Assembly (NCBI RefSeq): GCF_037975245.1
Contig: NC_092580.1
Coordinates: 10,748,501-10,812,500 of the forward strand
Direction of reading: 5' to 3'
DNA: 64,000 bases
Source: Apostichopus japonicus
Lineage: Eukaryota; Echinodermata; Holothuroidea; Aspidochirotida; Stichopodidae
Position numbers and translations under genes: made by a program. The notes beneath the pieces were generated by a model. The model worked only from the letters and a program-made list of their open reading frames with translations. It did no database searches and was not told the origin of the DNA. Shown piece after piece: positions 1 through 64,000 of the stretch (position 1 is its first letter; every line of letters begins with the position of its first letter).

Positions 1-169
1 GTCAGGCAAATGTCATTACTGTACCTGCAAAAGCAGAACTTGATGATGCTTGAAACTGTCCCAAATTTATGCACCTTGAAATATGCTTGCTTTCCCATGT
101 AGTTTACTCCTAAATGCTGTAATTGTCCAGGGGAAAGTTCCTGAACCAAATCTGGCATGATCCATTTCA
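1..169 (-). CDS. Candidate exon, cut by window edge, unrecognised
   Basis: Read on the minus strand from a good splice acceptor (pyrimidine-rich TTTTTCTTCAG just above 169), one frame stays open to the window edge. It begins KWIMPDLVQELSPGQLQHLG and continues with a GVNYMGKQAYFKV stretch, a composition typical of real coding sequence. The frame starts after two bases of a split codon, so an upstream exon ending with one base is needed. The candidate exon at 1306-1584 ends in phase 0 and cannot be the direct partner. I recognise no family. It could be a chance open frame. Confidence 0.35.
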
Positions 170-1305
170 CTGAAGAAAAACAAATCAGAAAAGTACATGG
201 TTGGTGGTTTTCTAATGTTTGTTAATCAAATTCTAGACAATTTGGCCTCCAATCATTTCTCAATCGTTCAGAAATTACAGGGTTTTACGTAAGTATCAAT
301 GGACTCACCAAAGTGTTGATTTCTATGTCAGAATCGGCATACCAGGCTCAGAAACTCCATTAACGTTGGGACGAAATGTTCCCCAAGAGTTGAAAGAGCG
401 TGGTCGCTTAATGTATTAATCCTTGGGTGGTTTCTTTCCCGATAACATATTGAATACACGCAATCCTTCTACGCCTAAGCAATGTAGAAGTAGGGATTTC
501 TTACCCTTGGCCGAGAAGGTATCACATCCCATAACAAGTAATAATTTTCAAATAGCGAAAATGATCTAATATGAACTTGGCCGAGGGAGGAGAGCGGAGA
601 AAACATGTCTGCCTGTCTACGTACTGAATGTGTATCTATTCAACTGTCATTTACTTGCATCATACACTTATACACTATAGAAAGTAACTTGTGCATAACA
701 ATACTGAATGCTTGTAGCACAGTTGTAGAGACTAATTCCACGGCAAGCAACAATACCGCTTTCACCGCCAAATTTTTAAGATGCGTCATGTTTGTATCAC
801 TTCCCATTGGTTACTTGCCAATGGACAACAATATGCAAATTACAAATCTGAGGTTTATTTTTGCTCTCTGTAAAATCCTTACCAGTGTACTCATGACATA
901 AAACAAACTCCAATTTTTGGATTGCCAATTTGTGTTTGTGTGACTCCTGCACTTTCTACAAGGCCTTGTAACACGGTTCACTATAAAAAGAGAACAAATA
1001 AATCCCATTAATATCAGGTAAACACTCTTAATGTAATTATCATGAAAACAATGATATAATTAGACCTATGAACGATACCTGTGTACCCACAACTCAACAT
1101 AGCTTAAGTAACTTAGGCCCATGACTACCCAAACTGCACACTACCAGCAGGCTATCCATATCGTGAATCTACAGTAGCCTACGGAAATGCACAGGCCACA
1201 ACAAATGCAACACATGAATGTGACATTTCTTAACCTATAATTTATAAACGTTATCGGTCCCATGGCCCCCACCGCCCCGTCATTGAATTAAACCACAACA
1301 CTTAC
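170..1305. other. No gene recognised
   Basis: AT-rich sequence with only short open frames that show no recognisable family. If the minus-strand candidate exons on either side belong to one gene, this would be intronic. Confidence 0.5.
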
Positions 1306-1584
1306 CAACTGTATCCAACTAATCAAATTGCCAGTGTTGATATGTAAAGTAAAAGAAAGCCGACACTCGATGTACAGCAACACAAGCAACTCTAAGTTTT
1401 TAGGCTTCTCTCCTGAGCTGGCCAAATCTGAGTCTGAATCGCTATCAAAAAATGAATCCAAAAAATTAAACAAAAATTTGTGGCGCTCTACTCCAATAGC
1501 TACAACCAGTGAATTAACTTGTGGATGCCACAACAGGGAGTGATACAAATTAGAGCTGGATATCTCTGATCTTTTCTGGTTCAT
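1306..1584 (-). CDS. Candidate first exon, serine/aspartate-rich, unrecognised
   Basis: An ATG at 1584 opens 93 codons that run exactly to a consensus donor (TTG then GTAAGTG) at 1305. The frame contains an acidic Ser-Asp run (FFDSDSDSDL) followed by a leucine-rich stretch. The join of an ATG frame to a strong donor in phase 0 is the only evidence. I recognise no domain. The opposite strand has a shorter open frame over the same bases, so chance is a live alternative. Confidence 0.28.
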
Positions 1585-2611
1585 ACTCAGTTAATTCCTG
1601 AACAAATTTAAGTCACTTGCTCTACATTATGTATACCTATACGGTATCTTACAGGATGTTGTTACTCTAGTATCACGCCTGTATAACAGAGGATGCATAA
1701 ATAAACACAACACTATGCAAGGAAGATTTTCTGAAATATTATTATAATGTATTCTGATATAGAAGAACAAAAGTACAGTACTGTGTAATAAAGTAAATGC
1801 AAAGTAACAGTAAATTACTGTATAAAAGTAAAATGTAAGGTAAGTATATCACAAAGAGGAAGCTAGAGTAACTCTGCATCCATTTAAACTCTCCAGCAAA
1901 CAAAACTTGTTGGTGAACACCTGACCAAAGAAACAGTCAACAAAAGAAGCACATTGACTATATATATATATATATACATGGGCGGCGATCCTGGGGGGGA
2001 AGGGGGATATATCCCCATGAAAATGGGTGGAGGGGATGTAATACACCATACCCCCCCCCCCCACCAAATGCCAGGGATAAGAATATTTTCATGTCTTTAT
2101 ATGCATCATCGTGAATGTACGGCTCCTTTTTAGCGTCTTTATAAAGCAAGAATAGTTGACTGTAGGCTTCATTGGCCCTACCACAACAAAATGTATTATT
2201 GCGCCCACGGTATTGATATAGTACATATATGGACCCTCATAGTATTCATATAGGCCCTATAGTAGGCCTACACACGTACATGTTCCCTCGAACCGCTGAG
2301 AATCTCATGTTACCAGGGTAATGCTTAATACACGTTTCACCTGGATGCCCTAGCAATCGGTCCCTAGGAATGTAACTGTAATTGTGTATTGCATGTGTAT
2401 AGGCCTATAATAGCCTGCATGAGGCCATTTTCTTCATCGAATAATATAAAAGAGCTCTCGAACATTCTAACGTAGCGCCTGAAACAAGACTGACAGGGGC
2501 AATTTCCCCAAAATAACACCGGAAATTAAAAAAAAAGTATTTTGGATCCTGATTATGAGATATTTCGGACATGATATCCCTATTTTAAGTTGAGTATATG
2601 CCGCTTGGAAA
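1585..2611. other. No gene; short TA run and C homopolymer
   Basis: No supported gene. It holds a TA dinucleotide run near 1958-1976 and a 14-base C tract near 2051-2064 within a G/C-skewed patch starting CATGGGCGGCGATCCTGGGG, which resembles the end of a hAT-like element. No matching second end was found. Confidence 0.5.
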
Positions 2612-2691
2612 CCTCGGGAAGTGCCGTTTCCGGCCATCTAGAGGGTTTGTAAATCCCAAAATTTTCTTGTACGCTTCGCGCCAACCCATGG
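2612..2691 (-). repeat. Shared transposon module, copy R2 (truncated)
   Basis: Reverse-orientation copy of a ~100-bp module that recurs nine times in the window. It keeps the CTCGGGAAGTGCCGTTTCCGG part and the TACGCTTCGCGCCAAC part. Where other copies continue into GGTGGCGCTCCGCT, this one runs into a TA microsatellite. Confidence 0.75.

Positions 2692-2769
<78 letters not shown>
2692..2769. repeat. (TA)n microsatellite
   Basis: About 78 bp of nearly uninterrupted TA dinucleotides, with one TG interruption. It abuts a truncated transposon module. Its alternating Tyr-Ile open frames are artefacts of the repeat. Confidence 0.97.
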
Positions 2770-2773
<4 letters not shown>

Positions 2774-4149
2774 TTCAAGGTCATTACGCACCTTACCGTT
2801 CTGTTATTCCCATCTCTGTTTAATCTGTTTATATAATTCATATTCCCTTTCTACATACCATTGATAATGGAGGATGATAAACTATAGAAATGTTATCTCC
2901 CCTGAAATTGCCATGGATGACAACAGTTCTTGTGGATTCATTCGATGTTAAATTTTTGGACTTTGGTACTGCAAAATATTACTGCAATAGACTAAGCCCA
3001 ATTAACGACGCACTAAGATGTCAACATATCACCTGTTGTTATATGGCTTCTCAACTTGTGTGGTTATTAGGCTTTAAATTGAGATTAAAGTTCATTATAT
3101 ATAGATGTCATACTTAATTCAAACACAGCAGTATTTAGGTAATAACGAAATGTAACAAAGGTAATAAATCGTTTTAAGCTGCCTGTTATTGGTAAACAAA
3201 CAGTCGAGACCCTAATTGTTGGGGAATGATTTTTGTTGGGTTGTTGAGATGAATAAATTTAATATTACAGCAGTAATAAAGTTGTGGATTGGGCAGCGAC
3301 TGAAGTTTATTGTAAAACAGGCACTTCTCTCAATAAATATATGGAAATTCGACATATTACAGTAAAATCAGTAAACGTAACATTGCAATACGAATGATAC
3401 CTAATTGACTGACCACATCAGCTATTAACTCTATAAAGTCTATCACCCATGGTTATCACCTGACCTAAACTTTTACCCATAAACTATCGGAACTCCATCC
3501 AATAAAATTAATTTTAATGCGGCAGGGTATAAAAACTCGCCCGCTATCTGCGTTCACCAGAACATAAATATTTCCAGTTCAAACTTAAAATGTATCCATA
3601 TGAATACAACACAAGAAGGAGAACAGATCGCAATTGAAAATTGCTGAATTGAAGAAAACAACCATGTTTGCTGGAAACGTGTCAATTCTAGGCGATAGTT
3701 TGCAAAACACATATTTTTGGTAGTTTTATATGGTTTTATTCTTATCCGCTGTCCCAACTGCCTTCTCCTATATATCCTCACCAATCCCCACCCCTAAGCG
3801 TATGTTTGTTAGTTACTTTGTTAAAAAAATCATCTTAAATGAACGTATTATGAGATTTCTAATTTTTTCAGCAGTCTTGTAACAAGTGCTCAAGTAAGGC
3901 TATTTTAACTGCTTCAAGTGATCCGTTTCAATGCTCCTGCAATGCAGTGAAGTGCATAACTGTTTCGAAAAGTGGGAATGGACAAAACATTTTTCTACTC
4001 CTCTTTCTAAAGTGGGGTGGCGTCAAACTTTACTCTACCCCTCGAGGTCTGATTATGACACTGCGTATACACTAGAGTTTCCATTTCAACATATTGTCAC
4101 ATAGACAGTGGTTACATAAGAAGCATGTTAACTATCTGATCATTTCTTT
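2770..4149. other. No gene recognised
   Basis: AT-rich sequence with short open frames that show no family features. No splice-supported exon or repeat was identified. Confidence 0.5.
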
Positions 4150-4201
4150 AATATCAGGCGCGTATCCAGGATTTTCTAACCCGGGGGGCGCGAATTACTA
4201 T

Positions 4202-4223
4202 CAGAGCCGTATATACGGCTCTG
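4202..4223. mobile_element. 22-bp excision footprint of a P-like transposon
   Basis: CAGAGCCGTAT is followed directly by its own reverse complement, and the pair is flanked by a perfect 8-bp duplication ATTACTAT (4194-4201 and 4224-4231). The sister element carries the unoccupied site once, at 7426-7433. The 11-bp half is the exact terminus of the P-like element at 14757-20132. P transposase is known to cut inside its inverted repeat and leave short end fragments between the target duplications, so a footprint is the simplest reading. The six-base TATATA at the join is self-complementary and present in the intact end, which suggests microhomology joining. Confidence 0.82.
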
Positions 4224-4227
4224 ATTA

Positions 4228-4328
4228 CTATCTAAGCGGAGCGCCACCATCAGTTGGCGCGGAGCGTACAAGAAAATTTCTGGTTTTGATACCCCCCAGA
4301 TCACCGGAAATGGCACTTCTCGGGCTTG
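4228..4328 (+). repeat. Shared transposon module, copy M1
   Basis: Module core: CTAAGCGGAGCGCCACCAT, then a GTTGGCGCG partner arm, AGCGTACAAGAAAATTT, and a CCAGATCACCGGAAATGGCA tail. GGAGCGCCACC and GGTTGGCGC can pair as a short hairpin. The footprint at 4202-4223 and its right 8-bp repeat abut the left edge. Confidence 0.9.
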
Positions 4329-4859
4329 AAAATGAGCAACCAGATGTACACTTTTGCCTGAGAACCAAGTATTTCCCAAAAGTTTTTTCCATCCATAACC
4401 TTTTTGAAGATTGTCACCAGTCACACATCATGTTCGACCTGATTGCATGTCCTATGGATCATTGCTTTTGTAGGTTATTCTACGTCACGGCCCACAATAT
4501 CCGAAAGCCCCACTTTTCAAGGTTTTAAGCCCATTACTTGTTGAGAATTTGAAAATTCACTTTTCTCGTGAATAAAATCACTTGAAAACATACCCATAAT
4601 GTTGCAGAAAATTCAATCTGTAGACAACCAATATAGAAAAACCTCCTTGAACCCCTAACAGACAGGTCAAAATTGAACGAGTAGAGGAAAGTATGATGAA
4701 GAATGTTGGTGAGGAAATTTTGGAAAATTCCGACACAGTTAATTTATTGGTGTAGAAATATTGCAACCTCTTATAATGGCTTTTACAAAACTTGGTTGAA
4801 GGAAGAGAAAAATAGGAGATATTTCCGATATCAGGTATATCGAAAGCGAACACTTCACT

Positions 4860-5291
4860 CATAGGCGTAGGTCCCGTAGGAGGCGGGGGCTGCAGCCCCC
4901 CCCCCAATTGTTTTCCCATTTTTTTCGGGCACCTACTGAAAGAAAAATAAATAGCAATGAATAGCTTAAAATGATCTCCTTGGTAATTGAAATAAAGTTG
5001 TAAGATTGGCCGACATTACCTTTGTAAAAGAGAGTTTTGACATAAATGGATCTGTATGGTTTTTCTCCTGATCTACATAAGACATTTGGTTGTTTACATT
5101 GCATCCGGCGGTATACTGTGCAACTTTGACGGACCGTGCGGTACACGATGCCATACAATGTAATGAGCGATCTTGCCTATATGATATTGGCATGGACATG
5201 TTGAATGCGCGCTTTGCGCGCGAAAAATTTTGGCTTTTTTTTCGGGCAAGTCATTACAGCCCCCAAATCCAATCTGGCTCCTACGCCTTTG
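4860..5291. mobile_element. Nested hAT-like element with CATAGGCGTAGG end
   Basis: The left end CATAGGCGTAGG and the right end CCTACGCCTTTG are imperfect inverted ends. The right flank ACTACACA (5292-5299) equals the 8-bp left flank of the homologous insertion in the sister element (8045-8052). In this copy the left flank has drifted to ACTTCACT. An 8-bp duplication fits the hAT superfamily. It has no coding capacity and holds a C-homopolymer near its left end. Confidence 0.7.
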
Positions 5292-5440
5292 ACTACACAC
5301 ATTGACAGTTTTTGAGGCTGTTCATCGTGGAACATGCATTTCAATGCTCATTGATATGATGTTATATCTGCTCTTTGCTTTACAAATTCGAACAGGCGTG
5401 TAGCGAGTAATTGCCAAGGGAGGGCGAAGCCTGTAGGCAA

Positions 5441-5544
5441 ACTATCTAAGCGAAGCGCCACCATGAGTTGGCGCGAAGCGTACAAGAAAAATTTTGGCCG
5501 AAAATGCCTCCCAGATCGCTGGAAATAACACTTCCCAGGCCTTG
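5441..5544 (+). repeat. Shared transposon module, copy M2
   Basis: Second module copy in the same transposon, with GAAGCGCCACCAT and GTTGGCGCGAAGCG pairing arms and the CCCAGATCGCTGGAAAT tail. It is closest to copy M5 in the sister element, as expected if both were present before the sisters separated. Confidence 0.88.
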
Positions 5545-5834
5545 TAAGTTGCATCTAAGCATTGTCTATTTTGAAATTACTAGCGATGTCACAAAGAAAA
5601 TTTGCTCGGGGGGGGGGGCGGTCGCCCCCTTCCCGAAATGCGTTATGTTCCCCGACGACTCGGTCGAGTTCAAGTACATTAGTGAGAGAGGAAAAACGGA
5701 AACGTCAAAAATGGAGCTGTCGGGGTAAGGGGTAGGGTGAGGCGCACACCTCCTCCGTAATCCTTGATCTGTCACTGGCTACCCTGTGTATATAATAGGG
5801 ATCTTTCTCTTCCCGAGGTCTTGGCTATCTTCTA

Positions 5835-5959
5835 CTCCCTCCTTTTCTCCTTTTTCTCTCTTTTTTCTTTTTCTTTTCCCTTCCTTCCTCTCCTCCTTTT
5901 CTTTTTTCCCCTCCTTTTCCCTTTTTTCTTCTCTTTTTTTTCTCTCCTCTTTTCCTTAC
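5835..5959 (+). repeat. Polypyrimidine tract
   Basis: About 125 bases almost exclusively C and T on the plus strand, just inside the right end of the element. The same tract occurs at ~9335-9462 in the sister copy, where its complement encodes a Lys/Glu/Arg-rich tail on a TRIM protein. Confidence 0.9.
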
Positions 5960-6012
5960 CCGGGGGGCGCGCGCCCCCAACGCCCCCCCCCCCTGGATAC
6001 GCACCTGAATAT

Positions 6013-6539
6013 GTTCATATTCTTTAATTTAGTGCAAATTAATGTAAGGTTCACTTCAATATCATTGCAATATGTCCCAGCTGTCTATAGCCTACAAGGA
6101 AGGCCGTCAACGAACCGGATCCTTCACACGGCTATTCTGAACGTCAAAAGGACGGATATCTATAGGTCCCAATACTCTTTGATGTGATTCAACGTCTATT
6201 AACATAGGTTACATCTTCTGCCTTAACTTTAAACTTAGAAGTTTGTAAACTGGTAACTTGGTATTTGAGAAAGACGGCCTTGGAATTGGGTCCCAAAGAC
6301 TCGGTCTCTGCTTTAGAACTGTTACAAGTTATCTTTATCATGTTTGCAATTTAGTACTAAACTGTGCGCAATATACGGTATTAAGAAACGAAGTAGCCTA
6401 TAAGCATTTCGTTCTCGCGGTATTGTGTTTACAGCTATAAGCAAAAAAAAAGACCTCCCCTCGGAAATGCATGTATATTGTAAGTCCATCTTCATTGGGT
6501 GCAGATATTCTTGAGAAGTTACAAGAAAAAAAGAACAGT
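6013..6539. other. No gene recognised
   Basis: No splice-supported or family-recognisable coding sequence. It lies between the first transposon and the start of the duplicated TRIM flank. Confidence 0.5.
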
Positions 6540-6842
6540 AATATATATATAATATGTCATCAGAGGTTATTTTAAATGGAGGAACATAAGAAAGAGTTGA
6601 AATCCAGAAATTATCTGTAATGATATGTACCACATTGTATCACGAAGCCAATATTGCTTATACCCAAGGAATAATACGCCAAACTTGTCTAGAAAATGTG
6701 TTAGGCTGTAGTAAAAGTATTTATTCATAACGATTTAACATACTGATATATTAACATAAATTAATCCCCAGGAAGATAGTCTATGGATATATTAAGATAC
6801 GGAGATAAACTCCTTAGCAACTAGTGATTTGCCAATCTGTGT

Positions 6843-7250
6843 GGTGGGGACATAATACACCGTGTCCCCACCAATTTGTCTTGACCAAACAGCAGTTCTC
6901 ATTTTATTAGATTTATCCCAGTTGTTAAATATTGGACGGAAATCACATTTGCGGCAATCTATAATTGTATTCTGGGAGAGGACCCCAGACCCATCGTATA
7001 TACAAAAGTCTACTTCGATTATTTGTGCCCTGCTTTTTTTTTCTGCAGACGCCCATGTATTTCCCCAAACTAAGTTTCAAAGTCATGAGATCTCAAATTT
7101 AAGGAGGTTTGGGAGCATCATTGGGTCTGGGAAGTGTCATTTCCAGTGATCTGGGAGGAAAATTTGCCAAAAAACCTCTTGTATGCTACGCGCGAACCCA
7201 TAGTCGCGCTCCGCTTAGATTGTATCAGAGAACAGACACGCGTCCCCACC
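6843..7250. mobile_element. Putative small inserted element, GGTGGGGAC ends
   Basis: This block is absent from the paralogous flank at 47.8-47.9 kb. It begins GGTGGGGAC and ends with the inverted GTCCCCACC. A second inverted pair lies just inside the left end. No target duplication is visible, so the boundaries are approximate. It contains reverse module copy R1. Confidence 0.4.
7129..7220 (-). repeat. Shared transposon module, copy R1
   Basis: Reverse-orientation module: GGAAGTGTCATTTCCAGTGA, then CTTGTATGCTACGCGCGAAC and GCGCTCCGCTTAGAT. It is more diverged than the other copies. Confidence 0.75.
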
Positions 7251-7326
7251 ATTATCCACGACTGATCTCCGCCCATGACGTAACTTGCGAGACCATGTTA
7301 TTTCAATACTTAATTTCTATAAAGCG

Positions 7327-7386
7327 CTATACAGGTACTAGTCCGTATATATACATCTTCCCTGAGCTATGGGTGGCTATCATGAG
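7327..7386 (-). CDS. Detached C-terminal codons of TRIM gene 1
   Basis: Minus-strand reading gives MIATHSSGKMYIYGLVPV and a TAG stop (7327-7329). It matches the last 18 residues of the intact paralogue at 47938-50133 at all but two or three positions, including the terminal GKMYIYGLVPV. The transposon at 7387-9508 separates it from the rest of the gene at 9509-11649. Removing the element and one copy of ATGAG restores a continuous 731-codon frame equal in length to the paralogue. A spliced message that removed the element would be needed for this tail to be translated. Confidence 0.93.
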   Translation of the reverse strand, partial: LMIATHSSGKMYIYGLVPV

Positions 7387-7428
7387 CAGGCGCGTATCCA
7401 GGATTTTCTAACCCGGGGGGCGCGAATT

Positions 7429-7530
7429 ACTATCTAAGCGGAGCGCCACCATCGGTTGGCGCGCAGCGTACAAGAAAATTTCTTGTTTTGAAACCCCCCA
7501 GATCACCGGAAACGGCACTTCTCGGGCTTG
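7429..7530 (+). repeat. Shared transposon module, copy M3
   Basis: Counterpart of M1 in the sister element, without the footprint: here ATTACTAT runs straight into CTAAGCGGAGCGCC. It serves as the empty-site control for 4202-4223. Confidence 0.92.
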
Positions 7531-8075
7531 AAATGACCAACCAGATGTACACTTTTTGCCTGAGAACCAAGTATTTCCTAATAGTTTTTTTTTTCCATCC
7601 ATAACCTTTTTGAAGATTGTCAACCCGGCACACATCATGTTCGACCTGATCGCATCTCCTGTGGGTCTTTGCTTTTGTAGGTGATTCTACGTCGCGGCCC
7701 ACAATACCCGTCAGCCCCACTTTTCAAGGTTTTAAGCCCCATATTTGTTCAGAATTTGAAAATTCACATTTCTCGTGAATAAACTCACTTCAAAACATAC
7801 CCATAATGTTGTACAAAATTTCATCTATGGACAACCAATATAGAAAAAACTTCCTTCAACCCCTAACAGACCGGTCAAAATTGCACGAGTAGAGGGAAGT
7901 GTGATGTAGAATGTTGGTCAGAAATTTTCTAAAATTCAGACACAGTTAATTTATTGGTGTACAAATATTAAAACCTGTTATAACGGCTATTATAAAACTT
8001 GGTTGAAGGAAATGAAAAAATAGCAGATATTTCCGAAACCGAACACTACACACATAGGCGTAGGAGGCGCGGCGC

Positions 8076-8459
8076 CAGTGGCGGAGCTAGGGGTATTGGT
8101 CAGGAGTGGCGAGAATGGTCTGTAGGGGCGCTTTCGACACTATCTAAGCGGAGCGCCACCACTGGTTGGCGCGTAGCGTACAGAAAATTTTTGAGTAAAG
8201 ATACTCCCTAGATCGCCGGAAATGACCCTTTCCGGGCCTGGCTAATTTGCAGATAAACGAAGAATAAGGTGTCATCGCCAAATTACACCAACAAAATGTG
8301 ACAAATGTCAATAAGTAGATGAGAGCGCAATAAAAAAAGTCAATAATCTAGAATAAGTAAAAAGTGGTAAAGAGCTGAAAAAGGCGCCAGCAGTCCATTT
8401 GAGTCCGTCAGGGGGGGGGGGGCATCCGCCCCCCTGACCATACGGACGCTCCGCCACTG
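8076..8459. mobile_element. Third-level nested hAT-like element
   Basis: It starts CAGTGGCGGAGC and ends with the inverted GCTCCGCCACTG (12 of 12). Flanks are CGCGGCGC and CGCGGCGG, an 8-bp duplication with one difference. Copy 1 of the host element lacks this block (GTAGGAGGCGGGGGCTGCAG at the corresponding point). It is 384 bp with no coding capacity, a 12-base G tract facing a C-rich block near the right end, and module copy M4 inside. Confidence 0.82.
8139..8240 (+). repeat. Shared transposon module, copy M4
   Basis: Module inside the 8-bp-TSD element, with the full CTAAGCGGAGCGCCACCA hairpin arms and GATCGCCGGAAATGACCC. It shows that the module is carried by elements with different ends and duplication lengths. 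Confidence 0.88.
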
Positions 8460-8866
8460 CGCGGCGGGGGTGCAGGCCCTAATTCGCCATTACTAATGTA
8501 AAAGAGAGTTTTGACATAATTGGACCTCCATGCTTTTTATACATCTACATGAGACATGTCGTTGTTTACATTAGCATCCCGCGGTAAACTGCGCAATTTT
8601 AACGGACCGTACGGTACATGATGGCATGCGATGTAATAACCGATGCTTGCTTATATGATATTGACATGAACACGTTGAACGCTTGCGAAGCGCGAGAAAA
8701 TTTTTGGTTATTTTTTCAGGCAAAGTCGGACAGTTTTGAGGCTTTTCATCCTGGAACGCCATTTTCATGCTCACTGATATGATGTGATATCTGCTGTTTG
8801 CGTTACAAATTCGAACAGGCGCGTAGCGAGGAATTTGCCAAGGGAGGGGCGAAGCCTGTAGGCAAA

Positions 8867-8968
8867 TTATCTAAGCGTAGCGCCACCATAGGTTGGCGCG
8901 AAGCGTACAAGAAAATTTTGGCCGAAAATGCCTCCCAGATCACTGGAAATGACACTTCCCAGGCCTTG
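8867..8968 (+). repeat. Shared transposon module, copy M5
   Basis: Counterpart of M2 in the sister transposon: CTAAGCGTAGCGCCACCAT, GGTTGGCGCGAAGCG, and the CTCCCAGATCACTGGAAAT tail. Confidence 0.88.
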
Positions 8969-9291
8969 TAAGTTGCCTCTAAGCACTTTCTATTTTGAAA
9001 TTACTTAGCGATATCATTTAAAAAAATGCTGAATGGGGGGTGGCGGGCGGTCGCCCCCATCCCAAAATGCGTCATGTTCCCCGACGACACGGTCGAGTTC
9101 GAGACCAGCCACAGTTGGTTTCATAGCACAATTCTACACACGCGTTATGATAGACCATATATAGTATATATATAGATCATTAGTGAGAGAGGAAAATGGA
9201 AACGGGAGTTGTCGGTGTAAGGGGTAGGGTGAGTCACACTTTTACGAAATCATTGATCCGTCACTGGCTACCCTTCAGCGCTGTAATGATG

Positions 9292-11649
9292 TCACTGTTC
9301 CTCTTTCTCTTCCCGGTGTCTTCGCGTTTTGCTTTTACTCCCTCTTTTTCTCCTTTTTCTCTCTTTCTTCTTTTTCTTTTCCCTTCCTTCCTCTCCTCCT
9401 CCTCTTTTCCCCCTCTTTTTTCCTTTTTTCTTCTCTTTTTTTTTCTCTTCTCTTTTTCTTACCCGGGGGGCGCGCGCCCCCAACGCCCCCCCCCTGGATA
9501 CGCACCTGATGAGCTTCTCCTCACCATCTACTACGGATGTGTTAATGCACCATGCGTGGTCATCAACTGACATTGTTGTTAGTAAGTGCCTGCCATCTCG
9601 ACTGTATTGTGTTAGCACAGTGTTCAGCTTTCCATCTTCATCCCATAAGATGTAGATGAACCCCCCAATGCCTATGCACACACTGACAGGTTTTAAGTCA
9701 GCTCCACTTAGATTTGGTTTGGTAAATTTATACACCACCTTACTCCCTGATGTCAACATGGTAACTGCATATGAGGTCCCACCCCCATAGTCACAGATCA
9801 GAAGATTACCGTCGTGGACAGTGATATCATCTAATTCCCTGATTTCATCAGGTAGTAATATGGTGTGACTGTAATTCAGCTGATAATCAAATACATACAC
9901 TTCTGTACTGTTAGTACAAACAATGATTTCATTCTTGGCGGGATTCGTGGTAACAGACCACACATGCCTACCCTCTGGCCACGTCTTAACCATATCACTG
10001 ATGTTCTTCTTTTGGTAAGAAGAGTCAGAAATGTTATAAATACCGATTTCATCCGGTTTGCAAGCTGTAATGACATTGAACCCCGGCAAATTACAACAGT
10101 AACGATATGCCCGAAGCCGAAATCTCTTATTTCTTATTAATACCATCTGATTTAATATTTCTCCTTTCATGTTAATGACAGTGATGTGTGATTTTTCTTT
10201 TGATACCATGCCAGTCATAACGATATTACCATTGCTACAACTTGTCATACCGCTGATATCGTAACCTTTAGCTTTGATTCCCGCAACGTCATCAACAGAC
10301 TCTGCGCTTTCTGTAATGACAACTTTATCATATATAACTTTTGTTACATCACTGATGACAAAATCAGATAAAGATTCTAACTCTGGATATTCTTGTTTCA
10401 TTTCTTCGATCATAGGTTCACTGGCTGCTCTTATGTCGGGTAAACACTGTGCGTCTGTCCAATCGTCATTACATGCAAGAATGGAAGAAGACGTTGCTAA
10501 TAAGTTTTCGAACCGTTTAATAAGTTGCTTACATTTATTTAGTATTTTTTCACATTCGTTTTTGTTTTGACTTGTAAGAAGATCTTTAGCTGTTGTCAAG
10601 GTCTTGAAATTACTATCTAACTCCCCGAGTTTTTGGAAGAATTCACCCTCAATTTCTTGACGATTTTCCTTAAATTCTTTCAATTCTTGGTCATATTTTA
10701 CATCGGTACTTTTCATATTTTGTTGATGTTTAATGATCAATCGGTTCATTTCCTCTTCATGCTTAACAGTTATTTCACGTTTTTCACATCCTCTTCTATT
10801 TTCTATGTCAGCAGCTCCTTTTTCACGTTCATTGTTACATTCGGCAAGTTTATCCTTTATTTTCTTTGCCTGTTCCTCGTGTTGAATTGTCAACAACTCT
10901 GTCTTTTTTGTAACATTTTCATTCAATTTTACTAACGCCATTTGAACCTTCTCGGGTAACGCGTATAGTTTAGTCTTGTGCTTGCTTAGTTCAGCAAGTT
11001 TCCGATTCAGTAATGTCCTTTCCTTCTGGGCTAGGTCAGTCACATCTATGAGATCATGACCTTTGTGCTTACCGTGAGTGCAGACTAAACAAACCGGTTC
11101 ATTTTGGCATGTACCACAGCACAATTTGGCTGGTTCTTTGATATGAAAATGGCACCTGGGATCTTCCGTCATTGCAGCTATTTCCTCCAAAGTCAGGTTC
11201 TTAGCTGCCATATTTTCCAATTTCAGAGTGCTTGGTTGGTGATCAGTAAACATTTTATTACTGATATGAACCTTGTAACATTCGTTGCATAAAAAATCTC
11301 TACATTTAAAGCAGTAGGCGGAACATACCACATCCTTTGAACAGCTCACACACTGCTTCAAATCTTTCTTTTCAAATGATTTACGCAATTCTATGAACTC
11401 GAGCATACTCTTCATATGAAAATCAGTCTTAAAGCCGTCCAATCCATCCTCTGGTATACAACATTGCTGTTTACAAAGTGGACATTCAATTGTCCCATCA
11501 TGGCTGGCTTGAATAACTTTTCTCAAGCAATCATTACAATATCGATGAAGACATGGTAACTGTTTCGGCTCATTAAATTGATCCAAACAAACAGAGCACA
11601 TGAAGAAGTTTTCTGTCAGGTCTTCTATGAAAGGGTTCCAGGTAGCCAT
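9292..11649 (-). CDS. TRIM/B-box E3 ligase-like protein with transposon-derived tail
   Basis: The 785-residue single-exon frame starts at ATG 11649. A C3HC4 RING (C18, C21, C33, H35, C38, C41, C56, C59) is followed by a B-box1-like Cys-rich segment (~100-138), a B-box2 (~166-198), a long coiled coil (~205-390) and a C-terminal beta-propeller-like region (~440-713). The order is that of the TRIM2/TRIM56-type family: RING for ubiquitin transfer, coiled coil for dimerisation, propeller for target binding. From residue 714 the frame enters the inserted transposon and gains 72 foreign residues, mostly Lys, Arg and Glu, before a stop. The native last 18 codons lie beyond the element at 7327-7386. 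Paralogue 47938-50133 (731 residues) is intact. The chimera loses only the propeller's final strand, so it may misfold, or it may retain RING/B-box function with a basic tail. Confidence 0.93.
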   Translation of the reverse strand: MATWNPFIEDLTENFFMCSVCLDQFNEPKQLPCLHRYCNDCLRKVIQASHDGTIECPLCKQQCCIPEDGLDGFKTDFHMKSMLEFIELRKSFEKKDLKQCVSCSKDVVCSAYCFKCRDFLCNECYKVHISNKMFTDHQPSTLKLENMAAKNLTLEEIAAMTEDPRCHFHIKEPAKLCCGTCQNEPVCLVCTHGKHKGHDLIDVTDLAQKERTLLNRKLAELSKHKTKLYALPEKVQMALVKLNENVTKKTELLTIQHEEQAKKIKDKLAECNNEREKGAADIENRRGCEKREITVKHEEEMNRLIIKHQQNMKSTDVKYDQELKEFKENRQEIEGEFFQKLGELDSNFKTLTTAKDLLTSQNKNECEKILNKCKQLIKRFENLLATSSSILACNDDWTDAQCLPDIRAASEPMIEEMKQEYPELESLSDFVISDVTKVIYDKVVITESAESVDDVAGIKAKGYDISGMTSCSNGNIVMTGMVSKEKSHITVINMKGEILNQMVLIRNKRFRLRAYRYCCNLPGFNVITACKPDEIGIYNISDSSYQKKNISDMVKTWPEGRHVWSVTTNPAKNEIIVCTNSTEVYVFDYQLNYSHTILLPDEIRELDDITVHDGNLLICDYGGGTSYAVTMLTSGSKVVYKFTKPNLSGADLKPVSVCIGIGGFIYILWDEDGKLNTVLTQYSRDGRHLLTTMSVDDHAWCINTSVVDGEEKLIRCVSRGGALGARAPRVRKREEKKKEKKKGKKRGKRGGGEEGREKKKKKERKRRKRGSKSKTRRHREEKEEQ

Positions 11650-11838
11650 GTTGATGAAAGTTGTTAACTTTCACTTGATAAAACTGTACTCAGTTATGTC
11701 ACAATCTGTGAAAGAGTTCAGGAAAAGAAAAGGGTTTAGCAAATTATTTTTTATCCCTGTATTTCATAAAATATGAATGGAAATACAAACATACATGCAT
11801 AACCCATTCAAAATGATCTGGACACAGAAGTGCTAAAA
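11650..11838. other. 5' flank of TRIM gene 1, shared with the paralogue
   Basis: It aligns with 50134-50340 (shared blocks around the start codon, CTGTACTCAGTTA and ACAATCTGTGAAAGAGT), so the promoter-proximal region was duplicated with the gene. No clear TATA box was identified. Confidence 0.7.
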
Positions 11839-13065
11839 CATTTCAGGCCAGTGTTTAACCTGTCCTTCATCTCCGAACTTATAGAAAAAGGTTGTGTATG
11901 CACGACTTGAGTGACACTAAAGTACCAATGTCCTTCACAAACTGTTTGGACTTCAGGATGTTGCATTGAAGTAGTTTGAGTCAATATCTGTCCAACCGAA
12001 AACAGTTGGCATTAATATCGAACTTTCGGAACCAGTACCTCTAGAGTTTGGCATTCCACAGGAATCCGTGCTTTGGCTCAAGCTATTCACTATGTACACA
12101 ACTTGTCTTAACTACATTGTCATAACTTGAATTACCATTTCTATACGGATGACACACAAATTTACCTTTCATTGCAGCCTGTTAATTGATGTATCTGCTA
12201 GAAGACGTGTTTTGGAGTATATTGAATATTGCCTTGTTGATATCAAATAGTGGATGACAAGCAATCAACTTAAACTGAATGGTGACAAGATTGTTGTAAT
12301 CATAATCATAATCTGAAAGTCCTTCCCAATGTCTTTGTGAGGGCGGATGGAGTTTCGATAAAATCTGTATCAGCAGTCAAAACTTGGAGTTTATCTTGAA
12401 ACAACTCTTAATATGGATGCACATGCGAACCATATTTGTAAACAGGCCTACTTCCAACTTTGCAAAATTGCTCATGTATGCCGTTATACCTCATTATGAA
12501 TGCAACTATCTCACTTATTAATGGTCTCGTTACATCAAAACTGGACCACTGTAATTCGCTATAGTTTCTGTCAGAAACCCAATCTCGGAATCTACAGTGT
12601 GTACACAGCATACCGCGGTATGCATAACTACCAGGACATCCAAGTTTTATAATATCACCCAAGTTCTACAACTATTTCACTGGCTTCCTATGAAAGCTCG
12701 ATTGCATTACAAGATCCTGTTCACCACCTAAAGACAATACATGGCTTGTCCCTTCGCTACATGAACGAATTGCTTAGAAAACACAGTCCAACAAGATCTT
12801 TACGGTCTTAACATACCAAAATGTTGACTGTTTTGCACATCAGAACATCATATGGCGAACAATGTATTTCCTGGGCTGCCCCTCATTTGTGGAACAAGCT
12901 TCCAACAGCAATCTGTACTATCAATTTACTTGAAGCTTTTAAGCAAACTATCAAGACACATCTTTTCATACAATACTTATTGAGTACTTGATCCAGCTTT
13001 ATGGATGTCTATTTCTCCTTCTTGTTTGTCAAGTATTTTGAGCAGACTTTGTGTTTTGTATTGAA
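11839..13065 (+). pseudogene. LINE reverse-transcriptase pseudogene (CR1/L2-like)
   Basis: The translation is broken by stops and frameshifts but recognisable throughout. It begins HFRPVFNLSFISELIEK, continues to FGIPQESV (the GxPQGSVLGP motif of LINE reverse transcriptases), then FYTDDTQIYL (catalytic F/YxDD), WMTSNQLKLNGDK, and the C-terminal WAAPHLWNKLPTAI and FKQTIKTHLF blocks. The 5' end is missing. The first ~35 bases also occur beside the second TRIM gene (50340-50372), so part of the LINE predates the duplication. Confidence 0.85.
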
Positions 13066-13570
13066 CACTTAAAATAATAATCTAATAATCAGTGAAACCA
13101 GAAAGCCAGAAGTCTTCGCGATTCCTAGCCACACTTTGTTTGCAGGGTTTAGTTTCTTCCAAAGGAATCTTTTCCCTTTCGGAAGAACTAGAAACCAGCA
13201 TTTAAGATAAACAGCTTCTAAAGGGAATACATTTCTGCCTATGAGGAGAAAGTATTATCAAGGAGAGCGAGAGAGAGCTAGTAGGAACTCCCTTGTTTGA
13301 TCTGGAGTCGGGTAAATTCATATCACTTTACTCAAGTGGGTGCTCAATCAGCATGGCACTTCATTGCGATGGGACCTATCAATTGATAATCTCTCTGATC
13401 TCAGTTCTGGACAGAGCACTAAAAGCTCAATGAGGCAATTTGCTACATACGTGGTGAAGACATAATTACAACAAAATATAAACATATTGACAAGTTTATG
13501 TGGACGACTTACCAAATTTATAAAGAGGATACAATGACGCAATCACATATTTTGCTCTCGTTTCACATCT
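13066..13570. other. No gene recognised
   Basis: No supported coding sequence. It lies between the LINE remnant and the long inverted repeat. Confidence 0.5.
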
Positions 13571-13724
13571 ATTTTCTGAAACTGTTATAGTTCTGTGAAC
13601 ATTTGATTGCCGCTATTATATTGAAGTTGCTTTGTTATTACTTGTAAGGAAACAAACTAACAAAGCAACTTCAATATAATAGCGGCAATCAAATGTTCAC
13701 AGAACTATAACAGTTTCAGAAAAT
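13571..13724. repeat. Perfect 67-bp inverted repeat with 20-base loop
   Basis: Left arm 13571-13637 (starting ATTTTCTGAAACTGTTATAG) is matched without mismatch by the reverse complement of right arm 13658-13724. The 20-base spacer is 13638-13657. Any transcript through it would form a 67-bp double-stranded hairpin. Complete identity implies recent origin or active homogenisation. No target duplication or known transposon end is evident at the arm boundaries. Confidence 0.97.
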
Positions 13725-14513
13725 AGGTCTAGCATTATCTGTTGAGAAGATCCCTCAATGTTACTTATATAGTAATACAAATAATAATTGTCCTGGTAAT
13801 CCCTGAATGACGTGTTTCAGCTCAAAGGGTAATCCCCATGTCTATCGGTCACGTGATACCTTTGTCACGCAATATGTATGTACGTTTATATCGCCTACTC
13901 GTACGTTTACTAGCCTAAGTGCATACGCCCTCCCTACTTCCTGTTAAGCCAGTTACCTTATTATTACTCGAATAAAATAGTTAATCGTGAACATGTGAAC
14001 ATGAATGCTTATAATAAAGGGATACTAATCACTTAAGAACATGATGCATTGTCTATCATTGTCCCAAGTGACTAAACAACCGTCATGTTTGGATGATTCT
14101 TACGTCCTTTTCTCAAAACTTGTTCGCTTGGAACGTGACAAACACGACAACCTAACACAGTCATGACTTAACATAAGGCTTCGGCTACAAAGAAATTTAC
14201 GAATGAAATCGAAATGGATCGTTTCGTGCTCTAATGAATCAATATTACACAAGATGCATAATATATGCACCCTGCGATATTCTCCATCTATTACTTTGCC
14301 TCTATCAACATATCAGACAGTATGGTGATATATACAAACCTGAGAACGAAAGAGTAATGTCAGAGATGTGATGTCGGAGATCCTGTTACAATTACATCTA
14401 ATATCTACAGTCACAAACTTTTTTGTTTGCACCGAAATGGAGAGTTGTTTGGCAAATGCGCCCTCTATTGTTGTCTGATATCATATCACTTCAATTTGGG
14501 GGGGGGGGGTACT
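13725..14513. other. No gene recognised
   Basis: No supported coding sequence. A 10-base G tract lies at its right edge, next to the hAT-like element. Confidence 0.5.
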
Positions 14514-14654
14514 CGTGCAGTCAAGGGCGGCGGAACCGGGGGGGCACAGGGGGCACGTGCCCCCCACTTTTCCTCAGGTTAAAAATGTGCCCTTTTTCTA
14601 CATAAAAATTGAGGTGTCTCAAGTTAGCAAGAGGCTAGGGAACCAGAATGAACA

Positions 14655-14748
14655 CTCGGGAAGGGCCGTTTCCGGCCATCTGAGGGGTTTGTAAAACCAA
14701 AAATTTTCTTCTACGCTCCGCGCCAACCGATGGTGGCGCTCCGCTCAG
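14655..14748 (-). repeat. Shared transposon module, copy R3, with P-like insertion at its edge
   Basis: Reverse module CTCGGGAAGGGCCGTTTCCG through GGTGGCGCTCCGCTCAG. Immediately after GCTCAG comes ATAGTCGT, the 8-bp target duplicated by the P-like element. Confidence 0.92.
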
Positions 14749-15059
14749 ATAGTCGTCAGAGCCGTATATAGAGAGAGTTTGGCCAACCATGTAACCGATT
14801 TGGATTGGTCGAGAGGGAAAACGCCCACACAGGGTGGTAAAATAGGTCCACTTGAAAACTTTATAGCAGGCGACACGCATACTCACAGTGTATAGACTAT
14901 CCGTTTGTGTACACGAAAAAAGTACGAAATTATGAAAGAAATGGTGCTGGGGATGCTGCAATCGGTCAGAACATGGATATTGTTGTTTGATTATCCGACT
15001 GACCATAAAAGAAGAGGAATTTTTTGGAAGTAGAAAGAACAAGATGGAGATCTAATGAA

Positions 15060-15960
15060 AAAAAGTCTGTGTAGCCTAGGCCCATACTAGCCATAGGCCC
15101 TAGTGTAATACGAGTAATGTACAAGCAATGCGAGAATTTTACGTTCAGACTGGTTTCTGTAATTACATTCATGGCTTTTCTCTCTCGTTTTACGATCCAC
15201 AAATTCGATTTCATTATGCCAGCTCTCCTAATCATAGGCATGGCAGTTTCAGTCGCACATATAGTTATCCTAATTCCTAGTTATTGTATGCCTAGGCTAT
15301 GCCTAGCCTAAAAAAAGTGTCACTTTTAGTTTAATGTAAAAGGGTGGGCTAGCCTCTAGGCATCACGTAAAGCCCTAATCCTTAGTTAAGCCCGAAGCAT
15401 AAGTTAAGCCTGGGCTTAGTTAGACCTGGACCATTCTTGCTATTACTACAACTGTTATATAGCACATTACATAATATGGCACAGTATAAGGCCCAATTAA
15501 ACTAGGCCTAAGGAAAACAAAGTAGCCTAGGCCTAAACTAGTTAGGCTAGGTCTATACTCATTGGCAACTTGTGGGTTGTGTACACATACAGGCCTAATT
15601 ATATAGACCCTTTTAGTATGCCATAAACAAGTGCCCACATGGTTAAATGATCTTGGTTTGGGTTAATTGCCTAATTTTTTCTTCTTCAAAAGTATAGCCT
15701 AGGCCTTGGTTTAATTTGGATGCAGTCAACTATCATTTATCAAAGTAGCAGGGGCCTAGGCTACATTTCAAAGACCACTAGGCCAAGGCTAATTGTACTG
15801 GTAGCCTAGCCTTCATCATGCTTATTGCAAAGACTACCCTACACTCTTGTCTTGGTCACTGAATTATCTTAAGAGCCCTGTCACCACATGTTGATAAAGA
15901 AATGTTCAAACTATTGCGTAGGCCTAGCTTAGACAATGCACGGTTTCGTTTGACTGTTTT
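15060..15960. repeat. TAGGCCTA-rich field
   Basis: Dense in palindromic words built from AGGCCT and CCTAGG (for example TAGCCTAGGCC, AGTAGCCTAGGCCTAAACTA). It is not a clean tandem repeat. Similar fields lie at ~35070-36000 and ~39600-39900. No coding evidence. Confidence 0.7.
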
Positions 15961-16668
15961 AAAGGAAGACTTGAAAATTTAGTGTTAACTGGTATTTCAT
16001 TAATAAGCAAAACTGTCTGTGCATTCCAACGGAGTGCAAATTAAGAGGGGGGGGGGGGGGATGCAGTATGATACACCTTTCAAGTTTTAACACATTATAA
16101 ATGCACTTATGCCAGAAAGTCATTGCATCAGTAGCTCCTTATTCCCTTAATTGACACCCACATTGATGATTGAAGTTAAAAAAAATCTTTTTAAATTATC
16201 TTTAGACATTAAATTTTAACTCCCTGAATTCCAGGACTTTTTTTACAAATCAAAGGTGACATGTGCTCTGAAGAAAAACTCCTAACATAAAAAGCCACAG
16301 TTAGCAGACTGTGATAAAGATGAACCTGGTGAGTGACTACTAGACTGAAATCCAGTTCCTGCAACCACAGCAATAAAGTCTTTGTTTTAATCAATGCACT
16401 TGTGTGTTTGAAACTTTCAAATGGACACTCAATGGCAGTTGGTTAAGATATAAGGTTTTACCTTCATCATGGAGAGTTGAAGGGAATCTGCCTCATCATC
16501 TGAATAATGGACTCAAGGATAGCAACAAATCATGATTGGATAATGATTTTGAGCAAGTAAATATCTGGCAATTTGAAAGTTTGTATTATTTTTCTACATA
16601 TTATTTAAGCTGTTTAGCTCACACACAAGCAAATGATCAAGTGACAACAACCGATGCAGTATATTTAA

Positions 16669-17023
16669 AAGTATTGAAGACTCGCCCTAAACCGCATGCC
16701 GCGCTCTGAAAAAGTTTACTTTCCGTTGCTTGCAAGTGAAGTTTTTTTTGTGTCGCTACAAAATGCAGACAGTAATGAAACCTGATACCTTCTTATCTTT
16801 TATCTAGACCTGAGATGTCCACGCTGCTATGTGCACTGTGTTGTGGGTATTGACCGTGATGTTTGTATTGACTGTACACTAAAGTCTATTTACAGATGGT
16901 AGCAAGCTGTGTGTGTATTTTCTGGGATCAACGGTGGTGTCTAACACTTCTGTTACACCGCATTCGAAACTAGGTCAGATAACCGGCATGAGACGTTTCT
17001 TTGTGCGGGAGTCTTCACACCCT
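16669..17023 (+). mobile_element. TTAA-flanked MITE, family K1 copy A
   Basis: Ends AAGTATTGAAGACTCGCC and the inverted GGGAGTCTTCACACCCT lie between TTAA at 16665-16668 and 17024-17027. It is 355 bp with no coding capacity. Other copies are at 54725-55086 and 57649-59795. TTAA targets and AGG-type ends fit Kolobok-like or piggyBac-like elements. It is nested inside the P-like element. Confidence 0.85.
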
Positions 17024-17389
17024 TTAAGGAGAAGTATTTATATCCCATTAATAGAGACAGAATTATGTTTCAATTGGTAGCATGCAACTTAAAATTTTGC
17101 AAACATTAGATACAATCAAACAATAACAAGGTTCATTTACAAGGTAATCTACTGCCCTTTATTTCACATTAGTCTGTCACATCAGAAGGTCACAGCTTTC
17201 AATAATTATACAAACAAATTCCCTTGATGGGTGCTTCATTAGATTCCTGCAATTTTCAAGTTTATCAATGTAATAAGTTCTGAATGTGGCAATGTGGAGA
17301 AGCTTTGGAATAATCTGTGGATAAGACTGCCAGACTATCAACAAGATTCCACATCCATGCAACTCCAACTGCTTCCTTCACCTCCTTGC

Positions 17390-17866
17390 AGATGTACCAC
17401 ATGTCCAAAAAAAAAGTCAGCATTGGTTAATGTAATTAAAATCTGGCTTCCTCCTGAGCTGGCAAATACACATGAATTGTCAAGTACAGAGGTCAGTGTG
17501 AAACCACTGAAAGATCTTCTCAGCTTTCAAGAAAACAAAGACTTGAAGCCAAATTGACAGAGGCCACACTGATACCATTCCACTCTCATAAGATGAAGGC
17601 ATCACACACACTTCATTTTGCTTCTGCGATGCAGTGCCTGGTAGACTGTGAGGGTCACCCAATGGATGTTTTAACAACTGCCTGGTTTATAGAGCTCTGC
17701 AACAGATAATTCATCCTGATGTCTAGTCGTCATCCTGTCATGGAATTGAGCAAGTTGAACCCACTTCAACACAAAGCAGCTATTGAATTCTTGTCTAGGT
17801 ACTGTCAAATCCACATCACCATCATTGCTGGTTCCAGCTACGCCGACCACAATAAAAGAGTACAAT
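17390..17866 (+). pseudogene. P-element (THAP9-type) transposase remnant
   Basis: Two overlapping frames carry blocks in the order seen in P-type transposases: SVKPLKDLLSFQENKDLKP, then after a frameshift near 17548 KLTEATLIPFHSHKMKASHT, FASAMQCLVDCEGHPMDVLT and TAWFIELCNR. A TAA stop at 17707-17709 is followed by FILMSSRHPVMELSKLN. The LKxLLxF...KLT..HxxP..F.KM pattern is the conserved C-terminal half of P/THAP9 transposases. N-terminal THAP and GTP-binding parts were not found. Frameshift plus stop make it non-functional. The identification agrees with the 31-bp ends and 8-bp duplication of its host element. Confidence 0.7.
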
Positions 17867-18088
17867 GAGGGTTTTTTAATTCGCCCAACAGAGCTTGCAT
17901 TCCAGTACCTTTGGGCAGCTGAAAAGATATTCAGAAATTGTTATATGAGTGTGTTTGTATGCATGCATATGTGTGATTTTCTTGCTTTACAGAACAGCTC
18001 CATTTTGATAAGCTATGTAACGTGGAAACCTGCCAATCATATGTTTGAAATAGGACAGGCTGAAACGATTCTTAAATGAAAAGCTTAA

Positions 18089-18892
18089 AGCAGCATTTTG
18101 CGTCCTCGACTATGATATTTCTCAACCTCACTGACTCCACTATGCCATAACGACATACATAACTAGCTTATCTTTTTATATTTTACTTCAAATGGTGGCA
18201 TAAAAGTTGAAAAAAATGCAACTTTCAACTTTGTTGTTCTCCAAGATATTTTCCGTTGGGAACCCAATAAACCTCGCCCATAATATGAATATTTAAACAC
18301 TACGAACGTCATTGACAGATACGTAATATAACACCACGCTTGATTTGTGTACCGTCTATATGGCAGTTGTACCAGGGAGTTGCATAACAACTCCCAACGC
18401 AAAGTCTTGAATCTATTTTTAGCAACGGCTCATAACTAAACCTGCATCTCTGATTGATTGAATTCAAACTAGTGGGTTTGGGAACTGAATGCGATTTAAT
18501 TTTGTATGTGGAATACTCGCCAATTAACGTTTTTGGCAGGGAAAAACTTGGCTAATATCTTAATTTGCTGTTTTGTGATTTGATGTATGTAAAAAACTCG
18601 ATGGACATGTCAAAAAAGTAGAAAACGGCGACCAAACGTAAAATGCTCATGAATAAACATACTATTCACTGATTGGTGGAATTCAAACTAGTGGATTTGG
18701 AGATGTGAAAACTTTGTCGAGGACACTTTTACTCGTTATCGATATAAATCGCTAATTACTCGCTAATTAACGCTCTTGGCAGGGTGAAACTTGGATGGTA
18801 TCTTAGTTTGCTGATTTATGATTGATACATGTAAAAACATCGATGCACATGTTAAAAAGGTGGAAAAAAGCGACCCAACGCAAAATGCTGCT
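18089..18892. mobile_element. TTAA-flanked element with internal duplication
   Basis: Perfect 15-bp ends AGCAGCATTTTGCGT and ACGCAAAATGCTGCT sit between TTAA at 18085-18088 and 18893-18896. It is 804 bp. Its right half is a diverged tandem duplication of ~230 bp (units ~18450-18660 and ~18669-18892, sharing GGAATTCAAACTAGTGG-like and TTGGCAGGG blocks). No transposase. Confidence 0.85.
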
Positions 18893-19399
18893 TTAACGAC
18901 TTCTTGCGTTTTTATACATCACTGTTCAGGTAAGGCCAGTAAGGGCAGTATGAAGAATAAGTAACAATTAATAATTATCATTATGGCCATTTGCTGTCTG
19001 CATAATAACAAACTGAATGATGTCATCAGCCCTGTGCTCAGTTGACAACACTGACAAGTAGGCACACTATGTCAGTGTGATCCATGAAACCTTATTAAGG
19101 ACATGACCATATAGTTTATATGTTAATGGAAAATACATAAGCTACAACATACACCAGTATTCAGTTGTTGCAGGGTTTTTTTTTCTCGACAGACCCATTC
19201 AATCTGTTGCACCTACTATAGCCTAGTAAGTACATTCCTGAGAAATTAACACCACAATATCAGTCTTAGGTTTGCCCACAGACTCCCAACTATTGCTAAC
19301 TCCTACACTCAAGTATATAGTTTAGTTTAGTAGAAAAAAGACCAGGAGAGACATTCAGGTCCCCATTAAGGACCCTAAGGCTATATGAGAGGAATACAA

Positions 19400-19625
19400 C
19401 CGAGGACATCAAATGTCATACCCAATTACAATGCTTAATGTACTCATCCAAAGCATTCTTAAACCCATTCACACTACTTGCAATTCATCCTTCTCAGGCA
19501 AACCATTCCATCCATTCACATCCCTTGTATTAGACTTTAGAGAAAAAGTTATGCCGAATATTAATCCTACTTTGTAACTTCTGGAGTTTAAGACAATGAC
19601 CTCTGGTACAACTACTTTTGGCAAA
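19400..19625 (-). pseudogene. LINE 3'-end remnant
   Basis: Minus-strand frames contain NGWNGLPEKDELQVV and GFKNALDEYIKHCN, resembling the FFSxRVVxxWNxLPxxVV and FKxxLD C-terminal blocks of CR1-like LINEs. An upstream frame reads RGHCLKLQKL-like residues. It is frame-broken and short. Confidence 0.45.
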
Positions 19626-20599
19626 CCTGAAAAGATCAGTGAAGCATAAATTGTCATTTTATGTGTAGGCCTACTTTCTTTAATTGAAGGATCTATTAAT
19701 GTAGGCCTGATGCTATAGTTGTGCGTCTGTAATCTAGCCTAGCCAGGACTGTGATGTGTGCTTTTCGTTTGTATGACTAAAGTAGGACTAGTAGTATGAG
19801 GCGTAAAATAAAACAAGTGTAATGACAGGTTTTCAGCTAGTTTTCTATGCATTTCAGGTGTGAAGATAAACGTAAATGTCATTAAATAACGCATACTCTA
19901 ATTCATTACCTGATATCCATTTTGTTCCTCGTATGCCTGTCAAAATCTGACATTCTGAGTCGCTTCGTTTGTTCGCAACGAGCACAGTGTGCAAAGCTGC
20001 TATAATATTGTGTGTGGTGTTTTTCGTGTTTCGCGCAACTGGTAACGACAACTTGACCTATTTTGATGCCCATAGTTTGCGTGTGACGTCACAAATCGCC
20101 AGTTGGCCAAACTCTCTCTATATACGGCTCTGATAGTCGTGCATATACAACTTTGCAAATCCTGACTACGCCTGTGGGTCAAACTCAAAGCTATTTCGAA
20201 TGGAAAAAATTTGTTAAGATATTAACAAGAAATAAACTCGAATTCGGAAGATTCCTACATTACATCCAGCAACTAGCATGATTTCACCTCATTTTGTCTC
20301 AAAAGAAAGCTTGTTCCTTATTTCCCAATTTACACATTGGATATTGCAGTGCTAGTATGATTTTTCCTTGAGGGGAGGGGGGCGTTGATGGGGTGATGTG
20401 TATACGCAAATAAGATAATACAATAAGAGTTATAAAGGGAACTAAATATAAGGCTGCATCAGTCCAATCGATTTTCTGCAAAGTGCCCTTTGAGGTCGGT
20501 GCCCCCCCCCCCCAGATTAAAAGTGCTTCCGCCGCCCTTGCGTGCACTTGTGCCCATTTCATACGTATTTGTGTAAAGTTACAACAAAAGTTGACACAT

Positions 20600-20895
20600 T
20601 TGTGCTTTCCCCTCTGACTTTTGGTTCCCCATCACGAGGCTTCTTACGTTCCAAAGTTATAAAATATGTAATAAGCAGTATAGGATTTGACAAGAATTTT
20701 GAGGTGTCCCACTGCAAGACTCGCAAGCTGACCGAAGCCAATCTCTCGGCACACATCCATTTAACGTCCATGTCAGGAAGTTGTTATTGAACAACACCCT
20801 TGCCAGACGACACACATTGCTGTCGGCGGGGAATCGAACCGGGGATCTCATGACTGGGAGACGCCGGCGTTAACCACTAGGCTAGACACTCCGCC
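20600..20895 (-). repeat. tRNA-derived SINE
   Basis: Minus-strand reading starts GGCGGAGTGTCTAGCC and has an RNA polymerase III A box (TAGCCTAGTGG, complement of 20874-20884) and a perfect B box (GGTTCGATTCC, complement of 20830-20840). No intact tRNA cloverleaf follows, since the anticodon loop is irregular and a non-tRNA body continues (GTCTGGCAAGGGTG...). The 3' boundary is approximate. Confidence 0.8.
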
Positions 20896-20902
20896 TAATG
20901 GT

Positions 20903-21021
20903 GGAGTACTATTGTGGTACTCTATTGGAGTACCCAATTATTGTGGTACTCTATTGTGGTACTCTATTGTGGTACAACTATTGTGGTACTCTATTAGGTG
21001 CCCATTGTGGTACTCTATTCG
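20903..21021 (+). repeat. Minisatellite, ATTGTGGTACTCT unit
   Basis: Six or more head-to-tail units of ATTGTGGTACTCT with variable short spacers, immediately after the SINE head. Confidence 0.9.
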
Positions 21022-21871
21022 ACCCCGACTAATGTACACTAAACCTCCATCTCCCGACGTTTCACTTCAGAGTTTGCATCAACATTCCTGCCAATTTTTA
21101 AAGAAAATAACGTGTGAACTGAGTGCGATATCTCATTCTCAGTAAAATTTGTCTGTAAGAACGAGTTAATTAACTCGTTGTATGTTTAAACAATGTGGTT
21201 CGTGCACTTCAAACTTAGTCGGTGTGCGCCTTGGCGTGGGAAGTTGTACCTCCGTCAGTAATGATGTCATAGCGACAATGGAAAGTATAATCTTGCTAGG
21301 AAATCTGCAAGGCTTCAAGGTTTCCTTAATAACTAAGTTAAAACTCTTTTATGAGTAAATTGCAGCCATTTACGATTCATTAACGTGTAAATAACCAATA
21401 GAATGTATCAAAAAGCCTGAAGTATTGAAATAGGGCGTTCGTTACCACCTCAGTGGTGCAATATGTTATACATTATGCACTTTTTGTATGAGTACATTCT
21501 ATATACCATATATACTACCCATTGAAATTTAGTGGCATTATAGTGTGTGGCATTAAGTGTGTGACATAAGTGGCATTATAAGTACTATTCAAATCAATAC
21601 CATGACCGTCATACACGATTAGATTTGCAATTGCAAATCAAAGTTTACTTTCAATAGAGGTAAAGAAATTACTACCAACGGCAGGAATAAAGACGTTTAC
21701 TAATTGATTGTGGAATTTCAACCATCACTTGAAGTAATTATAACTAGATCTAGTGTTTGTTAAAATTGCAAATCGTTCAAAGGATTGCCAAAGTATCAAA
21801 GGCATGATGTAGTGTATTGTTGGTATACGTACCTTTGGAAATGAGAATATTTCCCCCGTATGTGTGGAGGA
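21022..21871. other. No gene recognised
   Basis: AT-rich intergenic sequence with no supported coding sequence or clear repeat. Confidence 0.5.
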
Positions 21872-22265
21872 CAGAGGGGTAGGAGCAATGGGGGGAGGCA
21901 CATGCCCCCACTTTTTCCAAATTAGCAAATGTGCCCTACTGGCAAATAACATGTGCCCATTTGATGAAGAACTATCTTTTGGATATCTTAAGGCTTTGTT
22001 AATTTTAATATTTTATTTTAATTATTTATTTTTAGTCTGTACATGTTTTTTTAAACGGCATCCCATATCTTTTTGTAGCACGGTTAACAATAAACAATCT
22101 CAATAAATAGTATTGAGAACATATACTAACAAATCATATATATTTGAGGGATATGGGCGGTGTGTATCGGTTTATAGCATAACGAGTTGTAGTTTTGGAA
22201 TGAGAACGTGCCCCTCTGATGTTGTGCCCCCCCCCTCCACTTTTTGGAAGCTTCCTACCCCCTTG
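21872..22265. mobile_element. Putative hAT-like element
   Basis: Ends CAGAGGGGTAGGAGC and the inverted GCTTCCTACCCCCTTG resemble each other and the CAAGGGCGGCGGAACC family at 14522. G-rich then C-rich blocks (GGGGGGAGGCACATGCCCCC) just inside are also shared with that family. Flanks TGGAGGAC and TGGATGAA are only weakly alike, so the boundaries are uncertain. Confidence 0.5.
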
Positions 22266-22925
22266 TGGATGAATCTCGGCGTTACATGCACGTGGTAGCG
22301 ATAAGCTTTTCACTCAAATTTGTTTGCACAATTTGTCTTTGTGTGAAGTTTTTTTACCAAGTAATTATGTTTGACCTTCACCTTGAAGAATAATTGTCTG
22401 AGGTTCAGAAATACTATGACGATGCCCTTTTAAAGACTTGACGTTCTAGCCCTAGATAATAACATGACAATGTTTGTTGTAAATTCTTTGGATGCCTATT
22501 ATAATTTGTCAGTTTTATCAGAAAAACAGTATTCTAAATATACAAAAGCTTCTCTCACTAAAGGGGGGGGGGGGGTGCAATCATGCAATAATTGGCCCAC
22601 GATTGTTTTTAGTACAGTTTTGCCTTATAAAATGTGAGTGACTCCGCATGAAGAAGTATGCAGTGCTTGTATTAAAGCACTTCTCTATGGCATATGGCTC
22701 TTCACTTCCTTTGGGTGGTGGGGTGTAATTTTGACCATTTTAGTGAATTTTTAAATCGTCCTGGGAGCCTCCTTTCTTGTATAACGATAACAAGATGCAG
22801 AATGGTGGATAATTTTTTTTTATGAACTTTGACGTAGTCAGTGTTGACTTCCCTCGGTTGTGTACGCATCCTACTGCAAATACGAACGAACGATAGCTAG
22901 CAACTTTCGAAGGAACCACACCGTA
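22266..22925. other. No gene recognised
   Basis: Intergenic sequence with a 12-14 base G tract near 22563. No supported gene. Confidence 0.5.
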
Positions 22926-22927
22926 TA

Positions 22928-23160
22928 CACTCTAAAAACACTTGGGTTAAAATTGACCCAAATTGGGTCACTTTTTGACCCAAATGAAAGTCAGGAGGGA
23001 ACCTAACACATTTGGGTCAAACTGACCCAGAAAATTAGGTCAGAATAAGTGACCCAATTTATGGGTTGTAAATTTGACCCAGAAATATTGGTAAATATTG
23101 ACCCCGGCAAGGGTTATGATGGAAATCAACCACATTTGGGTCAGCTTGACTCTTATAGGA
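22928..23160. repeat. Subterminal GGGTCA repeats of the CACTA-type element
   Basis: At least eight copies of TTTGGGTCA, TTGGGTCA or the complement TGACCCA in both orientations, including GACCCAAATTGGGTC as an inverted pair. The right end has ACCCAAATTGGGTT, TTTGGGTCA and TGACCCAG. In characterised CACTA elements such arrays bind the element-encoded accessory protein, and that role is inferred here. Confidence 0.85.
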
Positions 23161-24285
23161 AAAAATACATAAATACAAAAGGCTTCATTTGACAATGCAA
23201 TTTATTGATGTAACTCCTTCAAAGAAAGTGAACTGCTGAAAAACTGCTAAAAACTAATGTAAAATTGCAACAAAACTGAATGTTTCATTAATATGGTACC
23301 ATAGCACAAGATCTAAAGGAAGGAATTGTTTGAAGCGTTACCAATTAATCAAAAATGTTTTTTACCCCAGTGCAATTTTTACATAAACAATTTCAACATT
23401 TTATTAGACTTGTATGGATAAAATACAATTTGCTGAATGAATGAACGAACACTTTCTAGCTAGACATGTGTGTGTCTTCATAATGATATTTATCAGCTAG
23501 AGCATAGACTAGCTCGCATGGGGAAGTATTTGCCTTACTTACGATGTAATGACAAAAGAAGAAAATGACAACCAAAACATGGTTGCCAATTTTTAAAAGA
23601 TGGGGTGCTGGATGGTCAGTCTTGAAAATGTTCACTAAATTAGGCCTCGTAAAGAAGATTCCCCTCCCCCCCCCCCTTTTTAACACTTATCCATGGATTT
23701 CATTAAACGGCGGCAAGCCTTTAAGTAATGAGTCCATATATTATGTGTAATATTTATACTGCTGTTGTACATAACCCAGCACAGGTAAATATTGTATATG
23801 TAAATATGTGTAGAATGGATACACATATTTCTGTATTCCAAGAGCCGTTCAATTGAAAATAGTCCAAGCAATTTATTTAGAGCAGATAACTGGGACTGGG
23901 ACAATCCATATAATTTGCTTCTAAAATTTCATGACAGCAAAATATTTGTGAGCTGCAACTTTGGAACTGGAATTTATGAGATGAAAACAAATATGATCAT
24001 ACAGGCTGAAAACGTTTTGCCAATTCTTCTTAGAATACAAGCATATCTTTGCTTTGTATATGAGGCAAGTATGCCTTGGTCCCATAAACGTGATTCAACT
24101 AACAGTTGAGATTTCAACTAAAATCACACAACTTCAGATGATAATAAAGATTGCTCGGCATTGAACAAAATTGTGTCCAAATTCTTTCAACTGTCATGTA
24201 AAAAGGAGTTGTAATGGACAGTTGAATCGATCGCCAAGTTAATTCTAGTGTTGCACTGTGCGAATAGGTCTGAAAATTTTCAGCC

Positions 24286-27200
24286 CTACTTCCTTCCGAC
24301 TTTCAAATATGTCTTCAATGACACAACTGAAGATGACATTTTCCCAGGTAAGTTGTATACAACAGTCTGGAGGAACTGCCAGGTGTTGTATGATTGCCAT
24401 TGATAATTCATATCAAAAACATGAAAACATTTAAAACATAAATCAATGGCATTAAGCAGCGACTCCTGTGGAATGGCTTCTCTCTCTATGATTATGTACG
24501 TTTGTTCCGGGCTAACCCTGCTGCTTCCAATAGCTAGAACGAATGGTTGCTTTTGTTTCACCCCTTCAAGGTAGTGTGGAATATTGGTTCCAATCTGAAA
24601 TGAAAAAGAAAAGGTTATGGAAGCAAACTTCTTAGATTTATTCAAATGCTGCCTTCCATATAGAAAGGATCATATATTGCAGTACTCCCCAGAAGGCAGG
24701 TTGATAGAAGCAATCTTTGTTTTGATTAAGGATGTGCAGTATTTAGCATTTCACAACTTCAGTGATGAATAGTGCCACAATTTCATAGTGGGTTTTAGAG
24801 GTGCCAGGTAGGAATTGTCGGGTCTCTGTAAGTTATTTTGAGGCTCATCTAGGAACCCTTGACAATTGATTATGGATGAACACAGTGTTCAGAAGTTAAC
24901 AAGACACTCATACTATCACACCATACTGCCTGGAATACCACAATGTCCTATCCAATCGGTGTGAATTAGATTGTACACTCTTCTACTGCACATTCAACAT
25001 ATTCTGCATTCACATTTATATGTATTCATATATCATGTGTATACTGGAATGAAGAAATCATTGTTACAACTCTACCTGTAATAAATTTGGTTAAGGGTTT
25101 GTACAATGCAACCTGGTGCAGTGGTAGTGGGTTATGGTTCCACAATTTCTGGGGCTGGTGAGGTTCTTCAGGCATTTGATTGGCACAGCTGCAGAGCATT
25201 AGTGACCGATGCTTTGATAGTCCCCTTCCACCATTCCCCTTGGGAAAGTGGCTGAATGCATCGTTCATGTCTTTCAGATGGGAACATAAAATGGTGGTTC
25301 TAGGAGCAGGGTAGGATTGTATCTGATGAATGTCTTGTCTCACCAATCGATGTACACTGCTCGCGAAGAGAAGGCAAGCTCTTTGCCTGTTTCATCCATA
25401 ATTTTATCGTCTGTCAATTTTCCTAGATGAACCTGTAACCGACGATGATCTTATAAAAGGAATTTTTCTACTTCAAATTTAGCTTTCAGCTCACCTTTTG
25501 CAAATCTACAAATGAAGTGAGGGCATCTTCAATTGTAGCCCGTTTTCCTTTGCCCTTTATCTTCTGTGACCCAACAGGTAGAATGCATGGAATACACTGC
25601 AGTGCAATGTTGCATACTTCATCATCTGTAAAGAGGAAAAATAAGAACCTTGGGGAAAGATTCACAGACTTAACACTCATGAAGGCACTGATTATGCCCG
25701 TGTTATAAGGTAACACATTTGTGGGAATATATGATGATATATCAGTTAAAAAATGTCTTTCAGTGGAACAATATGCATTATATAGTGTGGATAGGATCTC
25801 TGACGGCTCTACAAATCCACCAATTTCTCAACAGCATCTCTGATTGTGATCCAAAGTTGGGTGGATGCCAGGCCAATGAATGTTCGTCGATGAAGCAATA
25901 CAATATTACCAGAATTCTGATGCGAGAATAGAAAACATTTGTAGCTTATAACAAATCCGATGTCATCTATGTTGACTGTGCAGGGTTGTGCCCATGCCAG
26001 ACCTGAGGCATTGTGTACTGAAATATGGCAATCAGGCATAATACTTGACACTATTCTGTTGCCTGACCACCTTAATCCCCTGACTGACTCCCTCCTCCAA
26101 ATACACACCATTTTCATTATTTCCCCTGACTGAGGTGAAGCTCAACTGGGGGCCAATTGAAACATCACTGGCAGTGCCACATGAAAACAGTTCACATGCA
26201 TTTTACCTGGGTTAATAAGTTATTGCAACTTAGTTACCTGATAGTTGACTGCTGTCTTGAACAATCCCCAGGTGTCGAGACCAATCATTTTGCTTGTCAG
26301 CATAATGCAGTAGGTTCCTAGCGACTGCAGGTGTCCATAACAGGAACAATTTGTCCCCACACTTTGGCTTGATGACTTCAAAGTCCAGATTAATCTGAAA
26401 AAGGATGAAATATGTGACAAGTCTGCACAGAAAGCATTTTTTTGTACCCAGACTTGGACTGTGAACAGAGCTGCAAAATAGTCTTGGAGGACCATCCAAC
26501 CAAACTGATGTAGATGTCCCATATCCTGGCACTGAGGTGAATTCTTTTTGCTGGCTACTGCTACAGAGCATAAGACCATATCATCTCAGATGTTTTGTTT
26601 AACTAGAGATACAGGAGTAACGTGATGCTCTTGAAAATGCAACTGAGAGTACATATCCCACAAAGCATACCAAATATTTGTTTGCATCGATTTGAACAAA
26701 ATCTTCCATTTTGCTAAAGCAAACTATGAACAAAAAAATGAAATTATACAGCAGGTATTATGCCTTTTTTTATTTTTGCGTTGTGCTTATAATTCTGCCC
26801 TTCCTGAGAACAAAAACAGTAAACCATTGAGTTAACTGATCCCTTTTTTGTTTTTACACTTCATCGTACCATTAGCTCACCGACAAAGTTGGATGTATTC
26901 CCAGAGGGGGTGTCTTTCGAGTATTGACAGAGGCCATTTATTCTTGCCCTATCCTTGATCTGAAGGTACGAGCAGATTTCCTCGCTGATTTCTTGTCTCA
27001 CACATGAGAAGACCTACAAATGAAATTTGCCTGCTTATTACCCTAAGCTTGCCACATCACAGAATAAAACAACTATCTAAATAAAACCCACCAGTCCTGA
27101 AGTGTCCAGTAGTCTAGGATATTTCGCAAAGATGGCGACGCCCTCTGGATTTTCTCTAATCCACATGAGCCTGGACTTCGCTGTTTTTTGGTGGTATTCT

Positions 27201-30200
27201 CTGACTTTACCCAGAGGTTCTTTATTGTGTTTCATCCACTGTACCATCGCCTCAATGGCAGCAGGTTCGATGTCATCTGGAAAAGTTAACAATAATTGCC
27301 CTATGAAGAATGGATATACCAAGGAATCATGACAAAGATATTGTTCTAAATGTGAATTCTGAAAATCTGCACATTACAAAGGAGATGAAAAGGTATGCCA
27401 GGAATGAACATCCTATGCATGATATGTAATTTCTTCTTACTCTTGTTAACATTTCAAATGTTAACTTAAAAAAAAACACATAAAAATACCTTCATCACTC
27501 TCCAGACTACCGACTGATGAAGCTGTGGAGTCAGAGTTTGTTTTGTTGGCCTTCCGAATGCTCACATGATTCTTCTTTGCTGTTCTCTTCCTCACATTCC
27601 TGAGTCTTTCTTCCAAATAACCTGTAGCTGCATGCTGTCCAATGCTAGAAGTGTACCAAGCTTCCTGTGAAAACAACCAATGAAGGTAAAATGTTTTGCC
27701 TAAGGACACATGGTCAGAACTCAAACTCCCGATCCTAAAACTACTCAGCAGTTATGAATAATGAGCACCTAGCTATATGCTCATAACAGAAAGTCAATGT
27801 AAATGATGATTTCGCCCCGATTCATTTTGGTTTGAGGCAGACTGTATCGTGACCGGACACCTCCCCCGGACAGTGGGGAATGCCCGGGGGGGGAATTGTC
27901 CGGGTGGGGAATTGATGCGGGGTGAGATGTCCTAGAACCGAATGTAATCCCATCCATACGACCTGACACATCTATAATCAATGTTCTCTAGCTTCCAGCA
28001 AACAAATCATGAAACCAAATTGAACATTCAACTGAGAACTCACCAATCACATCAGAGCTGAAATTATTTAGTGAAAATAAAATGACAGTATTTTTTAATG
28101 AGCCAAGTTGAGGGGGCACATTCCTCCTCATCTCAAATGCATATGATCACATGGGCCGGGAGAGAACAATCTCCATGTTTCTCAGAGTAAATCAATTCAT
28201 TTCTTGATGTTCCCAGTTTATGCCAAATATATATTTGTCAAAGCTATTTCATTGACCCACTGACTTAAAACGAAGGGTTTTCTGTATATGGTATATAGGC
28301 TACTTGGATAACATGTTGACAATTAAAAAGAATGGTAGTATCCAACTGGCAACAGCCATCCTTCTACATTTTAAAAACGTAATCCAAAAAAAGAAGTGAT
28401 CTAACATGACAAAAATTGATACTAACATAACCATCTCCATCTTCTCCCTTCAGTTTGGGAAACTCATTTACAATGGATCTTGCAAGAGCCTCTTTTACAT
28501 GGGATGTGGGCCTGAAATATAAACAATTTTGTGTAAAATAATGAGTTGCTAAATAAAAGTAAACATTGTGAAAACTAAAAATGTTTGTTCACCACTGGTC
28601 ACCACTAATTCTCAAAGACATAGAATTCAAATCACCTTTTATTGAGTCTACATGTACATACCTATCTCCAAACTGTTCTATCAGGTGTGATACAAACATC
28701 CTGACAGCTTGAATCCGATATTTGTGACTAAGTAGTCCTTCATCCATTTCAGACTCAATGATATCTCCGCCGTTGTTATCATTTAGTATTTTACGGATAT
28801 CCTTTGAAAAGGAGAAATCGAGAACAAAGCTGGTGATTGGAGCTTAGTTGTGCTTTGCACTGTACCTATTAAAGGGGAACAACAGCCCCCTTACAGAAGA
28901 CAGATCTGTCTGGTTAATTGGGTGTGTAATGATTGATGTGTGCACCATTTCAACAGTTCTGGATGAATTGTTTCGATTACTGTAAAAAGATGGCAGACTT
29001 ATTAATGACAATCACATACCAATGCAGATTTATACAAGGGAGAAGTACAGTACTTACAAAATGTAACTTCGGTCTCTTTGGGGTATTGCTATGTTCTGGT
29101 GTTGAGGTGGTTATCAAAGATTTAGGTGATTGTAATGAAAAAGTTGGAGACTGCAATGTAGATTGATATGCCTGGCTATCCTGAGTCTGCAAAAAGAAAA
29201 AAAGAAAAACTCTAACAAATGAACCATTTAACGCTGGTCATTTTTTGCACTTCAAACTTCCCAGCGCTGGCTATTTTATAACTCATATTATAAAAGTGTC
29301 ATTTGTCTTTAAATTTGCTGCAAAAATTCTTGATATAAATTGACTTCTTGTACCATTTTATACTGTATCTTATCCCCCTTGATCTTGGAAGCAGGTCTCC
29401 CTCCTCCAGTCTTATATCCCCATCCCCAGGTTAGTCATGAATCCTTTATTTGCAAGCTCTTCAACAACACCAACTACAACTTTTCCACTTGCAAACAATT
29501 TCTCTGGGTCAGGATTGGTGGTATCTGGGTGCAAGGGCCGCACTCGGATTTTGGTGGTTGGTTTTCCTCCTTGCCAGTATACACTTCCCAGTGTAATTAA
29601 TTTAATGCATACGCTTCCATACCCCCTTTTATTCACTTTGTGGGCATGTACTGTACTGGATGAACCCCAATGGTCCCTGCTCTCGTTGGGTGATGTTTTC
29701 ATGTGAAGTGTAGGGTGACTAAATCCGGAAAGGGTCTAACATTGTGGAATGTGTCGTTCAGAACAGCAATATTATAATAAGATGCCAATATTTGATTATG
29801 GTACGGAATCGGGTTCTAGACATTATGGATATTAAAACTCTGTAAAGTTGTTTTGTAAAAGTAGAGCTAAAAATGCACAGATTTCTTCAGGTGTGACTAC
29901 AATCCACTGGCGATCTGAGGGTTCATCTGACCTGCATATAGATTTGTTTCAGTAACAATATGATCAATAAGACCTACTGCACCATCAAGTAGAGTCCAAA
30001 CACTTCAACAGGGGTGACATTAGGTCTTCGAGTTTCAGTGGATGGAGGTATGTTTTGAAAATTGTGGACCTCATTCCAGCCCTAGCCATAGTCCTTATAG
30101 GTATGTTGGCGACCCTCACTTCCCTTCCTAAATCCATATAAACCTGACAACCAACACCTTTCTCACTCTTACTTGGTCCCATACCTGCGCCATTAACAGG

Positions 30201-33200
30201 TGGCCCAATTTCACTTCCGAAGCAATACTGTACCACATATGTTAAGATTGATAGGCCCAGGCATAACGATTGACTAACATCATTGTCATCTTTGGATTCT
30301 GAGGAATCTTTAGGGACCAGTAAATGTGAGCAGCTTTCAAGAATTGCTGTTCGGTACTGTGACGAAAAAAGATCATGACCGTGTAACTAAAAAATACATA
30401 CCCATTCAAAATTTGTATCTTGTGACAACACAGAAAGCTGGATCATTTGGAGGTCCACTCTGAATCATTTGGAGAGGGTGGTAATCAAGCAAGTCATCAA
30501 TACGACAAATTTCTGTTTTTCGTGGCTCCTGTGCTTCAACTTTGTATGCATGTAGGTGCCTGGAAAATCCAGTTGTCAGCCATTCTTCATAAATCAATCT
30601 AACTCCAGACTCTACTGCAATAATGTTAACAAGTTTACCGAAGACTGGATCTAGTTCAACATTCTTTCCAACAACCACCATCTGATGTTTCTTGTATGTG
30701 TGTCCAAATACTTTGCACCAATTTGCAAGGAATACCTCGTCGTATAAACCTAGTCTTAGCCTTATGTGGACAACATCTGAGTCTGTAATTGATGCCACAA
30801 GAACTGATGACCCTGGACCGATTTCAACTTCATCCCCAACGAGTGACAATTGTGACAAGAGATTATAGCACAGCAACATTTGGTTCCTGTAAGCTAATGT
30901 CTTTGCAATATTTTGAAAATTACACACTATGTGTGAAAGTCTCCTTGAAAAATTGTGTTTAGCCTCAAAGCGCATAGCCCAAAATCTTGTTAGAGGACCA
31001 AGTTTCTGGATGGCCATTGGGTAGTGTATCATATGATGATGTTTTGGTTTCAATTGCCTTGCATTACCAAACAGTTCAAGAAAATGTTGGTGATGATCTT
31101 GAATGAGGTGTTTGAGGTACACTGTGTCTCCCCTACTTATAACTGGTGAAAATATTATGTCCATGCATTTAAGCAACAAAATTAACAGTTCCCAGTGCTC
31201 ATCATCCTCTGGCACTAAATCACCCATCATAAGTGGAAAGTGTCGTATCAAACACCACATTTGGGCAGCATTTTGCCCTGGAGCACCATCTGGATTAGTC
31301 ATACTAGAAGCAGAGAAGATACATGGCTTGTTCTGGTTATCACCAGAACCATAGTTGAAACTAACAAGCCTACTATTCAACAGATTAATGTTGAACAATC
31401 TTTTGTCAATAAGAGCTTTTACCACCAATTTGAGCTCCAGTGGGCACACACCTTCTAGAAGATCATGCATGATATCCGGAGCAAAATTTTGAGTGACATG
31501 ATAGTGGTGAATTTTGTTTAGGGGACTGTCGGACCTCACACCTGTATTTGGAAGGTCTTGAGCATTCACATCCATTTGATAGTTGTCTTTAGTGCGGAGT
31601 AACCCAACATTCTCAGATGTAGATAACTGGGCTTCAGCTCGGTGCATCTTACAAAATCTGCACGGGTAATTGGCAGTGAATCCTTGGGCAAAGCCAAAGA
31701 GAGAGTGTAATCCAAGGTTATCACCTGTAACTTGGGCTAGTCCAACACGTACAGTCCCTTGAAAGGTGGGTGCTTCAATTTGTATACCATCATGTATTAA
31801 TGAATTAAGATCTTCAACTAGTGGGTCAAATATTGGCTCATACCCATACAGTTTAGCATCACCAGCATTGAACAACATTACTAAATGACAGTTATTTAGC
31901 GATGATCTAAACTTCGGATGTATGTTGGTTATGGTGCAATAAACAGCACCAAGCTTGTGAGTACCAGCCTTTGGACTAAGTGGGTTTGCAACCTCAAAGT
32001 CATCAATGTAGAAAAGCAACTGAATGTTCCTTTTGTGCCTACAGAATATATTTTGTTGGCTGTATTCCCCATCATGGAAATCTCTCATTAACCCATCAAG
32101 ACTGGGCTCATGCATTTCGATGTTCTCTAAGAAACCTTTACTTTCTAAAATAAGTTTCATCAGTGGTTTAATGGGCACATACTGAAAAGAAACATTTTTC
32201 AACACTTGAGAGACATTTCCTGTCATTCTGTTCCTCCTTTGATAGAATGCTACTGCAATAGGGATCTCCTTAGGTGCCAGGAATACACCACTTTGTGTGA
32301 AATACTTCTTTCTCATGTAAACCCCTATGAATCTGTCAAAGGTGTTTTCACATTTTTCAAAATCCTCCATCAGGGAACAAAATGAAAGATCATTAGGTTG
32401 AATCATGTTTTGCTGAGCAAACTGGGAGGTTTTGTGCTTCAAGTAGCCAACGACATCATCTAATAAATCAGATGTATGACCAACTACACCGTCTATTGTT
32501 GACTGTACGACACTGCTTGAAGCCAGCAATTTTGCGAGAATGATGGCAATCCTTTGTTCTATCTCTGCTTTGTCAAAATCATCCCAATTTTGAACATTTG
32601 GAATAGGTTGCTCATCATGGTCCCCATGCAATGGCTCATTATCATCTGATGAATTATGATCGCTAGCATTCAACTCATCAGCATCATCAAGCAAGGGAAC
32701 TTCATTTGCTCCATACATTTCATGTTTTTTTTCCACATGGGATTTAAATGTAGATACATGGTTCTTGAATGTTCTCATGCAGCCATCCTGCATACATGTG
32801 ATGGGTCCTGTGAAATACCTCCCATTTACTAGTGAATGAATGTTCTTAAAATGCCATATTAGGGCCTTGCTGTGACCTAATATCAAATGGCCACATCTGA
32901 CACAAACAAATCCCATCTTGCCCAGTGTTTATAATCAAGTTCAGCAGAATTTAAGAAGTTGAACATACCACCACTGTTGTTTCATTCTGTTCGGAATTTA
33001 GCTCCTTGATCTTCTTAGCAGCCTTCATGCGTGGTCCAAGGGGAGGTATCAGCTCTTTTAAAGTTTCCATTTCTAATAGGACAAAGATTTCTTTGTCAAT
33101 GAAATTCTCTGAAAACCAAGAAAAAGGGGCATTGAGACAATGAACATTTGATTGATACAGACTACAGAGTTAGCTTAGCTATATACTTGTATGCACTATG

Positions 33201-36162
33201 TGGAACCAACCAATGGCTTAAGAAGTTCATTTGGCCATCTAGGCAAAAATCCTGAAGGGATATTCTCCCACTGATTGAATAATTTGAAATGTATCCTTTG
33301 TCTCTTTGCTAACATCAAATATCACCATATTTCTCAAACCTGGTTTTGATGATAAACTATATATAATATTTGTTCAAGATTGGAGATGAACGACTCAATT
33401 TCTCACTTCACAGCAGGGTTGTTGATTTTTCCTATTAAAAAAATGATTAAAACCAGATTGTGTTTATTCAAATCAGATTAATTTTTTTGAATTTCTTAAA
33501 TCCAAATATCAATTTATCATTTTAATGCCAAATATTCCACAAACACTCATACCCTCTTATATTACCTACAAACAGTGTTAAATTTCAGTTAAGCACAGTG
33601 TTTAATTTTGAATTCAGAATCATTAAGGACCTACTTATGCCTATAAATCAGTCAGTCCCACGAAGGGATAAAGGAATATAGAATCTAGGTGTTGTGAAGA
33701 AGCTACTGTTTGCACATAGAAAAATACTGTTTTAATGATGGACTGGTGCAGTCCAAGGTGAGTGTACACAGAAACGCTTTTCTCGTACAATCCTATAATA
33801 ATTCAGTAGTAGGTGTGCAAACTATAAACGACAGTATAGTTTGAATGAATTGCACAGTTTTAACAAATGATGTGGTTGAACTTTTTTTTAAATGCCAAAA
33901 AATTAAACAAGACAGTGAAAAAACTAGGCCTAGAGTAGAGTGATTAATATTCAACCTCTTAAGAAATATTATTATTATTACACAAAATTTATATAGCGCC
34001 TTATTCAATTAAAAAATTGCTCTAAAGCGCTTTACAGCAAAAGATAAAAAATTTGTTCAAAGTATAAAAGTTAAAAGGTTATAAAAGATTAGATTGTATA
34101 GAAAAATATATGATAGAAATGTAAAAAATAAATAGAAGAATTATGACTAAAATACAAAATAACACCTGAATTAAGTACGTGCAGCAAATATTCAGGTAAC
34201 ATAATATTACCAATAAAAATGTATTAATATGCCATTTTGGTTTAGATAAAGTATGTACATTTTGCGTACCAGTAGTCAACCCCACAAATTGTTTTGTATT
34301 TTCCAGAGGAAGAAGCATAATTTAAATGTGATTCTATAGAAGGATATAATTTTTGAACTATTTGTAGGTAGGCCTAATCTATAATAAAAATTTTTTAGTT
34401 ATCATTGTTTTTTGTATAGATGAGATTTAAACTTGGCAGCCATTTTGTGTTGTTCTATTATGGTAAACTTGGTCCAATTTATTATTTTTTATCATTTTTT
34501 CCTATAATTTTTTAAACGATGATGATTCATGACATACAGTATACAATATTGCTATAGAAAAGATTTACACATTGTGTGTGTGGGTGAAAACAGTTTATCA
34601 CAAACAATAGCTTTCAAGTTGGGAAATTTTGGTAGCCCACCGGACTACTGCTACTCAGTGTTCTGACAGTTCTGGTAGTCCAACGTATATTTGGTCGTCT
34701 AGGGCTACACTCCGCTACAGCCTACTGAACTACCACATACTTCGAACCTTGGCAATTATGCCAGGGCCTATATAGATTGAGGTTTGCCTGGTGCAGGCAT
34801 CATAATCCGAATATTTTCAATGAATGTTGAAGCAATTTAGCTGAAAAGTGCACAGTATACAGGCACCCAGTGCTACTTACTTACAACAACGCCCCCCTCC
34901 CCCTGCTTAACTGTACATACTTAATTTGTAGAATTAATATTCAAGTACTTATCGTAGGGTATATCAAGATGCCCGAATAATGCGGGGGCCGTATAATGCA
35001 TATAAACCTAGGTTACCTAACAATACGTTCCAATATTACCGTAGCAACATGCTCAAAAAGTGCTATGAACAAATAAGATCTGTTAGGCCTACTTATTTTC
35101 AACCATAATATATGCAAAACGGGCTGTTTTTTTTCACATCTTGACCAAAAAGACCTAACATTCTAGGCTAGGCCTAAATGTTAATTTTGTATGAAAATTC
35201 AAAATTTTCATTGCCAAGAAATTTTTAAATGAAATTGTTGTAAATTTATTCCAAGTTCTGCCTCTTGTTTGGTCTTCTTTGTCTTTTTTTTGGTAGGCCT
35301 AGGCCTAGTCTGATAAGCTATGTTAGTAAACTTACTGCTTAATCAGATGTAACATTAGGCCTAGGCTACAGTAGGTCTAGGCCTAGGCTAGGCAAAGCTA
35401 TTTTTGTTATTTAGGCCTAGGCCTACAGTAACCCTAAAATTCTGGTAAAAACGCTGATGATTTTTTTTGGTCACTGGGGCTTGTTCCATAACTAGGCCTA
35501 ACGTTAGGCCTATAACACTATGCGCAGTAGTGCCTAGCCTAGGCCTAACATTAGGCTACTGTAGGCCTACGACATTACGCATATTCCAAATGTTTCACAC
35601 TTCAGTAGCTGCCCTGTGTGTACAAAAAAAACCACTCCATTAGCATGTCTAAATCTAGCCGTCATGCTCATGATCGCTGACCCTCATGATCGCAAATAGG
35701 CCTCGCCTAGGGGCCTAGGCCTCATCATATTTACTTACCAAACTTGGCACAACATTGCTTAGGCCTAGGCCCTAGGCTACTTACGCATTGTCAACAATGC
35801 TTACTTATGCAGTTGTGCATCGTCATATTTATTTTAAATATACAGTTCAATTAGGATTGTGGATTTATCTATCAGATACTAGAGGTTCCGTACATGTATA
35901 CATCATCTCAATCTCAACTGCAATAGTGTACTCTTTACAGGCCTAGCCTATGTTATGGCTTAGCGTTAGGCTATAGGCTAGTACGACTACGAATTAGTCA
36001 CCGACTTAGCCATACGTTAAGTCTTCGTATGCTACTTCAGCATTTCTTGAAATTTAATTACATATTAAAAAAGATATTTGCACATGATACCATACCTTGA
36101 AATGAATTAGCCCATTCCATCAAGCCCCATTCTTCTAATTTATCTTTCACGAACGAATCCAT
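24286..36162 (-). CDS. SAM-domain protein of the CACTA-type element, ten exons
   Basis: Exons (minus strand, coding order): 36096-36162, 32969-33108, 29058-29186, 28662-28801, 28427-28511, 27490-27664, 27092-27276, 26238-26394, 25495-25625, 24286-24594. All introns are GT-AG, every phase agrees, and the 1518 bases encode 505 residues plus TAG. Residues 1-65 form a sterile alpha motif (EEWGLMEWANSFQENFIDKE, then LKELIPPLGPR). Later blocks are YLEERLRNVRKR (~205-215), WMKHNKEPL (~259-267), YPRLLDTSGLINLDFEV across an exon join (~298-314), and a C-terminal domain with PFVLAIGSS and WQFLQTVVYNLPG. I recall a large family with this layout (SAM, LEERLRNVR, WLKHN, PRLxDTxGxIxxDF) in fish and marine invertebrates, function unknown. 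Its place inside the element, with the transposase gene in intron 2, suggests an accessory or TnpA-like role. Confidence 0.88.
26881..27013 (-). CDS. Possible alternative exon of the SAM gene
   Basis: A 133-base open segment between a good acceptor (TTTGTAG) and a good donor (G then GTGAGCT) encodes VFSCVRQEISEEICSYLQIK and a further 24 residues, ending SNFV. It follows exon 7 in phase 0 but ends in phase 1, while the next exon needs phase 0. Skipping it joins exon 7 to exon 8 (26238-26394) as YPRLLDTSGL-INLDFEV, which fits the family pattern. Inclusion would shift the frame, so it may be a regulated or decoy exon, or chance. Confidence 0.4.
29412..29702 (-). CDS. Unassigned open frame within SAM-gene intron 2
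   Basis: A 96-codon frame includes IRVRPLHPDTTNPDPEKLFA and GKVVVGVVEELANKGFMTNL, a protein-like composition. It lies between the transposase stop (30406) and SAM exon 3 (29186) on the same strand. No domain is recognised and no clean splice pair was established. Confidence 0.25.
   Translation of the reverse strand: MKTSPNESRDHWGSSSTVHAHKVNKRGYGSVCIKLITLGSVYWQGGKPTTKIRVRPLHPDTTNPDPEKLFASGKVVVGVVEELANKGFMTNLGMGI
30406..32916 (-). CDS. TNP2-like CACTA transposase with N-terminal zinc fingers
   Basis: An uninterrupted 836-residue frame. Two C2H2-like fingers open it (C5/C8 with H22/H27, and C41-x4-C46 with H60/H65), followed by an acidic linker. The core keeps motifs in the order seen in plant TNP2: YIDDFEVANPLSP (~303-315, like TNP2 DGFNPF), VTGDNLGLHSLFGF (~396-409) leading to CRFC (419-422), FAPDIMHDLLEGV (~478-490, like the D-x-MH motif), and RFEAKHNFSRR (~649-659) as the likely acidic position. 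D305 or D306, D399, D481 and E651 are candidate catalytic residues. The whole gene lies in intron 2 of the SAM gene on the same strand, its ATG 52 bases past that gene's exon-2 donor. Reading through the donor meets a stop within six codons, so it needs its own start or alternative splicing. Expected role: nuclear binding and cutting of CACTC ends. Confidence 0.85.
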   Translation of the reverse strand: MGFVCVRCGHLILGHSKALIWHFKNIHSLVNGRYFTGPITCMQDGCMRTFKNHVSTFKSHVEKKHEMYGANEVPLLDDADELNASDHNSSDDNEPLHGDHDEQPIPNVQNWDDFDKAEIEQRIAIILAKLLASSSVVQSTIDGVVGHTSDLLDDVVGYLKHKTSQFAQQNMIQPNDLSFCSLMEDFEKCENTFDRFIGVYMRKKYFTQSGVFLAPKEIPIAVAFYQRRNRMTGNVSQVLKNVSFQYVPIKPLMKLILESKGFLENIEMHEPSLDGLMRDFHDGEYSQQNIFCRHKRNIQLLFYIDDFEVANPLSPKAGTHKLGAVYCTITNIHPKFRSSLNNCHLVMLFNAGDAKLYGYEPIFDPLVEDLNSLIHDGIQIEAPTFQGTVRVGLAQVTGDNLGLHSLFGFAQGFTANYPCRFCKMHRAEAQLSTSENVGLLRTKDNYQMDVNAQDLPNTGVRSDSPLNKIHHYHVTQNFAPDIMHDLLEGVCPLELKLVVKALIDKRLFNINLLNSRLVSFNYGSGDNQNKPCIFSASSMTNPDGAPGQNAAQMWCLIRHFPLMMGDLVPEDDEHWELLILLLKCMDIIFSPVISRGDTVYLKHLIQDHHQHFLELFGNARQLKPKHHHMIHYPMAIQKLGPLTRFWAMRFEAKHNFSRRLSHIVCNFQNIAKTLAYRNQMLLCYNLLSQLSLVGDEVEIGPGSSVLVASITDSDVVHIRLRLGLYDEVFLANWCKVFGHTYKKHQMVVVGKNVELDPVFGKLVNIIAVESGVRLIYEEWLTTGFSRHLHAYKVEAQEPRKTEICRIDDLLDYHPLQMIQSGPPNDPAFCVVTRYKF
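33965..34040. repeat. Short interspersed repeat fragment
   Basis: Contains TTTATATAGCGCCTTATTC and CTAAAGCGCTTTACAGC, partly inverted motifs (AGCGC and GCGCT) that I recall as recurrent in marine invertebrate genomes. Class unknown. Confidence 0.35.
35070..36000. repeat. TAGGCCTA-rich field
   Basis: Many AGGCCTAGGCC-type palindromic words (for example GGCCTAGGCCTAG near 35296 and 35380). It lies inside intron 1 of the SAM gene. Confidence 0.7.
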
Positions 36163-36199
36163 TTGTGCTTCTGATCATGTTCGCTCTGTCAGCAAACTT

Positions 36200-36335
36200 G
36201 TTCTACAGCCAATTTGTCTATGGCGCGCGCGCAGGGCCAATATGATCGGACGGTCAATGTGTGTTCGTTGATTGGCTGATCTGACATGGTGCACTCATAT
36301 TCCTATAATGTTGACCAATCATAGTCCAATATTAT
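36200..36335 (-). promoter_or_regulatory. CCAAT-box cluster upstream of the SAM gene
   Basis: Five CCAAT/ATTGG pentamers in ~120 bp (36209, 36237, 36271 inverted, 36315, 36326), with a GCGCGCGC block between the first two. They lie 40-170 bp upstream of the start codon at 36162 and inside the right transposon end. This is the likely element promoter driving both genes. No TATA box was identified. Confidence 0.5.
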
Positions 36336-36470
36336 TTTGACTCGTTGATGAAAGTCAGTTTCGGACTTAGCATTAGGTCAGCTTAGTGTATGGTACAACC
36401 CAAATTGGGTTATAAGACCATCGACCCTGCGTTTGGGTCATGAATATGACCCAGGTGTTTTAAGAGTGTA

Positions 36471-36677
36471 CCGCTTCCGAGCTAATGTACTTGTGCCGGT
36501 ATCCCAACCCCCTCGTGGTCCCTTATTTTGTCGAATTATCAGTGAGGGCAGAAGAAGAATGGTTGTTTGCTTTATTCCACAGCAAAACATTTTCGCCAAC
36601 TTTATAGGCTGCACATCCTACTCAACAAGATGATAGCAGATGGGCTTCAGAAGAAAGTTAACCAATGCATGACTAGG
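36471..36677. other. Host DNA between two transposons
   Basis: Short flank between the CACTA-type element and the next insertion. Nothing recognised. Confidence 0.6.
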
Positions 36678-37365
36678 CAGGGACGTAGCCAGTATGTAGC
36701 ACTGTAGGCCCGGGCCTACACTTTTTTGGCCAAGTTATCTTTTTTTTTAAAACACCCATAACTCAAATCCATAAGCTTGCTGGACGAGTTTTAGAGTCTA
36801 GACAGGAAAAACTATTGAAATGAACGTAGCAAGAATATGGCTAAATTAGGTGACCTACTCTTCTGTCATCTAGGCTGTCATTTCTATCGCGTGCCGTTTT
36901 AATCAACACTCTACCTGCCGAAAAAGACTATGATCCGATCTTGTCAGTTTTTTAACATCTAGTTAAGAACCCGTTTACGCAGATAATATTTCAGTTGAGA
37001 AACACTCCACAGTCAAATAAGCCTATCGTTGACCTTATAGAGTTGCAGCACTTTGCTGTCTGTTGTTACTGGCTTACTCTGTACATGTAGGCCTACCTTG
37101 CTTATTTTAAATACATTATGTAGTATTGAATTAAGTCCTTTTTTAACTCGTTTGCTTTTTGGTTTAAAAGTGATAGGGTATTGAATGAGGTGTCTCAAGT
37201 TACCAAGAGGCCAGGGAACCAGAATGAACACTCGGGAAGGGCCGTTTCCAGCCATCTGGGGGGTTTGTAAAACCAAAATTTTCTTGTACGCTCCGCGCCA
37301 ACTGATGGTGGCGCTCCGCTCAGATAGTCGTGCCTACTACTTTGAAACTCCTGGCTACGCCCCTG
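36678..37365. mobile_element. 688-bp non-autonomous transposon with 5-bp TSD
   Basis: Ends CAGGGACGTAGCCAG and the inverted CTGGCTACGCCCCTG match at 14 of 15 positions, and CTAGG is duplicated at 36673-36677 and 37366-37370. No coding capacity. Its right half, from GAGGTGTCTCAAG through module R4, matches the interior of the hAT-like element at 14522. It shows the uninterrupted form of the site entered by the P-like element. Confidence 0.88.
37231..37328 (-). repeat. Shared transposon module, copy R4
   Basis: Reverse module CTCGGGAAGGGCCGTTTCCA through GGTGGCGCTCCGCTCAGATA. It continues without interruption into GTCGTGCC, the unoccupied version of the 8-bp P-like target. Confidence 0.92.
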
Positions 37366-37370
37366 CTAGG

Positions 37371-38928
37371 TGTTTCCATTACATGATCGTTCACGGATTT
37401 TCACCCTTAAGTTTAGCATATTGACTGGGTAAACACTGTAGTGTCGTAATAAAATAGATTACACACTTGGCGTTCGACGAGAGTCAGAGTAAAGATGGCG
37501 TCGAAATCTACCACCAGAAGTTATCAATAAAAACGAGTACACCGTATTGTATTCAACTGTAAACGAATGCCTTGAACGGTGTCCTTATTTGAAACAACAA
37601 GTACTCTACAACCACTGCTTTCTCGGAATAACCTCCTCATTTTTCTGATATTTCTAAAAAAAAGCCTGTTGTAGTTGTTGTGTCCGCTGGTTCTGACGTA
37701 CACAATAAATAGTCTAACAACAGCTTGTGTTGATTCGGTTCGATTTATTTTCATGTCTGATTCTCTGTATGCCAATGTGTGTTCTTCAATGGGTGGCGCA
37801 ATTACAAAACGTCAATATACATAACAGCAGTGACCTTCAGTCTCCTTATCATGTTTCTGATTATCACGTATAAAAACCCATGGAAAGAACTATCATCATT
37901 GTGCACGCCATATCCCCGACAGAATACTTAATTACGTATACGGCACTAGGGTACTCTAATCGTGATATGGTTGTGGAAGAATAACATCATGTGCAGATGG
38001 TTACATAAACGTACATGTATTCCATTTAACTCCAGAGCCGTGTATATAAATAAACTGCGTTGATTGTAAAACTTATGTGATCTGACCTACTACAGTAATT
38101 CCTACAAGATAAAGGCTACTCCTCTGGACAACTTACACGTTGGCTATTCATGCCACCTTTTTTTCAAATCAGGCTTTTTGCGTTTTTACAAACTAGCCTA
38201 TTGTCCGGAGTTTTCGTCACTATATAAACCATCCTAGGCAAATACTCACCAGTAAACCAATATGCTACGCTGTTCTTTGACCTTAAGACAAAACGTGGAC
38301 AAAATTAGGTTATATCAGTTTCTATACGGTTATCTTTGCACCAGTCTTCCTTATTTTCACGTTCTTGCTTCAAATTATGCTCTTTCCGCCGCAAGCCAGA
38401 ACAGCAGTGATTGTAACTGATAATATGCTAAAACAAGCATTACATAAGGTCATTTAGTTCTTTTTTTCCGACAATGGTTAACCTTTCCAGCGGATGTGTA
38501 CTACGTATCTACTTGCGGTACGGTACCTATAAATCGCATCTTGCTCACAGCTACAGCACCCCCCCCCCCCCACAACCCCTTTATGCAGCATTGACCCGAC
38601 TTATCACATCCTCAAAGTAATGTAGCTTCCCATCACTGGATAGCCGACAAGTTGACCATTCATGTCACCATCAATTTTGCGTATTACGACCACGTACATA
38701 TTTTAGCTATGAGAGCCTGAAGTTTTCGTAATTTGTAAAGAAACCTCTTTACTCATGGCATTAAACAATTTTCGTACGCTGCTCCTCAAGTGTTCTAAAA
38801 TTTGCCTCAATTGCCCCATTTTTTGCACCATATGCACGAATTCATTGATGCTCTTCAACATACAAGCCATACAAAAGAAAAACAGATGCTGATTGATAAC
38901 ATTTCAAACTGAAAGGATGTTCTCCTTC
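37371..38928. other. No gene; solo P-like end
   Basis: No supported gene. CAGAGCCGTGTATATA at 38033-38048 is close to the terminus of the P-like element, but I found no partner end downstream. A 13-base C tract lies near 38561. Confidence 0.45.
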
Positions 38929-39125
38929 CAGTGGCGTAGCCAGGATTTTGTGTATGGGGGGGGGGGGGCAATATGCAGGACGCTTTCTAGTCACTTCGCC
39001 CAACAACCATTTCGCCCAACTGCCATTTCGCCCAACCATCCTAGTCATTTCTCCCAACCAGCCTGGTCATTTTGCCCAACCAGAATGGTCACTTCGCCCA
39101 ACCGTGTTGGTCATTTCGCCCATAT
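38929..39125. repeat. hAT-like end followed by TTTCGCCCAACC tandem repeats
   Basis: CAGTGGCGTAGCCAGGATTT looks like a hAT-type terminus and is followed by an 11-base G tract. From ~38990 units of CATTTCGCCCAACC with variable linkers repeat six or seven times. The matching right end was not found. Confidence 0.65.
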
Positions 39126-40234
39126 TTTTACTAATATTCAGTCAGAATAATATTACTTTTTCTATTCCACTAGTTCAATTTGATTTATTTGCGTTAGGTT
39201 ACTTCGTAATAGGTAAATACAAAAGTGAGGTCCGCTCGATGTCGATCGAAGTCTGAGCAGTTATTTCGGGTATAATGGGAGGATTACACTACTTTAGGCG
39301 TTTACGCATACAATGGAAGTTATATTATTATACAAACACAGGGGAATCGGTCTTCACAAAAACCTATCAAACCTGACCCCTAAAACACTGATCCATCATA
39401 CTGACTAAAAATTCCCGAACGTTTTCTTATTAAATTGAAAAAAATATATTGTAGCTCAACATATATGTTCAAGTTAGACAAAAAAATTGAATCCCGGGAG
39501 CTGAATCTTCAGTTTTTTGAGTCACTTTTTTTGTCGGATAGGTTAAATGTTAGTATCACCTAGTTTTGCGAATACTTTATCAATATCATGACTGTAAACT
39601 TAGTAATAAGCCTACTACTACATAATACTATAGTAGGCCTACCAAGTTCGTAGCAAAGGCAGTGTTAGAATGCAACGTTAGGCTTTGGCTAGACTCATGC
39701 AACTTGTTAAATACTATTCTAACAAGGCACTTAATGGATGTGACACCTCTGCTAAGTGCTTGAATGAAAATAATCTTTATTAAGATTGGGGTAAGGCCTA
39801 GGCTAGGTGATTTTTGTCAACAAATTGGCAACGACAGGTACCGTACTTAGCACAAATGCCAAGTTAGTTGGGTTACTAGCCTAGGCCTATAGCCTAGTAT
39901 TAATACTTTGCACACTAGGACAAGGTCAAAGTCGGCTATATCTCTTATTAGCCTAACCAATGTTAGGTGGGTAAAGAACAGCTGATTTATTACACGCAGT
40001 GTTTAACAAAACCATTAGTTCGGCTTGATTGCAGAATACGACACAAAGCTCCATGCTGTAGCTGGCTACACCGCCGCACAAACCTAGGTAACCAAATCAT
40101 CCTTCAGAAAGTTCCCTTTCACACTACGGAAAATCAAAATAAGAATGCGAATCTGAATACCTTCTAAGTGATATCACAAACAAATTAAGTTTTTTTTAGG
40201 TTTCATAGTAATAACATTAACAATGAAATGATTG
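39126..40234. other. No gene; TAGGCCTA-rich near 39600-39900
   Basis: Nothing supported. It contains a third, smaller TAGGCCT-rich patch. Confidence 0.5.
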
Positions 40235-40510
40235 GTCGGGGCGTTTATAAAAGGAATGGCAAAAATTGAACTGTCCTGATCTGGTGAAGCCAAAATGGGA
40301 TAATACATTGAACTTAGTTTGGTTTTGGCATTTCTATTCGTATTGAACTTTTCTATAAATGGTCGTTCAAAAAGGAATGACAAAAAATTAACCGACCTGG
40401 CGGCGTAGCCACATCATGATACATTTTATTTAGTTTGTTTTTGGCATTTCTACTGGTATTGAACTTTCATAAATGAACCGAGGGTGTAACCACAACAGCA
40501 TGATACTTGT
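40235..40510. repeat. Diverged tandem duplication, ~116-bp period
   Basis: GGTTTTGGCATTTCTATTCG at ~40320 recurs as TTTTTGGCATTTCTACTGG at ~40437 in the same order with neighbouring blocks (ATTGAACTTT, GGAATGACAAAAA). Two copies and part of a third. Confidence 0.65.
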
Positions 40511-41643
40511 ATTTTTTCTGTCTCTGTGTATTACTATATAGATGCCATAGCCAACCTCTGTGAAGGGTGTTGCTTCGAAGTTGTGGGTTGTTCTGCCATT
40601 ACTCTATTAGTTTGATAGAAAAGCAGTTCCTTGACTTCTTCAGTATCCAATCCAGTGTAAAGATCCATAGTGCATCTATCTGGAATTTTTAGCATTCCAC
40701 TCTCACTTACATTCACCTACATATCAGTAACTTATGATTGATTAAAGAGAGATTACTGTGATAGAATTTTTACTTCACTACTTAATGAATAATTAGCCTT
40801 TTTGTATAAATTGACAATTTTGTTGGCTCTCACAATTATGCATGCACAACACACCTTTCTTATATTTTAAAATCAACCAATCACATCATCTCTATCAAGT
40901 AACGTCAGGCAGTAACAAACCGCCTGTTTCACTCATTCTATAGGTACATTAATGTACTATGTAGGCCTAAACTACAAGATGTACAGGTAACTGAGCCAAG
41001 CATTTTAGCAATTTCCTTTACAAGTAAAATCTTCAAAGACTAGAAAAATAATCTCTTAATAGATGTACAGTATACAAATGTAAGTTACGTGTATTGAAGC
41101 TTTCATGAACATAAACAAGATAGCACGCCTGGTCATCCAGACGAAAAATTGGGTTATCTCTGTCCACAGTACAACCATTAAAAAATTGCCCCTGTAGGCC
41201 TACATGATATTCTTTTTAGCTACAAACAAATGAGAAATAACATAAATTATATCATATTTGAGACCTTTGTCAATAATATAGTATTGTACATGTTTTCTGA
41301 GTGAGCAATAATTTGATAAAAGTCCCATGCATAGTATCTCAACTGAACCTGAGATGGTAAAAGATTTTTGCAATGTTACCTGAAACATTCTTATGTCATG
41401 GTCATCTTAATTATGGACTTTGAAGGTGACTCGGCTGTACTGTATGGTGTCCATCTCAAAGATCCAAGAAATCTGACGAGATAGTTGTTTTAAGCTTCTT
41501 TGAAATGTACTCAGAAGTAGCTACCGTACCTTAAAGTCATTTGTGCACTTGTTTTGTGTTGTTGTTGCTTGAATTACATCATCATTCAGGAACTGCAGTA
41601 ATCATACTCATAGAATATATTAATGTTTCTTATTTTCCTGTAG
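40511..41643. other. No gene recognised
   Basis: AT-rich, with short open frames only. Confidence 0.5.
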
Positions 41644-41654
41644 ACTAACCTGAA

Positions 41655-41762
41655 ATGAGTGTGAGGCTGGGTCAACACTGCAGCGGATTACTGCATGCCC
41701 AACTGGAGGAATCATGGCAGAAGTCTGAGATTAGATTTGCGAGGAAGATTCAACGCTGCAAG
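41655..41762 (+). CDS. Candidate coding exon, unrecognised
   Basis: A good acceptor (TTTTCCTGTAG, ending 41643) precedes ATG 41655. Thirty-six codons (beginning MSVRLGQHCSGLLHAQLEES) run in frame to a donor (AAG then GTATTC). It is protein-like but in phase 0, whereas the downstream exon at 42805 needs one leading base, so at least one more exon would lie between if they belong together. Confidence 0.35.
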
Positions 41763-42804
41763 GTATTCATCAAAGTCGAACAAAGTTCAGCGAGAATCTC
41801 TTATCCATGTTGACCAGTCCAACACTAAATAATCTGAGAATAAAGAAGAGTTGTTAAAGATCTTAAAGTCAAACATTTGTTCTCATAAAGGTTTGTAACA
41901 TATGTTTCCTTACCTTCCCATTACTTTTTTTTTTTGGTGTTGTTGACAATGTCACTGTACAAAGCATTTTAGGTTACACAAATGTATACACAATACAATA
42001 TTAACAAATATTGGAAATAAATTAAAAAAGCGAATTTTAACATTGTTACAAGAACGGCACAGGCCCAACTAGAAAACATACACTTTTCTCTTAACCAACA
42101 TTTTGGCAGAATTAGCAATTATAACATTACACAAAAAATTCAGAACACACTGGTTGAAAACAGACACACCTAATGAGGGTTAGAAAAATCAGAACAAGGA
42201 ACCCAATCCAAGGTTTGAAAAACAAAATACAACTTTCACATGGTAGCCTACTTACATTAGCTTCTGTAATCTCTATTGAATGCAATTGTAGTTCAGTATA
42301 TTGTGATTTCACAAGAATTTTATTTGAAACACAGTTTTTACTTTTTAAGTGACAAAGAAATATGTGACTTACTTTGTGTTATTTTTTTCCTTCCTTAACT
42401 TGTTCACTATGTAACACTCATGATGTTGAATTACACTGTATTTGATTAAATGTTAAAAATACAAATCACATAGACATGCCTGAGACTGCTAGTATTCAGC
42501 TTGTACTTGTAGTACACTGTAGACTGCATCAGAAGTAAATGAGAGGGTATATCAAAGAATTAGTTCAGTGAATCCAGGGTTAAGAAAGCCAGCAGAAACT
42601 CATTTGAAACACTATCCATGAGATGATCAGGTACAAATACTAGCTTAAATAGCAAGCCTTCTCGTTTCGAGAAGTGTTCAGAGAATTATGAGGCAGGCAT
42701 TCCTGGTTGGGGACTGCCATTTAATGTCCCCATTGATATATGTATTGATATACTTTCTTAATTGTTTTACTTAAATGTTTTGATTTATAAATTGATATCT
42801 GCAG

Positions 42805-42946
42805 ATGGTTTACTCGTGATTTCAAAACCACCCGGAGTGTCAGTTAACACAGGAAGAATGGACGCTGTCTCAGTCACTAAAGTCGTACCTCAACTGGCGG
42901 AGGCTTGCAATCTACCTTTTCTGGAGATAGTCAAAGCGCCAGAGAA
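42805..42946 (+). CDS. Orphan exon of an RluA/RPUSD-type pseudouridine synthase
   Basis: It follows a TCTGCAG acceptor and ends before GTTAGT. The frame reads (D)GLLVISKPPGVSVNTG, VTKVVPQLAEACNLPF and EIVKAPEK. The DG-LLVI-KPPG-V start and the VxAxxK end match the first strand and the region just before the catalytic stretch in RPUSD3-like mitochondrial pseudouridine synthases, where RNA uridine is isomerised. The catalytic-domain exons that should follow were not found in the next 4 kb, which is repeats. This is either a pseudogene fragment or a gene with remote exons. Confidence 0.6.
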
Positions 42947-44547
42947 GTTAGTAACATGTTCTTTTATCTCTTCTTAGTCAATGCCAAAAGTTTCTATGTA
43001 TTAGATAGGCTTGTCTTTGTTCTTTAAAATGCATAGCTGGTGGTTTTTAGACATATCCTCTAATCCGTTCAAATCTATGTTACATTGAATATTTACACTT
43101 GTACCTTTCCATTGATGTATGGCACATTGTATTATTTTCTTTTGGGACTCGGTAAACATTGATCAAACCTAACACTTTTGGACAAGGAGTTTGCTCTTTT
43201 CGCAACAATACCTAAGGAATCATGTGACTTCAGATCACCCTGTGACATACATGTGAGGAGTCGGTTGAGGACATTTTCAATCAAGCTATTCACTGCAATA
43301 TCAAATGGATGCATTGTCCTTGGATAACCTGTGCATTTAGGTCAAAAGTTGCAGTGCTGGACATTTCACTGTTACTATAGCATGTATACTAAACAATCCA
43401 AAACAGCTCCCATTTTCTCTTCAATCTCTACTCTACCCCTCATTCAAACCTGTTGTGCAGACCCCATGAAAGATTACATTGAAAGCTTCCTCCCTTATAG
43501 ATTTGCCTAATTATGTTACTAATGACATTCAATTTATGTAGAGATTAACATTATCCATATTTACAATGGGCCGCAAGGATTCATTGTGGGCTATGAAATG
43601 TTTCCCCAGCTGCCTTTCATCTGCAAGCCAAGGGTAGACTACTTGGTGGTCCTGATTTATCCCCCCCCCCTTTTGTACCCCCCTCTTTGTTTGAGCTACA
43701 GGATATATCCGTGCCCTACTTTACTTGTCTTTTCTGTCTAACTGATTTAATTTCATGGTAGTGTCTGAGATATACCCTTCTTATACACCTTTGGCTATAT
43801 GTAATTATGTTAACCCACTCCCAAATATCTTTGTCACGTTTTTTTTAATCTCTACCCTTACACCCTTCTCCATACCCTGGTATGTAGTGAGCCAATGCAA
43901 AATCAAATGGGGAGGAGCTTCCCTTATTGATTGCCTTATTTTTGATACTGCAATACTCAATGTGTAGAGGTTAAAATAGACCCCATTTTACCCTGTTTGC
44001 AATATGGGAAGGGGGAGGGGGAATTGGGGGCTGTGAAATGTATTCCCTCTTCAATCTCTACCCTACTACTCCTCCATCCCCTGGTAATCTGTAAACCAAT
44101 GTAAAATCAAATTGTGAGGTGCATCCTGTATTGATTCTCTAATTTTAAGACTGCAATGTTCAATGTGTAGAGATTAACATTGACCCCATTTATCCATATT
44201 TGCAATTGGGGGAATCATTGGGGGCTACGAAGTATACTCCCAGCTGGTAGACTTCTTTGTGGCCCTGATTTGATTTTATATTTTTCCCTGTTGATACTCT
44301 GCATTCCCCACCCCCTTGTTTGGCTTAGCTACTAGGTATATCCCTGCCCTACTTTTTTTCTACCTAACTGATTAATTTTATGATAGTATTCTATAGACCT
44401 CTCTAATAGCTTGCCTTCTTCTAATAATGCTACCCCACTGTATAATATCTTTGTCACGGTTTTTGCTTTCGATGATAATTGTAACCTATACATTCATGAT
44501 GGCGAACGTGTTTGTGTGAGTGGGTTTGTGACGCCTAGCTTGTAAAC

Positions 44548-45108
44548 ACGATTTCTCAAGGAGGGAAGGTCGACCATTTCATATTTAGTGTGTAAAAATA
44601 CCACATTGAGTAAAAGAAGCCTATTGTTTTGGTGCAGGTCAAAGGTCATTTGGGGTCAAAATGTGAAACTTAGTAAACAACATATTTCAAGAAGGGAATG
44701 TCAGACCAATTTCATATTTGATGTGTAGAAGTACCACATTAATTACAAGAAGTCTATTGTTTTTGGTGGAGGTCGAGAGTCATTTGGGGTTACCCGGGGT
44801 CAAATTTTGAAAACCTTGTTAACTCGATATCTCAAGAAGGAAAGCTTGGGAGGACCTCATATTTAGTGTTAGTAGCACCAAATTAAGTATAAGAAGCCTA
44901 TTGTTTTTGGTGGAAGTCAAAGTCATTTGGGTTCACCAGGAGTCAAATTGTGAAACCTTGTAAACACGATATCTCAAGATGGGAAGCATGGGCAGACTTC
45001 ACATTAAGTGTGTTGGAGTACCACATTGAGCACAAAGTCTATTGTTTTTAGTGGAGGTCAAAGGTCATTTGGGGTCATCAAAGGTCAAATCGTGAATCCC
45101 TTGTAAAC
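44548..45108 (+). repeat. ~140-bp tandem repeat with AGGTCA half-sites
   Basis: Four diverged units, each with TCTCAAGAAGGGAA, CATATTTAGTGTG, TACCACATTGAG, AAGCCTATTGTTTTTGGTGG and AGGTCATTTGGGGTCA. The last is a direct repeat of AGGTCA-like half-sites spaced by four bases (DR4), the binding geometry of several nuclear receptors. Confidence 0.8.
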
Positions 45109-46015
45109 ATGTACACCCTTACCATATATTACATCAGATTTATGAAGAAAACAGCTCATGTTAACATCATCGAAACCAAAATGCATTTTTGCATTCTGGT
45201 TCATATTTGCAATGGGGGATTATTGGGGGCTTCCATCTGGAAGCTGAGGGTCGAATTTATTTCCACATTATTTGGGATGGGGGGGAGGTGGGGGTGTAGT
45301 AGGGACATTCTGCCTTCCCCTTCCCCCTTCCCCCTCTGGCTAAGCTAATTGCCGCTCCCTACTATTTTCTCTGCCTGACTTGTATAGTCAAATGACTTTC
45401 AAAATTTAAGGTATTTGTCCTGGGTAAATTTCATGTTGTATAAAGTAGCCCCATTCCAAAACTTCACCTTTCTGTTCAGAACATCTCTACCCTGACCCCT
45501 CCTCCACCCCTGACATAGAATCAATGCAGACTTTAATTGATATCTGCCTCCATTATTGATTGCCTCATCTTGTTAGATCTGATAAAAGTCAATGTGTAGA
45601 GGTTGCATAGACCCCATATAACCATATTTGCAATGGTCCCTTGGGAAGCTTTGCAGGAGGGGGCCGGACTGTTGAATAAACCTGCTGGCTTCCATCTGGA
45701 AGCTAAGGGTATACTTGTTGTGCGGTCCTGATGTTGCATCCAACCTTTTCACCTGGGGATGTTCTGCCCCACCCCCACCCCTTCTATATATCTCTGCCCT
45801 AAAGGTGGTATTCCTATATACTTCACTAACACATTTGCCTATATGTACTAAACTTACCCCAACCCACAATATTTTCCGTCCCTTTTCTCTTTGATCTCAA
45901 CCCTTACCCCTTCTCCACCCCTGATATGCATAACCAAAGCAAACTCACATTGAGGGCTGCCTCTTTTATTGACTGCCTCATTTTCTTACTATAAAACTCA
46001 ATGTGCAGAGGTTAA

Positions 46016-46254
46016 AGGTGTATAGGCCCCAAACTATAGGACGCTATAATTGCTATAAGATTTCAAACTGCACTTTCCTGGAGGCATTTAATCTCTAAAT
46101 TTCCCATAATTCTAAATAAGCAAACAAGATGGCTGAATGTCCTAGTGAGGTTTATTACCTTCAGGGTGGTAATATGAAGAGTATAAGAGGTTTGACCATG
46201 TGCAGTTGACCATATTTGAAAATCTTGCATATTTGGGTGCAATACAGCATACCT
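46016..46254. mobile_element. TTAA-flanked MITE, family K3
   Basis: It lies between TTAA at 46012-46015 and 46255-46258. The left end AGGTGTATAGGCCCCAAAC and the right end GCAATACAGCATACCT are imperfect inverts. The related copy at 60528-60772 is in the opposite orientation. 239 bp, non-coding. Confidence 0.72.
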
Positions 46255-46738
46255 TTAACATGTAGACCCTTTTTACCCTGTTTGCAATGGGGAGAATTAT
46301 TGGTAGAGTGCTCTGAAACATATATATCAATTATCTTCTGTCATGAAACTAAGGAGGGTGTGGTGGGGGGGGGGGTGGTCACGGTCACCTTGACCTCCAT
46401 TACTCTGGCTAGCCTGTACTTTTAAGGTTAAAGGTAGCAGTACTAGATATTTCATTTATGTACTACTTTAACCCACATTAAAGAACCCTCCCTTTTTCTG
46501 TTCAATTCCTACATTTACCCTTACTCAACCCCTGGTACGAAGTGAAGCAATGACAAATTGTGATAGTGTCTTCTAAATTTATTTTTAATTAAAGAAGTTA
46601 TCAATGTCTATTTGCTAATGATAGGCTCTGTGTACAGTGAATGTAATTGGGCAGTGTGTGGTGACCGTGAGTGTTACCAATGCTTTTGCAACCCTGGTAT
46701 AAGTGCAATTTGTCATTTCTCTTTCTTCTAATTTACAG

Positions 46739-46856
46739 CTTATTAAACCTCCTCAGCAAAGACAAGGATGTCCACAGAGATTCTGTTCAAAGACCTTGGC
46801 TGGATCTCAGCTTTCTCGACAATAAGAAATCAAGAACCATTTCCACTGCTGTTTAA
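46739..46856 (+). CDS. Candidate terminal exon
   Basis: After a strong acceptor (TTCTAATTTACAG) a frame reads LLNLLSKDKDVHRDSVQRPW and ends DNKKSRTISTAV with TAA. It begins with one base completing a codon, which fits the 42805-42946 exon ending in two bases. The join gives no recognisable synthase domain, so the link is tentative. Confidence 0.3.
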
Positions 46857-47499
46857 AACACTGTTTATTTCTATCACCTTACCACCATTGATTCATTAAT
46901 GTGAAATATTATCTCTTATCAGTACAAACTTTTAAGTTTAATAAATGCAATATTGACAGTCTACTGTAAATGTGATGCTGATTTGGAAGAATCTCAAATA
47001 ATAAATAAAGTAAATTTCACAAGCTTTACTAATCAGCTCAGTCTTTCATCTATTATAACACACGATTGATACATTGTTGTTACATGATATGCACATTGCC
47101 GTAGGAGCCCAATTTGATCGGGGGGGGGGGGGGGGATGGGGAGGGAAGCGGTAACGATTTGCCCAAAAAATATAACCAAAATTGTCAACATCTTAACATC
47201 TTAATATACATATACTTTAGCCATGCATCGGTTATTACATCGCATGCCAAATACATACAATCATTTGCCATGTTATTAACCTTTCAAATTGGGTATAATT
47301 TTTGGGGAAGTTGTTACAATAATGATGATAATAATATAAGTTTAACCATTGAAAAACACATTCCAATTTATTTTTCTTTCAGTAGGTGCCCAATAAATTC
47401 TCAACTTATATTGCCCGAATTTTCACAAAAAGTTTGGTTGGGCTGCAGCCCCCCCCGCCCCCCTCTAACCCCGCCTCCTACTCCTATGAATATATCATA
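46857..47499. other. No gene; G homopolymer
   Basis: No supported gene. A 13-base G tract near 47120 and a C-rich block near 47450 (GGGCTGCAGCCCCCCCC) resemble the G/C-skewed ends of the hAT-like elements, but no clear boundaries were found. Confidence 0.45.
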
Positions 47500-47937
47500 T
47501 ATTATAATAAGAGGTTATTTTACATGGAGGATTATTAAATAGAAAGAGAAAGTTTAATGATATATATCGTATTGAATCACGAAGCTTATAATGCTTATAC
47601 CCATGGAATAATACGCCAAACTTATCTACAATATGTGATAGGCTGTAGTAAAAAATTTTATTCATAACGAATGAACATAGGCCTACTGATGTAAAAGTAA
47701 ATTAATTCAGGAAGACAGTCTTTTGTAATTGATATATTGAGATACAGGGATAAAGCCCTAAGGAAATAGTTATTTGCCAATTAATGATGCAGTTAACAAT
47801 AACTCTTAGAAATTAGGATTGTACGATTTTCATGTGTGTAAAACCCCAGAAAAGGATATACAGCAACAATATCAACCGAATCTGTGTATCGTAACTCACG
47901 ATATCATTTTGTTTTAATATGTAATTTACATCAAGCG
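47500..47937. other. 3' flank of TRIM gene 2, duplicated
   Basis: Matches 6540-6840 and 7251-7326 downstream of TRIM gene 1. Confidence 0.85.
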
Positions 47938-50133
47938 CTATACAGGTACTAGTCCGTATATATACATCTTCCCCGACGTTAAGGTAGCTATCATGAGCTT
48001 CTCCTCACCATCTACTATGGATGTGGTTATGCACCGTGCGTCGTCATCAACTGACATTGTTGTTAGTAAGTGCCTGCCATCTCGACTGTACTGTGTTAGC
48101 ACAGTGTTTAGCTCTACGTCATCATCCCATAACATGTAGATGAACCCTCCCATGCCTATGCACACACTGTAAGGTCTTAAGTCAGCTCCACTGATATTTG
48201 GTTTGGTTAATTTATACACCACCTTACTCCCTGATGCCACCATGGTAACCTCATATGAGGTCCTACCCTCATAGTCACAGATTAGAAGATTACCACCGTG
48301 GACAGTGATATGATCTGATCCCTTGATTTCATCAGGTAGTACTATGGTGTGACTGTAATTCAGCTGATAATCAAATACATACACTTCTATGCTGTCAGTA
48401 CCAAAAATGATTTGATTCTTGGCGGGATTCGTGGTAACAGATAACACATACCTACCCTCTGGCCACATCTTAACCATATCACTCATGTTCTTCTTTTGGT
48501 AAGATGAGTCAGAAATATTAGAAATACCGATTTCATCCGGTGTGCAAACTGTAATCACATTGAACCCTGACAAATTACAACAGTAACGAAATGCCTGAAG
48601 CCAAAATGTCTTATTTCTATTTAAAACATTCTGATTTAATATTTCTCCTTTCATGTTAATGACAGTGATGTGTGATTTTTCTTCTGATACACTACCAGTC
48701 ATAACGATATTACCATTGCTACTACTTGTCATACCGCTGATATCGTAACCCTTATCTTTGATTCCCGGAACATCAACAACAGACTCTGCGCTTTCTGTAA
48801 TTACAACTTTATCAGGTATAACTTTTGTTATATCACTGATGACAAAATCAGATAAAGATTCTAACTCTGGATATTCTTGTTTCATTTCTTCGATCAAAGT
48901 TTCACTGGCTGCTCTTATGTCGGGGACACACTGTGCGTCTGTCCAATCGTCATTACATGCAAGAATGGAAGAAGACGTTGCTAATAAGTTTTCGAACCGT
49001 TTAATAAGTTGCTTACAATTATTCAGTATTTCTTCACATTCGTTTTTGTTTTGACTTGCAAGAAGATCTTTAGCTGTTGTCAAGGTCTTGAAATTACTAT
49101 CTAACTCCCCAAGTTTTTTAAAGAATTCACCCTCAATTTCTTGACGATTTTCCTTAAATTCTTCCAATTCCCGGTCATATTTTACATCGGTACTTTTCAT
49201 ATTTTCTTGATGTTTCATGATCAATCGGTTCATTTCCTCTTCATGTTTAACAGTTATTTCACGTTTTTCACATCCTCTTCTATTTTCTATGTCAGCAGCT
49301 CCTTTTTCACGTTCATCGTTACATTCGGCAAGTTTATCCTTTATTTTCTTTGCCTGTTCCTGGTGTTGACTTGTCAACAACTTTGTCTTGATTGTAACAT
49401 TTTCATTCAATTTCACTAGCGCCATTTGAACCTTCTCGGGTAACGCGAATAGTTTAGTCTTCTGCTTGCTTAGTTCAGCGAGGTTCTTATTCAGTAATGT
49501 CCTTTCTTTCTGGGCTAGATCATTCACATCTATGAGATCGTGACCTTTGTGCTTACCGTGAGTGCAAACTAAACAAACTGGTTCATTTTGGCATGTACCA
49601 CAGCACAATTTGGCTGGTTCTTTGATATGAAAATGGCACCTGGGATCTTCCGTCATTGCAGCTATTTCCTCCATGGTTAGATTCTTAGCTGCCATATTTT
49701 CCAATTTCAGAGTGCTTGGTTGGTGATCAGTAAACATTTTACTACTGATATGAACCTTGTAACATTCGTTGCATAAAAAATCTCTACACTTAAAACAGTA
49801 AGCGGAACATACCACATCCTTTAAACAGCTCACACACTGCTTCAAATCTTTCTTTTCAAATGATTTATGCAATTCTATGAACTCGAGCATACTCTTCATA
49901 TGAAAATCAGTCTTAAAGCCGTCCAATCCATCCTCTGGTATACAACATCGCTGTTTACAAAGTGGACATTCAATTGTCCCATCATAGCTGGCTTGAATAA
50001 CTTTTCTCAAGCAATTGTTACAGTATCGATGAAGACATGGTAACAGTTTTGGCTCATTAAATTGATCCAAACAAACAGGGCAATTGAAGAAGTTTTCTGT
50101 CAGGCCCTCCATGAAAGGGCTCCAGGTAGCCAT
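47938..50133 (-). CDS. TRIM/B-box E3 ligase-like protein, intact paralogue
   Basis: A 731-residue single-exon frame starting at ATG 50133. A C3HC4 RING (C18, C21, C33, H35, C38, C41, C56, C59) opens it, then a B-box1-like Cys segment (~100-138), B-box2 (C166 to H198), a Lys/Glu-rich coiled coil (~205-390) and a C-terminal repeat region with beta-propeller-like strands ending GKMYIYGLVPV. The protein is likely a cytoplasmic ubiquitin ligase. Echinoderm TRIM expansions are often linked to innate immunity, but nothing here proves that. Sequence is closely similar to TRIM gene 1 along the whole length, and the flanks match too. Minor differences cluster in the C-terminal half (for example SEEKSHITVIN versus SKEKSHITVIN), compatible with diversifying recognition. 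No introns and no premature stop. Confidence 0.95.
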   Translation of the reverse strand: MATWSPFMEGLTENFFNCPVCLDQFNEPKLLPCLHRYCNNCLRKVIQASYDGTIECPLCKQRCCIPEDGLDGFKTDFHMKSMLEFIELHKSFEKKDLKQCVSCLKDVVCSAYCFKCRDFLCNECYKVHISSKMFTDHQPSTLKLENMAAKNLTMEEIAAMTEDPRCHFHIKEPAKLCCGTCQNEPVCLVCTHGKHKGHDLIDVNDLAQKERTLLNKNLAELSKQKTKLFALPEKVQMALVKLNENVTIKTKLLTSQHQEQAKKIKDKLAECNDEREKGAADIENRRGCEKREITVKHEEEMNRLIMKHQENMKSTDVKYDRELEEFKENRQEIEGEFFKKLGELDSNFKTLTTAKDLLASQNKNECEEILNNCKQLIKRFENLLATSSSILACNDDWTDAQCVPDIRAASETLIEEMKQEYPELESLSDFVISDITKVIPDKVVITESAESVVDVPGIKDKGYDISGMTSSSNGNIVMTGSVSEEKSHITVINMKGEILNQNVLNRNKTFWLQAFRYCCNLSGFNVITVCTPDEIGISNISDSSYQKKNMSDMVKMWPEGRYVLSVTTNPAKNQIIFGTDSIEVYVFDYQLNYSHTIVLPDEIKGSDHITVHGGNLLICDYEGRTSYEVTMVASGSKVVYKLTKPNISGADLRPYSVCIGMGGFIYMLWDDDVELNTVLTQYSRDGRHLLTTMSVDDDARCITTSIVDGEEKLMIATLTSGKMYIYGLVPV

Positions 50134-50372
50134 GTTGATGAAGGTTGTTAACTCTCACTTGAAAAAACTGTACTCAGTTAGACAGTTACATCACAATCTG
50201 TGAAAGAGTACAGGAAAAGAAAGAAAGGGCTTAACAAATTATTATTTATCCCTGTGTGCCATAAAATATGAGTGGAAATACGAACATACATGCAAAACCG
50301 TTCAAAATGGTCTGAACACAGAAGTGCTTAAACATTTCAGGCCAGTGTTTAACCGGTCCTTCATCATTCATG
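50134..50372. other. 5' flank of TRIM gene 2, duplicated
   Basis: Matches 11650-11875, ending with the first ~30 bases of the LINE remnant (TTTCAGGCCAGTGTTTAACC), after which similarity stops. This marks the right edge of the duplicated block. Confidence 0.85.
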
Positions 50373-50678
50373 GGTGCTTTGCGGGTCTATTATTACCCCC
50401 ACCTTCCCCCAATCCTCTGCCAGCCCTCCATCATAAGACAGTTCAGTTTTAGAAAAATTATAACTATATTACTCTTTTAATTAAAATTAGTTAAAATTAT
50501 ATTTAGTTAAACTTATATTTAGTTAAAATTATAACTATACAGCTTTGTTGATTAAAATTTAAAATTATGACTATACAATTCTTTTGAAAAGAAAATTGAA
50601 CAATGATAAGCAACGTTGACCAATTCTGTTTTGTTGAAGAGATGTACTGTAGACCTCACAAAAGTTTAATTTACTAAA
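50373..50678. other. AT-rich low-complexity DNA
   Basis: Short-range repeats of TTAGTTAAAATTATA and TTAAACTTATATTTAG around 50457-50580. No gene. Confidence 0.6.
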
Positions 50679-50831
50679 CTAATCACATGAGGGACAGCAG
50701 AAGTCCGGGTCATATGATCCCCCGTTACAGTCTCCACAAACCCACTTAAAGCAGAAGACACACTGTAGCCATTCAGGACACTCATATTTATCATAGTTCA
50801 CACTGCACACTGTGCATCCTTCCGTTACCAT
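50679..50831 (-). CDS. 50-residue Cys-rich zinc-binding ORF
   Basis: ATG 50831 to TAG 50679. The frame reads CTVCSVNYDKYECPEWLQC, then CFKWVCGDC and FCCPSC at the end. The C-x2-C, WLQC-x2-C, W-x-C-x2-C, C-x2-C pattern resembles the PHD/RING-like zinc fingers often found at the C-terminus of pogo/Tigger-type DDE transposases. No other part of such a transposase was seen upstream, so it is probably a remnant last exon rather than an independent gene. Confidence 0.5.
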   Translation of the reverse strand: MVTEGCTVCSVNYDKYECPEWLQCVFCFKWVCGDCNGGSYDPDFCCPSCD

Positions 50832-51059
50832 CCTCCCAAATTACCAAATTTAACTTTAATTAGCACAATATTTCTAGAAAACCAAAGCAATAATTTCAGA
50901 ATGGAAAGTGGTACAGTATAGGAAACAGTATTGGGATAACATTTCTCACCTCTAAAATAAGATTACTCCATAGAATTCACAGAGTTTTATAATAAACTCA
51001 AGACGTGAAAACCCTTGTCCGTTTGCTGTCCTTCCGTTACCGACCTCATTAATATTCAT

Positions 51060-51910
51060 ATTTCAACAAGAGCCCAAGGGCACTGTGGTTCCTTGCTTGG
51101 GGTATATGACAATACACATAATATTATCAAGCAAGATTGATTTTTTGCTCGTTTCCTCCCAAAATAAGCACATTTTTTCTAATGTGACCTTTGACCTTGG
51201 TTTCAGATGTAGTTTAATCTCCTGATTCCAAAAAACAAAACGACAAGTCTGTGCAACCATCCTAACTCCGACCGAAAAACTTTGACCCCATATAACTTCG
51301 CACATAAAGGTCACACAGGGTCAACCTGATGACATTTATGATCAGAAGGTACAGTACCTTTGACATCTGAAAATAGCATCAAAACTGTAAAAATCCCCAA
51401 AAACACGTAAAGGTCACCAGAGGTGAAATTGAGGTCAAGGGTCACCCAGATGCGGGTCAACAATTGGATAACATTGAAGCAACTCCCAACCCTAACGGAC
51501 ATTTCGTTCTCAAGTTATCGCAAAAATACTAGTTTTTTATCATTAATTGACCTTTGGTGACCTCGGATCACATGACCGTTAAGTTTGAAAATGCTCCCCT
51601 AACCAGTTTACAACTTGTCCCAAAATATCAATCTTGTCACACATTGGCACTGGGAGTTATTGCAGTTTTAATATTTTCGGTTTTTGGACCATAACTGACC
51701 TTTGGTGACCTTTGTGGGCACCAGAAACAATAGGGCACACCTTCTCCATATGGCGGATCTATAGTCAAAGTTTGGCCTCAATCCAACATTCCCTTATTGA
51801 GATAGAGCGTACCCAAGCAAGTGTCACAGACACACACACACACACGCATACACACTCACACACACACACACGCCAACCTGACTGCATAGGTTCCTTTTGC
51901 TAAAGCAAGG
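51060..51910. repeat. Repeat block rich in TGACCT motifs
   Basis: Bounded loosely by AGCCCAAGGGCAC/GGTTCCTTGCTTGGG and GGTTCCTTTTGCTAAAGCAAG. It contains TGACCTTTGACCTTGG (a DR1 arrangement), several CTTTGGTGACC and GGTGACCT words, and a CA microsatellite. No gene. Confidence 0.55.
51829..51872 (+). repeat. (CA)n microsatellite
   Basis: About 44 bp of CA dinucleotides with a few substitutions. Confidence 0.95.
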
Positions 51911-52416
51911 AACCAAAAATGGGAAGCGTTTGTGTAAAAAAAAATATGTGGAAATTAAAGTACGTAGATGACAATTATTTGTTGTAATTAATTGGGATAT
52001 TCATGATATACTTGTTCAAATGTCAGAAAATTAGTCCCAATGTCCTTCTGTTACCATGGAATTGCCCCTTAGTAGATATAAACATCACTCTCAGAATCAA
52101 CAACTCCCAAAGGATGCTGTATACAATATATATGTATGCATGCAATGATAAATTTACTTTTAATCCAGGCTAGTGACTCAATTATCTGACTGGAAAAACA
52201 AAATTGTCCTTCCGTTACTGTCCTTCCGTTACCAAACTGGTACAGAAAGACAGGTTTTAATCAATCATAATGAACAAACTAAGAGGACCAGGGTGAAACT
52301 AATTATTTCATTTTGTTGGCCAATCTAAACTTGCTTTGAAGATGAACTTTCATTTTAATCATGCTGCAACTTTTCCTGAAAAACTAAAAAAAATTATATT
52401 TTCGGTAACGGAAGGA

Positions 52417-54724
52417 CATTTCAAGTGGCAAAAACACCGAAGGCCATTGAAGCGGAACCAATGAGGAAAAGGGGGGAAAATATTATCCATTCAGTTTTCC
52501 ATGATCTATACTCTCACATGGTAGTGGCTGATATCATTTATATACTCGCTATCAATTAGCAGTGACGAATAGATTTAATTACCAATCATCCAATTTTCTG
52601 TATCAACTCCTGAACACCAAATTTACCATTGTCACACATTTTTAATTTTTTGGGTATCATGTCCACTTTCTCATGGAATTGCTCTAATAAGGAATGGGAA
52701 TTACACATTGATTGAACACACCAAAAATAGAATATTAACGCTGGCTAAATCATTAGGCCTAGTCTATCTACTGCTACATTCGTCTAAAATGGCTGAAGGT
52801 AGTAACAAACAGAAACCCCCAAATGATAAGGGGCCAGAGTAATAACAAAGCAAGTTATTTAACTTCTGGTTTCGGGGACAACCAGAGGGGAACGAACAGG
52901 ACTCACAGTCAAAGGACAATGAGAAGAACACAAGAGAGTTCAGAAAGAAGTGGCTAAAGGTTGGGGCCCATTTTTACACTGATATAACTTAAAATCAGCG
53001 AAAATGATTCTAAAACTCTCATCGAGTGGTTCCAACAACAGCTCATATGGCACCCAAAAGCACCATTTTTTTTTCATCAAACAGAGTAAATTTCATTGCA
53101 TATTCCCTTTATAAGCATACCTGAAAAGAGGAAAATGATAGCACCGTTTTGCATCTAAGCACCCCTCCCCCAGGACGGTGGTGAGTCAAATGTTCAGATA
53201 TCAGCCATTTTGACTCAATGGGCAATTTTTTAGAGGAAACATTGGTAATAAGAATGGTATTAGTATAGTAGTGGTAGTATATAGTCACAGTCTTTAAAAA
53301 TCAGAAATAATGTCGCCTTGACCTTTTATCAATTTAGAGCATATGTTGCAGTCTGTGGAGTTTACACGGGCTAGCATTTAGACCACAGAGCAAATGCAGA
53401 ATACAAAGCAACTCAATCCTGAAAACATTGGCAAAAAAAAAACACCATGCAAAAAACCTTCGAAATATTGAATCAATTTTACACAAGTAATGCCTACACC
53501 GGCTCGATCCTTTACAACAGGGGTGACCAATTTTTCAGTAGGTAGAAAACAAATGGGACGTTGTTTTCTGCAGTTGTACCAATAACGCTAATGTTTTCCC
53601 CTTAGAAACTGTTTTACCCTCTTGTGCGGCTGCTGCTGGACAACCAGCTACAGTAGTAAAAATGCCTGAATATCCGACCTCAAAATACGGTATCCACTAT
53701 CATCACACTTTCATTATTAATCATTTAGATGCTAATATCATATTGATATAGATGAAGTATTGCTTTACACTCAGACACAGGATGTCAGTAATACATTGTG
53801 TTCCAAATAAACTAGTATCAAATAACTATGTAGGCCTACAAACTAATTAAACAAAGCCAGGCCTAGGCTATAGAAACACTATGGCAGTCAACGTAGCGGA
53901 AATGGTCCCTGTACAAAGTAGCTATACTCTACTTCCGGGTTGAGCTTCAACCCTATTGAGTTAGTGTTTGCTATTGCTGTATCGCACTAGTCTTACACAT
54001 TGTATCATTAGTTACTGTAGCCACTATTCGAGTGGATTATGCGTTAATAACTGTCCTTTACACAATAGTTTTACACCAACATCTTGATTTTTATCATTAT
54101 AAGGGGTTCGCAGTATAAAGCATCGCACTCACCTTTCAACTTTGGCTCGATTTAGCCCTAAAATATACTTCGGAAGTCTTGCAATTTTTCACCGTAAATG
54201 TTGTTGTCGAATGAAACCATGATTGTTTTCAGGTAGGATGGTCACAAATGTATATTCTTTTTCTTTTTTGGCCAATAAATAGGAAAATATATAAAAATAC
54301 AAAAATATTAGCAATTTTACATGAATTCTAGTAAAAATATTTTTCTAGCAGTTACTGATCAATACAATATTCTTCAATTACCGTTTCCTTGAGTAAATAC
54401 ATTGTATATCGGCAACATATAGGTATGCGGTGAGAATTACGAAACGTAGAAACTGCACGAAACTGCGTGCCAAAGTTACCCCGCAACTGCCAAAGTTACC
54501 CCAGTTGGCGGATATGCTTTGTGTGTAACTAAACTGGCTTGGCGTTCCTACCCGAAGGTATATACGAGGTGACGGAGGGCAAAGGCCGGGGGTGTTATAA
54601 TCCTACCCAACTGATTTCATGTGAATACCAACAAGTGTTTTCAAGATCAATTTTTTTTACAAATTGATTTTGATTCAAACCTTGCATGACTTTATCTCAA
54701 GCTCGTACATAGAGTGTTCAATAA
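52417..54724. other. No gene recognised
   Basis: No supported coding sequence. GCCAAAGTTACCCC occurs twice in tandem near 54470-54503. Confidence 0.5.
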
Positions 54725-55086
54725 AAGGATGTGAAGACTCGCGCAGAAAGAAACGTCTAATGCCGGTAATCTTATCTAGTTTCGAATGAGGTGTAACAGA
54801 AGTGTTAGACACCACCATCGATCCCAGAAAATACAGACACAGCTTGCTACCGTCGGTAATTAGACACTAGTGTACAGTCAGTACATACAGCTGCGGTCCA
54901 TACCCACAGCACAGTGTATAAACAAACGATACAGCGATGGAAATCTCAGGTCCAGCTAAAGAAAAGGTATCCCGTTTCATTACTGTCTGCATTTTGTAGC
55001 GACACGAACAAAACGTCACTTGCAAGCAACAGAAAGTTAACCTTTTCAGATGGCCGCACGCAGTTTGGGGCGAGTCTTCAATGCCT
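54725..55086 (-). mobile_element. TTAA-flanked MITE, family K1 copy B
   Basis: Reverse-orientation copy of 16669-17023: right edge GGCGAGTCTTCAATGCCT then TTAA (55087-55090), left edge AGGATGTGAAGACTCGCGC after a decayed TTAA. Interior blocks (GAAACGTCTAATGCCGG, AAGCTTGCTACCGTCGG-like) match copies A and C. Confidence 0.82.
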
Positions 55087-55090
55087 TTAA

Positions 55091-56477
55091 ACCAGTATAT
55101 ACTCTGTGATGTTTATACTCAATCAACGTTAATAGAACTACAGTGAGGAGCTACGCTACGTGAAAATGGAGGCGGTGAGGCTATCATGGTGGCCGTAACG
55201 GTGTGATAGTGACCGTGTGTCGTGGTGGAGGTTGGGCCAAATAAGGGTCGTTTGGTAGTTAATTTTAGGTTGGACGTTGTTCTTAATCTGTTAATCCTTA
55301 GTAATGCTTTTGATTCTCTTTTCTATGAATTGTGCGAGCATTGGTTTTGTACGTGATCATACTTAGCAAGGCATTCATGTTGGCTTAATGGTGATAAATA
55401 CATATGATGATTGAAGATACAAAATCCCTAGATCAACTAAGATAGCCTAAACTTAAGTAGGCTAACTGTAGCATAAACTTTCCATACACAGACACACACC
55501 AAGAAAAAAAGTCACCTTATAAAAAATATAAAAAACCAAGACCCATATTAAATGTCTCAAAAAAAAGTGGTAAGTTGAGGGAAGCATTTATGGGGGGAAA
55601 ATAACCTCAGGTTTAGCAAAAAAAAATTTTTACCCTTACAAGAATAGAACTGTAGAGAAAGTGTGCTTATGTAGCCTATATACCGTAGTGAGTTAAATAG
55701 GATTGTACTGACACGTAAAATGAATGATGGATTCCAGTCCAGTTAATGGATCAGAAAGATTCAATCAACATCTACCAGGTTTAGGAATAAGAATGACACA
55801 CACCTTAGATCTTGAAAGCAGAAACACAATTTCTAAAATCCTCACGAGCCCAGAATCCCTGGCTTTTTTACAACCATTTCAAATTCTTCTTGTAACCACC
55901 GTGGCATAAACTGACCCACCTTTCAGCCATCACCGCCACCATAAGCATATATAGGCAACCATTCAACTTTCACAAACATAAGCAGATGTTATAACCCATG
56001 TGTAACCACTTTCACCTAAATCGATAACTCAAGAACACTCAAAATACTTTTTAATTAAGATGTAAATAAGTCAGCTCCATTGAAGATTTGAGTTGTGGCT
56101 GCTAGTACTGACGTGTCACAGGATACTGGGCAGGGAACAATAACCATGATCGGAGCAGGGTCAGGGATGGGTAAGAAAGCTACGCATGTAGTATGATTTA
56201 ATATGTTGTAAGTTGTGAACATAATGTTGGTATGTGGTATGTTTGGTGATTATGTTGTGAGTATGATTTGAATATGTTGTATGTAAGTAGAAAGTGTAAT
56301 GTTGATAACTTGTAGGCTATGTATATTGTGTATATATGTTGAATATATGTTATGAGTGTATGTTGTGTGTACTTGTGTGAGTATATGTTGTGTGAGTATA
56401 TGTTTGTATGTATGGTGTGAATGAATGCAGTGTGTTAAGCATGTAATAACAGAAAAACTCGGGCATTATAGAAGGCA
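55091..56477. other. No gene; GT-rich minisatellite-like stretch
   Basis: No supported gene until the minus-strand exon at 56478. 56200-56430 is a degenerate repeat of TATGTTGTGTGAGTA-type units. Confidence 0.5.
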
Positions 56478-56636
56478 TTATGCATTGATGACATCACTGA
56501 TGTCATCCTCCTCTTCCTCCTCAGTTTCGTCCTCTGAGCTTGATTCTTCCTCATCTTCTTCGCTCTCGGACTCGACGGGCAAGACTTAGTATCGAATGGT
56601 TCTTCTCTTTCTGAACTGCTGTACTCTACCGGAACG
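56478..56636 (-). pseudogene. Acidic-tail exon with a frame break
   Basis: A strong acceptor (CTTTCACTGCAG) leads into VPVEYSSSEREEPFDTKSC. After a one-base frame change near 56580 the complementary frame reads VESESEEDEEESSSEDETEE and ends DDISDVINA with TAA. The long Glu/Asp/Ser run ending at a stop looks like a genuine acidic C-terminus. The break could be mutation or a sequencing indel. Family unknown. Confidence 0.42.
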
Positions 56637-56791
56637 CTGCAGTGAAAGAGTCGAAAGAGTAAAATATGTTTGAAAGATTTCGGAAGAGTTTGCAAATCTT
56701 AAGGGTTCTACCGAATGTACAAAACAGTTTAAGTATGGAACTTATATTATAGAGACACATTTTCAATACTATCAGATGAAATTATCTGAAA

Positions 56792-56794
<3 letters not shown>

Positions 56795-56862
<68 letters not shown>

Positions 56863-56926
56863 GTATATATATATATATATATATATATAAACATGTATAT
56901 ATATATATAAACATATATATATATAT
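56795..56926. repeat. (TA)n microsatellite
   Basis: About 130 bp of TA dinucleotides with three short interruptions (ACCG, AAACATG, AAACA). Confidence 0.97.
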
Positions 56927-57081
56927 CAAAATCCGTCCATCTTGACACATTTAGAATACGGCATAGGCATAGGCTACTAATAATTAGAATATTATAAAGA
57001 ATAGCAAAACAAATATTAGTTTCTCTGCTTTTGATACATAGCAAAAACAATCAACTGTCTATAGATGTACCTATTACTTAC

Positions 57082-57239
57082 CACTTTGTCCTCGATCGCC
57101 CAAAGCCATCTTCTTTTTCTTATAGCGGATCCTGTTGGCTAACATGACCTTCCCAAGAGTCCTCTCTTCGGCCAATTACACTTTTCATTATCTGCTGCAA
57201 TCTTCTGGTTCTCGAACTCCAGCAGTCTGTGACGATGAT
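57082..57239 (-). pseudogene. Coiled-coil/basic exon with a frame break
   Basis: Between an acceptor (TTTTGACAG) and a donor (GTAAGT), one frame reads HRHRLLEFENQKIAADNEK. After ~5 extra bases another frame reads LAEERTLGKVMLANRIRYKK and KKMALGDRGQSG. Together they look like one helical, basic protein segment interrupted by an indel. It lies on the same strand upstream of the acidic-tail exon (56478-56636), so both may be the end of one gene. Not recognised. Confidence 0.42.
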
Positions 57240-57644
57240 CTGTCAAAAGAGGGGTTAGTATTTTACTTATTTACAAGCATAGTTGCAAGTTGTTCAATAC
57301 ATGGGAAAGTGGAAAGATTATGAGGAGACAGGTTAGCAAAGGGCGGTGAGGGACTACAGTCTCCACAGTCACACGATATAAATTAGGAATATCGTCCTCT
57401 TGATCCTAAACCGAGTAAATGAAATAGACAGAAATTGTGGGAAGTGAGAGATGATGAGAATGTGAATCACGGTGTTATTTTACGGTAATTTTAGCATTTT
57501 TTTGTATGCCCGTATGCGAGTCCCTCTCCCCCCCCCCCCCCCACTCCTCCCACCACACCCCTTCGACTCCAATTGGACATCTCTTCTCATATCTCCCTGC
57601 CTCTGTCTGTAATCAAAGCAATCATTTACAAAGGGAAAATTAGC
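57240..57644. other. No gene; C homopolymer
   Basis: Nothing supported. A 14-base C tract lies near 57529. Confidence 0.5.
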
Positions 57645-57782
57645 TTAAAGGCATTGAAGACTCGCCCCAAACCGCGTGCCGCGCTCTGAAAAAGTTAACT
57701 TTCCGTTGCTTGCAAGTGAAGTTTTCTTCTGGTCGCTACAAAGTGCAGACAGTAATGAAACGTGATATCTTGTTATCTTTAA

Positions 57783-59568
57783 AGAAGAACGATAGTGACA
57801 GAAAAAAAATCTCTCATTTTCATATATAATGTAGTTTGTAAGTTACCAAGCAACATATTTTTTTAATTTTCCAAATAGCACACCGGAAAGTTATAAAAAA
57901 GGGAATTAAAACATCGTTTTTTCGCCTCCGTAATTTGGGAATTTGCAAACACTGCAACGACCTTGAACAGCCCTCAGGTCAGTGAATGACGTCACTGTGA
58001 TGATCTTTTTCTGTTGTGAACTGTTCAGTACGGAGCTGTGCGTGCATTTCGTGTCAGCATATCTGTTATTTTCCGGCGTAATGTTCAAGACATAAATAGA
58101 TAATGAATATCATAGTGTTTCTTGATTTCTTCACCACGTGTTTACAAGGTTTTTTTTACGAAATTTGCGGCGATTTCGCAACGATTTCCCAATATCTGAA
58201 GAGGTAACTCGCAAGCTGACCCAAAGTAACGTAAATCTCAAGATCACGTTTTTGGCGGGTTTTATACAGAGTGATGTATGAATGTGCTCACTTACCAGTC
58301 AAACTGGCACAATAACAATAGTGATGATAGTCTCAAACGTAGATTAGTATAACATCCGAAAGAAAATCCAAAGTTCTAAACAAAGTAGATTCGCTTGTAT
58401 GCACTAGGCCTACTGTAAAACATAAACGTTCCTTGTTCCGTGCGTCATGAAATCCAACAGAAAGGTTTCATTGAGCTTGAAATACAACTGCATTTGAACT
58501 CAATCGAGTTGTTAGTCTAGCTCGAACAATTTTCTCACTACATGCAATGCCTATTGCGTTTATTCACATGCATGCCTCGTGGTTTGGGCTTCAGGAGGAA
58601 TCGTAGTCTAGCCCAACTTCACGTAGGCCTGGGTCCGCAAACGGTACTTTCACACTGTGCAAACATAAGTGACAGTGTGCTCTACCGTAAGTAATACTTA
58701 CACGATGTTTTGTTTTGCTCGAGCATACACACATTTCCTATTCGTATTACATTTAAAGTGGTTTGGAGGGTATGAACACATCTCTGCCCCCAAAAAACTC
58801 TGCCTAAGCGACGTCCATGCCCCAATTGAAATTTGCACGTTGATTCTCTCCTCACATACCGTAGTCATTAGGTTGTTCACGTCTGACATGTCTTCCAGTT
58901 CCAACACTTACTGTTGCATTTATCGGGATATATATAAATAATGCGGCATAAAAGCATCAATCTTTCAAACTTTTATTACTTTAGTGACCTTGCCACACGC
59001 AAATTTCAATTGGGCTCGAGAAGCATCTTCTGTGAAGTGGGCAGAACAAACTTTCACATTCTTGCCATGAGAAACTCCTGGTGCGATGAAGTCTTTCCTG
59101 GTTCTCCTCACAAATCGTATCCAGAGTTTCCGATATCTCTCACTACTTTTTCCGCTTGGAAAATTGAGAAAACTTATTGTAGAGTCCACATTCGTTCTGT
59201 TGCATCCCCGTACAACGCAATTTCTTGGATTTTGCTAGTGGTTTACGTTGTTTGTCGAGTCTAATATAGAGTAGGTTGCAACTAAACTTACACACTAAGT
59301 GCACACTGCTGAAGTACACTACGCCGAGCTCACGTTGTTATCATCATAATGACGTCACATGTCACTGTAGATCACGTGATCATCATATCGCTTTTCGCGA
59401 AAAGCCCAATTTTTGTTTAAAAATCAACGAGTTTAGGAATTTTTTTTAAGCCTTTCCCAACATCGGATTGACATGAATTTTCACATGTGTAAAATGGAAA
59501 CCAACTAGAATAATCTTGAATAAAATCGTATTTTTTCGTCGATGGTGAAAAATCACTATCGTTCATCT
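57783..59568. mobile_element. Kolobok-like TTAA element with a THAP fragment
   Basis: Ends AGAAGAACGATAGTG and the inverted CACTATCGTTCATCT (14 of 15) lie between TTAA at 57779-57782 and 59569-59572. It is 1786 bp, inserted into copy C of family K1, and carries a THAP-domain reading frame on the minus strand. TTAA targets plus a THAP domain fit Kolobok elements. The rest of a transposase was not found, so it is probably an internally deleted derivative. Confidence 0.82.
58965..59234 (-). CDS. THAP-domain fragment of a Kolobok-type transposase
   Basis: The minus-strand frame reads NCVVRGCNRTNVDSTISFLN, then FPSGKSSERYRKLWIRFVRR, FIAPGVSHGKNVKVCSAHFT and ends KVTKVIKV with a stop. C-x4-C, the FP pair, the conserved Trp and the final C-SAHF give the C2CH zinc signature and hydrophobic core of a THAP DNA-binding domain at normal size (~80 residues). 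No ATG precedes the first Cys. A stop lies just upstream, and an AG before CAAAATCC could be an acceptor. It ends soon after the THAP domain without a catalytic domain, so it is a truncated transposase or an end-binding protein. Confidence 0.75.
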   Translation of the reverse strand, partial: QNPRNCVVRGCNRTNVDSTISFLNFPSGKSSERYRKLWIRFVRRTRKDFIAPGVSHGKNVKVCSAHFTEDASRAQLKFACGKVTKVIKV

Positions 59569-59799
59569 TTAATCTAGACCTGAGATGTCAGTCGCTGCTA
59601 TGTACACTGTGTTGTAGGTATTGACTGTAGCTGTATGTATTGACTGTGCACTAGTGTCTAATTACCGACGGTAGCAAGCTGTGTGTGTATTTTCTGGGAT
59701 CGATGGTGGTGTCTTACACTTCTGTTACACCTCATTCGAAACTAGGTCAGATTACCGGCATGAGACGTTTCTTTGTGCGCGAGTCTTCACACCCTTTAA

Positions 59800-60523
59800 A
59801 TATTTACTTACTCGAAATATATGAACACAAAACCTGTTCGAATTAATCCATACAAATAATTGCAGTATTTATGATTGACATCATAACGTGTACAACCAAG
59901 CTCTGCTGATCAATAAATATGTTAAAATTAAATGAAAATACCAAATTAAACATGAACTTGTCTTGATATGGACAGATATTTATATAAATGTTAAATTCTT
60001 TCACCCGTTTGGTCATTCATGCATGTATTGTTGAAAGTGCTTGTCATATATCGTCAGATGTGACTGAAGCAGAATGGAAAATCATTTACAGGTGTGGTGT
60101 CGAGAATGGGTGTAAGGGGTGGGTGGGGTGGGGGATAATTACTGTTGTTATTGTCTTACTTTCTATGTTATGTTGAGATCGAAGGCTGATGTTTGGGTCG
60201 GACGCCGAGCCATGCATAAGACTGACACATCTTCTCAATCGCTCCAAGACTTGGGTGTTGTAACCATCGTTGTGCAGCGTTCGGTTCATAGATGGGACCC
60301 GCACAAAAAAAGCGCACACGACTCGAATAAGTTGTTTCATAGAGAATTAGCTCGAACTACAGTTAAATTTAGCGTTACAATTGAAAAATATTGGTCTTAG
60401 TAACTCGAAAGATATATCAACTTCTATTCCACCCACTTTCCCGTGCCACACATGTACACACACCTACACACCTTCCTTCAAGCTCTGTACAACGCAGTTC
60501 ACGTATGTGATAACATGATCACC
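59800..60523. other. No gene recognised
   Basis: No supported gene or repeat. Confidence 0.5.
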
Positions 60524-60527
60524 TTAA

Positions 60528-60772
60528 AGGTATGCTGTGTTGGCCCCAAATATACTAGATAGTCAAACATGGTCACCTTTGGTCAAAATTCTTAACTGTT
60601 TTTATTACAACCTTGAAGGAAAGTTTTCTCAATGGGACATTTAGTCATCTTCTGTGTTCCTTGAAAATGTCTCAGAATAATTTGCACAGTTAAGACCTCC
60701 AGGAAATTACTTTTTTGATAACTTCTATAGTAATGATGGCGTGCTATAATTTGGGGCCTATACAGACTACCT
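60528..60772. mobile_element. TTAA-flanked MITE, family K3
   Basis: Ends AGGTATGCTGTGTTGGCCCC and the inverted GGGGCCTATACAGACTACCT lie between TTAA at 60524-60527 and 60773-60776. Same family as 46016-46254. 245 bp, non-coding. Confidence 0.82.
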
Positions 60773-60776
60773 TTAA

Positions 60777-61568
60777 TATTCAATCCAAAGACGGTAATGT
60801 AGCAAACTATTACGTAATTTTCCAGTAACCGACTTTCATTCTATGATAAACATATATATATATGCCAATATAGGAAAGGTGGGGCAATACCTTGACAAAA
60901 ATTGTGAAAGCCTTTATAGATGCCGCTCTTTCATTTTTAGCGTAATGACTATTATATACCTATCACACCCAGACCGGATAGCGACATAATAATCTTCAAT
61001 AATAATTCTTCAAAAAGCCCCAAGTCTTTCTCCTCCCCTTTACCATCCCCATGGCAACTACAACTTCTTCATCGACAGATGCAGGTGCGACTTTGGAGTG
61101 AAAACAACCCACTTTCGTCAGAAATGGACGGCTTCGTTCGAATGAAAAGCAGCGTAGATGTTAAACCAGCGGATAGAAGGTTCCATATAAACATAACTGA
61201 GCGTACATAAGCCAATATGTACACATGTAAACACCGAATTTTACGCTGGTAACCGTATGACGTATGACAGTCATAAAAAGTTTGGTTACGTAAGACTGAG
61301 TGTGAGTATTCATATATCTTCTTAACTGTTTCCTCAAATGGCGATTACAAGATTCGGTCCTCTTCATCGTGGTTCCATTGTAATGGTTGATCAGAGTATT
61401 ATATATGTATATGTTTCAGAACTTAACAAGTGTGTGTGGTGAAAAGAAGGGGTCAGCGTGAAGCGCGCTGATTTTCCTGCGAAACACTATAGCTCTTACA
61501 TATTTCTGTAACGCACTAGCATAGTGCGCCTACCCGATGTGCGGCGTGGACTTTGCATATATTTTACA
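60777..61568. other. No gene recognised
   Basis: Nothing supported. A short GCGTGAAGCGCGC near-palindrome lies near 61458. Confidence 0.5.
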
Positions 61569-62114
61569 TTAGTAGTAGTAGTAAGTTGAGTTTCGTCTAT
61601 CCGACATGCTCAGTGATTAACCTCCGCCACGTATCACGATCTTGCGCAAGGTTTATTGCTTCCTCCAAATTGTTAATGTTAACGTCCTTAAATTGCGACT
61701 TCATTTTTCCAAGCAAGGTAGTCACAGGCCTTCCTATACTGGTTTAGCAGTATGTCTCAGTGCTTCTCTTAAAGCAACCTTTGCTGGAGCGTCCTCCTGG
61801 AGTCTTGCTACATGACCGAAAAATCTCAATCTTCTATGTGCGACTATGGATGACCAAGGTGTTTGGTTGGTTTCATTGTAGAGCTCATCGTTTGATAACC
61901 AATTGTTATTGGTCCATCTAATGTTGAGAATATTACGAAGTAGTCTCCTTTGAAAATTGTCTATTTTGCGATCAAGATCCTTCGTTGTGCCCCACAGTTC
62001 GCAATTGTACAAAAAAGTAATCTTTAATAAAGCCTCGAAAAACCTTTTGCTTTTAAAAATACTTGACATTGGACATTGAAAATATAATTTTACATTGGAT
62101 ACGTATTTATTCAC
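61569..62114 (-). pseudogene. 5'-truncated LINE, reverse-transcriptase C-terminus
   Basis: The minus-strand frame reads IFKSKRFFEALLKITFLYNC, ELWGTTKDLDRKIDNFQRRL and HRRLRFFGHVARL, then after a frameshift near 61740 IGRPVTTLLGKMKSQFKD and LAQDRDTWRRLI. These are C-terminal blocks of non-LTR retrotransposon polymerases (ELW, RRLRxFGHVxRL, GRPxTT, AxDRxxWRxLI). It ends in a TAC trinucleotide tail (61569-61583), typical of a LINE 3' end. Confidence 0.82.
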
Positions 62115-62253
62115 ATCTAAAGATCTTGTATAACAATAAATGAGCTAGATAGAAGACTGTTACTTTTATACTTTTCACACACAAACACATGAAGTCAGTA
62201 CACGCTCGCCTCTGCAGACTAGACGTACGTTTTTGACAATATGATTTCTTGCC

Positions 62254-62356
62254 GCGCGTTCATATATAAACTTTTAATGGTGATTCCAACTTGCGCATAT
62301 ACGCGAGGGTACCGTATTCATTTGACTTGGCTGTTCGTTTCGTGAAACTGCATTGC
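62254..62356 (+). repeat. ~100-bp dispersed repeat, copy 1
   Basis: Shares GCGCGTTC, TTTTAATGGTGA, CCAACTTGCGC, TTGACTTGGCTG and CGTTTCGTGAAACTGC in order with 62931-63028. The CGTTTCGTGAAAC core is a near-palindrome. Confidence 0.85.
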
Positions 62357-62930
62357 CGTATTTCTATAAGATGGCGACGAAAACATATTGTTCGTCTCGT
62401 AGCACAGAAAAGGAATCGTAGAAGTATGGCAAAACGAGAAAAACTCGGGAACAATTTAGATGTTAATTTGGATTTAATATGGTTTCTAATAGGATAAAGG
62501 GATGAAGGAAAGATTGGAACGGAGAGACACGCTCACATCAAGTACATAATTGGCGCTCAATTCCATACAGTATTACACTATTGCAATAATCAAGGTGCAC
62601 ATGTGATGTACAAATATACGAATCACCCAATCCGTCTGTGCTGGTGCGTGCTAAAGCTTACAACTTTTTACCGATACGGTACAACCATAGAAATTTGGTA
62701 CAACATATAATATGCAGTCTCTCAAATTGTTGACACGTGACTAGACGTGGAACTGACTCAGTTCATCGAAATGTACTCCTAATTTTCGGATAGCCTAACT
62801 GAAGAGAAGGTTTTAACATGAGTGACCTACACTGACTCCTGGCCTACACTTCTTAAATATAAAAATATAGGTTGACAGTGCAACCGTGCGTTGACAAACA
62901 TATGCACGTTATTTCACTACATAGTTTCCT
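62357..62930. other. No gene recognised
   Basis: Spacer between the two dispersed repeats. Nothing supported. Confidence 0.5.
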
Positions 62931-63028
62931 GCGCGTTCGTATACATTTTAATGGTGAAGCCAACTTGCGCGTGTACGCTGGTGTTATTCGGTTGACTTGG
63001 CTGGTCGTTTCGTGAAACTGCTTTGTCC
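62931..63028 (+). repeat. ~100-bp dispersed repeat, copy 2
   Basis: Direct-orientation partner of 62254-62356 with scattered substitutions. Confidence 0.85.
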
Positions 63029-63848
63029 ATGCAGAGCTATAGGGATATGTTACAGTGACGGAGGCGCTTGTACATAATCCGATTTGACTTTGCTCTGATT
63101 GCTTAATAACTTGTTCTTCATAAGATGAAGGCCTAAGGTATAAAGGCCTATATATTTTATTTTCGTTGATTTGATATGAAGAATTATGCAAGCATGAGCT
63201 GAACTATGTAAGTTTTGGAAGTAACCTAGGGCAAAGAAGTTTCACCTCTTCAGCTTCAAAATCGTAACGGTAGTGGGGATTAAATACGTCAGTGCAAAAC
63301 TAGATATCCAGCTATCATACGTGGGGTTGGATATGTCCATTGAAAAAGCTGTTGGTACTTCAGAAATTAACGAGTTAAGTGTGTAAGTAAATGGGGCATC
63401 ACTATATTTATATCTCATGCCCGGTAAATTACAAATAACATTTAAAACAACTCAGATAGAATAAGCATTTATTTGTAAATTAAAAAAAAAAAAAACCTTA
63501 GCCCATGCACTTAAAGTGACCTTCAAATCACTTCAGTTCACAAATGCCCTTATAATATGAACACTGTCATCAGGTTTGGTTTACAAAAGGATCAGTAAGG
63601 AACGCCGAGTTAGACAATCCCGGTATGGCAAAATTTCCAAACAAAAGCTAATTTATTCGGCCCCGTGATTTCAAAGAAAATGCTTTGGTTTGTAAAAACT
63701 ATCGCACACACACGTAAATGCACCCCCTCCCCCCCCCCAAGCTTAAGATTTAAATATAACAAATGTCTATCGAAGCTGCAAACCTGGTTGTTTGTTAATT
63801 GCAAGTTGTGACTAAGATCACACCTGGAGTAAAAAGGACAGGTTCAAA
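63029..63848. other. No gene recognised
   Basis: AT-rich, with an A13 run near 63482 and a short C tract near 63722. Nothing supported. Confidence 0.5.
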
Positions 63849-63932
63849 CCAAACTACAAATTGATGTCATTGCCTTATATAGTAAATGGTTAAACTAATA
63901 TGGGCAATGACATCAACTTATATATAGTTTGG
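63849..63932. repeat. Inverted repeat
   Basis: CCAAACTA...TTGATGTCATTGCC (63849-63874) is matched in inverse by GGCAATGACATCAA...TAGTTTGG (63903-63932), with a 28-base loop. The inner 14 bases and outer 8 bases are perfect and separated by a small asymmetry. It could be a small MITE or a structured RNA. Confidence 0.75.
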
Positions 63933-64000
63933 TACAGCATCCATTAGATGTCTTTATATTTCTTTTTGTATCGTAGACTTGACAAACATAGGTCTCCATT

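Follow-up and report, generated by a model that had tools for sequence, protein, structure and literature searches.

A recently mobile CACTA/EnSpm-like transposon of Apostichopus japonicus in which the transposase gene lies in an intron of a SAM-domain gene, a candidate for an accessory factor

The window analysed here (64,000 nucleotides of Apostichopus japonicus) contains a bounded, recently mobile element of 13,541 bp that carries a transposase gene and a SAM-domain gene. Both genes are on the minus strand, which places the element's 5' end at position 36468. We consider it likely that the element is a probably autonomous CACTA/EnSpm-like cut-and-paste transposon that uses two proteins, the SAM protein being a nuclear accessory factor that binds the element ends. 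The gene pair recurs in several diverged transposon families of the same genome (F1, the family of the window element, to F7), and this recurrent pairing suggests that the SAM protein helps these elements to move. The features of the element are as follows.

22928..36468, minus strand: complete CACTA/EnSpm-like element, 13,541 bp (ends, target-site duplication, copies, empty site)
22926..22927: target-site duplication TA, left copy (flank comparison, empty site)
36469..36470: target-site duplication TA, right copy (flank comparison, empty site)
22928..22947, plus strand: 3' terminal inverted repeat CACTCTAAAAACACTTGGGT (sequence and genome-wide end search)
36449..36468, minus strand: 5' terminal inverted repeat CACTCTTAAAACACCTGGGT (sequence and genome-wide end search)
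22946..23150: 3' subterminal TGGGTCA/TGACCCA cluster, 8 in the outer 300 bp
36400..36453: 5' subterminal TGGGTCA repeats, 2 in the outer 300 bp
30406..32916, minus strand: transposase, 836 aa, single exon in intron 2 of the SAM gene (ATG at 32916, last base of the stop codon at 30406)
36096..36162, minus strand: SAM exon 1, with the start codon (36162) and the beginning of the SAM domain
32969..33108, minus strand: SAM exon 2, remainder of the SAM domain
29058..29186, minus strand: SAM exon 3, Ser/Thr/Pro-rich linker with an NLS-like basic stretch PKRPK at its end (by eye)
28662..28801, minus strand: SAM exon 4 (gene model)
28427..28511, minus strand: SAM exon 5 (gene model)
27490..27664, minus strand: SAM exon 6 (gene model), missing together with exon 7 from copies C8 and C9
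27092..27276, minus strand: SAM exon 7 (gene model), missing together with exon 6 from copies C8 and C9
26238..26394, minus strand: SAM exon 8 (gene model)
25495..25625, minus strand: SAM exon 9 (gene model)
24286..24594, minus strand: SAM exon 10, with the stop codon; best-matched exon between families

A first-pass annotation had proposed a single 13.5-kb unit with two same-strand genes and CACTC ends that match at 18 of 20 positions. The ends were recovered at 22928 and 36468, where the left end CACTCTAAAAACACTTGGGT and the right end CACTCTTAAAACACCTGGGT, the latter read inward, are indeed identical at 18/20 positions, and the unit is bounded by these ends, by the target-site duplication and by near-identical copies. 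Genome-wide, the end pattern was matched 191 times with at most two mismatches, against 10 times for the reversed control. The 47 exact matches comprised 21 convergent pairs and 5 singles; the last exon of the SAM gene was found inside 20 of the 21 pairs and the transposase inside four, and the near-identical transposase copies were all (4/4) enclosed by a pair of exact ends. This search for ends around gene-bearing copies had been proposed along with the annotation, and its adverse outcome, ends recurring without the genes while the genes recur without the ends, did not occur. The transposase was absent from 16 exact end pairs spanning 5.5-9.5 kb, and the three of these that were read were all internal deletions. 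A pair of ends on C19 spans 209 bp.

Copy C21 is 99.4% identical across the whole unit, and C8 and C9 (99.6-99.8% identity) both lack the 1.4 kb at 28373-26972, an in-frame deletion that removes SAM exons 6 and 7. The termini of the three copies fall within around 10 bases of the same end points. In all nine elements that were read on both sides (seven of F1, one of F2 and one of F3) the 2-bp flanks were identical, being TA in eight cases and TG in one. A paralogous empty site (C20:12482402-12482847) shows 93% identity over the joined flanks and reads CCG-TA-CCG; the filled site in the window, CCGTATA[element]TACCG, has one TA beyond what a simple 2-bp duplication would give. Considering the near-identical copies with the same end points, the matching flanks and the empty paralogous site, the element has been mobile recently.

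The subterminal GGGTCA repeats noted before are clustered at both ends in the form TGGGTCA/TGACCCA, with 10 occurrences in the outermost 600 bp, where the interior rate predicts 0.19. Each of F1, F2 and F3 has its own short repeat concentrated at the element ends, which is CGGTTCA in F2 (17 versus 0 expected) and TCCTGGT in F3 (13 versus 0.12 expected). In the three families measured, the counts per 300 bp were higher at the 3' than at the 5' end (8 versus 2, 13 versus 4 and 9 versus 4).

The 836-residue transposase was confirmed at 30406..32916 within intron 2, and contains two C2H2-like fingers (by eye) followed by a Transposase_21-like core. The relationship to TNP2 that had been claimed for it was upheld by the alignment of this core, over 547 columns (E 9.7e-11), with another protein encoded in this genome, which matches Transposase_21 at 50.1 bits; the direct match to Pfam Transposase_21 is weak, at 14.6 bits, and stays below the cut-off of 28.6 that the reference protein exceeds. 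The transposases of F2-F5 align with the same reference (E 2.5e-9 to 4.6e-12), and those of F2-F4 are 33-51% identical. The transposases of F4-F7 gave no match to Pfam Transposase_21, and the NCBIfam search gave none for either the transposase or the SAM protein. Acidic residues are aligned across six transposases (F1 motifs YIDDFE, GDNLG and RFEAKH), among which candidate residues of a DDE catalytic triad can be proposed. The only matches to solved structures were to the 131-kDa subunit of transcription factor tau (four sequences, E 0.0018-0.0058) and concerned an acidic stretch, residues 55-120, which we took to be an effect of composition. Judged by these alignments, the 836-residue protein is a relative of Transposase_21.

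The SAM gene consists of ten exons that encode 505 residues, with GT-AG borders at all introns and consistent phases, as had been described at the outset. A nine-exon model of 462 residues was replaced when the phase-0 exon of 129 nt at 29186-29058 was found; a script recovered the equivalent of this linker exon in F4, and inspection by eye did so for F2 and F3. The proposed N-terminal SAM domain was recovered with Pfam SAM_1 (cut-off 23), to which exons 1-2 of F1 match at 26.0 bits and F3 at 30.0 bits. Below the cut-off were F2 (18.9 bits) and the whole 462-residue F1 model (21.3 bits), and exon 2 of F4 alone gave no match to SAM_1. Among solved structures, the SAM part resembled the SAM domains of BICC1 and ANKS3, weakly (best E 0.0082). 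In a number of copies the SAM exons contain stops.

The claimed nesting of the transposase in an intron of the SAM gene was found in F1-F4. F2-F4 keep the order of the F1 SAM exons and, where tested, the intron phases, including those on both sides of the transposase, and in F3 all nine exons of the nine-exon model were present in order, the transposase separating the second from the third. A simple filter, which in places also returns sites in other phases, gave candidate splice sites that match the F1 phase on both sides of 7/7 introns tested in F4 and of 6/8 in F3; in F2 it did so for four of the first five. SAM exon 1 was not found in F4. In F5, convincing SAM exons occur only downstream of the transposase, and in F6 the body of the SAM gene lies upstream of it, so that nesting is not universal. 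Judged by the conserved exons and phases, the SAM gene is arranged around the transposase. For at least 38 of the 52 transposase copies compared, a homologue of the SAM last exon lies no more than 12 kb away on the same strand (34 downstream, 4 upstream), against a chance expectation of around 0.1 for a single list of 150 places, and no opposite-strand SAM last exon was seen near a transposase among the places compared. These places yielded no SAM last exon for 14 of the 52, which include a copy on C10 with other SAM exons and the F7 copy with a possible relative. The N-terminal stretch of F7 matched nothing in Pfam up to E 1 and one PDB row at E 0.94.

In plant En/Spm, an intron of tnpA contains the transposase frames, and the subterminal repeats are bound by TnpA. 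By analogy, the SAM protein would act like TnpA, although here it is the second intron that bears the transposase, exons 1-2 encode the SAM domain, and the likeness drawn is one of layout. The gene layout and phases fit a single transcript that is alternatively spliced into the SAM protein and the transposase, and we infer both this splicing and the accessory function. Transcription would start just within the 36468 end, and the spliced message would yield the 505-residue protein, which may enter the nucleus via its basic linker, self-associate via the SAM domain and, by binding the subterminal repeats specific to its family, bring the two element ends together. The transposase would be made from a message that retains intron 2, or from an alternative start, would recognize the outer CACTCTAAAAAC-like bases common to three families and would cut both ends, with insertion giving a 2-bp duplication, mostly of TA. 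Alternatively, the transposase itself could bind the repeats, through its finger-like N terminus. Since copies C8 and C9, lacking exons 6-7, occupy separate sites with their own matching flanks, an intact SAM gene is seemingly not needed in cis; the deletion preserves the reading frame, and help in trans from complete copies would explain their spread.

The spread of C8 and C9 despite a shortened SAM gene is also what one would expect if the SAM protein were a regulator, acting on the element promoter or against silencing, as TnpA does in one of its roles, and transposition needed the transposase only. SAM exon 1 lies around 306 bp inside the 5' end, where the repeats could be promoter elements, and TnpA itself acts on the element promoter (PMC1636069). 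Nevertheless, in the three families measured it is the 3' end, remote from the promoter, that has the higher repeat density, and binding to the ends therefore fits better than promoter control alone; we regard a purely regulatory role as possible but doubtful. A passenger gene that contributes nothing to transposition and persists because riding on the element is to its advantage would account for the number of copies with stops in SAM exons, but the pairing has been maintained despite changes in gene order (nested in F1-F4, body upstream in F6), which makes this improbable.

It is equally improbable that exons 1-2 belong to the transposase message, giving a SAM-transposase protein, with exons 3-10 as a separate gene. 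The transposase ATG follows closely behind the exon 2 donor in F1 (52 bases) and F4 (13 bases) and is immediately preceded by AG in both, but this AG is missing in F2, F3 and F5, such that a fusion by splicing just before the ATG is not supported. Moreover, read through without splicing, exon 2 is out of frame with the transposase in each of F1-F4 (by hand), and the exon 2 donor agrees in phase with the next SAM acceptors in the same four families. Insertion into, or capture of, a host SAM gene, with accidental nesting, could be entertained considering that SAM is a common host domain and that capture of host genes by CACTA elements has been reported in plants. The recurrence across families largely refutes it, as the SAM gene lies within the element ends in F1, F2 and F3, intron phases match in diverged families and at least 38 of the 52 transposases are paired with it, and we consider this reading very improbable.

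CACTA/EnSpm (CMC) elements are recognized by terminal inverted repeats starting with CACTA or CACTG and by a target-site duplication of 2-3 bp. The ends described here start with CACTC in F1-F3 and with CACTG in related 3.6-kb elements, and are thus not classical CACTA; shared with the group are the Transposase_21 core (by alignment), the 2-bp duplication and the clustered subterminal repeats (F1-F3). Animal SAMD3-like SAM proteins of around 500 residues, with an N-terminal SAM domain, occur in many copies in fish and invertebrate genomes, and share size and domain position with the 505-residue protein. Among the literature matches listed (titles and starts of abstracts), none linked SAM or SAMD3 to CACTA/EnSpm or transposons. 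Two-protein animal CACTA elements are already known from SmTRC1 of Schistosoma mansoni, a CACTA-related transposon whose transposase is reported to be similar to sequences of Strongylocentrotus, Ciona, Danio and Aedes (DeMarco et al. 2006, PMC1636069). Both are animal elements with a Transposase_21 protein, terminal inverted repeats and 2-bp flanking direct repeats, the latter in 7/14 SmTRC1 copies, and SmTRC1 produces spliced messages for short proteins with exons that skip the transposase frame, a layout similar to that found here (PMC1636069). In contrast to the CACTC ends, those of SmTRC1 start with CCC, and its authors detected no relatives of the short proteins and, in the consulted part of their report, mention no SAM domain, whereas the second protein here bears one and is conserved across families (PMC1636069). 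Plant En/Spm, as summarized in the same source, requires two proteins, which alternative splicing derives from a single transcription unit and of which the shorter binds DNA (PMC1636069).

These data provide a defined candidate for a TnpA-like partner in animal CACTA elements, with near-identical copies at hand. The gene-in-intron layout resembles that of plant En/Spm even though the partner has a SAM domain, which raises the question whether the layout itself is selected. The elements are also a possible source of multi-copy SAM-protein genes that annotations may count as host genes. Tentatively, and with less than even confidence, we propose that a conserved modular accessory protein serves as second component throughout one large branch of the animal CACTA elements, with a C-terminal body that is kept and an exchangeable N-terminal self-association domain (SAM in F1-F3 and, by exon 2, in F4; another domain in F7), encoded by a gene that lies round, before or after the transposase gene. 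If true, many repetitive animal genes described as 'uncharacterised SAM' would belong to transposons, and those present in a single copy could be domesticated ones.

The element carries two genes, is mobile and has recent copies; a conserved gene with a SAM domain is arranged around its TNP2-related transposase. Its features are:

22928-36468: CACTA/EnSpm-like element, both genes on the minus strand
32916, minus strand: ATG of the transposase, nested in intron 2 of the SAM gene
29186-29058, minus strand: exon 3 of the SAM gene (linker exon)
28373-26972, minus strand: stretch with SAM exons 6 and 7
9292-11670 and 47938-50154, minus strand: TRIM-like genes, related to each other, one on each side of the element

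A 20-bp inverted repeat that starts with CACTC and matches at 18 of 20 positions bounds the unit on both sides, as the first-pass annotation had described. Both forms of the repeat were searched, with at most two mismatches, in the whole genome (671,581,487 bases, 35 contigs; the window corresponds to C20:10748501-10812500), which yielded 191 places versus 10 with the reversed pattern. The 47 exact ends formed 21 convergent pairs and 5 singles. The transposase was inside 4 of these pairs and the last exon of the SAM gene (exon 10) inside 20, the sole exception being a pair of 209 bp. All four near-identical transposase copies were enclosed by an exact end pair.

The copy on C21 is 99.4% identical to the whole unit. 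Those on C8 and C9 (L011-L014) show 99.6-99.8% identity and each lacks 28373-26972, so that SAM exons 6 and 7 (175 and 185 nt, in frame) are gone; the transposase frame of the C9 copy is broken. Considering that these copies occupy separate sites, the shortened SAM form has spread, which suggests that help in trans or a shortened protein can provide the SAM function, or that this function is dispensable. The three shorter copies read all have internal deletions and no transposase. Judged from the match limits, one (80-95% identical by segment) retained exons 1 and 8-10, another exons 1 and 5-10, and the third every SAM exon except exon 2. Identical two-base flanks were present in all nine elements read (TA in eight, TG in one). 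A paralogous element-free site is 93% identical to the joined flanks of the window (positions 12-455); its junction reads CCG-TA-CCG, and the window has one TA beyond a simple 2-bp duplication. In the TRIM-like genes the RING finger scored above the Pfam cut-off and the B-box below it. Given these genes on both sides and the recurrence of flank pieces (12 rows of matches at C20:12.2-12.6 Mb), the element is located in duplicated sequence.

The open frame of the transposase comprises 840 residues, 836 from the ATG. The list of homologues in the same genome came to 52 copies (56 rows minus four that were second pieces of copies already counted), to be taken as at least 52 because 54 of the 406 candidates were scored. 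Five families share 30-51% transposase identity:

F1: the window
F2: C10, C12, C16, C17, C20 and C21
F3: C16 and C7
F4: C7 and C3
F5: C1 and C16

The proposed TNP2 relationship is weak by direct comparison (Pfam Transposase_21 versus F1, 14.6 bits), and the F4-F7 transposases themselves did not match this model. It holds indirectly, as the F1-F5 cores each align (E 2.5e-9 to 4.6e-12) with an 880-residue C11 protein that exceeds the Transposase_21 cut-off. Two N-terminal C2H2-like fingers, recognized by eye and without a Pfam call, are kept in F1-F5. A second Transposase_21 group is present in the genome, at C11:3835198-3835650 and further places, and includes the 880-residue protein.

Translated searches of F1 against F2 and F3 showed that the order of the conserved blocks is constant and that the transposase follows the second block and precedes the remaining ones, in agreement with the proposed nesting after the second SAM exon. 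The boundaries read from the sequence gave nine exons at first, and inclusion of the linker exon (129 nt, phase 0) restored the ten exons and 505 residues of the earlier assembly. This exon encodes a Ser/Thr/Pro-rich linker with a basic stretch at its end; in F4 a script located an equivalent between the transposase and the next exon, and in F2 and F3 visual inspection did so. Using a simple splice-site filter, which in places also returned sites in other phases, F1-phase sites were found at either side of all 7 introns tested in F4 and of 6 of the 8 tested in F3. In F2 this held for 4 of the initial 5 introns, and in F5 for only one. The N-terminal SAM domain claimed initially exceeds the Pfam cut-off in F1 (exons 1-2), as it does in F3, and is below it in F2. 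Exon 2 of F4 alone did not match Pfam SAM and a search for its exon 1 was negative; for F5 there was no convincing match to exon 1 or exon 2. Past the linker, the SAM gene matched no Pfam or NCBIfam family.

A first list comprised 150 last-exon places. For 22 of the 52 transposases, one of these places follows on the same strand, no more than 20 kb downstream (chance expectation about 0.1), and opposite-strand neighbours were absent, as checked in full for this list only. Further places came from F4 and F5 queries (150 listed for each), and 40 that seemed near a transposase were chosen by eye from the three lists. Given this choice the count is a lower bound: at least 38 of 52 transposases have a same-strand last-exon partner, 34 downstream (4.4-11.4 kb) and 4 upstream. 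No such partner was found for 14 of 52 among the places compared, one of them the C10 copy of F2, in which SAM exons are present. Another is F7 (C2), where part of a gene downstream of the transposase matches exon 7 (E 2.3e-4 versus a best of 0.072 among 20 shuffles). Its matches to exons 4 and 5 are in order and at chance level, exons 6 and 10 were not found within the 9.9 kb read, and the N-terminal exon, ubiquitin-like in appearance by eye, had no Pfam match. This stretch (L039, 4676-5281) is a possible SAM-gene relative, in which an unrecognised N-terminal domain seems to replace the SAM domain. In F6 (L038, C5:10751800-10761700) the body of the SAM gene (pieces of exons 4, 8 and 10) is upstream of the transposase, the gap between last-exon and transposase matches being 54 bases, or 8 with another query; SAM exons 1-2 were not seen.

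Subterminal repeats were counted in the outer 600 bp per element, with the expectation derived from the interior. The reported GGGTCA repeats are borne out in F1 (TGGGTCA, 10 versus 0.19 expected), while F2 has CGGTTCA (17 versus 0; internally deleted C20 copy) and F3 TCCTGGT (13 versus 0.12). Per 300 bp, the 3' and 5' ends carry 8 versus 2 repeats in F1, 13 versus 4 in F2 and 9 versus 4 in F3. The three families have nearly the same outermost 12 bases, and each has a repeat of its own, which we read as two putative recognition layers, probably one per protein. A further family, of 3.6-kb elements with CACTG termini, carries the same TGGGTCA repeats as F1. The copies read (L033, C7:2991824-2995606; L034, C9:33868481-33872229) are 97% identical; these elements hold pieces of SAM exons 1, 6 and 10, gave no transposase match, and have many further end pairs of this type among the matches listed.

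On the proposed mechanism, transcription would start from the 36468 side, splicing would give the SAM protein, and the transposase would come from a message in which intron 2 is retained or from an alternative start. The SAM protein may then bind the subterminal repeats and mediate synapsis via its SAM domain, with the transposase performing the cutting step.

According to PMC1636069, direct repeats of 2 bp flank 7 of 14 copies of SmTRC1, a Schistosoma element related to CACTA that encodes short proteins from spliced messages; a second protein was therefore already known from animal CACTA elements. The same paper reports that sea urchin, Ciona, zebrafish and Aedes have similar transposases, and that its authors did not detect relatives of the short proteins. 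SmTRC1 resembles the present element in its CACTA relationship, its 2-bp repeats and its second protein(s), but differs in that its short proteins are described there without relatives, whereas here the SAM partner is conserved across families. A literature search by title and start of abstract, with Repbase and most subscription papers outside its range, found no cross-family SAM-domain partner.
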